A DNA stretch of 64,000 bases, from the NCBI RefSeq assembly GCF_001638985.1, contig NW_017265136.1, forward strand, positions 310,001-374,000. The letters are read 5' to 3'. Positions 1 through 64,000 of this stretch are shown here, piece by piece; the stretch's first letter is position 1; each line of letters opens with the position of its first letter. This stretch comes from Phycomyces blakesleeanus NRRL 1555(-). Lineage: Eukaryota; Mucoromycota; Mucoromycetes; Mucorales; Phycomycetaceae. The position numbers and the translations under genes are program-made. Below the pieces are notes generated by a model that was not told the DNA's origin, made no database searches, and saw only the letters and a list, made by a program, of their open reading frames with translations.

Positions 1-69
1 ATATATTTATATACTACAAATATTTGACTCAATTGATCCATTTATTTATTTTCTTTTCTCTCACAAAAG

Positions 70-292
70 TTGGCTACATGTTGCTGATGAAAGAAACCCT
101 CCTCCGTGGGGTCGAATCCCTTTTCCCGAAGATATTATTGGAAGTGTATTGATAAAAGATGGCGTAATCCAGCCAAATACTTTTGAAGCCATGCCAACTC
201 ACCGTTTGGTGACGTCTTGTGGTATTTTCAAGTTATCTGAACCACTTTTCCAGTGCCTCCTCAAAGAATCCAAAAAGAAAGCTCAAGCATAA
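70..292 (+). CDS. 3' terminal exon of an unrecognised conserved-looking protein (partial)
   Basis: An open frame follows a plausible intron acceptor (pyrimidine tract ending CACAAAAG at 69) and ends at TAA 290-292. It encodes about 74 residues, including PPWGRIPFPEDIIGSVLIKD and MPTHRLVTSCGIFKLSEP, and ends in a lysine-rich tail. The ordered composition and lack of low complexity suggest a true C-terminal exon whose upstream exons lie outside the window. I do not recognise the family and assign no function. Confidence 0.6.
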
Positions 293-629
293 TAGATGAG
301 AAATAATAATAATATTAATAATAAAAATATAACGATAAATGCGATAACACCAATATCAATATCAATCACAATAAAAATAAAATCAGGAATATAAGTACAG
401 TCACATATATAAGCATTGTATGTACCTTTGCATAGGCACATACACACAAACCCTTAATTAAAAAAAAAGAGAGGAGCTCACAACCAGGGGAAGTATGTGC
501 GGTGAATAAAATATCCACATAAAAGCTTGAAATTCAAAGCTGTCACAGTTCGGCGTGACTTTTATCAACACAAAAACAGAGGTTGAAGCAAGGGAGGGTT
601 CAGGGAACAACGCCATACAGACCTCTCGA

Positions 630-1746
630 ATGCTTCGTTCCGCAACCAGCCTCGTCCAGGGCATCACCACTCCCCTGACAGCACGCACTGGCGCAGCCTG
701 GGCCAGCCAAAGACTTTTCTCCAACACAGCCCAATGCTTCAACGATGAACCAACAAAAGCTACTGAAGATTCCTCAGAGTCTGAAGCTGCCCCAGCTATC
801 GAAGAAGAGCCCTTGAAGACCTCCCGTAGAAGACGACGATTCCATGACTGGGTTCGTGGTCAGGGCGCAAGATTCTCTCGCCCCTCGCTTGGAACCACCA
901 ATTATTTGGGCCCGACGGTACGGAGACTTTGACAGCAAAACGTGTGTACCTTAACTCATCCTTATTTCGATCCTCTTCTTTCCTCTCTTTCTACTACTCC
1001 CCCTTCTATTTTTCTTGTTTAGCCTTTCCCCAACAACCCTCTTTTCCAACCTAGACCTCCTCTCACTGATGCACGTCGTCAAGAGATTTACGATGTCTAT
1101 GTATCCGATCCCGAAAACTGGACCATTCGTAAGCTTGCCACCAAGTTTGGACTTTCATTGAAGCGCGTAGACGCTGTGCTCAAACTCAAAAACGCCGAGA
1201 AAGAAATGACAGCTAATGTAAAGCACAAAAAAAAACTCAAACATAAAAGTCATAGCAATAATAGGTCGAGAATTGAGATTTTTAGGAAAGATTATAAAAG
1301 GTTTTAATGGATGTTATTTTTATTCTTTTTTTTTTGACGCTAGGGAATTGCTCTGCAAAAGAAGTTTGCAAAGAGTATGGAACAACTCATGGGCGCAGAT
1401 TTAGCCCAGGTTTCTATTAACGAGCCTTTGGTTGATGTATTCCCCAACGTTGGCAAACCCAAGTTTAAGACTCTGGAGGAGGATGCTGTCTTTGCACCAG
1501 AAGCAAGTCTCATTTTATATTTCATTTATTAGGCGTTAACAGACAATTAACCTTTTGCCTTTCTTTTTCTTCATCAAGGATGCTGCCAAGGCGTTGAACC
1601 GCGAGGTTTTCAAAGAGCTTGAAAATCAGGCAATCGCAAGAGAGGAAAGTGAGTTTGCTTTCCAATCTGCTAGCAGAGCCGCCGCCGCCGAACCAAAATC
1701 ACACACAAAACGAAGCACATTTGTTATTGTAGACACCAGTAATTAG
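630..1746 (+). CDS. bot1: Bot1-type mitochondrial small-subunit ribosomal protein (mS45 family), 4 exons
   Basis: Exons 630-917, 1023-1217, 1344-1502 and 1579-1746 all join in phase 0 and give 269 aa. The N-terminus (MLRSATSLVQG..., Arg/Ser-rich, no acidic residues until about residue 30) looks like a mitochondrial presequence. The ATG at 630 was chosen because the frame has only a GTG upstream. Exon 2 carries the hallmark of the Bot1/Mrps35 family (Eukaryotic mitochondrial regulator protein): PFPNNPLFQPRPPL, then an IYDVYVSDPENWTIRKLATK helix-turn-helix-like stretch and GLSLKRVDAVLKLK. In yeasts the family is a component of the 37S mitoribosome needed for mitochondrial translation. Intron 3 (1503-1578) keeps the frame only with a GC donor (GCAAGT) and an AG acceptor. 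The gene converges on the TBC gene with about 100 bp between stops. Confidence 0.85.
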
Positions 1747-1846
1747 ACTTTCTTTACTTATTTCCTTGTATGTATGAATTCAAACCAAACAGAAGAAAAC
1801 AAAAACACATAAAAAAACAAAAATAAAAAAATATATAACGTGCTAT

Positions 1847-3931
1847 TTAAAAGAAGTCTTCCACTGGCTCGGGGGTATTGTTTTGAGAATCAGGTTTTTG
1901 GATGGATATGGATGGTCTGTGATTATGTGCTTGGGCCATGTTGTTTGCAAGTTTCTTGCCTTCAGCAAACAGAGTTTCAAAGAGTTCTTTACCCAGGCTC
2001 TTTTGTCTCTCGCTCGCAACCTTTTCCAGCTTGATACTCGTAGAGAAACCTGATTGGAAGAACGCTTCAAGGCACACGTTGGTTAAGGCTACCATACGGA
2101 ATATTGGGAGAGGGAGTTCAATTAGAGGTGTACTTTCAGCCAGGAATGCATCGGTGAGATGTGTGATGTTTTGGTCTTCCATTATAGAGAAGGCGCCTTC
2201 TGCGATCTGAAACTTTGACTTCCATTCTAATACCGTGTCTTCACTGAACGCATCGGCGGAAGTCTGTTCCAAACTAAGCAAAAACAGATTGTCAACAGCT
2301 TCCCACGCGAGTTCTTTCACGGTTCCGAGCTGTATCAAAAGCCAAAATATCTCACAACCCATGCTGGCAATATCAGAGTTTACTAATATGCTATCCTTGT
2401 CATGGTCGTACATATCAAAGAAGAAGTCTACATGAGACATAAAATCCTACAAGAATATAAATAAATCGATTAGCATAAACCCACCAATGGATTGTTCAAA
2501 AAAAAAGAAGCAAAGAAAAATTTTATATCTGATATATGCATTTATTAAGCTTTACCCCATGCATGATAGCACCCAGTCCAGTAACGACATCTTGAAAATT
2601 AAGTCCCTTTGTTTTATCTTTTTGGAAACAATCGTACAATCTGTTGACGAAACTTTTCCCTGTGGCACGTACAAAATCTGCTTGTGGAGAGTCATCGTTG
2701 ATCTCGGGACCTTCCCAGCTAGCCATGCTTTTCAACATTTTACGAAAAGTATCTCGATCCATTGTATTTCCACCTGTATTCTCATTGTCTCTTGCATAGT
2801 AGATTGCACCAAAGAAATGATCATAAATAATTGATATTTCTTCCTTGTTAAACTGAGCTGTATCTTTCAGTTTTCGCATAGTGGACCGTTTGGTAAATGA
2901 TTCGATGCCGCCGACAATCTTTAGTTGATTCTTTCTGCGAAGTTCAATAATGGTTTCATTTGTTACAACCGAAAAATTTTCGTACTGACGATAAATCATT
3001 TATCAAAAGTGTTTTTATAATATTAGTGAGGTTTATACGCTCCATATTATAACCGACATAAAAATTGTACTTACGGCGATCTTCATGAGCTGTCTGAATT
3101 TCTGAAAATAATAATAATTTAATACGATTAGTTGATGAGAAGCCAAATAATATCCTCCCTACTATTGTTTTTTTCAAACGTACCGATATTCTTTTGTTTT
3201 TATCTTTACCAGAATCTATGTCATCACTTGCTGCTGTATTAAGTGTAGCAAAGTACTTTTTGATAATAGTCAATAGTTCAGCATCGTCCTCAGCTGCCAT
3301 AATTGCTTCTTCATTAGTCTTGAGAATGGCTACAAGGAATATAATATAATAGAATAAAATAAAGCAAGCTGTTAATATAAACAAGGTAGATATTTTTTCT
3401 AAAATGATCTTATTCGCTTTCTTTTTTCCTGTTTACGGAGAACACATACCAAGACTATAATAAATATAATTATTAAGTATATCAGTTTTTCATTTTTTCT
3501 AACTGTAATGTCATACACCCGTTTATCTTACCCTATCTTGAAGAGAACCTTGGGACCATCCAAAAATAGACAATCCAATACATGAGAAGCGTAATGCAAA
3601 GGCATTGAGTTGATATAAAGAGTAAGGAACCAAGGAAGTGACGCTACTGATAGTTGTATATCAATCTTTTTCAAGTGTAATTTCAACTCGGGCATAGTTT
3701 GCTCTACAAACTCTTCAAGGACAATTTGATCCAACACAGCACCATACATAGATGTACTAACGTTTTTTATACATTAGAGTCAATAACACCATCAAATTAC
3801 TTCATAATAAATACCTATAATACCCAGGAAGCATCCCCTCTACCAATATTTCTAGTGCCCAGAATGCACTCTCTTCACTCATGTAACTATGTATAAATAA
3901 TATGTGCTTAGTACCATTTGACATACAGTGT

Positions 3932-3965
<34 letters not shown>

Positions 3966-6613
3966 TTACATCAGCATGGCAGCTACCACAATATTCATTG
4001 CTTGACAATAACCCAATTCAGGATGCTTCCATGAATATGCAATTAGAACTCGACGCAGTCTGTCAATGCCATCAGGTGTTTGATAAGCTACATATTCAGG
4101 GAGTGATCTATATGAAGGTACGTTTAGTTCCTTTTCTTAAACAAAACAAAAAAAAGCTTGATGTGTAAAAAGGGGGATACGATTGTTTTATTTCTCTTAC
4201 CTATGCAAATCTTTTTCAATCTCATGAGTTGAAAGAGATGTACGGTCCTTATGCATTTTTAGAATGTCTTTGTATTCCTCTTTGTTGTCGAAGCGTCTAT
4301 AGATTGCTCCCGAACTGACTTCCCAAATCTCTCCTCGCAAGATATTCGGAAGGCCACTTCTAACTAGCTCACTGAGCTTTGGTATCTGCAACATTGTGAG
4401 ATTACGCCCATATGCTATCATATATTTGTGTCAGTAGGTTTTAATGATGTAAAGCGTTTATTTTTTCTTTTTCTAACAGTATATATATATAGCTACATTT
4501 ACCTGAAAAATAGTCTCTCCATTGCCTGATTTTTAATATATCCATCGATGTATCAACCTCATCTGGGTACCCAAACTTTAGCCCTAAACCATGAGTGGTT
4601 GGGAGTACAGAAGAGAAATCTTCGATGGTTTTAACTCGCAGGATATGTTCGGATTCATAATCGGCTATGAAATGCTTGAGCGCTTTTATAGATGGTATCT
4701 GCTCATTAAGATTGCCCTTTAAAGCATCACAAAAGTTCTCGCATGTAGTTTTGTGAGCCTATTATATACATATATATACATATATATATATAAGTACACA
4801 CCCACATAAACATGTATTTAGATTTAGATAATACAGTTAAATGTCTGAACAAAAAAAAAAGAAAAAGGCTTACTCTAAATTCAAACGTATGCTCCATTCC
4901 ATGCCATGTTGTGAGAGAAATTGCTGATATATATGAACGTTCGTTGATTCGTTCAAACCTTCTTATAGTGTAAAGTGGTAAGGCAAACAAACACACAGAC
5001 TGGTGCTGCTGAGGTGGCACTCGTTTTTCTAGCGCCTCAAATGCTACAAACGTCTGGGACATGTATAGTTTACCGAAATAACGCTTTTCCCGAGTATTTT
5101 TTGAGCTGTGAGGATTGTCCGATGAATATACTGCGGAGCGAAGGGTGTATGATACATCGACCGAATCTCTCAATTCTTCTGTAGGTGGTAATCTGAACCG
5201 TAGTCGTAGATTCCTATGCTTTCTTTGGTTGACCAGATCATCCTTGAGAGCAATACTTTGGATATTTGATTCTGAATTTCGTACTCTGATGGCTTTGCTC
5301 ATGTTGGTTACCGATACATCTGGCTTCAAATCATCAGACTGTCCCGGAATATCACTTCTTGAACTCTTCAGTAAACGCTGTATAGATTGCTCGATCAGCT
5401 GTACGATAAGATCATATGCCTTGGAGTCATATGTTAGTCCTCAATAAAAATCTCGATACCATGTACGTATTATACTTACTTCATCTCTATTGAACATATT
5501 ACTAAAGAAAAACTAAACATAATGTTAGAAACAAAAAAATATTGTTGCTTTCGTTTAAATATATCCTACCTCCTCTTCGTTCTTGGTAACTATGCGTATA
5601 CTATCCGGAATAAGGTTCCGTTTAGAGTTTTCCTTTGTTAGTTCTTGTATATCCCTAAGCTCAATCAGGATCTTGGTTTCTACACCCAAAAGGAAGGAAT
5701 AAAATCCCAAATAATTTTCAGCAATGTAGAGTCTGCCTTGACGACTATTGCAAGCGCACGAATAATCTTTTTTTTTTTTTTGAAAAAAATTAAAATTAAA
5801 ATCAAGACTTTAAATGTCATCAATAAAAGGGACACAGGACATACAGCTCACAAGCCTTTCTGATACAGGAATAGGAAATGTTTGGCGAAACATTCTAGAG
5901 GCATTTCGTAATTTTTCGTCCGTTGATAGCTCATCAGCACTCATGTCTATACACGCATTTTTTATATAGCTGAGCATAGTTTCAAAATAAAAAACCTAGT
6001 CCGCAAGTCTATAAATACCTTTTGTATTTCCAACAATCATTGTAATCTGCTCTACAACCCAGCTTTCTTTGTCAAAAGGATCATTTATTTTTCTTAGTTC
6101 AGGTACTATGTTTTCTTGAATCCACTGCCACGCTGCCTCGATTGTTTTTTCAGACTCAGATACTGCTATCTGTAAGGGTACCGCGTTCTCTCCTCGCTTA
6201 AATAATATCTTGTGAGGTGGTTGTTTGGAGTCAAAGCTGAGCAGAAATAAAAATAATTATTATTAAAAACAAATTAAGCTTTATAGACACATTATTACCG
6301 CATTATTACAATAATTACTTACACACTTGCCAGAGTATTCAAGAGTGATTTAAACAGCTGATTTTCTGGGCCCTGAAGTCTCAGAAGAGAGAATTCGTCT
6401 ACCTGGTGTACAGTTATCCAGAAGGAAGATAATGGAGTATCAACCGCTGTTGGAAGAATAAACACCTGTATGTATATATGCATGTATGTTTATACATATT
6501 TATTTATTTACTTAGCCAACATGATTGACAACGACAGGATAGTTATGTGTATGATATACTGAACAGGGTCTTACATTCTTCGGTACACTAGAGAGTGAAG
6601 AGTTATTTTTCAT
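1847..6613 (-). CDS. GYP2: GRAM-GRAM-TBC-EF-hand Rab GTPase-activating protein (Gyp2/TBC1D9 family), many exons
   Basis: From N to C the minus strand encodes: a start ATG at 6613 ([13 protein letters not shown]); a region with [21 protein letters not shown] domain 1 ([15 protein letters not shown], about 5650-5730); GRAM domain 2 ([17 protein letters not shown], about 4880-5220); a TBC domain (about 3540-4640); and EF-hand-like helices at the C-terminus ([13 protein letters not shown] near 2400, [13 protein letters not shown] near 2620). Both catalytic fingers of TBC GAPs are visible: the arginine in IEKDLHR (about 4200) and the glutamine in GYCQAMN (about 3990). The family stimulates GTP hydrolysis on Rab/Ypt GTPases in membrane traffic. 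Roughly ten short introns interrupt it; one contains a (CA)n(TA)n microsatellite at 3930-3963. Exact borders of the GRAM exons were not all resolved. It is transcribed away from SZT2. Confidence 0.85.
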
Positions 6614-6803
6614 ATGTTGGAAAACCTGTAGGAAAATGAAATAAGGAAGAAGAGAAGAATCAACTTTGAACAAAGGGGCTCTTTAAAAACGAAGTACCAA
6701 CAGCCGTCTTATCACGTGGTGTACTTAAAATTCTTACTAGCTTTCCACAAAAGTTCGCCAATGACACTTTCTGTTGGACTGCTACTAGATTACTACATTA
6801 CTC
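6614..6803. promoter_or_regulatory. Compact divergent promoter between GYP2-like and SZT2-like genes
   Basis: Only about 190 bp separate the two start codons, so both promoters and 5' UTRs must share this interval. It contains a CACGTG-like core (TCACGTGGTG at about 6712-6721). I see no clear TATA box. This rests on both chosen starts being right. Confidence 0.45.
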
Positions 6804-9800
6804 ATGTCATATAATGACAAGCAAGCCGCGCCTAAACGGCCATTGAACACAGAAATCTCAGAAGAGGCACGGGTAAGGAATGAGCATGATGTCGATCTCA
6901 TAAACAGCAATGTTCCTGTAGGCGCATAAAAAAACTCAACAGGTACAATACTGACCGTTATCAATAAATCAGCTTGTAGAGGCAAAGACGGCAATTTTTC
7001 TACTAAAAAATGCACGGCTTTGCACAAAAAATGAATACACACAATGGCTCTTGAAGAACTTATTCCAACCATTCACAAGAAAAAAATGTGAGGTAAGGAA
7101 GATATATATATATTATACAAAAACTTGTAACACATTTATAAAACACTTTTTTTTTAAAAAAAAACCAATTAACAAAACTAATACAGGCAATGGATATCTT
7201 ATACCTATCACGAAACCGAAGGCGTATATGGAGGCCTGAAAGTAAAAACACTTATGGAAAAGGTACTCAAGGTACATATCGATATGCCAGCTCATCAATT
7301 GAAAATTTTGTATATATCAGATGTATTAAATCATCGAAGTGAGACTTCAGTACCCGCGAGCAAATTACCCAAAAGAAGCTCAACCTCTACCATTCAGACT
7401 TCAGAGCCAGTGTACATAATAACCCCGAGAACACAAATAATGACACTGCATAAAGAATATCGGCTTGTTTACATAATCGATCTAAGCTCAAGTCTAGCAA
7501 CAGTTGGGAATACTAATGCAGATCTTTTGATATCTGTTGTATTTAAAACGTAAGTTCCACCGATAATTTCACCAAAAAAATCTAACTCTTGTGTAACATT
7601 TCGCACTATGCAGTATGCGCGATTCTTTGAAAGGTCTTGTTCAGCCCTTTTCTTTGCAAATTTCTGACGAAGAAAAAGCAATCGTAAGTCTTTTTTTTAA
7701 TTATCCTAATGATCGATACTAAAACTCCCAAAATACATAATTAATAACAAACATATGTACGAAAGATACGGCCGTCGCTCTGTTTGACTGTCATGGCGGA
7801 CTGCTCCCAATTTGCATCAAATGTTAATATTATCCCAATGCTTGTAGCACACCCAACTATGCGTGTCTTTATGCAAAACGCAATAATAACCACCCAGAAT
7901 ATTGACCACATAATTGACAAGCTGTATGCAGAGTTCCAATCCTTCCAAGAAGACACAACAAGCTTCAGAAAGCTTTTAAAGCGCAGGCGCCCTAATATGG
8001 GATACAACCTTGATGTTAGTGGAGAAGTGCTGGACGCAACTTCACTACCGTCAAATATAGGTATAGCACAAGGTACAGATCACGAAGCTCCAAGGCGGAG
8101 CAAGACTGATCAGCAGAAACCAGGCATAAAGAAAGAAGAGCCCTCTTACTATGCGTCTAAAAAGGAAGTGTGGGGAATCGGGAAATCCGGTGCAAATATC
8201 TCCAGGATTCTGCATGCTGGATATTTTGCTCTGAGCTTGCTACCTCAAGAAGGAAGACCACAACTCATATTAATCACAGACGGAGCGATGAAATCCAACG
8301 TTCACGATAATACTTTTGTGCAACAATTTGCAGGAGAAGATGTTACATGTCATATAGTGCAAATTGGCTACAAGGATAGTTTTATTCCTGGCAGAAATTT
8401 TGGGTTTTTACCAGACAATGAGATTCTACGTTTCTTATCTCGTGCGACAGGAGGCACTTTTATGTTTTCAGAGGATTGTGAAGAAATAAGAGACTCCGAT
8501 ATCCAGAAATCTAGTGCGACAGACAGAACTAGCAGACAGAATTCAGAATCTGGAAAGGACGCTTATGAAGCTATACAAATTGTACCATCTGCTGATACAA
8601 AATGCCCTTCGCCAAATGGTTATCACCAAAGATTCCTCTTCAGAGAAACATATCTGTCAAAGCACGGATATGATTATCAGTCCCAGTCTTGCGACAATCA
8701 AGACCATAAGAATAATTTGCGAGATCTGTCAGGAGCATCCGGCGTAGAGATTGGCAGGGAAATATCAGCGAAACATAACTTCCCTTGGGATCCCAACGCA
8801 AATCCACCAGAAAACGATTGGAGACTTTTAAAATACCGAGAATATCTTTTGCCAGCAGAGTTTTCACATATTATAGCTGCAAGAGCCAGAGAAGGATTTT
8901 CACTACAATCGGTTACATTTGATAATGGAAACGTAACGACTAAGTCGAGCCCCGGAATAAATAACCTAGGAGCATTAGATTTTGACTCTGTCAAGAAAGA
9001 ACGGATACAGATCAGTATGGTACTATATTGGCAGCCTAATGTTACGATTGAGTACAGAATCCGCGCTACATGGCTTCCTTCAGTAATTGGTACACCTGGA
9101 AGCTTAAACGGCGAAACGCTGTTGCTTTCAAGTGGAATATTTTCTCGAGCAAAAATACCAAGAGCAGAGATTTTGGTCCGGACAGACACAGGATTTGCAC
9201 ATATGCTTCAAAACTGGGATGTATTCCGTCGTCGAGCGCAGATGATGGGTGTAGTAACTGGCTCGATATACTTTGGCGAATCCTATGCTGCCCCAGCATA
9301 TGCTAAAATTGAGAAACTCAAGTCATATCTCATTAATATCTTTGAGGGTGACGAAACATTGAAAACTATCATTGGATTCAATAGCAAATTTCTCTCTAAT
9401 TGGACAACTGGAGATACTACTAAGTTGGCTCCACAACTGTCTCCGCGTTATGAAAATTCTCTGCGACGTAGCGCTTTTCTAGAAGCTTTTCAGACGTTTT
9501 GGGAAAAAATCAATGCAGCAGAACACAGAAGCCGCACGCGCTGCTGGTATGATTATAATTGCTTGGACTTGTTGATTGGAGACGTATCACCTTACATGTC
9601 GCCAAGATTTACATCAACCTACAACCAAGACTTCGCCTTAAATGTCGAGGATGAGATTATGAAAGCAATTCTTTCTTTAAAAGAAGTGATAAGAGGATGG
9701 GCAGATTTTGAGAGTACAGACGGTACATTTGTCAATTTTATACACGGATTGCTGGTTAGTCCATCTCATGACGAAAATTCAAAGGATTATTTTTCTGTGA

Positions 9801-12800
9801 ACGTTGAATATCCCCCTTCTTTTTGCGAATTACGAGTACGGCAAGAATATGGGAGACTTATATCTTTAAGAATCTTATTTTTTAATGTGGATGTATTGGC
9901 AAGACGACGAACCTTTGATAACATCGTCATGTTACTAAAATCTTCGGAAAAGACAAATGTGTCTTGCAACAAAATATGCCAAAGACCTTTCTCTAGTCTA
10001 TTGATGCGAGATCCAAAGCATTTTCAAAACGGAGCTCCGAGTGGATCAGAACCAAACCTGAATGATAGAAAAGAAACAAACAGAAGACAAAACGAAAATA
10101 TCTGTCGATCGAAAGCATGGTATCTTCCTGTTGCGATGTGGTTAACGGGTGAATACATTGTTCGAGATTATCTTCAGCATATGGCATGGTCATGGCAAAC
10201 AGACAACCACCAAGACCAATTTCATAAAGAAAATCGAATGATGCCGATTCACGATCTTGCGTTTCAATTCCTATGCCAAGCTCGCCTAGATCAGGTACGC
10301 TAGTCGGAACACATGCAAAGTATATACGATGTTTTAATGACTATTCGTATTCAAATTTTTCCCAGGGATATAAACTAGTATCACCATTCCCAGACAGCAC
10401 TCATTTCTACCAGGAAATATCCCTTCCAAATCGGGATGGCCGAGAGTCTCTGTGCGCAATTCAATATTTTATTTGGAAGGATGCCGATAACGGGAGAATA
10501 ACAACAGAGCTTTGGATTGAGCCTAGCGGAACTCTAGCATTTAACCAATACGAACTTGTGAAGAAATGGACTGTGGATCCAGACAGGAAAACAATATCTC
10601 AACTCGTTACTTTTGATCAAATGCACGCGATTGGAAGATCAAAGGGAAAAGGCGACTTTAAAGATAAACGAGATGCAAGCAACGATACCCAAAACATGGA
10701 CGAAGACACTGTTGTAATGAGACTGCCTCATTTGTTTGATATATCGTATGTGTTACGGAACAATAAGTTTGTCGTAACCTCTTTCAAGTGTCCAATATAC
10801 AAGACACAAGTGATCGTCCAACAAGACGACTCTGAGTCATTTATTGATGATAGTTTTCCTTTTAACTCAGAATTCTCGACCTCTGCTGAACTAAGTGACA
10901 ATGGATCGGTATATAATGTCGAGAAACACGGCCCACAGTTGAGTAATGGAGTGAGATCTACCATACATAGTGGACGATTACCAACTAGTCCTGCGAGCAC
11001 ACTATCACTACCTACAAAGTATAGTGCAACTAAGGAGCTGTGTCCACGCCCAGATCCAGTGTTGAGCCGTAGCAAGGAAGCGATTGCACGTCTAAATCCA
11101 AAAGCACAAAATTATGCCCTCATGCATTATTATATCGAGAATTCTATGGAAAGAATCACAGATGGTGAGATCGTCATGTCGCACCACAACAAAAGGAAGA
11201 ATTTTTGGCGAGAACTACAAAAAGCATTAAACAAAGCAACCAACCATCACCTATCAGGAGTGAGGATGACTCCAAACCTTCAGAAACTACGTTGCTTTGT
11301 AAAAACATTCGATGAACGTTCTTTTGTTGTCGTTCTCCTACCAAGTCTAGATGCAATTGTATCAGGACTTTCAGCATTATCAGACAGTTCTGCTTCAACT
11401 GAAGCAGGTGATTTAGAGATTGATAAGGACGATATGTTTGTAGACTACTTTATATTCGAATGCACACGTCAAAAGCCTATGCGCCCGACAAGCAGCACAT
11501 TACTATTCAGCAGTCCATTAGATGAAGCGAATAGATCACGTATCGAAAGCTTGAATTTTGATGACGATGTAACAATGACAAATATAGATTATTTGATCCA
11601 TCAACCAGATGGACTTGGAGAGACAATAAGACCACAAATTATCCAAGGAAATTTTTCTAGCTGCTCTGGACAAGCTCAGATATCAGAAAAGTCACTTCGA
11701 GTGGCCCAAGATATTATGCATGCTTATTCAAAGAGCTTTGTAAAGTCATTTTATACATGTCTTTTGAGTGGATTCCCTGTTATTGACGACGACCTTTCGA
11801 AAGTGCTGGAAATATGCAATGAATCCGTCATGAGTATCGATATCACAGAATTTGTGAACATTTCTACACTACAAAAGCGTGATCCTGGAGACTGGTATGC
11901 TAAGAGTTTAATGAACATTTTTATTTTTGATTTACTGATTAGACTTTACAAATTTCAAGGGATTACCGGGAACGAAATATACAAGCCAGGTTCGCGGCCA
12001 TATTTCGCCATTATTTTGAACCAGTTCGAACAATAAGCGAGCAGCCTACAGATTTGTTTTACTACAAGCCTACGATGACCAAATTTGCAACACACACACA
12101 GAACCAAGGCTCTATCGAAGAAAAAATATCTTCTCTAATAGATTTGATTGCCTTTGCTCAAATACCATTGCTTATACGCCTCGAATGCTCTTATGAAGTA
12201 TTTTCAGAAAAAGGAAATACATCGGATAAAAGTATAACAATCCCGATATCTTTTCTACCAACATCATATTTAGGAAACTTTAAAGATGGAACACCGTTTA
12301 ACTTTGAAAATCTTGCGATCAGTGCCAAATCCGCACCACTAGATTCAGGGAACGTATCTGTGTATTTGCGATTTGTATGTTTAAATATACCACCGTCCGA
12401 TGATTTAAACTATACAACTGCAATATCCTCAGTACCACCTATTAGAGAGTAAGTTAGCTCCTTATTCTGCTGTTGTTAACTAGGTATTGACTTTCATTCA
12501 CTTTATAGATCATTAATAGAATCGATGAATTCACAGCCTGCTTGTTTTTGGATGCTCAATCAAGATCAACAAGGAGCTTTAGCAGAAACAGAAGCTCGGA
12601 TAAGATGGTTGCTCACAGAAGAAACAATACACGGCCTATTGAAAGCAGACATAATTACGAGACCTATCTTGGAGTATGTGGAGTACCAGCTTGGGCAAGG
12701 AAATCCTTTTGTAGATTTCCCAACATCAACTACAGTACCATTTCACTTTGTTAAAAATTGGGCCGAAAGTCGGCGCAGATTCATGGATGAGCTGCTGAAG

Positions 12801-15800
12801 AGTAAAGATGGCTCTACAACCTACTCTCTTCGCCGTGTAAACGATTACTTTTATGTCAGTGAAGAAAAGATTTACAGTATGCGCCAAAAATCCAGTTCAT
12901 CTACCGATACATCACCTGCGAGTCATGGCGAGCAAGAATATACCGAATCTCCAGAAGACCGACCTGATACGCTCAGAGAAGATGAAGTGATTGATGACTT
13001 ATGTGATGGATTAGGAATAAGTATCGGACCTAATATTGTTGTAGAGGAAGGCACCCTTGAAAGCGAAAAGTTTATTCCATTCCATTCTAGGCCACTCTAT
13101 TGGCTTATCCTGGTACCAAAGGATAATTATGTTCAAATATACTTTTATTCAAAGTTCCATACACTTATCGATCGTGCCGAGTTTTTACAACGTGTTAAAA
13201 ATGATATCACCCAAATCCAGCACAGAACTAACCAAATCATGTTGTTGGAAAGCCTACAAGAAACACGTATATGCAGGTAATATGGCGTGTAATATACATG
13301 TATGTATACAATCTTAATACCATTTCTTTATAAAGTAAATTCCTTGAAGAACCTTCTTCAGACGAGAGTGATCAGTTTTCCGATTCGGACGACTCAGATG
13401 ATCAGGATTCTAATAGCCCTATACACGACAACTCAAAGACACTGCTCTCACACGACAAGTTTAAACCAGGGCAGTTTGAATGTCCTGTTCTGTTTACGAA
13501 AAGATTTCCTTTACATTGGAGACTACAGCCAAACACAACTTTAAAGTATCTCACGTCTGATGTTTTACGGCTTTTCACGGTTACCAACAGACCTCATATG
13601 TTTGTAATCGAGCGTGATGATTCTATCGTATATTGTAAGATATACGAAAAGACCAATCCAAGCTCCAATGATGACTTGGACAAAGCCAGCAAACTTAGCA
13701 ACGCACACATATCTCCAGCAACAAGACAAAATACAGAGGACAGTATCTTTACTAGTAGTACGGGGTCTATTAAACAGGAGTTTGGAAGAAAACCACCGCC
13801 ATCTCCTAGAAACAAGGCACCCGTGATGAAGTCTACCGAATTAAAAGAGCTGCTCTTAGAGGTTCATGGTGTTGACTTACCTATATGGGTAGAGAAAGAA
13901 TTTGTAAACCTTATCGAAAACCGAATAGTGTCGCACATTACTTTAAATGAAGTACAGCAGTTCTTTTCTCGGAATCCTACGACGAAGCCGACATTAGCGG
14001 TAAGTGTGAGAAGACCTAGTATTAGATTCACCAAATAAGAAAATTAATATGAGTCGTAATTTTAGGATGTTAAATTTATTTTGCCGTTTGAAAAAACACC
14101 TACGAACCGAAAAGCTTTGCGTGTTCCATCTCTTGTGCTCAAACCATACACACTTATGCGCTTCTTTAAGCAGACACTTGGCACTGACAATATTAAGCCA
14201 TTTACCGGTCCGATTGTATCTGAGGCTGTCGAAGGCTATCATGAAAATCTTTTCCACCCAAATATTGGCTATGGAATCCAACAAAAAGGCAAAGGAACAT
14301 CGGATAAGTAAGTACAGTAGACTAGAATTTACATATACATAATAAAAATTAACCAATTGTTTCAGGAATACCGATAATATGCAAGAGTTTCAATCTAGTG
14401 AATACTGTTTTTATTACAATTGCACAAAACGAGTTCCTGGGGCATCAACACCATTGGAGCTTTCTTCTGGTCAAGGCCTAGCTGGAATTTGTATCACATT
14501 ATTAGACTCTAGTGGAAACCCTGTAGATTTTGTTCCGACGGACGATTCATATGGAACACATTATAACCTAGACGCTATCCGCCATTGCTTAGAGGAAGAT
14601 CTCCAGGAAATCGGAGAAGATCAATCGTATTATTGTATCTGGATTGACATTTGGGTTACTGGTGTAGTCGATAGCAGCTCTTTAATGCAGTATATATGCG
14701 ATTGTTATCAACACGCCCTTTGTGACTATTTCATCGAGAAGACTGTCAACCTTAGTACGACGGCTGCTCTGTCAGAATCGGGGGCATTGCAGCGAGCGCT
14801 TACCTCTCATAAAAGATGGCGTCTTGGAGATGGTATGCGTAAACGGTTTATTGAATCTATTACATACATTCTTCAAAAGGCAGCTGAGTGGAAAAGCCCC
14901 ACGGTGTGCTCATTTGATCAATCTGTACAAACAACACCATGGTGCATGGACGAGTTAATTGGATACCTCGACTCTGAGCTCCGAAAGTTGGATATATCCT
15001 TAAGACCAACTGTTGCATGGACTTCTGTTCAAAACGACGTATTCAAAGGTGAAACTAAGCCGAAGCCGAATGAAAAGTGGGAGCTATACAGAAGCTCGCA
15101 CTACCCCCACAGACAAATGCTTCAAACAAATGTTCAGCTTGTAGCAATCAGTGGTCTTAATGAGCTTGTTGAACGGCTAGGCTGTGCACCAAAGACTTAC
15201 GAAATAGACCGTCGTACTAGTGCAACTAGCGAAAACTCTAGTCACCGTGGGCGCTCACGAAGAAGTTCAAATACATCATCCGCAGCAGGTTTTAATGGCA
15301 ACAAAAAGCTTTTAAGGCTAGATGACAGAGGAACATATGAAAACTCAAGAACATCTAGTGCAGCAAGATCAATATCAGGAAGCAATGCTAAAGGCCATGA
15401 ATTTCAAAAATCCGATCCAGTAAAGCACTGCTTCCTTGTAATGATTGTTGACACTGATCGCCTTTCTACGTACACTTATAATTGGCCTGATGCTGCAAGC
15501 TTGGATATTATTAATGGGATAACCCAAATGGCAGCCCGCCAAGAGGTTCGAAACAGTATTCTGTCTAATATTCTACACCAGAAGATGGGGCTTTTTCACC
15601 ATTCTGAGCCTATGAGTAAGGTTGTTGAGGAATATGCTACTTTATCAAATGCACTTCCTGGGCTATCAACGTCTTTGAATAGCTCCACCAATTTTCTTTC
15701 TGCGATCCCAGCTAGTGGTCATATTGGGTCACCAAAACAGCAACAGAAAAAAACAAGACAATCCGAAATTTCTGCCAAGAATGACAATTCTAGCTCGACA

Positions 15801-17931
15801 AGATCCTTGCGACGTAATACAGGAAATAGTACTACAGTATTGCAGAGTACTTCTGATCTTAAAGACATTATTGCAAATCCTACAATTCTTTCCAACGATG
15901 GAATTGATAGTACCAGAAGTGATGTAAGCTTAGTTAGACAATAGGTTCAGAGAAAGCAAATATAATAGACTAACAACAAGTTGCAGTCAATTACTTATCC
16001 ATGTTCAGAGCTGGACAGTGTCCTCGATGGATCAATTGCAGATTCAGTAGCTGATACTCCAACCGGAAGAGACAGAGATGTGCTGAGAAGACATGGCCAA
16101 CCATTTTTGGAAACTTATTTGAAGAGCACACGGATACAGACCGTTCATCAAAAGGCTCTTCAGGTTCATCTTAAATGGAGAAAACGATACGTGGAGTCAA
16201 AAACAGAGGTTGGATACACAGATAAAATGACATCTTCAGAGATTGGAATGATTTTGCGGTCATCGAGGATGCTTCATTTCTGTAGAACACCGTTACTATT
16301 TATCAATCCTGATGAAGAGTGGAATTCTGGTGAGGAAGGGTCGCCAAACAAACAAATTACGACAGAATGGTACAAAAGATTAGCAAGCTCTTTGATGTCG
16401 GAGTACGCAAAATACCTCGAAGGAATAGATATGCAACTAGTAGACCTCACAAACTCTGATGGTACGGCAGAAGACACAGTAAAGCCTTCTGTATTTAATG
16501 TCGCCAAAAATCTTAGTATTGAGTATCCACCGACTTATCTACTACGGGTTTTGGAGGGTGGATCGATTATCTGCGAAGTCAGTCTGACCAGCGGATTTGT
16601 CTCGGTGACTCTTTACTCACTTCACCGACAATATGGACGACTCGGCTATAGTAGATTCCGCCATGAAAGTCGAAGTACAAAAAAGGAAAACTTAAAACGA
16701 TTTGAAGAAAGCTCGGGGCGACTTAAGCAGCTCGTACATGTCAACTCTTTTGTATATGATTTTCATTTACGACATATTCAGAAAACACTCGAATCGCCTC
16801 AGGACTCTGTACCGCCTGATCTGAATATCTTGGATGTGATCCGCAAATTCTCTATACTCAACCTCACTCCTGCAACATATTCCCAAAATCGACTTGTGCA
16901 CGGTTTTTATGAGTTTGAGTCTGAAACATCGACCAACTTGTTCTTTGGATGCTTATTCCGTAATTCACCACTTCATGGACTGTCCAACATACTATCCGAT
17001 CATGTATCTGTGGGGGTGTCTGTATCTAGTAGTGGCATTTCATTTTCATCACAAGATGATGACAAAGACGCAAATTGGAGATACACATTAATTATATGTC
17101 CTGTGAATGATTCGGGACTTTCTGATAACAGCAAGTCTTTATCAAATGAACAGACACCACAGTCTTCCAAGATTCTTCTGGAATACTTTATTCTGGTTAT
17201 TTATCAGGGATCAACTACACCCAAGAATATAGCTGAAGTTAATCAAAAAGGATCGTCATCAAATCTTCCTTATGACATGCTTCACCCAGAAAAGGATCAC
17301 TCACAAGAAGATATAATACATAACGCACGAAGAAGAATCGATGCGATTGTCTCAGAGGTAGTACATAGCTATCTAAAAGAAATATTGTATATGCTCAAAA
17401 CGCTTAATGATACTTTGGTTACTATAGGTCACTTTTTACTGCAAACGCTCTGACGATTGGAGGAAGCTGTATTCTTTCAAGATCGACCATCAAAAGGACG
17501 AAGCCTTTTTGGAAGAGCAGTATTCCATCCTTATCAAACTCATGTCCAAGTTTGAGAGAACAGACATAACCGAGGTGGATAGTAATATGAAAAGCATTTT
17601 GTGCTTGCGACTCGACTGGAACTCTGCGCTAGATATGATAGCAAGCACAAAAGGGAACATTGTCAAAGAAATCCGGGAGAGGGACCGTCGACATATGTTT
17701 TTGTACAGCGCAAGATATATGGATTTTATGATTCATCTACAAATAGATCAAGGGGTGCTGATCAAGGGATGGGTGGTAAACCGGGAGCCTAGAAATGTAG
17801 CTAAAATGTACAGAGAGCCAGAAAGAGAGCAAATCGCAAGTATTGGAAGGGCCTTGTGTTATTTCATTTGGTTAGAGACAACAAACAAACAGGCCTATCT
17901 CTCCCGTTCATCGTCCAACCGCTCAACATAA
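6804..17931 (+). CDS. SZT2: SZT2 homologue (KICSTOR complex subunit, amino-acid signalling to TORC1), 13 exons
   Basis: Exons: 6804-6872, 6973-7092, 7263-7549 (acceptor could be 9 nt later), 7614-7683, 7766-10294, 10366-11894, 11960-12448, 12509-13276, 13336-13999, 14066-14307, 14366-15923, 15987-17357 and 17428-17931. They sum to 3,399 aa, close to the ~3,430 aa of animal SZT2. Collinear landmarks: AIFLLKNARL...WLLKNLFQ near the N-terminus; YIIDLSSS, a DxSxS MIDAS-like motif in the same place as in animals; ALSLLPQEGRPQLILITDGA; FGFLPDNEILRFLSRATGG; RITTELWIEPSGT; and FEPVRTISEQPTDLFYYKPT. In animals SZT2 is the scaffold of KICSTOR, which places GATOR1 on lysosomes to switch off TORC1 when amino acids fall. 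A role in this fungus is inferred. A Ser/Asp-rich linker (about 13350-13430) and Ser-rich segments (about 15190-15400, 15700-15900) look like unstructured insertions. Confidence 0.88.
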
Positions 17932-19005
17932 CCATAGTCATAAAACACTGTAAAATTTGTAAATCTGTAAATCTGTAAATTCACCTTTTATCATTGCAAT
18001 AAGAATACATACATATATATAAGGATTATAATTCAATGCATCACAGGCGTATAGATTCATTTAACGATCTGACTATAAAAAAAAGTATTCGAGCCCTCAG
18101 CATTTACCAATAGGCAACGGTAATCTTTCATATTTATTAAGTATAATTAAAGGAGTGAAAGGGATGATGAAAAAAAAATGCCCGTCTTTGTCACGAAGAA
18201 TGTTGTACTTCATACACCCTTCATTGCTATACCACAAGACAAATTTCTGCTATCATTTGAGTGTTGCGATATTATAGCACGTGTAAATGATGAGTATATA
18301 TACCTTGTTATAGCTCTGACAGCCGCAGACCATTATTTCTATACATCGCCAGATTAAAACCATAACGGCCATAGAGATGATCTTTATGATCTAATGCCAT
18401 TCCTATCCTAAAGAGGTCTTTATCAAGGGTCATCTTCTACTGTCCCTTTATTTAATTACCCATTGTGCATATTGCTTAAATATAAGGTCATTCTGTGTGC
18501 TGCTGCATGCTCTTTCACACGTTACCATAATCTTGAGATATTATAGTCAGTCTCCAGAAGATTTCTCAGTAGTATTGATAAATACAAAGCCTATCACACC
18601 ACAAACCTGTTGTGTTCACAAACAACGATGTCTAGTCAATCGTTCATTCCACATTTGTCAGACCCTCCTCAACGACGAAAGGTCTCGCCTAATTCTCAAC
18701 ATAGAGTTCTAGATATTACTCATCATGTTGACCCTCAAAGAGGAACATTTCATACAACTCATCCTATGTAAGGGCACCTTAAAAGCATGCTACATTGGCT
18801 ACAATATACTGATAATGGTCTGAATATTATTGCTGTGATCTAGTTCAATAGATGATGGAGAGTATAGAAACGCGTCTCAAAGTAAGCTGGACAAGAAAAA
18901 AAATGTATAGAAAAAATTTACTAGCCTCTAAACTGTCCTGTCTCCTCTTTCGATTAATATGACCTGAAAATAGGAGGTGCAAGTCATTCAATTCCACTTG
19001 AACAA
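17932..19005. other. Intergenic region upstream of FKS
   Basis: About 1.07 kb between the SZT2 stop and the FKS start, presumably holding the FKS promoter. One 59-codon ORF (18178-18357) and a 71-aa ORF (18497-18712) are present but have no recognisable motif. No RNA gene seen. Confidence 0.5.
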
Positions 19006-22000
19006 ATGTCAGAATCATCCTTCACAAACTATGGGGAGTCGGATTCTGAATGGCCGGACATGCCCTTGATCGGAAAATCTAAATTCATGCATACACCCCT
19101 CTCCTCTCATGGATCTATCGATACCAGTCTTTACGCTTATGCACGAGATGACATTCACAACTCCAACAGATTTCTACATTATGCACCGTCTGTTGAATCT
19201 CTTGTAGCTCTTTTGGAATCCAAGCGTAGCAAGTCATCCAAAGATAGCCTTCCTAGTATCTCGTCTCCAAATTCAACAGGTCTTTCTCCAGAAAATCCCT
19301 CATTTTCCGGATCTAGAGATACTTTGGTTGGTAATCACGGAAATTCCTTATATCCATCCTGGCCATACAATAGTGAAGAAGTTCCTTCCTTCAGATACAT
19401 ACAAGACATATACGCTGAGCTGACAAATACATTTGGGTTCCAGCATGATAGCATGCTGAGTATGTACGATCATCTAATGACAATGCTGGATTCGCGGGCA
19501 TCTCGTATGTCCCCTAAATTAGCGCTGCTTACCATTCATGCTGAGTACATTGGTGGCCCCGACGCAAACTATCGAAAGTGGTATTTTGCTGCCCAGCTGG
19601 ACCTTAATGATGTGACGGACGAGAAAAACGTGGCTACAGACACCGTAGAAACATCCAAAGACAGCAAATCCAATATATCACAGGCCCATCGGCTCAAAGA
19701 AACCAAAGAAGCCTGGAGAATTAAAATGGAGCGTATGAAAGATGAAGAACGCATTCAACAACTTGCGCTATGGCTGCTTCTCTGGGCTGAGGCTTCTGTT
19801 ATTCGATTTTGCCCTGAGGTACTCTGCTTTATTTTCAAACTTGCAGAAGATCATTGGGAAAATCGTACCGATAAGGGGGTACCAGCCGGAACTTATCTGG
19901 ATACGGTTATTACACCTCTTTACAACTTTATTCGAGACCAATCATACAGGCCAATGGAAGATGGAAGATATACAGAACGAGAGCGAGACCATGCATGTGT
20001 TATTGGATATGACGACGTAAATCAACAATTCTGGTACCCAGAAAAAATCGCACTTTTAAGGTTAAATGATAAGAGAAAGCTAGTAGATCTACATCCAAGC
20101 GAGCGTTATCAAGCCTTGGGTGATATGGACTGGAATCATTCCTTTCAAAAGACGTTCAAAGAGAAGCGATCCTGGATGCACATGGCTGTTAATTTCACTC
20201 GAATTTGGATCATTCACATCGTCACATTCTGGTATTATATCAGTGCCAATGCTGGAGATCTCTATCTGAGCACCGATAAAGATGAAGCCAAAACAGAGAC
20301 ACCAGTCAAGCTATCAGTTGTGGCATTAGGAGGGGCAATTGCTACTCTTCTTGTTATGCTTGGAAGCCTTGTTGAGTACATGTATGTGCCTATGTCTTGG
20401 TACGGCGCGCGGATCTTATCTCGTCGGTTTGCAATGCTTTTTGGAATCCTTGTTTTAAACACAGGACCGTCTTTTTACTGCGTTTTCTTTGATCGAACAA
20501 GCAGAATATCTTTGGCTGTTTCTGCGGCTCAACTATTTATTAGTGTGATAACCAGTTTATATTTCTCGATAATGCCACAGTCGCAACTATTTGTTCGTCA
20601 CAAGAAAGACTCTCGACGAATGTTAGCCAGTCAAACATTTACTGCCAACTTCCCTCCTCTCAAACGAATGGATCGTCTGATATCAGTTGGTCTTTGGTCA
20701 TGTGTCTTTATTTGTAAACTTTTAGAATCATACTTCTTTCTTGCATTGTCTTTTAAGGACCCTTTGAGAATCATGTCTAGTATGCAAATACAAGACTGCC
20801 GAGATCCGATCATTGGCACCGAACTATGTGTCCTTATGCCTAGTTTTACCCTTGGTCTTATGCTTTTGATGGCCTTGGTTCTATTTTTCTTGGATACTTA
20901 TCTTTGGTACGTTGTGTGGAATACGGTGTTTTCTGTCGCTCGGTCGTTTTACCTCGGAATATCTATTTGGACACCTTGGAGAAATATATTTTCGAGATTA
21001 CCAAAACGCATTTACGCCAAGATACTAGCTGGCTCGGAGATTGGGGCTCACTACAAGCCCAAGTTCTTATACTCGCAAGTATGGAACGCATTTGTTATTT
21101 CTATGTACCGCGAGCACCTTTTATCTCCAGATCATATAACAAAGTTATTATACCAACGGGTAATAATAATAATACAAGCAAGCAAGCAAGAAAAACAATT
21201 CTATTATTACGATTATCTATTTATTGTATTACGATTACTAATATTACTACCATAATTATTTCAATGGTTTTTTTAGGTCCCCAATGCTGAAAACGGAAAG
21301 TTTACACTCAAGTCACCCACATTTTTTGAAACCCAAGAAGACATTGCCTTCAAGACAGAGTATTATCCTCAGGAGAGTGAAGCCGAGAGAAGGATGCAGT
21401 TCTTTGCTCAGAGTATGACGACTCCAATGCCAGACCCCTTACCGGTACAGAAGATGCCAACATTTACTGTTATGACACCACACTATGGAGAAAAGATAAT
21501 TTTCTCATTACGCGAAATTATCAGAGAAGAAGATAAGAATACACGTATTACACTTTTGGAGTACCTCAAGAAACTCCATCCTTTTGAATGGGATAACTTC
21601 GTTAAAGATACAAAAGTACTTGTGGATGAAACCAGTCTATCCAATTCCGGGGGTGAAGAAGATACGGCTATGGCGGAAGACATCAGTGTCTCGAAATCCA
21701 CCTCAAACTCAAACTCTAATTCAAATTCAAATTCAAATTCCAGTAGCAAGTCTGAAATAAGCTCTGACAAGACAAGATCGCAACACAAGATTGATGATCT
21801 GCCATTTTACTGCGTTGGATTCAAATCGTCGGCTCCCGAGTACACTCTTCGGACCCGCATATGGGCCTCCCTCAGATCACAAACCCTTTATCGAACAATT
21901 ACCGGATTTATGAACTATCAAAGCGCATTGAAGCTACTTTATCGAGTGGAGAATCCGGAGCTCGTGACAGATTCGATAAATTTTGAAAAACTTGAATCTG

Positions 22001-24750
22001 ATTTGGAGCAGATGGCTAACCGAAAGTTCCGTTTTTTGATTGCTATGCAACGGTATGCATCTTTTGACAAGGAAGAGTTGGAGAATGTTGATTATGTCTT
22101 GAAAGCCTACCCGAACCTCCAGATCGCTTATCTTGAAGAGGAAAAGAGCCAGGATGAAGACGGAAAGAAGAAGAATACGTTTTACTCGGTATTGATTGAT
22201 GGCCACAGTACGGTCGGGTCTGATGGTAAGCGCACTCCAAAATACCGTGTACGTCTGCCCGGAAACCCTATACTTGGAGATGGAAAATCAGACAACCAAA
22301 ACACGGCGCTTATCTATTACCGTGGAGAATACCTTCAGCTTGTCGATGCAAACCAGGATAACTATCTTGAAGAGTGCCTAAAGATCCGAAATGTTCTTAG
22401 CGAATTTGAGAATCTGTCAGTCTCGAATGAGTCCCCTTACGCTGATGTAGGATTCTCTACGGGTCCGGTTGCCATTGTTGGCGCAAGAGAGTATATATTC
22501 TCGGAGAACATTGGTGTTCTTGGTGATGTTGCGGCTGGTAAAGAGCAAACTTTTGGTACATTGACTCAACGTATAATGGCAACTATTGGTGGAAAGGTAA
22601 TTTTTAAGATATAATATCTAAGCAATACAGCCCATATATATATATATATATACTTGATCCTAATAATAATAATATATGTCTTTTTTTTTAATATATATAT
22701 ATATATACTTAGCTTCATTATGGACATCCTGATTTCCTGAATGCAATATTCATGACAACTCGTGGCGGTGTGAGCAAAGCACAAAAGGGACTCCACTTGA
22801 ATGAGGATATCTATGCTGGAATGAATGCCTTTGAGCGTGGAGGAAGGATCAAACACATTGAATACTATCAATGCGGAAAAGGCCGAGACCTTGGATTTGG
22901 GTCGATCCTTAATTTTGTGACAAAGATTGGCACTGGTATGGGAGAACAGATGCTTTCTAGAGAATATTATTACATCGGTACCCAGCTTCCCCTTGACCGA
23001 TTTCTGACCTTTTACTATGCTCATCCTGGCTTCCACATCAACAACATCTTTATTATGCTCTCGGTCCATATGTTCATGATCGTCTTACTTTTTCTGGCCT
23101 CCATGAGTGTTCCTCTGCTGGTCTGCGAATTTGATAAGGATGCACCTCCGGAAGCGCCACGTACACCAGACGGCTGTTATGACCTGGTTCCTATCTACAA
23201 CTGGCTCAAACGTGTCGTTATTTCAATCTTTGCCGTGTTCTTCATATCTTTCTTGCCACTATTTTTACAAGAACTTACGGAACGTGGCTTCATGAGAGCC
23301 ACCAGTCGGCTGTGCAAGCACATAATCTCGCTCTCTCCATTCTTTGAGATCTTTGTTACACAGACGTATGCAAGTGCAATCCTCAATAATCTTACGTTTG
23401 GAGGAGCAAGATATATTGGTACTGGTCGTGGATTTGCTACAACTCGATTACCATTTTCTCTGCTTTATTCTCGATTTGCAGACTCGAGTATATACGTTGG
23501 AGCCCGGAGTACTTTAATCCTGCTTTTTGGGTCACTTATTATCTGGGCACCACATTATATATACTTTTGGATTACAGTAATTGCCCTGATGATGTCGCCA
23601 TTCCTTTTCAACCCACACCAGTTTTCGATGGGCGACTTTATTATAGACTATCGTGAGCTACTGCGCTGGTTATCGCGCGGTAATGGAAAGACACACGCAA
23701 GTTCATGGATTGGATATTGCCGATTCTCGCGTATGCGAACAACAGGAGTCAAGATCAGACAGCTCGGGGATGCCCCCAAAGCTTGGAACAAGCAGCATCA
23801 ATCTCGGGCAAGATTTGGAGTTATATTTTTCTCGGAGATTGCTGTTCCGTTTTTCCTTGCGGTAGGGTGTGTGGTTGCCTACCTGTTTACTCGAAGCTTC
23901 GATATGTCAGAAGGACACAATGCTGGCCAAGAAGCTCCGAGTGGCTTGATTAGGATTGCTGCCATTGCTGTTCTGCCGTTGATTCTTAATGCTGGTGTCC
24001 TGGTTGCCCTGTTCTGTGTATCTCTTCTGGGTGGCATTCTGGCTTCTCTCTGCTGTAGTGTGAAGTTTGGTGCGACTGTTGCTGGTGCAGCTCATGCGTG
24101 GGCCGTGATCAATTTTATTGGATTCTTTGAATTGTTTTACTTTCTCGAAAAATGGAACCTGTCTAGAACAATCTTGGGTATGATTGCCGTTTCATCTGTC
24201 CAGCGATTCATATTCAAGTTAATTACGGTTTGTTTACTCACGCGTGAATTTCAGCAAGACGGGAGTAACCAAGGATGGTGGACTGGTCGATGGTATGGTC
24301 GTGGAGTAAGTTGATCTTTCTTTGAAGTATAATTCGTCTAGTTTTGCTTATACTAAACTACTGTCATAATATAATTGTTCTTTTTTGTTTTTTTGTTAGC
24401 TTGGGTGGTATGTAATTACTCAACCACTGCGTGAGTTTGTGTGTAAAGTGGTCGAGATGAGTCTCTTCGCGGCTGACTTTGTCTTGACCCATTTTATAAT
24501 GATATTCCTTTTCTTGATATGCTTTGTTCCGGGCATCAACAAATGGCACTCATTGATGCTATTCTGGCTAAAACCCAGTATGCAGATCCGAGAACCAATC
24601 TATTCCACTGCTCAACGCCAGAAGAGGCGTCGAATCTGCATACTCTATGGCTTTTTGCTAACCTGTTTTGCATTACTGTTTTTTGGTCTACTGATTGCCC
24701 CCTCAATTATTGGATCGCGCCTAGAATTCAAACTTGATCTTCCTATTTAA
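19006..24750 (+). CDS. FKS1: 1,3-beta-D-glucan synthase catalytic subunit (FKS family, GT48), 4 exons
   Basis: Exons 19006-21159, 21277-22596, 22713-24305 and 24400-24750, all phase 0, give 1,805 aa (yeast Fks1 is about 1,876). The order is: Ser-rich cytosolic N-terminus; FKS1_dom1 ([17 protein letters not shown] at about 19770); a first block of membrane helices (about 20200-21100); the large cytosolic glucan synthase domain ([60 protein letters not shown]); and a second block of membrane helices to the C-terminus. It polymerises UDP-glucose into the cell-wall 1,3-beta-glucan at the plasma membrane, activated by Rho1. Echinocandin hot spot 1 reads FLALSFKDP (20737-20763). The hot spot 2 position reads NWLKRVVI (23199-23222) where yeasts have DW[IV]RRYTL. 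A run of Ser-Asn repeats (about 21700-21760) interrupts the cytosolic domain. Confidence 0.95.
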
Positions 24751-25044
24751 GATAGGGTACATATTTCACATACTTACATACTTACATAAATTCATACGTA
24801 CATATTTCACTCGCACACACTTTACACAAACACAACCTTTACATGGATTTAAATAAGATTTATATATATATATTATTATTATTTTTATTTTTTGGTTTTA
24901 AATAAATAAATGCTTTTTTGATGTTGAGTGAGAGCAGGAGTGGGAGTTTGGGTTGGAGTTAAAGTGGGAGTCAAGATTAAGGGGGTATTTACCCATGTAC
25001 ATATATGTGTGTATATGGATGTAATGAAATTAAATGGTACGTTC

Positions 25045-27610
25045 TTAATTGATACGTTTCTCATAGTTCTTCCAGAGTTCATCTCGTAAGATGTACTTTT
25101 GGACTTTACCTAAGACAATTAAAGAAGAATATTGAGTATTAGAAGCTCAAGACTTTTTTTTTGCTATATATAAAAGACATTATTGTCAATATGCTTACCA
25201 GTACTGAAGTTATTCAAAAACAAAAGAAAACATAACGCAAAAAGAAAGAAAATAATTCGTGGTTAGTCTCTTCTGTCTCTTTAAAGGCATGTATTGTATT
25301 CCATCGATCTAAAGCTTAAAAACATAAAATACTATTGCTACTGCTACTGCTACTGCTACTGCTACTGTTACTACCACAAAAATATCGTACCTTGTTCTCG
25401 GTAATGAGTTTACAAATCGGACTCCCTCAGGACACTAAGAAAAAAATCAAATGAGTAAATAAATAATGAAAATAATTGGGCGAATCAATCAATCAATAAG
25501 AAATGATTTGTTCGGTTTCATAAAAATCAAGTGAAATCTATGAATCTTTTTAAAAATCTTACCTTGTAACCAGCCAAGACATTCTTACAGTGTGAAATAA
25601 CATCCTTTGGGTCTAATTTTGCGTTTTCTCTGAGAATAACGAATGCGAAAGGACGCTCACCCCACTTGGGATCAGGGCTGGCTACAATTGCACTAAAGAA
25701 TTATAACCCAAAAAAAAAGAGAATTAATATTATTTTTTAATAATGTAAAAACAAAAAGAAACAAAAAAAAAACTTACCATTCTGAAACCTCTTCCATCTG
25801 TACAATCGCACTCTCGACCTCAATAGAACTAACATTCTCACCACCAGAAACAATCACATCTTTACTACGGTCCACAATCTCAATCGATCCATCAACATGA
25901 CGGACAGCCAGATCTCCGGTCCAAAATACACCATGCTTGAATGCCTTCTCAGTCTCTACTGGATCTCGATAGTAGCCAATCATGGTTGTGTTTCCGGTGA
26001 TACAGATCTCACCGATTTCCTTTCCGTTTGGTGCAACATCCTGTATGGTATCATGGTTCAAAATACGCAACTCGTCAGTTACGACTGTGTTGAAACCTTG
26101 GCGAGCAAGGCGGCTGTTTCTTTCTTCTTCGGGGATATTTTCGAGCGCACTGATATCATAGCTCATCACAGATGGACCATAAACCTCAGTCAGGCCGTAC
26201 ACTTGAAGGGGTTGAAGGTTCAAGGCTGTCATTCGCTTGACAAGTGTACTGGAAAGTGCCGATCCTGTATATTAAAGTAAAAAAAAGGTGAATCAAATGA
26301 GTCTTTTAAACACTAATACTTTGGCTTTTATAAACAGGTGGCTATCTGAAAAGAAAGAAAGACTTACCACCACTGACTACACGGACTTCCTGTGGCAATC
26401 TCCTGGCATTACGGTGATTGCAGATCTCATTTTGAACAGTGGGTGCTCCTGCGTAATGTGTGACACCTGTTTCGATAAGCAATTTCCAGATGTATTCGTA
26501 GTCCAGCTTGTTCAGCATGACTTGGGTGCCGCCAACCATAACCACACTCCATGGGTATCCCCATCCTAAATACACACAGTAAGAGGATAAGTAACTCCTA
26601 TATATTAACTAAACACCCTCATTTAGTAAGAAAAAAGTATTACTAACCATTGCAGTGGAAAAGTGGTAAGGTCCACATGTAGATAGATTCAGTGGTCAGT
26701 CTGTTCTGAATTGCCACGGTAAGTGCATGGAGGTATGAGCCTTTGTGGGTGACCATGACTCCCTTGGGTCGGCCAGTTGAACCAGAGGTGTAGTTGATCG
26801 AAATGACAGAGTTTTCATCCTCAGGAAGATGCAGTTGGTTCCACGAAAAGGGGTTTGTGCAGCGCTCCAAGAGTTGTTCAAAGGGATCAGACCGAAAGTC
26901 TTCAGAATCAGATACCAGGATGAGTTTGATTTTTGCCTTTGCTTCTTCAGACAGCTTTTCGAACAGTTCTTCCTGGACAATCAGGACCGAAACGCCAGAG
27001 TGGTCAAGGATATAGTCGAGTTCCTTTGTGGCAAGACGAGTGTTGAGTGGTACCAGGATGGCGCCTGAAAATGGGATGGCATAATTTCCTTCTAGAGCTG
27101 CAGGAATATTATTGCACAAGACACCAACCCGATCGCCCTTTTGGACATTGTAGTCATTGATCAGCACACTGGCCAATCGTCTGATTCGATCAGCAAATGT
27201 CTGATAGTTGTAGGAGCGGCTGCGGTGTATGATAGCGGTCTTGGTGCCATGCACCATTGCGCTTCTGAGCAGGAAACGAAGCGGGGTGAGGGCAGTAGAG
27301 TGAACAGCTTGATTTGGTTTGCGGTGGATACGTACTATGAAGTAGAAGAAGAAGGATAAGCATCATTGTTGTTATTATTATTATTATAATTTTGCATTAA
27401 TTTTCACATTTATACATATCTATACATATTTTATGTCTGCCTATCTGTCTGTTTGAAGATTTACTGTACATATATATATATCTTACATTGCTCATTGTAT
27501 GAAGCAGTATCAAAAGTAGAACTTCCAAGAGGTGACACTTGGTTAGAGATGGCTTCTAATCTTCTCTTGGCAACTGCAGTTGAAGACTCGGTGCTCGTAG
27601 AATTAGACAT
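25045..27610 (-). CDS. AMP-forming acyl-CoA synthetase / acyl-activating enzyme, 8 exons incl. a 5-nt microexon
   Basis: Exons (minus): 27610-27487, 27334-26648, 26565-26368, 26264-25778, 25692-25563, 25434-25391, 25203-25199 (TACTG) and 25109-25045, giving 579 aa. ANL-superfamily motifs in order: the ATP-binding P-loop YTSGSTGRPKGVM; LPLFHCNGWGYPW; VYGLTEVYGP; the adenylate-contacting WTGDLAVRHVDG; the hinge region DRSKDVIVSGGEN; and the catalytic lysine in PRTSTGKVQKY. The enzyme activates a carboxylate with ATP and loads it on CoA. FHCNGWGYPW and the overall layout fit the plant-type AAE/medium-chain acyl-CoA ligase group; the substrate cannot be told. The C-terminus (EKRIN) is not a PTS1 signal. 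The first exon (Ser/Thr-rich, Arg-containing) could be an organelle-targeting peptide. It converges on FKS1 with ~295 bp between stops. Confidence 0.88.
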
Positions 27611-28947
27611 GACAAAATCAAATTAAAATAGTGAAAAGAGAGAACAAAGAAGTAAAGATTGAAACACACACACAAAGAAGTTGGACTTTATGAAGGCAAA
27701 AAAAAAGAAAAAAAAAGAACTATTTCCCACATTTCCAAAAATGGGATATCTTTATCTCGCAAAAAAATTGAGTTACACAAAAATGTATAACTGCGCCTAG
27801 CACAAATAGTCCAAAGACATTGCCTTTTTTTTTTTTACTCTGGTTTCAACGTATAGGATTGGCTACATTGATAGAAAGTATAGGCCAAAAAAAAAAAGAA
27901 TATTAAATGTAAGAAACTGGATCCTTGATGTTATCATCAATATCAGTGGTTTATTACCTATTGTTATTATTCCATTTGATACTTGTTTGTCTGATTGCAT
28001 GCATTGTACTCCATGGATTCTTATTATGTACCTTGTCATAATTATCTCTGTATGTTTTGTTCAAATTTAAGAACTTTATGTAAGCTATACATGTACTTTT
28101 GTGTATGATTTCATTTGATTTTTCTCATATGAGCAAAAATTGTTTCAAAATAAGAACAAATAAGAATTGCATATCTTGGTATTTTAGTCTTGAAAATCTG
28201 GAGTAGATTGATTATCTCTAGTATTTTCTCAGCTATAAAATATATATATATATATATATATATGTATACAAAAAAGTAAGGGTAGATTTCTACAATAAGG
28301 CAGGTTTTGATCAATAATGCTTGTTGCAGAATCAGGAGAATAATATCAGTCATGAAAACTTTAGACGTATCACTAAAGTAACATATAAAGAAACTTCTTA
28401 TGTCAGCACATAAAAATAATATAAATATATATATATAAAGTATGGAGAAATATAGGTTACTCGGGCATGGTTACATTATAGGAAAAATTATAACCAAGAG
28501 AGAGAGAGAGAGAGAGAGAAAATTTACATAATCGATAAATAAGTCTCACCAAACACATTTAAAGCTTAACCTATAACTAAGCCATAAAAATAAGAAGAAG
28601 ACTGTTTAATAGTAAGATAGATAGATAGATATATGTATCGTTACTTTTGCTATAACAAAGAAAGGCTTAATAATTACTCTCTTCTTCATTATACTCCTTT
28701 TTCTATATATTATATCTCTTTCTTAAAATTTGGTCAGATCTCATTTTACCCCAGATTATGGTAGCTCCGAGCAAAGTTTTATATATAAAATATATATATA
28801 TTAAATTTTCTGATAGGTTGAATTGGTGGGTTGGCCAACATTAAATCTCAATGGATATGAACATTTATCCATTCTCAACCAACCCAGGGAAATGGATATC
28901 CCGTGTGCAAATAACCTTCTTTTCTTTTTTTGGAAACAAACCTGTAA
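27611..28947. other. Gene-free AT-rich spacer with microsatellites
   Basis: About 1.3 kb between the ligase start and the mobile element. It holds (TA)n at about 28238-28262, (GA)n at 28499-28519 and (GATA)n at about 28617-28632. No coding signal seen. Confidence 0.6.
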
Positions 28948-28961
28948 TACAGTCGTTCCAA

Positions 28962-29095
28962 CGCCAAAAGGCGGCTTTTTAAATGAAAAGGCGGTTAATA
29001 AATATTTCTAAAGGGCGGCTTTTCAATTCCCAAAAGGCGGCTTTTTTTAATTCAAGGGCGGTTTTCGATAATCCAAAGGGCGGTTTTTTTAGACC
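28962..29095. repeat. Left subterminal GGCGG repeats of the element
   Basis: Six short copies of an A-rich/GGCGG/T-rich motif (such as AAAAGGCGGCTTTTT and AAAGGGCGGTTTT) lie between the left end and the transposase start. The mirror set is at 39709-39841, and further copies (GGCGCC, CCGCCC) follow the transposase at about 30563-30597. They are candidate transposase binding sites; this is inference from position and repetition. Confidence 0.7.
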
Positions 29096-29140
29096 TTTTC
29101 TTTTTGTTAAACTTCGTTTTTTTTTTTTTTTCAAATAAAT

Positions 29141-30478
29141 ATGAAGACTACTCGCTTTTATTATGAAGACGGCCAGGGAAAATTGGTTGATGAGGAAGGA
29201 AACGATGCGATGGACTGGGTTGAGGAAGCTACTCCTTTTCACTTAAGAACTCTGACTCGTATCACAGAGTATTGTAGAAAGCAAGAGGAAGAGGGGGTTT
29301 CCTCCGAAGATTCCTTGGGAAATCTTGATGCTGATATGGAGGAAGTCATAGCTATAGTTAAGAAGCAGAAAAGACTTCATCACAAATACTCAAACGAGCA
29401 AAAGCTCGCTTTTGTGTATTATAACCGAATTAAATTATTTAACGCAGCTAAGTCAGGGCGCTTAGCAGGCGGCATAGCCGAGAGAACAGCACAGAAATGG
29501 GCCAAGAAACTCAAAGAGGATAAGGATTGGAACATATTTGAAAAACAAACCAATTTGGTCAATAGACTAAAACCACAATTGGATAAGAGACATAAGGTTC
29601 ACCTGTTAGAATTTTACGATAATTGTCCACAAGCACCCGTGCTTGATGCAATGGAATCACTCACTCAAAAATTCTCTGATCTGACTGTGAAGAAAAATAC
29701 TGTTCACAACTTCCTTAAGAATGAGTGCAACCTTTCTTTTAAGAAGTTAACACGCTTGCCGGTTGCTAGAAATAATTCAGATAAGATCCAAGCTCGTAAA
29801 AATTGGGTCATCAAGTGGACTGCTACTGATATGAATTATTTGGAAAACTGTGTATTCGTAGACGAGTCTGCATTTGATATAAACATGAGACCTCCTAGCG
29901 GATGGTCTGTAAAAGGAACACCCGCTATTACGACCACTCCAACCACTAAAACTGTGTCTCATACTGTATTAGGCGCCATATCAACAAAGTTTGTTGTTGC
30001 TATGGAACTCCATAATCCTCAAGAAGAAAGCTCTAAGAGAATTAAAATTGTTCACAGTGGTCGTAAAAGAAAAGCACCTACTGAAAAAAAGAAAAAATCT
30101 GGGGGTACAGAAACTGGCCACTACGTTAGGTTTCTCGAGAAGTGCATGGATGAAATGGATTTGTATCCAGAACTAAAAGGCCATTATATTGTGATGGACA
30201 ACGCGCCCATACATACTGCTGACCGGATTGATGAAATGATTACTGAAAGAGGTTACAGAAGCATCTACCTCCCTCCTTATTCCCCCGAGCTCAACCCAAT
30301 AGAGAATTTCTGGTCCATTGTCAAAAATAAGGTAAAACGAAGTTCGTTTAAAGATGCTGAAGATCTAGCCACTCGTATCGCTGAAGCTTGCAATAACGTC
30401 CCTCCCGAGCATTTGAATGCGTTTGCTCAACACTCTGTTAATTGCTTTGATATCTGCTTGCGCGGAGACCCTTTATAA
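29141..30478 (+). CDS. IS630/Tc1/mariner-type DDE transposase, left arm copy (intact)
   Basis: A single-exon 445-aa ORF. The N-terminal half has helix-turn-helix-like segments (KSGRLAGGIAERTAQKWAKK; LTVKKNTVHNFLKNECNLSF). The C-terminal DDE_3 catalytic domain has D in VFVDESAFD, D in YIVMDNAPIH and E in SPELNPIENFW. There are 34 residues between the second D and the E, i.e. DD34E, as in Tc1-like transposases. A basic, possibly nuclear-localising stretch (RKRKAPTEKKKK) lies between the first two catalytic positions. It catalyses cut-and-paste transposition into TA sites. All catalytic residues are intact, so this copy may be active. Confidence 0.92.
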   Translation: MKTTRFYYEDGQGKLVDEEGNDAMDWVEEATPFHLRTLTRITEYCRKQEEEGVSSEDSLGNLDADMEEVIAIVKKQKRLHHKYSNEQKLAFVYYNRIKLFNAAKSGRLAGGIAERTAQKWAKKLKEDKDWNIFEKQTNLVNRLKPQLDKRHKVHLLEFYDNCPQAPVLDAMESLTQKFSDLTVKKNTVHNFLKNECNLSFKKLTRLPVARNNSDKIQARKNWVIKWTATDMNYLENCVFVDESAFDINMRPPSGWSVKGTPAITTTPTTKTVSHTVLGAISTKFVVAMELHNPQEESSKRIKIVHSGRKRKAPTEKKKKSGGTETGHYVRFLEKCMDEMDLYPELKGHYIVMDNAPIHTADRIDEMITERGYRSIYLPPYSPELNPIENFWSIVKNKVKRSSFKDAEDLATRIAEACNNVPPEHLNAFAQHSVNCFDICLRGDPL

Positions 30479-30604
30479 AGCTTTTTAATAAAGATATAAC
30501 TATTCGATTCTAAAACAATAAAACGAACTTTGAAGCGAAAAACCGAAATTTGAAAAATTGAAAGGCGCCTTTTGGGTTTAAAAAAACCGCCCTTGAATTA
30601 AAAA

Positions 30605-30673
30605 GAGCCAATTGAACAGTTCTGGGCATCGGCAAAAGGCAAAGTGAAGTGCCACAAGCTTGAAGATAATTAA
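30605..30673 (+). pseudogene. Fragment of a second, related DDE transposase (C-terminal)
   Basis: Directly after the subterminal repeats that follow the transposase, 23 codons read EPIEQFWASAKGKVKCHKLE.. then TAA. This matches the block around the catalytic glutamate of DDE_3 transposases, but it is closer to the dead element at 43560-43620 (PIEQF-AIAKSKIKRH) than to the intact neighbour (PIENFWSIVKNKVKRS). It suggests the element inserted next to, or recombined with, a related transposon before the arm was duplicated, since the right arm carries the same fragment. Confidence 0.7.
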
Positions 30674-30920
30674 AAAGGACAGAAATTATGTGCGTTCTTT
30701 TTCTTTGTACTTACTTTTCACCCGCCCTCCTCTTAAATCAAACCCATAATCAAACCCATTTGGATCTGGATCTTCATGATCTGGATCTTCAATTTGGAAA
30801 TTAGAATTAAACGCCTTACAGCACTTATAATTTATTCCTATTATTGTTTTTACTTTTATTCTTTTTATATTTTCTACGAGACAACACAAGTCTTCTCCAC
30901 AAACTTTAATAACTGCAGCC

Positions 30921-32390
30921 ATGTTGACGGTACCAAAATCGAAATGCAAGCAATGTCTTAAGCCCATTCATTCCACAAGAAATAAAATAGGGCTCTGTCA
31001 AGACTGTAGGAAAATACCAACGGAGAACCCGCAAGCCTTCAGTTTTGAAGAAGGTTCTGAGCAAGCTTTAGGCACGCAAGGTCAAACTGTTAGTCAAAGA
31101 AAAAGATCACATCATTTTGTACATTCTGTGGACTGTCAACCATTCAGCTTGGAAGTATTTGATCGCGATAAACGTACAAAGCTTTCAACAACATTTGCTT
31201 TGATGACAAACGATTCTGCCCTTAGTCTTACTTCTTTGATTGATTTCCAAAATAATATCACGTCTGGTATTTTTGACGGAAGGGTTTCTTTCTCATCAAA
31301 TGATACGATCGAACCAGTGTTAAAAGACAGTGCTTGTATCTCTGCCAAGCTCGAAATGACTGTACGCGCCTCTACTGTTCCAAAACTCTTGCAGGAGCTA
31401 GGGCCATATCAAGAAATTGATGCGACGGTACTAGACTTACTAAACTACGATTTCCGGCTCAGATCTGAATTGATTGAATTAATACCACCATTATTCTGCG
31501 GTGCGTTGCTTCACGATAGCATCACTTTACTTATTATTACGTGCGAAGTGTACAGCCGTCACTCTTCGGTTGATATACACTCCGAGTCAACTGAATTCTC
31601 TGTTCCCGGCGAATCCTCCAGATACAAGAATCGCATGTCCTGTACTACATATGAAAAATCGGATGGTGGTGCTACGAAACTGAAGCTTATCATTGGAACG
31701 AAGACCGTCAACCTTTTGATTACTTGCTCTGCTGAAATATCAACTGAACCTAAAATCAACATTGGACCTGGTGTAGAGTTTGGTCATGGTTCAATCACGG
31801 ACTCAAATTGCAAAATCTACTTGATGAAATCAAAAGTTGAAGAATTTTTGAAAATGTTCGAGACCTTCAAATTAAATCCTTTACACGTCAATATATCAAA
31901 TTTGAGACAAATTACATCGAGTTTCAGCAAATGCTCATCTTATTTACTATGGAGATCTACGTTGCAAGAATTTGACAGTAGTATCTACTCGCCGGCAACA
32001 GTGTTCACTCTTTGTGACTTACCGAACAAAGATGGGTATGGCGTTGGAGCAACATCTGGTGCTAAACTTGGTTCTCAAATATTACAAATACTTGCAAAAG
32101 CGATATTAGTCAACAAAGGTGTCATCCAGCCCAGTGATTTCTATAACGTTTTATTGGAGTATGAGAGTATAATGAAACAAAAATGCGATGTAAAAGAGTG
32201 GTTCTCGATCATTAAAGTATTGGATGGAATAACTGCAAGTCTAATTTCTAGTGAATTGAGCGTACCCTCCTTCTGCAACAACAATGGTGGATCAGTCAGT
32301 GAAGTCGCCAATAAATTAAGCAGCTCAATTTCCACAGCGAATAATATGATTGCAAAAAATGTCAAGAAGTTATTACAATTATACCAGTAG
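30921..32390 (+). CDS. Unknown 489-aa CxxC-CxxC protein, left arm copy
   Basis: A single-exon ORF starting at ATG 30921. Cysteines 9, 12, 26 and 29 (CKQC...CQDC) form a likely zinc ribbon at the extreme N-terminus. The rest (about 460 residues) is a mixed alpha/beta composition with no membrane segment and no nuclease or polymerase motif I can recognise. The last ~40 residues are Ser/Asn/Lys-rich. It is carried inside each arm beside the transposase and stays open in both diverged copies, which argues that it is a real gene of the element. A DNA-binding accessory role is only a guess from the zinc ribbon and position. Confidence 0.75.
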   Translation: MLTVPKSKCKQCLKPIHSTRNKIGLCQDCRKIPTENPQAFSFEEGSEQALGTQGQTVSQRKRSHHFVHSVDCQPFSLEVFDRDKRTKLSTTFALMTNDSALSLTSLIDFQNNITSGIFDGRVSFSSNDTIEPVLKDSACISAKLEMTVRASTVPKLLQELGPYQEIDATVLDLLNYDFRLRSELIELIPPLFCGALLHDSITLLIITCEVYSRHSSVDIHSESTEFSVPGESSRYKNRMSCTTYEKSDGGATKLKLIIGTKTVNLLITCSAEISTEPKINIGPGVEFGHGSITDSNCKIYLMKSKVEEFLKMFETFKLNPLHVNISNLRQITSSFSKCSSYLLWRSTLQEFDSSIYSPATVFTLCDLPNKDGYGVGATSGAKLGSQILQILAKAILVNKGVIQPSDFYNVLLEYESIMKQKCDVKEWFSIIKVLDGITASLISSELSVPSFCNNNGGSVSEVANKLSSSISTANNMIAKNVKKLLQLYQ

Positions 32391-32899
32391 TCATTAAATG
32401 CATATTATATTAGTTAATAAAAAAAAATAACGAGATTACTTTATTCCAGCCGTTATAACTTCCATTGAGCCTTTGACTGAAGGATAAACCACAATGCTTC
32501 ATTTACCCCCATTAGTAAAATAGCATCAATTTATCCATTTTCAATACGTACAACCCAATCATTCATATAATCGTCCACGTCATATGTTGATGCTTCTTGT
32601 CTCCACTGCACATTAGAATAAAAGGAAGAGTTCAATTACCCCAACGCTAAAATATTATTTCCTTTGTCAACAACCAAACAAATGTTTTCTTTTCACCATC
32701 ATATCTCAGGGCCAACCTTTAATCGCAACCGTTTATTAGCTCGCGAGCTCCAAATATTTGTAGTGTAAGACATTTAGTTTTTTACAATCGCAGTATAAGA
32801 AATAAGAATATCACGCCGAAGAAAAAAGCACTGTTTAAAAAGCACTGATTTCAAACAATAATGACCAGTCTTGAATAAAACAAGTGCCGGAGTACTAAT

Positions 32900-33325
32900 T
32901 CACACATTCACGGCTGCGCTCAAATGAAATCAGTACTTGAGTACCGATTTCACACAGTCACGGCTGCGCTCAAATGAAATCAGTACTTGAGTACCGATTT
33001 CACACATTCACGGCTGCGCTCAAATGAAATCAGTACTTGAGTACCGATTTCACACATTCACGGCTGCGCTCAAATGAAATCAGTACTTGAGTACCGATTT
33101 CACACATTCACGGCTGCGCTCAAATGAAATCAGTACTTGAGTACCGATTTCACACAGTCACGGCTGCGCTCAAATGAAATCAGTACTTGAGTACCGATTT
33201 CACACATTCACGGCTGCGCTCAAATGAAATCAGTACTTGAGTACCGATTTCACACACTCACGGCTGCGCTCAAATGAAATCAGTACTTGAGTACCGATTT
33301 CACACATTCACGGCTACGCTTGAAT
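32900..33325. repeat. 50-bp minisatellite, 9 units (left arm)
   Basis: CGGCTGCGCT recurs exactly every 50 bp at 32911, 32961, 33011, 33061, 33111, 33161, 33211 and 33261, with a variant (CGGCTACGCT) at 33311. Each unit contains an imperfect palindrome: AATC-a-GTACT-tg-AGTAC-c-GATT. Units differ mainly at one position (CACACATTCA / CACACAGTCA / CACACACTCA). Confidence 0.95.
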
Positions 33326-33339
33326 AAAATACCATTGTT

Positions 33340-33626
33340 GACTGTGGTATACACACCACAATTGAGTGAAGAACAGACCCCACAACCAAACACTGGTTCC
33401 TTCTTGCTAATGAACCTGGCAAGTTAACAATCTCCGGAACTGTTACACACCAGGCACACGTACACTACGCACTCATACAGTGTAAACCAACCATTACACA
33501 ACAGGGATTTGAATGGTAGCAGATATAAAAACAATATTATTTTGTCTCTTTAATAAATAACACTCTCACAGTATCTACTTTTCCCATTATTGAGATACTA
33601 ACCCATAAACAATCCCGAATACCTCA
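33340..33626. repeat. Inverted LTR-like repeat, left copy (partner 34624-34910)
   Basis: About 287 bp are repeated in inverted orientation on the other side of the Gag ORF and appear identical by eye. Read from the minus strand the right copy begins TGTGGTATACACACC and ends ATACCTCA, i.e. TG...CA like an LTR. True LTRs are direct repeats, so the inverted arrangement is abnormal. No convincing tRNA primer-binding site follows the right copy. Confidence 0.8.
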
Positions 33627-34600
33627 CGTTCCTCTTGGAACAGGGAGTCTGTCTCCTCACCACTAGTGGCCACAATCAACGGTATGACTTGGTGTATGTT
33701 CTTGGGAACAACCAAGCCGTAGTGCTGCGTAAGTGTTTGCCACGCTTTCTCTCTTACAGGTCTCAACAGCTTGGAGGTGAAGAGCCATACAAGCTCGTCG
33801 CTACTGTCGAGGTTGGCGGCATGAACGCTGTCCAGGAATCTTTCCGCGTATGCTCTGACGAGCTCTCCTGGCTTTTGCAGCATGCAGTGGACTTCATGCT
33901 TCTTGATCCACAGGTGGTACGGGTTACCGTGCTCGCTTTCTAGCTGCTGGCGTACCTCCTTCCACTTCAAACCTCTTCCGGCCCTTGTCTTCTCAAATGA
34001 GACGCGTTGTCTCTCGTCACAGGTAAGCCAGAACAAGCGTTCCCAGTGCTGATCAAAATCCAGGTTGTGTGCCCGGAGCTGCACTTCGAAGTCGTTCAAA
34101 AACGCGGCGATGGAGTCGTGGACCGCCTTGTTGGTCTGACGGACTGGTCCACCACGAAGCTGGAAGGCAGGAAGGTTGGGGGGAACGAAGGAGTCTGCCT
34201 TGTTGTTGCCTCGGTATTTTCCGGCTTTCTTCTCAATATTGGCCCTGAAGACCTCAACGGCTGATGGGCTGGACATCATCTCTTGGGCGTCACAGAAAGC
34301 CACCCAACGCTCTTTGGTGTTGGCCACCTCTTCTTGGGCCTTTCTTATATCGTCGAGTTTAGCCTCGGGGTTTTCCAGAACCTTTATCAACTTTTCTGCT
34401 GCTTTCTTGCGGCAAGCGTCAATTTCTATCCCAATTGCCAGGATGTTGATTTCTTGGTTGCGTTCCTCTTCCTCCATCTCGAAGTCCTCGTTGTTGCTTT
34501 GGCTGTCTTCTCTTGTGTCCTTTTGCAATTCGCTCTTCTGCGATTCGTCATTCGAACTGGCGATGGAGGCATTCGCAATGTAATTGTTCATTTTTGTCAA
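33587..34600 (-). CDS. Ty3-like retrotransposon Gag ORF, 3'-truncated by the inverted repeat
   Basis: A 337-aa ORF. It has an acidic coiled-coil-like N-terminal half (EMEEEERNQEIN..., then DIRKAQEEVANTKERW), then a retrotransposon Gag core: LNDFEVQLRAHNLDFDQHWE, RLFWLTCDERQRV, WKEVRQQLESEHGNPYH, AYAERFLDSV. There is no zinc knuckle, protease, reverse transcriptase or integrase. The last 14 codons run into the inverted repeat, so the natural C-terminus has been replaced by repeat sequence. It cannot transpose by itself. It sits alone in the ~1 kb loop of the palindrome, between two copies of its own LTR-like sequence in opposite orientation. Confidence 0.75.
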   Translation of the reverse strand: MTKMNNYIANASIASSNDESQKSELQKDTREDSQSNNEDFEMEEEERNQEINILAIGIEIDACRKKAAEKLIKVLENPEAKLDDIRKAQEEVANTKERWVAFCDAQEMMSSPSAVEVFRANIEKKAGKYRGNNKADSFVPPNLPAFQLRGGPVRQTNKAVHDSIAAFLNDFEVQLRAHNLDFDQHWERLFWLTCDERQRVSFEKTRAGRGLKWKEVRQQLESEHGNPYHLWIKKHEVHCMLQKPGELVRAYAERFLDSVHAANLDSSDELVWLFTSKLLRPVREKAWQTLTQHYGLVVPKNIHQVIPLIVATSGEETDSLFQEEREVFGIVYGLVSQ

Positions 34601-34623
34601 AAATACAATTCACAGTAAAAAAT

Positions 34624-34910
34624 GAGGTATTCGGGATTGTTTATGGGTTAGTATCTCAATAATGGGAAAAGTAGATACTGTGAGAGTGTTATTTATTAAA
34701 GAGACAAAATAATATTGTTTTTATATCTGCTACCATTCAAATCCCTGTTGTGTAATGGTTGGTTTACACTGTATGAGTGCGTAGTGTACGTGTGCCTGGT
34801 GTGTAACAGTTCCGGAGATTGTTAACTTGCCAGGTTCATTAGCAAGAAGGAACCAGTGTTTGGTTGTGGGGTCTGTTCTTCACTCAATTGTGGTGTGTAT
34901 ACCACAGTCA
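34624..34910. repeat. Inverted LTR-like repeat, right copy
   Basis: Reverse complement of 33340-33626, upstream of the Gag ORF in Gag orientation, where a 5' LTR would be expected. Confidence 0.8.
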
Positions 34911-34928
34911 ACAATGGTATTTTATTCA

Positions 34929-35150
34929 AGCGTAGCCGTGAATGTGTGAAATCGGTACTCAAGTACTGATTTCATTTGAGCGCAGCCGTGAGTGTGTGAA
35001 ATCGGTACTCAAGTACTGATTTCATTTGAGCGCAGCCGTGAATGTGTGAAATCGGTACTCAAGTACTGATTTCATTTGAGCGCAGCCGTGACTGTGTGAA
35101 ATCGGTACTCAAGTACTGATTTCATTTGAGCGCAGCCGTGAATGTGTGAA
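34929..35150. repeat. 50-bp minisatellite, 5 inverted units (right arm, before the gap)
   Basis: Same unit as at 32900-33325 but inverted, with starts spaced 50 bp apart (about 34929, 34979, 35029, 35079, 35129). Sequence CpGs are still intact, as in the left arm. The copy number (5 vs 9) differs from the left arm. Confidence 0.9.
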
Positions 35151-35523
35151 TTAGTACTCCGGCACTTGTTTTATTCAAGACTGGTCATTATTGTTTGAAA
35201 TCAGTGCTTTTTAAACAGTGCTTTTTTCTTCGGCGTGATATTCTTATTTCTTATACTGCGATTGTAAAAAACTAAATGTCTTACACTACAAATATTTGGA
35301 GCTCGCGAGCTAATAAACGGTTGCGATTAAAGGTTGGCCCTGAGATATGATGGTGAAAAGAAAACATTTGTTTGGTTGTTGACAAAGGAAATAATATTTT
35401 AGCGTTGGGGTAATTGAACTCTTCCTTTTATTCTAATGTGCAGTGGAGACAAGAAGCATCAACATATGACGTGGACGATTATATGAATGATTGGGTTGTA
35501 CGTATTGAAAATGGATAAATTGA

Positions 35524-35623
35524 NNNNNNNNNNNNNNNNNNNNNNNNNNNNNNNNNNNNNNNNNNNNNNNNNNNNNNNNNNNNNNNNNNNNNNNNNNNNN
35601 NNNNNNNNNNNNNNNNNNNNNNN
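35524..35623. other. Assembly gap of 100 N
   Basis: Exactly 100 N, the usual placeholder for a gap of unknown size. Sequence after the gap restarts with GGTATTTTATTCAAGCG, the same as at 34916. So about 608 bp (34916-35523) are repeated at 35624 to about 36275, with differences. The two contigs may not be truly adjacent. Confidence 0.98.
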
Positions 35624-35635
35624 GGTATTTTATTC

Positions 35636-35906
35636 AAGCGTAGCTGTGAATGTGTGAAATCGGTACTCAAGTACTGATTTCATTTGAGCGCAGCTGTGAA
35701 TGTGTGAAATCGGTACTCAAGTACTGATTTCATTTGAGCGCAGCCATGAATGTGCGAAATCGGTATTCAAGTACTGATTTCATTCGAGCGCAGCCATGAA
35801 TGTGTGAAATCGGTACTCAAGTACTGATTTCATTTGAGCGCAGCTGTGACTGTGTGAAATCAGTACTCAAGTACTGATTTCATTCAAGTGTAGCCATGAG
35901 TGTGTG
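35636..35906. repeat. 50-bp minisatellite, decayed inverted units after the gap
   Basis: About 6 units of the same 50-bp repeat. Many CpGs are changed (GCAGCCGTG to GCAGCTGTG or GCAGCCATG; CGGTACTC to CAGTACTC), unlike the copies before the gap. Confidence 0.9.
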
Positions 35907-36415
35907 AATTAGTACTCCGGCACTTGTTTTATTCAAGACTGGTCATTATTGTTTGAAATTAGTGCTTTTTAAACAGTGCTTTTTTCTTCAGCGTGATATT
36001 CTTATTTCTTATACTGCGATTGTAAAAAACTAAATGTCTTACACTACAAATATTTGGAGCTCGCGAGCTAATAAATGGTTGCAATTAAAGGTTGGCCCTG
36101 AGATATGATGGTGAAAAGAAAACATATGTTTGGTTGTTGACAAAGGAAATAATATTTTAGCGTTGGGGTAATTGAACTCTTCCTTTTATTCTAATGTGCA
36201 GTGGAGACAAGAAGCATCAACATATGACGTGGACGATTGTATAAATGATTGGGTTGTACGTATTGAAAATGGATAAATTGATGCTATTTTACTAATGGGG
36301 GTAAATGAAGCATTGTGGTTTATCCTTCAGTCAAAGGCTCAATGGAAGTTATAACGGCTGGAATAAAGTAATCTCGTTATTTTTTTTATTAACTAATATA
36401 ATATGCATTTAATGA

Positions 36416-37888
36416 CTACTGGTATAATTGTAATAACTTCTTCTTGACATTTTTTGCAATCATATTATTTGCTGTGGAAATTGAGCTGCTTAATTTATTG
36501 GCGACTTCACTGACTGATCCACCATTGTTGTTGCAGAAGGAGGGTACGCTCAATTCACTAGAAATTAGACTTGCAGTTATTCCATCCAATACTTTAATGA
36601 TCGAGAACCACTCTTTTACATCGCATTTTTGTTTCATTATACTCTCATACTCCAATAAAACGTTATAGAAATCACTGGGCTGGATGACACCTTTGTTGAC
36701 TAATATCGCTTTTGCAAGTATTTGTAATATTTGAGAACCAAGTTTAGCACCAGATGTTGCTTCAACGCCATATCCATCTTTGTTTGGTAAGTCACAAAGA
36801 GTGAACACTGTTGCCAGCAAGTAGATACTACTGTCAAATTCTTGCAATGTAGATCTCCATAGTAAATAAGATGAGCATTTGCTGAAACTCGATGTAATTT
36901 GTCTCAAATTTGATATATTGACGTGTAAAGGATTTAATTTGAAGGTCTCAAACATTTTTAAAAATTCTTCAACTTTTGATTTCATCAAGTAGATTTTGCA
37001 ATTTGAGTCCGTGATTGAACCATGACCAAACTCTACACCAGGTCCAATGTTGATTTTAGGTTCAGTTGATATTTCAGCAGAGCAAGTAATCAAAAGGTTG
37101 ACGGTCTTTGTTCCAATGATAAGCTTCAGTTTCATAGCACCACCATCCGATTTTTCATATGTAGTACAGGACATGTGATTCTTGTATCTGGAGGATTCGC
37201 TGGGAACAGAGGATTCAGTTGACTCGGAGTGTATATCAACTGAAGAGTGATGGCTGTACACTTCGCACGTAATAATAAGTAAAGTGATGCTATCGTGAAG
37301 CAATGCACTGCAGAATAATGGTGGTATTAATTCAATCAATTCAGATCTGAGCCGGAAATCGTAGTTTAGTAAGTCTAGTACCATCGCATCAATTTCTTGA
37401 TATGGCCCTAGCTCCTGCAAGAGTTTTGGAACAGTAGAGGTGCGTACAGTCATTTCGAGCTTGGCAGAGATACAAGCACTGTCTTTTAACACTGGTTCGA
37501 TTGTATCATTTGATGAGAAAGAAACCCTTCCGTCAAAAATACCAGACGTGATATTATTTTGGAAATCAATCAAAGAAGTAAGACTAAGGGCAGAATCGTT
37601 TGTCATCAAAGCAAACGTTGTTGAAAGCTTTGTACGTTTATTGCAATCAAATACCTCCAAGCTGAATGGTTGACAGTCCACAGAATGTACAAAATGATGT
37701 GATCTTTTTCTTTGACTAACAGTTTGACCTTGCGTGCCTAAAGCTTGCTCAGAACCTTCTTCAAAACTGAAGGCTTGCGGGTTCTCCATTGGTATTTTCC
37801 TACAGTCTTGACAGAGCCTTATTTTATTTCTTGTGGAATGAATGGGCTTAAGACATTGCTTGCATTTCGATTTTGGTACCGTCAACAT
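36416..37888 (-). CDS. Unknown ~490-aa CxxC-CxxC protein, right arm copy
   Basis: Second copy of the unknown ORF, still open over its full length (490 aa; one extra Lys near the C-terminus). The four N-terminal cysteines are kept. An upstream in-frame ATG at 37933 exists only because ACG in the other arm became ATG here, so 37888 is the ancestral start. Amino-acid changes relative to the left copy are mostly those expected from CpG deamination (Arg to Cys/His, Thr to Met, Gly to Ser, Asp to Asn). Confidence 0.75.
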   Translation of the reverse strand: MLTVPKSKCKQCLKPIHSTRNKIRLCQDCRKIPMENPQAFSFEEGSEQALGTQGQTVSQRKRSHHFVHSVDCQPFSLEVFDCNKRTKLSTTFALMTNDSALSLTSLIDFQNNITSGIFDGRVSFSSNDTIEPVLKDSACISAKLEMTVRTSTVPKLLQELGPYQEIDAMVLDLLNYDFRLRSELIELIPPLFCSALLHDSITLLIITCEVYSHHSSVDIHSESTESSVPSESSRYKNHMSCTTYEKSDGGAMKLKLIIGTKTVNLLITCSAEISTEPKINIGPGVEFGHGSITDSNCKIYLMKSKVEEFLKMFETFKLNPLHVNISNLRQITSSFSKCSSYLLWRSTLQEFDSSIYLLATVFTLCDLPNKDGYGVEATSGAKLGSQILQILAKAILVNKGVIQPSDFYNVLLEYESIMKQKCDVKEWFSIIKVLDGITASLISSELSVPSFCNNNGGSVSEVANKLSSSISTANNMIAKNVKKKLLQLYQ

Positions 37889-38133
37889 GGCTGCAGTTAT
37901 TAAAGTTTGTAAAGAAGACTTGTGTTGTCTCATAGAAAATATAAAAAGAATAAAAGTAAAAACAATAATAGGAATAAATTATAAGTGCTGTAAGGCGTTT
38001 AATTATAATTTCCAAATTGAAGATCCAGATCATGAAGATCCAGATCCAAATGGGTTTGATTATGGGTTTGATTTAAGAGGAGGGTGGGTGAAAAGTGTAC
38101 AAAGAACAAGAACGCACATAATTTCTGTCCTTT

Positions 38134-38202
38134 TTAATTATCTTCAAGCTTGTGGCACTTCACTTTGCCTTTTGCCGATGCCCAGAACTGTTCAATTGGC
38201 TC
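38134..38202 (-). pseudogene. Fragment of second DDE transposase, right arm copy
   Basis: Mirror of 30605-30673, encoding EPIEQFWASAKGKVKCHKLE.. then a stop. It shows that the fragment was already in the unit before the arms were formed. Confidence 0.7.
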
Positions 38203-38328
38203 TTTTTAATTCAAGGGCAGTTTTTTTAAACCCAAAAGGCGCCTTTCAATTTTTCAAATTTCGGTTTTTCACTTCAAAGTTTGTTTTATTGTTTTAGAAT
38301 CAAATAGTTATATCTTTATTAAAAAGCT

Positions 38329-39666
38329 TTATAAAGGGTCTCCGCGCAAGCAGATATCAAAGCAATTACCAGAGTGTTGAGCAAACGCATTCAAATGCTC
38401 GGGAGGGATGTTATTGCAAGCTTCAGCGATACGAGTGGCTAGATCTTCAGCATCTTTAAACGAACTTCGTTTTACCTTATTTTTGACAATGGACCAGAAA
38501 TTCTCTATTGGGTTGAGCTCGGGGGAATAAGGAGGGAGGTAGATGCTTCTGTAACCTCTTTCAGTAATCATTTCATCAATCCGGTCAGCAGTATGTATGG
38601 GCACATTGTCCATCACAATATAATGGCCTTTTAGTTCTGGATACAAATCCATTTCATCCATGCACTTCTTGAGAAACCTAACGTAGTGACCAGTTTCTGT
38701 ACCCCCAGATTTTTTCTTTTTTTCAGTAGGTGCTTTTCTTTTACTACCACTGTGAACAATTTTAATTCTCTTAGAGCTTTCTTCTTGAGGATTACGGAGT
38801 TCTATAGCAACAACAAACTTTGTTGATATGGCGCCTAATACAGTATGAGACACAGCTTTAGTGGTTGGAGTGGTCGTAATAGCGGGTGTTCCTTTTACAG
38901 ACCATTCGCTAGGAGGTCTCATGTTTCTATCAAATGCAGACTCGTCCACGAATACACAGTTTTCCAAATAATTCATATCAGTAGCAGTCCACTTGATGAC
39001 CCAATTTTTACGAGCTTGGATCTTATCTGAATTATTTCTAGCAACCGGCAAGTGTGTTAACTTCTTAAAAGAAAGGTTGCACTCATTCTTAAGAAAGTTG
39101 TGAACAGTACTTTTCTTCACAGTCAGATCAGAGAATTTTTGAGTGAGTGATTCCATTGCATCAAGCACCTGTGCTTGTGGACAATTATTGTAACATTCTA
39201 ACAGGTGAACCTTATGTCTCTCATCCAATTGTGGTTTTAGTCTATTGACCAAATTGGTTTGTTTTTCAAATATGTTCCAATCCTTATCCTCTTTGAGTTT
39301 CTTGGCCCATTTCTGTGCTGTTCTCTTGGCTATGCCGCCTGCTAAGCACCCTGACTTAGCTGTGTTAAATAATTTAATTCGGTTATAATACACAAAAGTG
39401 AGCTTTTGCTCGTTTGAGTATTTGTGATGAAGTCTTTTCTGCTTCTTAACTATAGCTATGACTTCCTCCATATCAGCATCAAGATTTCCCAAGGAATCTT
39501 CAGAGGAAACCCCCTCTTCCTCTTGCTTTCTACAATACTCTGTGATACGAGTCAGAGTTCTTAAGTGAAAAGGAGTAGCTTCCTCAACCCAGTCCATCGC
39601 ATCGTTTCCTTCCTCATCAACCAATTTTCCCTGGCCGTCTTCATAATAAAAGCGAGTAGTCTTCAT
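38329..39666 (-). CDS. IS630/Tc1/mariner-type DDE transposase, right arm copy (intact)
   Basis: 445 aa, collinear with the left copy. The catalytic D (VFVDESAFD), D (IVMDNVPIH, with Ala to Val beside it) and E (ELNPIENFW) are kept with DD34E spacing. About a dozen substitutions distinguish it from the left copy; several (Arg to Cys, Ala to Thr, Glu to Lys) come from C/G to T/A changes at CpG. It is still open and could be functional. Confidence 0.9.
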   Translation of the reverse strand: MKTTRFYYEDGQGKLVDEEGNDAMDWVEEATPFHLRTLTRITEYCRKQEEEGVSSEDSLGNLDADMEEVIAIVKKQKRLHHKYSNEQKLTFVYYNRIKLFNTAKSGCLAGGIAKRTAQKWAKKLKEDKDWNIFEKQTNLVNRLKPQLDERHKVHLLECYNNCPQAQVLDAMESLTQKFSDLTVKKSTVHNFLKNECNLSFKKLTHLPVARNNSDKIQARKNWVIKWTATDMNYLENCVFVDESAFDRNMRPPSEWSVKGTPAITTTPTTKAVSHTVLGAISTKFVVAIELRNPQEESSKRIKIVHSGSKRKAPTEKKKKSGGTETGHYVRFLKKCMDEMDLYPELKGHYIVMDNVPIHTADRIDEMITERGYRSIYLPPYSPELNPIENFWSIVKNKVKRSSFKDAEDLATRIAEACNNIPPEHLNAFAQHSGNCFDICLRGDPL

Positions 39667-39708
39667 ATTTATTTGAAAAAAAAAAAACGAAGTTTAACAA
39701 AAAGAAAA

Positions 39709-39841
39709 GGTCTAAAAAAACCGCCCTTTGGATTATCGAAAACCGCCCTTGAATTAAAAAAAGCCGCCTTTTGGGAATTGAAAAGCCGCCCTTTAGAAAT
39801 ATTTATTAACCGCCTTTTCATTTAAAAAGCCGCCTTTTGGC
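39709..39841. repeat. Right subterminal GGCGG repeats of the element
   Basis: Inverted counterpart of 28962-29095, with CCGCC-containing copies between the right transposase start and the right terminus. Confidence 0.7.
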
Positions 39842-39856
39842 GTTGGAACGACTGTA

Positions 39857-41157
39857 TGTCAAATAACAACATCTTTATATTCTATTATATTCTATACTTT
39901 TAATTCTCAAATATAAAAAAAACCAGTGACGCACCCTTGAATGTCAAAGGAAAGAAAAAGAAAAGAAAAACAGGGCAGGCTTGGGTTTACAGATCAAACC
40001 TAATTTGTTTGAAACAAGAGCCTTGATCATCAAGATCACATTTTGAATATATATATATATATAAAGGCTTTTTCAGGGCCAATAGTCTATAAAGTATACG
40101 GCTCGATAGTAATAAAGACCTATACTTGTGAAATTGTTAAAGTACAATTAATAAAATAAAAATAAAAAGGCTAATTTAATGATGCGTCTATAAATAATTT
40201 TCTTATAGATACAGATATATCCATTCTTCTTTAAGAAGCGTATCTCTATAATTTGATTTCTTCGATCGACTCCCGCACAGATAAAGACTGGGGGAGGACT
40301 TTGTGTAATTCACATATACTCCACATTTTTCTCTTTCTTTTCTTTCTAACCGGATAAATACAGTTTGATCTAACATATGCCAAGGATTTATTTTATTTTA
40401 TTTTAATAAATAAATAAATACTTTAATTTTCTCAACAAACTTTTATTTTTTTATGGTTTCCATGACAACAAAAGCCAGACAAACTCGGGGTAAAATTAAG
40501 CCTAATATGTTGTTGACATATATACACACTATGGTATTATTATTTTTTTGAGCAAGTAGTAAATAAATAAAAGAGGACCTTTATTTATTTTTCGGATTAA
40601 ATACTCCCCTTTGGCACCGGTACCATATAGCGGTCATCGTTATTTATATATCGCATTGAAAATCAGAACAATAGAAAGAACAAAAGTAGCACCTTTTTTC
40701 TTTTCTTTTTTTTTCCAATTGTAGTTACCATGAACCTTTTTCTTGCTTTCAAGATTTTTTTTTTAAAATGCAAATGTAAATATAAACGCATATATCGCTT
40801 TGAAAGAATTGGAAGTAAAGAATTGATAGTGAAAGAGCATAAAATGTATCTAATAATTGATTCTTTTTTTTTTAATGATCTGGATAATATTTTATTGTCC
40901 TAATCTCTTCTGGTCCCAATTCTATCTTGACCAGAGATTGGACTAACAACATCTATACGTAAAATCATTGCGATAATTATTTGTACAATAATAATAATAA
41001 TGATAATAATGATCAAAAAAAATTATAGATGAAAAAAGAACAAAAATGAATATTGAAATGTATGTATGTGTATGAAAATGGGATGCAAATTCAAATATGA
41101 TGAATAGACAGCTTATGTTGTGTATTATGTGTTGAATGTTTATGAATGAATGTGTTT
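39857..41157. other. Gene-free AT-rich spacer
   Basis: 1.3 kb with poly-A/T runs and short (TA)n and (AAT)n tracts. No coding or RNA feature could be supported. Confidence 0.6.
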
Positions 41158-42125
41158 TTATCTGTAGTACAATTCCAAGTTCATTCCATTGTTGAGCTCA
41201 TCTATAAAAAAAATATCAAGCAAGTAAATATATATATATAAAAGAACAAATCAATAAAACTTACAATCACTCAATGTAATATGATCCTTGAATTCCTTGT
41301 ACCACTTCTTCAGTACGATCTTTTGAGGTTCTGTACCGATCTGAGCTGCGACCAATTTCTTAAAGTCGCCAACCGTGTCTGAGGGACTACATTTCACACG
41401 AACTTTCTTGCCCAATCTATCATTGACCTCTAATTCAATCAAACTATATCTAGGTTGAACCTTTTGAATGATTTTAGGCTATAATACATATATTTAAATA
41501 TTATTATTATTATTATTATTAAAAGTATTAGTATTAGTATTAGTATATTTTTTTTTTAAAAAAAAAAAGAACTTTTTATATATGTTTATGTCTTACCTTT
41601 TCAGTTACAATCTTTTTTGGTGGAGATTTGCTGCGTGGCCGAGGAGTTTTGGTTTTCTTGGGAGATCTTGATCGCGATCTCCTTGATAAACGACGCTCAT
41701 CTCGGCGAGGGGATCCACTTCTGTACGAAGATGTGCGGTCTTTGCGGGGCGAACGGCTTCTGTGTGAAGACGTGCGGTCTTTGCGAGGCGATCGACTCCT
41801 GCGTGAAGACGAACGTTCTTTGCGAGGCGATCGATCTCTACGAGGAGAGCGGGACCGGTTCGACGAGTGAGGTGCTCGACTGCTTTGCTTTCCCTCATCA
41901 CGATCGTCACGATTGGTCAATGCTTTAGATTGAGAAGAGGATTCCTCTAAAAAAAAGAAATTATAGAATTAAAATGGAATGCATATACATTTATTTAAAA
42001 AAGTGGTTAAGAAAAGTAAGTAGATGGTTGAATGAATGATTTCTTTTCTTCTTCTTTTTTTTATATCAAACAATAAAGGTTAGAAAGATTGACTCACCTT
42101 GTTCATGCTTTTTGAATCGCAACAT
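41158..42125 (-). CDS. HUB1: RS-domain/Hub1 (UBL5) fusion, 4 exons, 211 aa
   Basis: Exons (minus): 42125-42098, 41946-41597, 41478-41265 and 41201-41158; the frame closes (636 nt). The C-terminal ~73 residues are Hub1/UBL5: [40 protein letters not shown] and the ending MNLELYYR with the typical double Tyr and no Gly-Gly tail. Hub1 is a ubiquitin-like spliceosome modifier that binds HIND motifs (Snu66/Prp38) non-covalently. Residues ~40-115 are an Arg/Ser domain with repeated [10 protein letters not shown] units, as in SR splicing factors; such a domain is absent from the 73-aa yeast and human proteins. Each junction is in phase, so the two parts form one protein by this model. If an internal start were used (MIELEV is not available as ATG; the site is TTG-ATT), normal Hub1 could not be made alone. 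Confidence 0.85.
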
Positions 42126-42297
42126 GATTGAGTTTTCTTTTTTTTTTTTTTTCTTGTCAAGAAAAATAAAATACAACTTTAGCAGGAAGGAAAGGAAAGA
42201 CGGAAAGAATCAGTAGATACAAATGGGGATTAAAATGTGACGTAACAAGTATCTTAGGTATCTATCTTTATTGAAATTATTGAGATTTTATATAATG

Positions 42298-43720
42298 TAC
42301 AGTGCTTCCAACAGTCAATTTCGTACTTTCCGGGAACCATGTCGTGCATTTGAAAATGAAGTCGTGTTACGATGATTTCTTGGAACACTCGAAAAATATA
42401 AAAGTAGGTCATTTCATCTCCTGGGTCTGTTTTTTTTTTCGTTTCTTCAATTGTTTAAAGTTTAACATGAGTGCAATATTTTTATTTGAAGATGGACATG
42501 GAAATGTCGATGAGAATGGAGGCCCTGAACCCATGGAATATATCGTTGATCAGAATTAATTTATTGTAGAGTCGATTGCGACTCATAGCGAGTACTTGAA
42601 AAATATGCCCTCTTGTGAATCTTCATCGGTTTGTCCAATGTTGATAGAAAAGCCAAAAGATGAAGACATCCGTATGAAAGAAGCAGACACAAAACGTGAT
42701 TACGTGCGGTACACCGTTCAGGATAAGGCTCGATTTTTCGACCTGAAGATTGAAAAGTGTATGAGCGCATCAGCTGCAGTGAAGCAGTTGGGTATTCACA
42801 TTCGAACTGCGCAGAGATGGATTAAGCAGTACAATATGCGTCCTGATAGTATTTTCGAGGTTTGTAAGCAGGTTGGTCGTAAATGTATCTTGAGCGAAGA
42901 GCATAAAACTGCTGTTATCGACTTCATTGATGCTAATCCTTCTGCTGCTGTTGTTGAAATGACTGAACATTTGTTGAATCGGTTCAATGATCTTAAAGTT
43001 TCACGTAGCACTGTTTATAATTTCATGAGAAGTGAGTGCAATCTTTCTTTGAAGAAAGCTGACTTCCATTCTATCGAAAGAAACAGCCTAGAAAAGATTG
43101 AAGAGAGACATGATTGGGTTCGTAAATGGGAAAATACTGATACGAATCTTTTGACGAATTACGTGTTTCTTGACGAGTCAGCTTTTGATATCAATATGAA
43201 ACACTCAAGAGCTTGGTCCAAAAAAGGTACGCGTGCCATTGTTACTCGGCCTACCACGAGAGCAAACACAACATCGATACTGGGTGTTATCTCAGCTGCA
43301 GGTTTGATCACAGTTGGCGTAAAAAAACCAAGACCTGCAAAGAAGAGAAAGACGGAAGGGGGTATGTAAGCTCAGGGACTGTGACTGGCCACTACATAAA
43401 TTTCTTAAAAATGACTCGATGAAATGGACAAACACCCTCATATGAAGGGTCATTATATAGTCATAGATAATGCACCCATTCACACGCATGAAAACATAAG
43501 GAAATACATTTTATATCGAGGATATAAATGTGTATATCTTCCTACATACTATCCGGAGCTTAACCCAATAGAACAGTTCTAGGCAATAGCAAAAAGTAAG
43601 ATTAAGCGCCATAGGTTTTTGCAGGAAGACACTTTATCAAAGAGAATTACAGAAGCGTGCAATAATGTAGAAAAAGGTCACTTCAAAGGTTTCGTTTCGC
43701 ATTCTTACAAGTGTTAGAAT
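42298..43720 (+). mobile_element. Dead Tc1/mariner-type element (left end recognisable)
   Basis: TA|CAGTGCTTCCAAC at 42298-42312 closely resembles the terminus of the palindromic element (TA|CAGTCGTTCCAAC), so both belong to one family. A transposase pseudogene follows. I could not find a matching right terminus downstream. Confidence 0.6.
42467..43718 (+). pseudogene. Broken DDE transposase related to the palindromic element's
   Basis: Reads MSAIFLFEDGHGNVDE..., then an in-frame TAA at about 42557, then a long open stretch (TVQDKARFFDLKIEK; HIRTAQRWIKQY; VSRSTVYNFMRSECNLSLKK; YVFLDESAFDINM), a frameshift near 43366, then GHYIVIDNAPIH, LPTYYPELNPIEQF, a TAG in place of the conserved Trp (43580-43582), and AIAKSKIKRH. 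Domain order and catalytic motifs match the intact transposases, with one early stop, one frameshift and one nonsense change. It is not functional. Confidence 0.88.
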
Positions 43721-45750
43721 AAATGTCAAAACAGGGAACCAATGTAATGGCCACTGACCGCAAACATCTCTCACGCAGCATGGAAAAAAAAAGCCTCGAG
43801 CACCCCAGTGAGCTTCAAGAAGACTCCATGAAGGCAAAAGGTGGTGGTGATGATGTGGAGGCAAAGTGCGTCAACGATTGGGCACAATTTCATGTAAAAA
43901 AGGAAATTACTTATGCCAAGTTTTAAGTCTGCCTTTGGTAATTTTTTCTCTTTGAATTTTCTGTAAATAGATGAGATGTGGTGCATAACATAAGAGTGAA
44001 AGCAAATATAGTGTTGGTGAATAAGAGCAGAACGATTTACGGATTTCTCTTTTATTTTTTTCACAAGTGAGAAAATACGCTGCGAGTTGCGGGAACAATA
44101 GAAAAATTGGTATCATTAATTAATCATTGGAGTAAGGTGGATAGGTGAGATGAAATAAGGAAGTTCATATCAACGAACGCTTGACACAACCAGGCCGACA
44201 ATCAAATTTGTTGATAAGATTTCCATGAAGAACGTTTTGTCGTGGTATTGATTCGAATTTGTGTCCATGGTATACAGCCAGTTCCTTGATTGATTTAAGT
44301 TCTCTATGGATACAATAAAAAATGTGAGCGCTGTTCATACGAGAAATCCATGATTTATAGGCAATTGTTTTCATACCTGACAAATTTTCGTATATCCATG
44401 GGATCCGTGGATAAGCCAGTGTAGTCCAACACAACAAGCCGTACGGAAAAGTTGGTTGATTTCGCAAATATAATCAAATCTTAGGCGGATATAAAGAAAA
44501 ATGGCTAACTATTAACTTCCAGTTTCGTTGCTGTCCACCTTGCATATTGCTATGCTTATGGCGAACACTGTCCATGAGATTGAGAGTCGGCTTTGTAATG
44601 TGCGAGAAGTCACACAATAAGAGAATATGAATAGAACGAATATGAAGATAAAGATAATGTTTATTTGTTGGAATATTTGAGATATTTATATGTTTTGGGA
44701 TATATGATATAATTGGTGAATGACTAAGAGACGATATTTGCTAAGTAGTTATTACTAAGTGATTTGTTACCAACTACTTCTTTGTCATTGCTTATTAACA
44801 TTCTTAATAAGGCAATATCTTATGATTGGATAATACTGTGACTGAGTGTCAATTACAATCCAGTCCTGACAGCTTTGTATCATGTTGGCATAATTTCGAT
44901 CCAGAGGAGCACATGGGGGGGGGGATAAGAAGACTTTCGCACAGTGACATTTGATAAGGAGGAAATCTGTCATCTTTTGTATTGGCTTGATCTTGTTTTT
45001 CACAGGTTCATTTGTGCGTGATTTTTGTGCATAACCGACATTGATCCAACCATGTGATTCCATTGATGCGTCCAAAAACGATTTCGTGTTCAAGGTGATT
45101 TTCAAGACTTCATCTATAAAAAAAAAGACTGTTTGTTTTTGCACTTTTGTTTTTTTTTTAGTGACATGCACCGTAATTTATATACTCACCCCAATGGTCT
45201 TGCTTGACAATCCACAAAGATTGTCGCTTTTCTCTTTTGCGACCGATGCGTGTAACTTGTGAGTAGCAAAATCAACCATCCTTTGACAACCAATCAATCA
45301 TTTGTGTGGGAGAGTAAATGACAACTATATTCGGCATAAAGCTCTTGACAAAGTCAAATAATTCGATGTTGTTCCAATGACCAAATGTGTATAATTATCT
45401 GTTCACTGGTGCATCTTTCGATGCGATGCAGTTGAATAAATCAAGTACACAGTGTTTCGTTGGCTTTACTAAGTGGTTGAGACAATATCAGCATTCACAC
45501 AATCAGCTTCACAATGCACTCGAATAAGCAATCACTTACAATTATTGTAGGTAGACTTGTCAGAAGGAACAGATGAAGAATCAGAGCCTACGGCAAAACA
45601 TAATAAAAAGAATGAGTGGCATTTCTTTCACGAGTTGTTGTCATTGTTTTGTTTTGTTTTTGCCTACAGTTTATCGCTTCATCATTACTAATCACCGTAT
45701 TTACAATACGAGGAGAAGAGGAAGGGGTGTCAACATACAGTCAACGCTCG
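43721..45750. other. Gene-poor region with unrecognised decayed coding-like segments
   Basis: On the minus strand, open segments at 44165-44467 and 44785-45171, and a stretch near 45290-45370 reading FVKSFMPNIVVIYSPTQMID, have protein-like composition but are separated by stops. I do not recognise a family. They could be the remains of a mobile element or a dead gene. Confidence 0.35.
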
Positions 45751-46054
45751 ATTTATGCCATTCACCAGCGTACGAGGGAATTGAACCACGACATATACGA
45801 TTACGATTGTTATTCAGCATCTGTTTTTTTTTTAATTATTTACTACAATACCCTACCCATTTTTATTTTTTTTGTTAATGATTTGTTTCATTTTGGCTAT
45901 ATAAAATGAGCTTTTTAAAGTATGGTCGTTTAGTATATTCCTTTTTGTAACTAGAGTCCTTATTTTAGGAATTTTGTCAATTCGGAATCGAATAAATTAC
46001 TATGAAAAGTAATTTTTCTTTCAATTCCCTCGTACGCTGGTGAATGGCATAAAT
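45751..46054. mobile_element. 304-bp MITE-like element with perfect 35-bp terminal inverted repeats
   Basis: 45751-45785 is the exact reverse complement of 46020-46054 (ends ATTTATGCCATTCACC...; core GCGTACGAGGGAATTG). The 234-bp interior is AT-rich and has no ORF of note. A perfect TIR of this length implies a recent or homogenised non-autonomous DNA element. I could not identify a clear target duplication. Confidence 0.8.
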
Positions 46055-46108
46055 TATTACAACAATTTCTTGATATATGATTGCATTACAAAGAAAAGGA
46101 GAACCTTG

Positions 46109-46946
46109 CGGACAGCCTGGCAGGACAGCCTGGACAGCGTGTACCCTTAGTTTAGGGGGGACGGTATTTCTTGGTGAGGGGCGACATTTTTATTCTACCG
46201 GACCACAAATCGTAGCCTTTTTTTTTCGGCATGAAATAACTCTATCTGGCTCCTATGGATACAAAATATTTGAACAAAGACATTCTTTTGTAATTTTCAG
46301 AAAAAGAGCGGATGGGGGTTACTTACCAGCTGGTGCTGCTGAACTCTGGGAATATTTAGGTGAAAGAAAGACAAAGACATGATACGCGTAAACAGGTCAA
46401 TAAATAGTAAGATATCAAACAGGATTGCGCCACAGTCTAATGACAACAACTCCTTATAGTCCTTTGCATAAATGGCTATTGATATAGGGTATTTGCGATT
46501 AATGATTATTTCTTTGTCAAGTCTATATTCAGGGCCATTAATTGAATATACGGAATTTGTTTTTCGTATGAGACAGCATCTTATTATTAAGTTTCTCAAA
46601 TACAGGCTGTGGTTCTTTAAGTAATGAAAGTTAGGTGCCTGGTGAGAGATTAATGAATACAAAGTGTAGGGACAAAGTAGTAAAGCTAATGCGTACAATG
46701 AATATATTGTATTTCTTTGAGGACACACCATTTTTCTCTAAAGGATTAGATAAAGACGCCGGTCTCCGGACATGTAGCCAGAATTGATTAGTCCGGTTAG
46801 ATAGAAATATCGTACCCCACCAAGAAACGTGGTTACCGTAAGATTGCTGTAAAGTCTGACCCCGACCCAAAAAAATATGTATAGCCATTAAACTCCTTAT
46901 TATGACTGATATCATATACTTTCAGGCTGTCCTGCCAGGCTGTCCG
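46109..46946. mobile_element. ~840-bp non-autonomous element with 24-bp inverted ends
   Basis: 46109-46132 and 46923-46946 are inverted copies of a sequence built from two GGACAGCCTG units separated by GCA. Inside lie looser inverted blocks: GGACGGTATTTCTTGGTGAGG (about 46157) against CGTACCCCACCAAGAAACG (about 46811), and CCGGACCACA (about 46199) against TCTCCGGACATG. No transposase is encoded. ORFs inside are short shadows. Confidence 0.7.
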
Positions 46947-47612
46947 TAATGTTTCCCAAAGAAAATAAAGAGATGACGTATTAGAATTAAATAACAAATA
47001 AAATTGAACCAGAAACCAAGAATAAAATCAAATAAAATCCAGGATTCATAGATTGATTGAGTTACCCTTTTTATTTTATTTTTTGGTACGTCATGTTCAC
47101 GTAAACAGTCACCGTAGATTGAAAAATATTAACCTATGCCTTTCTCCCCTTTCATTCTTATTTATGCTTTATGTAAAGATGTGTTAATAATAAGAAGCAT
47201 ATATATATATATATATTTTTAAAAAAAAAGTTATGTATATACAAGATGAAGTGTTTCAAATTATTGTAATCTTTTGGAATCATAAAAGAAAATCATTTTA
47301 CAGATACAAACCTTCAAGAAAAAAAAAAATTCAAAAGATTCAAAAGATTCAAAAAGAATGTGCACGAAAGAGAAAAGATATCAAAAACCCACAGCTCATT
47401 TAAAATAACTTGCCCAAAATAGATAAGAAAATATTTTTAACAAAAATAATAATAAAAAAAAAAAAATTCCTGCAACGGAAGCCTAAAATGATTATAATTA
47501 TTTATATACTTGTGTAAAGAATAAAAATAAAAAAATAAAAAATAAATATAGTGCTTATAATTTTGATTTTATATTCTTCTTGTTCTTCTTTAGCTATTAC
47601 TCTTTACATACA

Positions 47613-47644
<32 letters not shown>

Positions 47645-47673
47645 AATTTTTGGAATAGCATTCCGATTAGAAC
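46947..47673. other. AT-rich spacer upstream of IFRD gene
   Basis: Holds poly-A tracts, (TA)n at about 47620-47644 and a short TTCAAAAGA repeat near 47330-47355. The IFRD promoter must lie here; no specific site could be assigned. Confidence 0.5.
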
Positions 47674-49287
47674 ATGCCAATGCCTACCAAAAAACATTCA
47701 GCAAAAAAGGGAGCCTTGGAAGACCAAGACAATGAACCGATTACAACTAATTCAAACTGGGTCGACAAACTCAATCAAGCCATTGATGATCTTGGAACAA
47801 ATCGCACCAGGCAAGAAGCTCAACCAAACCATAATATGATATAAATATAGAATTAAGAATATTAATAATCAATACGCAAATGTTTATAGTACAAGAGAAG
47901 AAGCTCTGACAAATATTATCAATGGATTGACTATGCATAATGCTTCCGAAGTCTTGGAAAACCGTAACCGAGAATTGTTGATCCTTTTGAGAAAATCCCT
48001 GCAAAAGGGAAACAGCACCAAAGAAAGCATCCTGGCCGCAAAAGCAATGCCGCTTGCCTTTATTAACCATGGAGAAATCTCACTCGGAGAAGAAGAAGAC
48101 CATTATCAGCTTGTTGCAAACAGTCTTCGAAGCACACTTGTGAATTCCTTTGAATGTGATCTCAAGATTCAGGTATTAATTAAATTAAATTAAATTAAAT
48201 TAAATTAAATTAAATACTTAATAAACAAACAAACAAACAAACAAATGCATAATCTAACTCTTATATTCAGTGCCTGCATAGTATTGCTCTTATCGCATTT
48301 ATTGGTGCTTCTGATATCGATACTCAATTGCTGCGCGACTTTATCTTTGATATAATCGAAACCGGAGGAGAGGAAGTTCAACTCGAAGGAATCTCGTCTC
48401 AGCAGATCGAACATTTGACCTGTGCAGCATTACGGGCCTATGGTTTACTCTACATCTCCACATTCTGTGAAGGTGCTGTTGATTTTGACGTTTTATGGGA
48501 AGAAGTAGAAAAGTAAGTCCCCTTTTTATATATATATTGATTATTGATTATTATATAGAGTTGTTCCAGTGCATGAAATGCTACTAGAATCTTCAGAAAA
48601 GGACGTCAGAGTAGCCGCAGGAGAAAATATTGCCTTGATGTTTGAATCTGTGCGGGTCTACACTGAACATATTGAAGAAGAAGAGGATGTGGACGATACA
48701 GAGTGGCCCGAGTACGACAACATGGACGGGTTAATACACACCTTGCGCGATCTGTCTGTAGATAGCAATCGTCGTCGAAGCAAGAATGATCGTGCAGAAC
48801 AAAAGTCTGTGTTCAGAGATGTGATCAAGAGCGTTGAAGAAGGAACCCGGCCAGTGGAAGAATTGAAGATCAGTGGGCGTATTCTCACATTCCGAGGATG
48901 GTGTAAGACTTTTATTTATTTTTTATTTTATTTTTTTACTTATATGTCTTTCTTTGTAGCCAAAATCCTTTTGTTGAATGCTTTTAGAAGAGCCATTGGA
49001 CAAGGTCTTCAACAACACATAAAGGTAAATTTGAATTAATTGAATTGAATTTATTTGCTAATTATTATCACCAAAAAAAAAAAAAAAAAAAAAAGACAAA
49101 TGATATGCTAAGACAAGTATTTCACTATTCATGTCGGTTCGGAACTGGCTCTGCTGCTGATTCGGACGATGATGATCCGGGAGAGCTGAGCAATGTAGAC
49201 AAGCGTTATGTATATGATAAGCGGGAAAAGTTGCGCACCAAACAAATCAGATCTGCTCGTAATGGCAAAGAACTGCTTGAAATTTAA
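47674..49287 (+). CDS. IFRD-family protein (interferon-related developmental regulator-like), 6 exons, 420 aa
   Basis: Exons 47674-47810, 47890-48172, 48271-48512, 48559-48902, 48960-49024 and 49096-49287 sum to 1,263 nt. The N-terminal IFRD armadillo-like part begins AIDDLGTNRTSTREEALTNI and runs through VAAGENIALMFES. An acidic hinge (EEEEDVDDTEWPEYD) follows. The C-terminal IFRD_C part has KSVFRDVIKSVEEGTRPVEE, LLLNAFRRAIGQGLQQHI and NDMLRQVF, collinear with animal IFRD1/2. IFRD proteins act in transcription regulation and in binding translationally inactive ribosomes; the role here is inferred. Intron 1 has a GC donor (AG|GCAAGA). The last intron ends in a 22-nt A run instead of a pyrimidine tract. 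Confidence 0.85.
48178..48213. repeat. (TTAAA)n microsatellite in IFRD intron 2
   Basis: Seven tandem copies of a TAAAT pentamer, followed by (CAAA)n at 48222-48244. Both lie within the intron 48173-48270. Confidence 0.9.
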
Positions 49288-49973
49288 GGAAGAAGAAGAA
49301 CAAAAAAGACCTTTCTACACCTTTATATTATAATTATAATTATAATTATCCTTTATCCTTTACCTTTATATATATATATTTATCTACAAAAGAAGAAGAG
49401 GACATAGTACTTGCATATATACATACATACATAGATACATACATAGATACATACAAAAATATTCATATGTATAATATTATTTTTGAAGTAAATAAATACA
49501 ATTAACATTTGCTACTTCATTATATATATATATATCTGTCTGTCCAGATCGATACTTGTCTTTGAAACATTTACTTGTAAAAAAATAAATAATAACCAAT
49601 TTTTTTTTGTTATTGACTTTTAATGACTTGTAACTATTGGTTCCATTACAAATCTGAAACATATTTATATATCTATATCTACCTATTGATTATAAATATA
49701 TAAGAACATTCAAGAAAGAATGCAAAAAAAAACAGTAAACTTCTTTTTTTTTTTCTTTTTTACTATTGTCTGGATTTCTAGTGGTGCAAATAGAGTATTA
49801 TATATATATATACAATATAAATTAAAGATTGTGATTACGATGCTACGTCAGCAACCCCGATCCTATAAAATGAAGTGGCTTTTTCCTCGTCCAAGCATCT
49901 TCCATTCCAATCCCTCCCTCTTTATACAAATTTAAAATAAAAAAATAAATCCACTTTTTCACAGGTACATCTA
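49288..49973. other. AT-rich spacer between IFRD and U2AF35
   Basis: Holds (TACA/TAGA)n tracts near 49420-49455 and (TA)n tracts. It must contain the IFRD terminator and U2AF35 promoter. Nothing else could be supported. Confidence 0.5.
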
Positions 49974-51042
49974 ATGGCTGAATATCTTGCTAGTATTTAC
50001 GGAACAGAAAAGGACAAGTAAGTAAATACATTTTGTACATCTTTTTTTTTTAAAAAAAAAATTTATATATATATATATATAAATAATGTAATTATAATTA
50101 TAATGAAATACAATGTTGTTAATTTGAACAACAACAACAATAACAACAAAAAGACAAAAAAGCAAATAAAAAGAAGTACAAAAGAAATAAAGAAGTATAA
50201 AGAACAACAACAGCAACAACAGCAGCATCAAAAAGAAAGACTACTTAAATTACTACTATTATTTTATTCATCGTCTATATATATATATATATATTTATTT
50301 GATTTATTTGATATACTACGTTTATAAACATTCTCCTAATTTGTCTTCTTTACCTTTACTCAAACTCTCAGAGTCAATTGTTCTTTTTACTTCAAGGTAA
50401 ATAGCCAAACAAAATTCATTATATATATAAACACAATAATCTAAAGATATATAGATATAAACACCATATGTATTCTACATATATGAGTTTTTTCTTTAAA
50501 TAATAATAATGAATGCAATTCGCAGCAAATACAAAAGAATTTTTTTTAAAAAAAAAAAAAAAAAAGAAAGACAGAGACATATAAACTGTTAGAAACATAA
50601 AGAGAGAGAGAGAGAGAGAAACACAATTTATAACAATTTCTTCATGTATGTATCTATATTATATACTCAACTCCTTTATAGATTGGAGCATGTCGTCACG
50701 GCGATCGTTGTTCTAGAAAACACGTAAAGCCAACATTCTCCCAGACGATTCTCATTGCAAACATGTACCGTAATCCAGCACACGATCCCTCATGTAACAT
50801 GACAGAGGAACAGTTGCAAGAAGATTTTGATCTCTTTTACGAAGACGTCTTTACCGAACTTGCCAAGTTTGGTGAAGTAGAGGAAATGTGTGTCTGTGAC
50901 AATGTCGGTGATCATTTGGTAGGCAATGTATATTGCCAATATCGGTATGAAGAGGATGCCGGCAATGCTGTTGAAAGTTTGAACAATCGATTCTATGCTG
51001 GTAAAGTATCTTTATATTTATATTATTTAGCAAACAAAATCA

Positions 51043-51075
<33 letters not shown>

Positions 51076-51366
51076 TGATTGTAATACATTTCATTTGTAG
51101 GACGTCCACTTTATGCTGAATTGTCGCCAGTGACAGATTTTAGAGAAGCATGCTGTAGACAGCATGAAATTGCAGAGTGCAACCGTGGTGGATTTTGTAA
51201 CTTTATGCATCTCAAGCACCCTAACCGAGCACTTCGAAGAGAGCTAGAAGAGGCACAGAGATTGACGGTCCGAGAGAAGAGAAAGGAAACTCGAAACCGT
51301 GATGATGAAGGAAGGAGGGGTCGTGAAATGGAAATGCCAGAATATGGACGAGAAAGAGAGGCATAA
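49974..51366 (+). CDS. U2AF1: U2 snRNP auxiliary factor small subunit (U2AF35/U2AF1), 4 exons, 217 aa
   Basis: Exons 49974-50017, 50372-50396 (25 nt), 50682-51000 and 51101-51366. The protein begins [20 protein letters not shown] and has the two CCCH zinc fingers around a non-canonical RRM (UHM): finger 1 [21 protein letters not shown] with [18 protein letters not shown] and [12 protein letters not shown]; finger 2 [20 protein letters not shown] then H. The C-terminal tail is Arg/Glu-rich and lacks a long RS domain. It reads the 3' splice-site AG with U2AF65. The match to human U2AF1 is nearly residue for residue in the finger regions. The residue equivalent to human S34 lies in CSRKH. Confidence 0.95.
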
Positions 51367-51402
51367 ATATATATATTTGTATATATATTTGTGTGTATGT
51401 TA

Positions 51403-51433
<31 letters not shown>

Positions 51434-52345
51434 ATATTTTTTTTTATTTATTTATTTATTTAAAATTTGAACAAAAATCTCTTTCCTTGCTCTTGTTCTT
51501 CTTTATATACATCAAATCCACAATCAACCCCTTTACCATGAACAAACCTTGAAGAAGAAGAAGAGGAGGAGGAAGACGCGCACACAATTACAATTACAAT
51601 TACAATTACAATTACAATTACAAAAAAAATTGCTTCACCACACCATATTACACTATATACTATACTACATTCACGCAGACGTACACAATACACACAATAC
51701 ACTCCCACTCTACTACACACAGACACACACAGGCACACAGGCACATAAAATACTCGACAATATTCTTATTCCTATATACATTACTTAGAAAGAAACAAAA
51801 CAAAAAAAAAGAGTTATTAAACTGAATTGAATTGAATTGAATTGCATACAATTTGTTTTTATTATGAAATTTTGATAGTAGAAACAAACAGAAAAATGTT
51901 GTGGTTGCGTATATAAATCCAATGTATGGATTGGGGTGGAGGGTGGAGGATAGAGGGGAATGTGTGATCTATATAATACAATCAATTTTACCTATAAATG
52001 AATGAAGGTAAAAAAAGGGTAATCTAAGGTTAATGGACATGAAAAGAAAAAGAAAAAGAAAAAGAAAAAAAGAGAGGAAAGGGCAATGATGAAAGTATAT
52101 AAAGAAAAAGAAAAATGGAGGGGGGTTTAAAAGGTGACGAAGGTGGAGAGTGTGTGTGTGGAGGGGGGTGTAGAGCATATATATAAAAAAAAAAATAGAG
52201 TAAATGGGGAGAGTCTTAAAATGTAGAAAGTTAAAATGAATAAGAATTCTAAATAATTGTAAATAATCAATGACAAAGTGAGCTCATTATTATTACTCTT
52301 ACTATGAATATCTCTATTCATATTCTTTTTTTTTAAAAAAAAAAA
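51367..52345. other. Spacer between convergent U2AF35 and RGS-oxidoreductase genes
   Basis: About 1 kb with (TG)n at 51405-51422, a hexamer array AATTAC x6 at about 51585-51620, (ATTGA)n near 51825-51843 and (GAAAAA)n near 52040-52070. No coding signal. Confidence 0.6.
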
Positions 52346-55300
52346 TCAAGCATGGATAGGTGGCGTAGAGGCAGAGTTGCGCGGGGATATAGAGTTCTTG
52401 TTTGAGCATGTTGAATAAGAAGATACGACACTGGTCCGTCTGGACTTGATCCTTGGGCTGAGAGGAGGTTCTTCTTTGGCAGCCTTAATGGACCGGCGTC
52501 TTTCTTCTGCAAAGAGTTCAATGTTCTCTCCGCCAAAGGTAAAGTGTTCCACCAGGTACTCATCAATGGACGAGCTGCTGTCATTGTCGCACGAGCTACA
52601 CCTCGAAGTAGATTTGCGGCCACAGCTGTCACAGGAATTTCGGTTGCTCGAACATCCGGCCATAGTACTAGTGGTGGTGGTGATGGTGGCGGTGATGGCT
52701 GTAGCAGAGTCAGCGGTGCACAACATTTTGGATGTCGTACGATCGCTGAGATCCTTTGGTGTGTCAAGCGAACACTCTGACTGTGTAAATAAGGATGGAG
52801 AGGTTGCGATCGAGAGAGTAGAAAAGGAGGCGGTTGGGAATGTTGGGGAGTTTGAGGAGGAGGGTAGCATGAGTCTTCTGGGAAGTCTGCCGAGAATATG
52901 GGATGACATGCTGCCCTGGCCCTGGACGATTCTTGTGAACTGGGTTTCGTTAAAGTACTTTAGGGCGGCCCAGGATGGGTTAAGGAACGAGAATTTTTTC
53001 TTGAGGATGTTGAGGCTCTGTTTACCGATACCGCCATGGGCCTTCATGCCATGCAGAGGCTTGTCTGGTGCAGGCAAGGTTCCCTTTGTGCCCTGTTTCA
53101 AGGCAGGTTTTCCTTTCACGAGCCGACAGATGTTTCTGGCAATGCAGACTCCGGCAATGGTCGCAGCATAGCCTGTCTTTTCTTCGACGACATTTGTCAC
53201 ATCGCCGCCGGCAAAGATGTGCTGGTAGCTAAAATGGTCAATCTGCAGAGTCGGCTTAACCCGGATGCGGCCCCAGATATCCAGACAGCTTTCGAGCGAC
53301 AGTTCACTTGTGCTGCTCATAAACAGGTCGCTGTTGGGTCTCGTGCCTGTGGCGACAAACACCTTTTCGTAGCCTTGGTAGACCCGGCCAGTTGAGCCGA
53401 CATACACATTGGCCTCGGCACTGTCAAAGTCAACGATGCGCTCGTTGCAGACAATCTCGACCCCAAGGTTGACCAGGTAATCGTGAGCACGTTCTTGTTG
53501 GCGCACATCACTTCGACTGACCACGTTACTGTGCGATTCAACCATTGTGATGCTTTTCTTGGGATACGGACCAGGGAATTCGAAATCAGCGATCTCAGAA
53601 GCCAATTCACAGCCCACCAAACCACCACCTAATTTTTTATTTTATTTTATTTTTTAAATAAATAAATAAGATCAGTAAAATGATCTGTTAAGATAATTAT
53701 GATTTAATTTATTTTTTTTATTTTTTTTTACCAATAATCAAGACTTTGCGGGCATTCTGAAGCTCGGTATTAAGATCTTCCAGACCAGATAGACGGTAGA
53801 GTGAGGAGATGTCTGTTGATTTGAGCTGAGACGAATAAGAGCTGCCAGTGGCCACAACCAAATAATCGAACGAGATCTTTATATTATTTTATTTTATTTT
53901 TGTGATAAAAATAATAAAGAAAAAATAAAGCCAAAATCCATATTTAGAAACCCAATATTTTATTTCTTGTTGTTCCGCTGACTTTCTTGTTTTTTTTTTT
54001 TTTTCTCGTGGCATTATTATTATTATTTTACGCCCACGATTTATGTATGTAGTACATACAATACAATACAATATATATATATGTGTATATATATATATAT
54101 ATATGTATTTTATGGATATCAGAAAAAATATTAAGAAAATACATACCAAATCTCCATTGACTTTGAGTGACATTGCGTCACTGCAAATCTCTTCTACATG
54201 GCCAAGAATAACCTTTCCATTGAGTATGTAACTATCGTGACGGACACGCAGAGAGCTTGATTGGGAAGGGTTGACGATTTTCTTGACAATTCCTGGAGTA
54301 TACTCGAATGAATCTAACAAATAAATAAATCAATAAATAAATAAATAAATAAAAATTGAATTGGATATTTTATTTTACCTTTTGTGTCAATCAAAGTGAC
54401 ATGGAATAGGTGCATTGGGTCCAGAATCGAGCCAACTGTGAATCCCTAAAAAGTTCAAAGAAAACAAAAATTATTATTATTATTATTATTATTATTATTG
54501 TCAAATGTTGATTTATTATCATTACTTACAGTGAATCCACCACCAATAATGACAACCTTTTTCTGAAGCTTTTGAGGCAAAGACAGACTGACAGCCGTAC
54601 TGCAAATGATAATAATTTTAATAATTTTTATGTTAATAAAATATCCATATAGTAATCAGGAACTTTTTAATCAAATTGAACCAAATTGAACCAAATTGAA
54701 CCAAATAAATGGTACTTACTCAACGGGGCTTCCCTTGCTTGCCTCAAGGTATTCAGCTAATTTTGCATTCTAAATATATTGTATTATAAAAAAAAATGCA
54801 TGAATAAAATAGTAATACAAATCAGCTCATTAAATAGATAGAAATCTAATTATATAATATATATATATATATTGTAATGTAATGTATTATTAAGATAGAG
54901 AAAGAAAAAAGAAAAAGAACCTTACAAGGGTAGTAAGAACTTGATCTTCAGTTTCTGCAAGAATAGAGACAGCTTCTTTTCTACTAAGAATTGCCCACTG
55001 CATAGAGTCAATTTTGCTCTTGACCTTTGCTTGGGTGGTCACATTAAGTTCTAGAGGTGATCCACAGGCAATAAAGGTTTTATAAATTCTATAAAAGAAA
55101 GAAAGAAATGTTAATATGGTATGTAAATCAAGGTACGTTTGATTTACTAGAAAATAAAGTGAATTGAAATTTCTTACCTGTGAAGAGTTGTTTCGACAAT
55201 CTTTGGGTCACTTTCATGTCGTAGTTGGCTCATTGCTTCGATAAATAAAAGGTTTTCGTGTGACCATGTTCCTCTGAGGAAACGTTCAAAGGAAAAGAGA

Positions 55301-55437
55301 AGTCTAGGGTTGGTAAGGATGTCATGAAGGGTGCAGTTGGTGAGGATTGTCTGGGCAGTTGCTCGTTTGGGGTTGTATTGAATAGAAGAAGCAATGGACG
55401 GGGTTCGAGAAAATGAAGGTCTGGTAGAGGAAGACAT
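52346..55437 (-). CDS. RGS domain fused to an FSP1/AMID-like FAD-NAD(P)H oxidoreductase, 8 exons, 734 aa
   Basis: Exons (minus): 55437-55178, 55088-54926, 54769-54720, 54599-54530, 54445-54379, 54313-54147, 53876-53732 and 53628-52346 (2,205 nt, frame closes). Residues ~35-150 are an RGS domain: LHDILTNPRLLFSFERFLRG, TWSHENLLFIEAMSQLR, IYKTFIACGSPLELNVTTQA, AETEDQVLTTL. A 17-residue exon (NAKLAEYLEASKGSPVE) links it to a Rossmann pair of the pyridine nucleotide-disulfide oxidoreductase type: VVIIGGGFTGFTVGSIL (~173), DSFEYTPGIV, YLVVATGSSY, VLIIGGGLVGCELA (~303), VFVATGTRPNSD and HIFAGGDV (~450). This layout matches AIFM2/FSP1 (quinone reductases), not thioredoxin reductases; no CxxC is present. 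The tail (~540-734) is Ser/Thr-rich. RGS domains speed GTP hydrolysis by G-alpha subunits. Function of the fusion is unknown. Confidence 0.85.
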
Positions 55438-56487
55438 TGTTTTTGGGTTGTATTCTTTCGTTGTCGTCGTTGCTAATTTTTTTTTGAAAAGAAAATAATA
55501 ATAATAATAATTGTAAAGGAATCTATTTGTGAATTTGTATGATGAATTTTATGTATGTTGACGCACACATAGATAGATAGATATATCAATGTCTGTGTGT
55601 AGAGATGAGTTGAAAGGAGAGAGAGAGAAAGAGAGAGAATTGGAATTGATGATTTTCAAGAGGTTGTTTAAGTAGCAAAATAGAAATCTCAAGACCGATC
55701 ATTTTTATTCTATTTTATTTCTTCACACCCCCCAAATTTTAAAGGACAAAAAGGTTAAGAATACAATAGACTATTATTTGCTCAGTTGAAAAAATTAATA
55801 ATAAATTGTTGTAAGGTTATGGCATGGATTTGGTGGCGTGTTTGTTAACTTTTTCTTTTGTATTCTTTTTTATTGTATGAATATAAAAATATATACATGC
55901 GTGTCTGTGTGTGCCCTGTTTATGGCTGTTATTTTGTTATTTTTTTTTTTTGTATATAAAAAAGAGTACTCAAAAATCACAACTACAAAAAAAAAGGAAC
56001 CAGAAAATATATAAAGAAAAAAGTTCATCGCGTGATTCACACAGGCCAATCGGAAGAACAAGCTCCACATCTAATACTTTACTTTGCCTTCTTACCTGAT
56101 CTGTCATACCATTCCACATGGCTAGTACCTTTCACTAAAAACACACCGTGCTCACCCGAAAGAAGCATATGTGGGATACGTTTTGGATCAGTCACCCAAA
56201 TTAACCATAGCAACAAACAAATAATTATTTATATAAAAATAATTTATTACAATCGGTGTGTGAAAGAAAAGACGAAAAAAAAAAAAAGGAAAAGGGTGCT
56301 TTGTGTATTGTGTATTGTGTGTAGTGTGTCTGTATACATTTATATATAAAAATATATATTCTAAAATACTTGCTTAATGACTAGAGTCTAAAAAGTGGTT
56401 TGGTTTTTTGATGACTGGTATTATATATATATACACACAAATATATAAGAATATTTATGTACGTGCATATGTGTAATGCCTATTGTT
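55438..56487. other. Spacer between RGS-oxidoreductase start and Tim44 stop
   Basis: About 1.05 kb of AT-rich DNA with (GATA)n (about 55571-55583) and (GA)n (about 55617-55639) tracts. It contains the promoter of the RGS-oxidoreductase gene. No gene seen. Confidence 0.55.
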
Positions 56488-58327
56488 CTACCAGACTGGC
56501 CGAGAGTCGTGTTTTGCCATGTCAATAATTCTCCATCCTCCTGTCACAGGGTTCTGCAGATCCTCAGGTTCTTTTGTGAGCACACAGGCATATGTGACCT
56601 GTTCAATGTGATCCTACAAAAACCAAACACATTTCCTTTTTTAGCCTCTTGTTCTTTTCGATCACTTACAATCACACATTACTTAACATACCTCTTTGCC
56701 AAATACAACTTCTCCACTCTTTGCATTACGGAACACAATAATCTCCTGGGTACGGAACGAAAGCACCAAGACAGGAACATCGTTCTCAAGGATCTTTGCT
56801 GTCACCAACTATATACATAATTCATTTATTTTTTTTGTATTATAGATATAAATATAACTTACATCAACATCTCTCAAATCCTGGATTCTGCAATCACTCA
56901 CGAGTCCTTGCTGCATTTGGGCTTGAATAAGAGCGGTTAGGACATTGTAAGTCTAACATAAAATGAGGGTAAGTGCCCGTGCGTTCTTATCTCTCCACGA
57001 TCCGCCCCCAAAATCAATTTACAAATATATACACTTTTAAAAATAAAAATTAAAAATTTAAAAAAAAAAAGCACTTACAGCCTCTGAACACCACAACTTC
57101 AAAGTCTCCACATCACCCTTGAGGTATGCCTCCATAAGCTCAGGTACAATGTAACTACGTGCTTCGGTCATGAACTTTTCCATGTTAAAGGTGGGGTCAA
57201 TTGTCTGGAAAGCACGAATGGCCTGAGCCTGATCAGATTCCTCAAACATGGAACCTAATCAACAAACACACACACATATATATATTAGAGAGAGAGAGAA
57301 AAACAACTCACAGTAATACACTACAAAATACTTCTTCCTTTTTTTTTTGGTCCTTTCATTATCTATCTATCTATCTCTCTTTCTTTCTTGCTTACCAAAT
57401 GTCTCTGAGACACGGTCAGTAAAGGCTCGGGAATAAGACACAAAGATATTGTCTGAATCTTCATAGTTCTTTCTGGCCCGGAAAATACCCTGCATAATAG
57501 GACTGTCTTCCTTGAACTTTGACCAGCTCTCTTTCCACTTTGAGTCCTTGTGGAGCACGATTCCTGAGCCAGCATTAGGATCCTCCACAACCTTCTTCTT
57601 TCCCAGACCGCCGCCCTGAGCTTCTGCTTGAGCCTGTTCACGCAACTTGCGGCGAGTCTCCTTGTCAACAAAACCAGCGTATCTGCCACTATCATCCTTG
57701 ACGACTGTCTGGAAACCCTCGGAGATCTTGCCAGCAGCCGCACTGTTTCTCAATGGGTCTGCTGCCTTGTCAATGTTTTCGGCTGCCTTTTTCAGTTTTT
57801 CGGCAGTCTCCTTGGCAAAATCGGTGTCGGCTGCCTTTTTGTAGGACTCGTTGATACTCTCGCCAACCTTACTTGCAGTCTGCGTGATCTTTTCACTGGC
57901 TTGCTTTAATCTCTCTGACTGTGCCGATTGTTGTTCCTTTTTATATATATATTTATTTATATAAATTAAGAGTAAATAATACAGTACATGATATTATTGT
58001 ATGATGTTATATGATTATGAACACAACACAGTAAAACCCCTCCTCCTTCTTACACTTTATTAAAGAAATAAACAAACATACCTTTGCTTTCTCAAACAAT
58101 TCTCGGGCTTTCTTGAGAGTGTCACTCTCTCCGATCTTGCCAGACTCGTCCTGAAGGGTCTTTACACCATCCTGGACTTCTTTGTTTTTCTTCATTTGAT
58201 CTTTAATCGTCTGGATGAATACACGGACAGGTGAGCTGTAGTTTCGTACTGGGGTTGTACGGAATCCGGTGACAACATGGCTACTGACACGGGCACGTGT
58301 AGAGAGAATTGCTTTGTAGGCAGACAT
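56488..58327 (-). CDS. TIM44: Mitochondrial import inner membrane translocase subunit Tim44, 6 exons, 431 aa
   Basis: Exons (minus): 58327-58082, 57936-57396, 57254-57079, 56952-56863, 56808-56692 and 56613-56488. The N-terminus (MSAYKAILSTRARVSSHVV...TTPVRNYSSPV) is an amphipathic, Arg-rich matrix-targeting sequence. Next comes a Lys/Glu-rich helical region (VRVFIQTIKDQMKKNKEV; EKLKKAAENIDKAADPLRN). The C-terminal Tim44 domain follows: DSKWKESWSKFKEDSPIMQG, FTDRVSETFGSMFEESDQAQ, FMTEARSYIVPELMEAYLKG, LKLWCSEATYN, and WRIIDMAKHDSRPVW at the end. Tim44 tethers mtHsp70 to the TIM23 channel in the presequence import motor. Length is typical of the family. Confidence 0.95.
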
Positions 58328-59526
58328 ATTTTTTTAATTTTTTTTTTTAAAAAAAAAACAGGGAAAGTAATATGTGTATGTAAATATGTATATAAAAGAC
58401 TTTCTCTTTTTTTTTTCTTTTTAGACAAGCACACACACACACACTAAAAAAAAAAAAAAGAGAAGCAAAGCGTGGGAGGGGAAGGAAAAAGTGACAAGGG
58501 GGTTGGAAAGGATCGATTCACAAGACAGTCATAAAAATATCTCCGGTTTCGTCACCGCTCAAAATCTCTCTCTCTCTTTTTCTCTCTCTCTCTCTTTGTC
58601 TATTCTTTTTGTTTCTTTTATTTTCTTGAGCTTTTCTTTGGATTTGTTACATTTTTCTCGATTGTTCTTAATTTTTTTTTTATCCAGTCATATTTCGGTG
58701 GCTTGGAGTCAGTGTGATTATATAAGATCTAGCTAGATTTATTATAGCACATACGATTAATATAGTATTATCATTATAATAACCTTTTTTTTTTTTAATT
58801 TTAATTTTAATTTTAATTTTCTTTATTTTTTAATCCAAAAATAAAATTTTAAATATTATTATTATTATTATTATTTGATTGACAGTGTAAATATGTATAA
58901 AGAAAGAGAAGGAGAGCATGTGTATATATAAAATGTGTAGGCAGGTAGACATGCATGCATGCAGGCAGGCAGGCAGACATGCGTCGATTAATTTATTTCT
59001 ATATGGTTCTTTTTTTTTTTTGAAAGGGTATCGGAATCACCCGTGTCCTAATTGAGTGAGATCGCCTTAGATAAACTATAAGAACATGAAAAGGGGCAAA
59101 TGTGGAATCATTGATGGAGTATATACCACGAGTACCAAACTAAGAACTCCCAAAAACAATATTAAATAAAAATTATAATTTACAATTACAACAACAACAA
59201 CAATAATAATAATAATAATAATAATAATAGCAATAGTAACAGTGTACACAATATTTTCATCCGATCAAGCTACTCAAAAACCATCCCACTAATATATATA
59301 TATATATAATTATAATTATAAGCAATTTTTATTTTCTTGTCGTTGTTGGGTTTTATTATATATATTATATATATTTTTATAATATTGGATTATGTGTATA
59401 TAAATATAGATATGTGTATGGGTGGGTGGGCTTGTACTTGCACTCAAATACCCACGAGGCCTAATGGTAGTTTGACAAGATATTTATATGTTTGTATGCC
59501 TGTAATTATTATTATTATTATTATTT

Positions 59527-59549
59527 GGGGGGGGGGGGGGGGGGGGGGG
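59527..59549. repeat. 23-nt poly-G run
   Basis: An unbroken G run directly after (ATT)n. It is rare in AT-rich DNA and prone to sequencing error, so its exact length is uncertain. Confidence 0.85.
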
Positions 59550-59767
59550 TATTGAAAGTCTCCAGGTCATTCGATATTTAATTTTGTCGATTTTTTTCTT
59601 CTTCTTCTTCTTTAAAACGTGTAATTTTTAGGCTTGTTCTTCTCTATAATTTTTTTTTAATCGATAGATTTGTTGACCTATTCATATAATCTACAAAACT
59701 GGTGGTCTTTTCATTCATTCATTCATTCATGCATTCCTTTTCTTCTTCTTCTTCTTCTTCTGATTCT

Positions 59768-59768
59768 G

Positions 59769-59811
<43 letters not shown>

Positions 59812-59815
59812 CTCT
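59768..59815. repeat. (GGCTCT)8 hexanucleotide microsatellite
   Basis: Eight perfect hexamer copies, preceded by (CTT)n. It lies in a gene-free region; the Gly-Ser or Leu-Ala repeat it could encode is not in a supported gene. Confidence 0.9.
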
Positions 59816-60585
59816 GATAATTTCTGCTCAAGTCCTCTTCTTCTTTATATTCTTCTTGATTTATTATTATTACCTTTTTATCTTATTTGGTAAATTCATT
59901 AAAATAACGCGTGTTTCAACTATTCAGCATGGAAAGATTCCAAATATCCATATATTCCCATACGTCTCTTTCTCTACATATATATATATATATATATTAT
60001 CAGCTTTAATTTTTATCGGTGTTGATTTTACCCCTATTTCTCTATAGAAGGAAAGGGTATTGTAAATAAGACTTACTTAATATAGTAGTAATCTACTATC
60101 CTTTTATATAAAAAAAAGGAATTTAAATCCAAATAACTTAATCTGCAGTTTACAAACTTTTTTTCTCTCTTTCTCTCGTACATACACAAAGCATACATAG
60201 ATACATATATTGTTATTGTTGTCATGGTTACTTGAATTCCAATATATACTTTATTAGTGTATATCTAATTATATCTAATTATATATATATGTAGATATTT
60301 AATGTTAATCTTTGAGTCAGTATTAAAATATCAAGATTAATTGTTTATAGGCATGTGTAATCTGTGCATATTGCATTACTTTATGATCAAAATCTATTAG
60401 AAGTATCCGATTTGGTAATAAGAAAACCAAAATAAAAGCCGGTTTATATATACAATGGTTTCAAAATAGAGAAAGTACTCCTTTATGACATAAAAGTATA
60501 TATTTAAATCAATTGATAAAGATATAAGAATAAATTATTTATTCTGAATATATATTCATTAGCCACACTACTTATACCTATTAAC

Positions 60586-60622
<37 letters not shown>

Positions 60623-62420
60623 AGGATAGCTATTGTGAAAAGTTGTGATAAGCTAAGAATTCTCAGAATGAATATAAAAACAAAGTATATATGCATCAAG
60701 TAAAGATCAAGCTAAATAGATTTAGAGATATGTTTTATGATTGCTTGTTTGAAGATTTTTTTTAAACCTGTAAAGAGAAATACTACTTGGTTGTAAACTT
60801 CACATGATAAGAAAAAAGGATAAAGTGTATATTAACAAGGACAATGGTCATGCAAAGAATTTAAGAAAATCCAACTAAGAACGAACATAATGAATTGCAA
60901 GATACCTGGTCAGAGCAAAACAAAACAAAAATCAACTCACAGCCTGTTACCAGCACTTAGTACACACCACTGGGGCTAACAAAAAAATATATAACTTTAG
61001 TAAGCATCAGAAAAAAAGGCAAGAACCGATTCGGTCAAGGATATGGACAGAGAGAAGATAAAGAATCATAGATAGATTCCTTTATTAAAGATGTTGTTCT
61101 CTTAATTTTTATAGGATCAAGGCATACTAGTATCTATATATATATCTAGCTGCTATACGGTGCTTACCCTATAGAAAAAAAATAGGCGATTTTAGTGAAT
61201 TGTTGCAAGTTTTCCGAAGTTTAGGGTATCTTGTACTTGCGTTTTAATTATGCACCAATTTCTCTCTCACTCTCTTTTATATTCTACCTTTTTTTTTTAC
61301 CCCACCATGTTTTTTTTGCAGTCAAAGCAAAACATCTTTTTCTTAGCTTTTTTAACCCATTACAAAACTAAATACCAAGTTATTCAAATCTAATGGCTTA
61401 CCAGCGGTAGCTTGGGTGGGTCCTAAGCGGTAACCAGGACGAAATTTTTTCATCTTCTTTGAAGTCTAGTCAGACTTTGTCTCAAACTACGACCCTCCTG
61501 GAGATCTTCTTCTGCTTGTCTTCTGATACGTCAAATCCGAATGACGAGGGTGAACCTTAAAGGTATAGTCTCATCATATCTCAGATTGGTAAGTATATGT
61601 CGGAAGTTCAGGACAGCAGCAAGATCCTGATTCCACAAACGATGCATAACCTCTGACCCGTCCATGTTCTCCAAACAATTTAGATTGGTACATCTAAAAG
61701 GACTTGTTTCTATTTTTTTTCACAAGGCTTAGAATTATTAAATGTCTCTAAAAGGAGCATACTTAATAGCTATGAAGGCTAGTATTAATAAAATACGAAT
61801 CAGCAAAGTTGACAAAAGAAAGCAATCTGAGAAGAATTGACAGAAAAATATATGCATCAAGTACAATTTGGTTGTCAAGATTGCTCGCATGCTCATTAGA
61901 AATCTCGGTAGATTTAGAGAATTGCAAGGAATCTGTCTTCTGGTTTCTCAAAATTAGGAATCAGACATGACAATGTTAACACGAAGCAGGTTTATACTCT
62001 GATAAAAAGAATTAATTAAGCAATATACATATCTTCATCAATATCATAGTACTTAGAGAATAGCCTTTTTTTTTTTAGATAAAAAAATATAAAAAATATT
62101 ACATAGAAATAGATATATGTGTATTATTTAGTAACTTTATAGCTTAAACTGCTACTAAATATCATAAAAAATAGTACTTCTTCTTTCCATACTTCTTTAT
62201 ATTCAACTTGTATTATTTTGATCAATAAAAACTATAAAATTCCAATATAAAACCGTGTATTTGTTGAACCAATTATAAGAATAGAGATATCTAAAAATGG
62301 TATAATTGTGCTACTTTAAACGATTTTATTGGATTAGATAAAAAGTAATTTGAACTCCAATAAATAGTATTCGCTGTAGATACTTTTAATTTACTAAAAG
62401 CCAATATTCTATTAGCAGAA

Positions 62421-62467
62421 ATTACAACTTCGCGACCGTAGGAATTATACGGTCGCGGAGTTATAAT
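62421..62467. repeat. GC-rich hairpin in AT-rich DNA
   Basis: 62421-62440 pairs with 62448-62467 (core CGCGACCGTA / TACGGTCGCG) around a 7-nt loop, with two mismatches in 20 bp. A related GCGACCGC lies at 62553-62560 in a GC-richer patch (62540-62650). It could be a terminal hairpin of a decayed element; no gene is assigned. Confidence 0.6.
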
Positions 62468-63427
62468 GTCTGCCATTTACTACAGTGTTAGTTTAGTTAT
62501 ATATATTCATCAATTATATCAATTTTGCAATATATCATGCCCGTTGCGACCGCATCTGTGGGGTACCCATGTCTCAGAATCACTGGTTCTGGTCCGACGC
62601 CCTTTAGACGGCTTCGTGGCGATTGTCTTTGAATACCTAAAGTGGTTAGATTTCAGACAACATTATATATAAATTTAGTAAATAGTCTAAAGATTCCGAA
62701 TGTCCTTTTTCAAATGCTAACATAATTTGACCCTCTGTTTTTGGGCTATATTCAATTGTCAATGTGGTCAATGTACATTATATATATATATATATATAAT
62801 TCTTATAAATGCTAAAAGAAAAAGAAACCTGTCGTACATTTTGACCACATCTTTTATGAAGACGTGAATCTTCAATTGGTGGGCAACAACTGAGACTCTT
62901 GAAAATGTATTCTTAATCAGCTCCTGGCGTATAATACTTGACTATAATTTAACTGGTGTTTCTCTTACAGTGTCATCAATACTATACTGTGTTAGTTTAT
63001 AGGATATCTTCTGTGTTTAATAATTATGCACATATGAGAATAAAAAACTGTGGCAAAGGTATTTTGTTTCAGCTACTACTGCCCAATTCGCTACATACCA
63101 CTTTTTTTTTCAGTACTCCACCATTCACAAAAAGCTAAAAAAAAAAAAAAAAGAAGGCAGCTCCATGTGTATATTTTTATTTTCTTGTCCTCCTTTTCCC
63201 CCTTTCTTTCTCTTTCAAACTTTCCTCATTCTAGCAGTGCTGTATCACCCATTTTTTTTTATGTCTACACTCTCAGCCAAAAAATAGCTTCCTTTTGTTT
63301 TTAGCTAACGAGGATGCCTGTTTGATCTATGCCCTGTAAGTTACAGCCGAGAACAAGGCAATGACCATAAAGCGACTGAAGGACACCTGCCTAGAACCTG
63401 TAGTCGTGAAAGATGAGAATTCTACAG

Positions 63428-63960
63428 TTACAGTTGTAGTCTCAACCAAGACAGTAGACTTGGAACCATGGCGCTATATTCGGTTGATTTCAGAGGAACC
63501 ACCCAAACAATAAATAAATAAATGAGCAAAAGCAGTTGCAGAGAGTCCAAGTGCCGAGCTCCCCAGCAGTAGTGAATAGCAGTCATAGGCGCCCAAGGAT
63601 GATAAAAAAAAATCACTATTATTACAACACTTATTTGTGCATTTATGAAAACAACCAACCAAACAAACCGTTGAAGATGACTTGGCCTCAGATCATTAGA
63701 AGCCTCCCTGATTCTTGTCATCAGTGTCTTAAGCTCCCAATAAAATTTATTTCGTTTGACTTTACTCTTAGCCACTGACCAAGACTTTTCGATTTGATTC
63801 AGCCCAGAAGAATAGGGAGCCAAAACGACACAACGGTTACCGCGAAATTCTACATACTTGGCTATATTACCCAATGTTTGAATTGAACTATTATACCCCG
63901 CGAAGTAATGTACTTTCATGTGAGAGTGCTAGCCCATCTTATCCATTGTTGATTTTCTTT
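63428..63960 (-). pseudogene. Decayed DDE transposase fragment (C-terminal half, runs toward window end)
   Basis: The minus-strand ORF from 63919 reads MKVHYFAGYNSSIQTLGNIA, then VEFRGNRCVVLAPYSSGLNQ and IEKSWSVAKSKVKRNKF, matching the IS630/Tc1 order: GHYIVMDNAPIH, then LPPYSPELNPIE and FWSIVKNKVKR. The second catalytic Asp is lost (FAGYNS where VMDNAP is expected). The final ~60 residues read through unrelated sequence. Just upstream (63930-63950) MDKMG-stop-HSH matches the MDEMD...M segment with a stop. It is a third transposase lineage in the window and is dead. Confidence 0.75.
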
Positions 63961-64000
63961 ATAGAAAACTAAAGAAATGTTCTGCAGCTCTCCGTGTGCT

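Follow-up and report, generated by a model that had tools for sequence, protein, structure and literature searches.

A palindromic Tc1-type element, here called C3, was confirmed at 28950–39854 of the window, the 64,000-nucleotide stretch of Phycomyces blakesleeanus DNA that was analysed. It is bordered by TA on the left (28948–28949, a presumed target duplication) and on the right (39855–39856). The left outer terminus (28950–29130, forward strand) consists of a CAGTCGTTCCAACGCC tip and ~22-bp subterminal repeats (AAAGGGCGGTTTT-like), while the right outer terminus occupies 39677–39854 on the reverse strand. In a self-comparison, 28947–29128 and 39676–39857 were 100% complementary over 182 nt, which bears out the original prediction of exact inverted termini with TA on both sides. 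Only two positions within the element, 28950 and (in reverse) 39839, match CAGTCGTTCCAACGCC with 0 mismatches; the next best sites have 4–5. Running inwards from the outer ends, the two arms form a single alignment of 4237 columns (97.7%). The mirror symmetry ends at the transposon ends, and the left and right flanks are unlike.

Each arm carries an open DD34E transposase frame and a second open frame, ORF2, as had been predicted for arms of more than 4 kb. The left transposase (29141–30478, forward strand) and the right transposase (38329–39666, reverse strand) are both 445 aa long, the right being a CpG-decayed version. They match the DDE_3 domain PF13358 with E-values of 5.7e-27 and 5.9e-26, and a by-eye count on the C3 translation gives 34 residues between the D of MDNAPIH and the E of NPIENFW. 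ORF2 encodes 489 aa on the left (30921–32390, forward strand) and 505 aa on the right (36416–37933, reverse strand), where a 490-aa frame is extended at the N-terminus from an upstream ATG. All four frames are open, but the two predicted gene sets are unequal, with CpG-type decay in the right arm.

Centre and right arm of C3

Towards the centre, the left arm has a tandem array of a 50-bp unit in 8.4 copies (32899–33320, forward strand) and, inserted at its inner end, an LTR-like 284-bp repeat with many copies elsewhere in the genome (33343–33626). The loop of the assembled palindrome (33627–34622, reverse strand) holds an incomplete gag-like region of an LTR retrotransposon, whose ORF at 33587–34600 has a Pfam gag match below the cut-off. 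It is followed by a reverse-strand mirror of 32526–33626 minus four array units (34623–35523), which runs up to an assembly gap of 100 N in the right arm (35524–35623). Beyond the gap lies the right array, with 5 copies of the 50-bp unit (35637–35884, reverse strand). The segment 32526–32898 is mirrored letter for letter in 34623–35523, and the remainder differs by 200 bp of length, equal to the four 50-bp units. This mirror piece may be an error of the assembly, or it may stem from an inverted duplication that happened very recently. Because of the gap and the adjoining mirror piece, the predicted length of 10.9 kb and the centre of C3 are unreliable.

The arms of C3 differ at 70 sites (of 3915 in one comparison and 3945 in another). 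The right arm has only 4–6 differences from C15, a sister palindrome at another site, and is thus nearer to C15 than to its own left arm. Among right-arm changes of C-to-T type, 40 of 52 lie in CpG and 5 in CpA. RIP is CpA-biased and was rejected as their source because of this distribution. By its substitutions, the right arm looks CpG-decayed, and it appears not fully trustworthy in this assembly.

One possibility is misassembly of the centre and the right-arm interior only. The real C3 would then have two left-type arms and be a cleaner palindrome, a reading to which we give a little less than an even chance. In its favour, the mirror piece at the gap repeats the left arm exactly, the right arm agrees with the left at the four informative sites of its outermost ~260 bp, and the change to R-type falls somewhere from position 263 to 356 of the arm alignment. 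Gene conversion from C15 would give the same pattern, however, and by eye the right array beside the gap and the C15 array differ at a few sites. That the whole palindrome is an artefact, an ordinary element mirrored by the assembler, is most improbable. The gap and mirror piece would fit such an error, as would misplaced C15 reads, since the right arm has no substitutions of its own (aligned sequence outside the array) and mostly equals C15. Against it, the symmetry stops at the transposon ends between unlike flanks, C15 is N-free throughout, gaps occur in only two of 13 palindromes, and matching arms are seen in ten inverted transposase pairs of the genome.

Related palindromes in the genome

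C15 is 8.54 kb long with no N anywhere in the element, and its arms of about 4.1–4.3 kb surround a short unique loop. Genome searches found only four closely related arms (>=95% identical), the two of C3 and the two of C15. Other genomic matches to the C3 arms reached at most 61% for the transposase and at most 35% for ORF2, with only short pieces at the DNA level. No single-arm copy of the C3 arm with another terminus was found in this search. Together with the gap-free, likewise palindromic C15, this supports the proposal that C3 combines Tc1 parts in a Foldback-style element.

Thirteen palindromic elements were examined in all, with assembly gaps only in C3 and C4:2894 (787 N). Arm identity outside the arrays was 98.2–100% in 12 of the 13, the exception being C4:2894 with its gap. 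TA was present on both sides in ten (C3, C15, C43, C8:765, C4:2414, C4:2894, C20, C21, C4:1020, and C30), while C8:1587 has no TA at its right edge and the aligned arms of C29 and C18 start without a recognisable Tc1-type tip. Among the 96 transposase matches listed (93 loci once merged; 95 of 591 candidates scored), 13 neighbouring pairs within 10 kb were in opposite orientation versus 1 in the same orientation, so the palindromic pairing is not due to chance.

On a tree of 35 rows, representing fetched loci only, the palindromic label changes at least 5 times. That label covers 22 rows, including the one-armed C8:1777 and the gapped C4:2894, and the label "single" means no mirrored partner among the transposase matches and no inverted arm in the flanks, usually 1.5 kb. 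The tree suggests that palindromes arose more than once, or were repeatedly lost, in one genome; common ancestry of all of them is unsupported by it.

Truncated inner termini

Behind the left transposase of C3 lies a truncated, inverted inner terminus (30512–30609, reverse strand) that matches bp 90–179 of the outer terminus and lacks the outer 89 bp. It scored 62, and none of 500 mononucleotide shuffles scored above 29. Its mirror copy is placed at 38198–38295 on the forward strand by mirrored coordinates only. The original prediction held that no internal end follows the transposase; such a relic does exist, but the loss of its outermost 89 bp makes it improbable that it still works as an end, and the view that the outer ends seem to be the only mobile ones stands.

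The left arms of C3 and C15 have the relic in the same position, with an identical truncation point (outer bp 90). In a search of the left arms of ten of the palindromes, it was clear in C3 and C15 (scores 62 and 49 vs. shuffle maxima of 27–30) and also scored above shuffles in C43, C8:765, and C8:1587 (48–53 vs. 31–35). It was not found in the left arms of C4:2414, C20, C21, C4:1020, and C30. The relic hints at an ordinary element of ~1.7 kb, one end of which was lost, as the ancestor of each arm.

Ordinary elements of 1.5–2.0 kb with two inverted ends do exist in the genome (C11, C37, C8:1392, and C22), and each C3 arm contains an apparent former two-ended unit. Both facts would agree with a composite transposon, in which two ordinary elements inserted nearby in opposite orientation and their inner ends decayed. 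Yet the C3 arms are alike for ~2.6 kb past the old inner end, through ORF2 into the array, and the truncation point shared with C15 also speaks against this origin, which we regard as very unlikely.

Copying of whole palindromes and similarity of arms

C43 and C8:765 lie at unrelated sites, both with TA and CAGTGAC ends. Bases 1–5396 of C8:765 align with reversed bases 3–5447 of C43 at 94.4%, and the two are colinear through both arm-loop junctions. Because this colinearity extends over the full length at unrelated sites, the palindrome was copied whole, and because it runs through both junctions, the palindrome predates their split. Across 1566 aligned sites of the four arms, 61 had the pattern aabb versus 1 abab and 1 abba; at 61 sites, then, the two arms of one element share their state, versus 2 sites that group otherwise, which indicates homogenisation. 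In C4:2414 and C20, the corresponding counts over 1148 sites were 165 aabb versus 0. Lesions were also common to both arms of a pair, for example with two TAA in each arm of C43 and one TGA in each arm of C8:765. C3 itself is the poorest case of homogenisation, given its 70 arm differences and the closeness of its right arm to C15.

Nearly identical arms, along with the one-armed relatives C8:1777 and C36, could also mean that the palindromes arose recently and separately, each from its own single-armed element, without homogenisation. We consider this unlikely overall. It is contradicted for C43 and C8:765, which are colinear through the arm-loop junctions and yet have arms more alike within than between elements; it may yet apply to others, such as C29, C18, and C8:1587.

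ORF2 and the loop genes

ORF2 may have an alkyladenine-DNA-glycosylase (AAG)-like fold. Its E209, Y211 (+2), and H220 (+11) match the spacing of the catalytic Glu of AAG, E125, with Y127 and H136. E209 belongs to a set of five columns that hardly vary, and the Tyr and His are substituted in some distant copies. PF02245 (AAG) was absent from the 8 families matched by 13 members of the ORF2 alignment (A1) at E up to 10, a search in which weak matches may be filtered. The same family gave 0 matches in the Phycomyces genome at E up to 10 and matched 3 of 14 control genomes. A profile-profile comparison of ORF2 with an alignment of 54 bacterial AAG sequences (from 80 loci, of which 54 had a usable frame) scored 13.5, against 19.0 for the best of 40 column-shuffled decoys, 14.6 for the reversed alignment, and 13.7 for the unrelated alignment A2. 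Homology to AAG by sequence was therefore rejected, with no signal above the decoys and nothing found by PF02245 in the genome, and given these negative tests the fold match counts as no more than a lead.

Foldseek returned no match to ORF2 at E <= 0.001, and the ORF2 profile had five matches among PDB sequences (E 0.55–2.1), none of them AAG. Relatives were not found in viral contigs. Proteins of Mucor and Rhizopus share 83–91% amino-acid identity over 57–71% of ORF2, a level that may hint at horizontal transfer.

Accessory genes are present in several palindrome loops. In the loop gene of C20, C4, and C43, D292 and E311 are nearly invariant (31 rows), with K at E311 +2 in the consensus only; the motif of PD-(D/E)XK nucleases is D...ExK. 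For the C20 loop protein, Foldseek gave no match at E <= 0.001 and hence no fold support for such a nuclease.

Discussion

DNA transposons normally consist of short inverted ends around one gene, while in C3 the entire gene set lies within the inverted repeat. The usual tip of Tc1/mariner elements is of the CAGT type. C3 resembles the DD34E branch of this group (IS630-Tc1-mariner) in its PF13358 domain, DD34E spacing, TA edges, and CAGT-type tips, but differs in having everything in two inverted copies, arms of more than 4 kb, a second gene, and no working inner end. Among the titles and abstract openings listed in searches of open PMC papers, none described a Tc1/mariner element whose mirrored arms each hold a transposase.

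Very long inverted repeats are shared with Foldback and Galileo, and C15, being mostly long inverted repeats around a loop, has Foldback-type architecture. PMC4168063 describes TIRs of Galileo (P superfamily, Drosophila) that have grown longer through tandem repeats, inserted elements, or non-TIR sequence, and in structural classes named there TIRs and transposase segment are kept separate, whereas in C3 the transposase lies inside each inverted repeat. Galileo also has a target duplication of 7–8 bp, in contrast to the TA and DDE_3 transposase of C3, which is thus not of the P type.

The best reading is that C3 is a new Foldback-like variant of Tc1/mariner. We think it probable that it is a palindromic Tc1/mariner-type transposon, mobile as a whole, with homogenised arms. 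One terminus of an ordinary ~1.7 kb element would have been shortened by its outer 89 bp, leaving the element immobile alone, and an inverted duplication would then have placed a good terminus at both outer edges. The transposase would pair these two termini and move the entire palindrome into a TA, arm-to-arm gene conversion would keep the halves alike, and accessory genes in the loop and arm DNA would travel along.

Some DNA transposons of fungi carry a gene for a TET/JBP dioxygenase (PMC12730594). Provided that ORF2 is a glycosylase, they would resemble C3 in having a gene that possibly acts on DNA modification, but the passages considered here concern other transposase groups and another enzyme, with 0 occurrences of "mariner", "Phycomyces", and "Mucor". 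The VANDAL/VANC anti-silencing transposons of Arabidopsis offer a possible analogy to an accessory anti-silencing gene.

In the C43/C8:765 family the palindrome was copied whole and the two halves evolve in concert, which in principle would allow one arm to restore the other. In Phycomyces, CG methylation is concentrated in repeats and TcMariner insertion is ongoing (PMC11258239), so the ideas of transposition and arm repair are testable in a living system. PacBio assemblies of the strains L51 and UBC21 come from that same paper. More speculatively, and on balance rather doubtful, palindromic Tc1-type transposons may be a recurrent class whose mirrored arms serve as mutual repair templates against decay from host methylation, and whose accessory protein (ORF2 with a putative DNA-glycosylase-like fold, or a nuclease-like protein in other loops) would act on host DNA or its modification, aiding movement or escape from silencing.

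Results

The original prediction of a Foldback-style element built from Tc1 parts was borne out at the C3 locus (window positions 28950-39854), where both mirrored arms of more than 4 kb and a Tc1/mariner transposase were confirmed. A repeat finder paired the outer arms as 182 nt of 100% inverted identity (28947-29128 with 39676-39857), followed by 29120-30710 with 38097-39687, and 30713-32369 with 36440-38096 (98%). Joined in one alignment, the arms span 4237 columns at 97.7% identity. As had been claimed, the tip is exact at the two outer ends with TA flanking each, the transposase and the second arm gene (ORF2) are both open in each arm, and there is no intact internal transposon end, in that the outer tip was not found within the element at up to three mismatches. 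Some 2.6 kb away from the palindrome lies a degraded Tc1-type transposase relative (42476-43741; 39% identity, 8 stops), and a 39-bp tandem repeat at 41705-41834 falls inside an Arg/Ser-rich ORF.

The centre of the element carries a 100-N gap (35524-35623). The sequence directly before it, 34623-35523, mirrors 32526-33626 minus four 50-bp units, and contains an LTR-like repeat adjoining a partial gag. In the genomic copy on C6, the gag sequence runs on beyond the point where C3 switches to the mirrored LTR. This mirror piece at the gap and the continuing C6 gag leave two readings of the C3 centre, a recent inverted duplication and an error of assembly, and we lean towards the latter. The LTR-like repeat itself (284 bp, within 33343-34906) has many genomic copies of ~300 bp and at least four longer gag-bearing copies among the 40 of 428 candidates scored.

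Across the 53.5 Mb assembly (60 contigs), four arms were found to be closely related: the two of C3 and the two of a sister palindrome, C15:550270-558811, which has no gap, a short unique loop and arms that are 99.8-99.95% identical. The remaining transposase matches are at most 61% identical among the matches listed (95 of 591 candidates scored), and ORF2 matches outside these arms at most 35%. Transposase pairs less than 10 kb apart were in opposite orientation in 13 cases vs the same orientation in one (96 matches listed, 93 loci after merging). Alignment showed mirrored arms in 10 of the 13 opposite pairs, the other three being non-matching neighbours or sequence outside the alignment set. 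With C4:1020, C4:2894 and C30, found by other searches, these 10 make up the 13 palindromic elements examined (named by contig and approximate position in kb); C30 has no transposase among the matches listed (95 of 591 candidates scored). Arm identity, arrays excluded, is 98.2-100% in 12 of them, and the 13th has a large gap. Judged from repeat listings and sequences, a tandem array sits at the arm-loop boundary in 10/13, differing in sequence from family to family. One-armed remains were found at C8:1777 and C36, and the palindromic label changes at least five times on the transposase tree (35 rows, 30 different). Smaller elements were also seen: a 1.5-kb foldback element with no ORF of 100 aa (C29:434391-435978) and, sharing its type of tip, a miniature element of ~150 bp (C3:2263433-2263582).

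The two C3 arms differ at 70 sites, in a pattern of CpG-type decay: at 52 of them a C or G in the left arm is replaced by T or A in the right one, and 40 of the 52 fall in CpG. The change rate in CpG context is 15.9% of 252 CpG vs at most 2.1% elsewhere, and the C3 right arm has these changes in common with both C15 arms. For Phycomyces, PMC11258239 reports that CG methylation is concentrated in repeats and that TcMariner elements are still inserting. Proteins of other origin favour the left state at 15 of 15 ORF2 differences (P0001), at 8-10 vs 0-1 where comparable (P0002-P0005), and at 10-12 vs 2-4 for the transposase (P0008-P0010). The C3 right arm is itself mixed: the four informative sites within its first 263 positions are left-like, and it is of the right-arm type from position 356 at the latest. 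Gene conversion from C15 would explain this as well as misplaced C15 reads would.

Palindromes C8:765 and reversed C43 align at 94.4% over essentially their whole length, both arm-loop junctions included, and their flanks differ; the ancestor they share was already palindromic. Among their four arms, 61 sites unite arms within an element vs 2 otherwise, which points to homogenisation of the arms within each element. The corresponding counts for C4:2414 and C20 are 165 vs 0, weaker evidence because the alignment covers just the arms and the loop gene, the latter at 64%.

As to the origin of the arms, an inverted copy of the outer terminus lies 3' of the left transposase in C3 and C15, running from base 90 on, with the outermost 89 bases absent (scores of 62 against a shuffle maximum of 29 in C3, and 49 against 30 in C15). 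This is the pattern that an ordinary element would be expected to show after losing its second tip, and two-ended elements of 1.5-2.0 kb are present in the genome. A good second end would then have been supplied by inverted duplication, presumably. Left arms were compared in the other palindromes (C29, C18 and C4:2894 fell outside this test): C43, C8:765 and C8:1587 have relics that are shorter, and none was detected in C4:2414, C20, C21, C4:1020 or C30.

A related loop gene or its remains was found in 6/13 palindromes (C20, C4:2414, C4:2894, C43, C8:765 and C4:1020). Its family has a conserved D...GE[V/A]K motif, which suggests a PD-(D/E)XK nuclease, a reading that fold comparison of the loop protein did not confirm; in some relatives there is a region resembling a C2H2 finger that scores under Pfam cut-offs. 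A third kind of cargo, matched by eye, is found in C21 and C30, and in the loops of C18 and C8:1587 no ORF reaches 100 aa. The P. blakesleeanus protein P0137, named a C2H2-type zinc finger transcription factor, matches the loop gene at C4:2415825-2417332. In Rhizopus delemar, P0152 combines a Tc1-type transposase with PF01498 and the C-terminal portion of a loop-gene family protein (33% of query, at 93% identity), either a real fusion or a gene-model error. Other relatives (P0128, P0129, P0131-P0134; 76-90% identity over 58-85% of query) come from Hesseltinella, Sporodiniella, Apophysomyces, Benjaminiella and Mucor, and identity at this level across genera may reflect horizontal spread.

Discussion

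The C3 palindrome is real and one of a wider set. It is likened to Foldback elements in its mode of working, while its transposase makes it a member of Tc1/mariner. As far as our searches of the open PMC literature reach, three features are new: both mirrored arms include a transposase gene, the palindrome is copied whole, and its arms evolve in concert.
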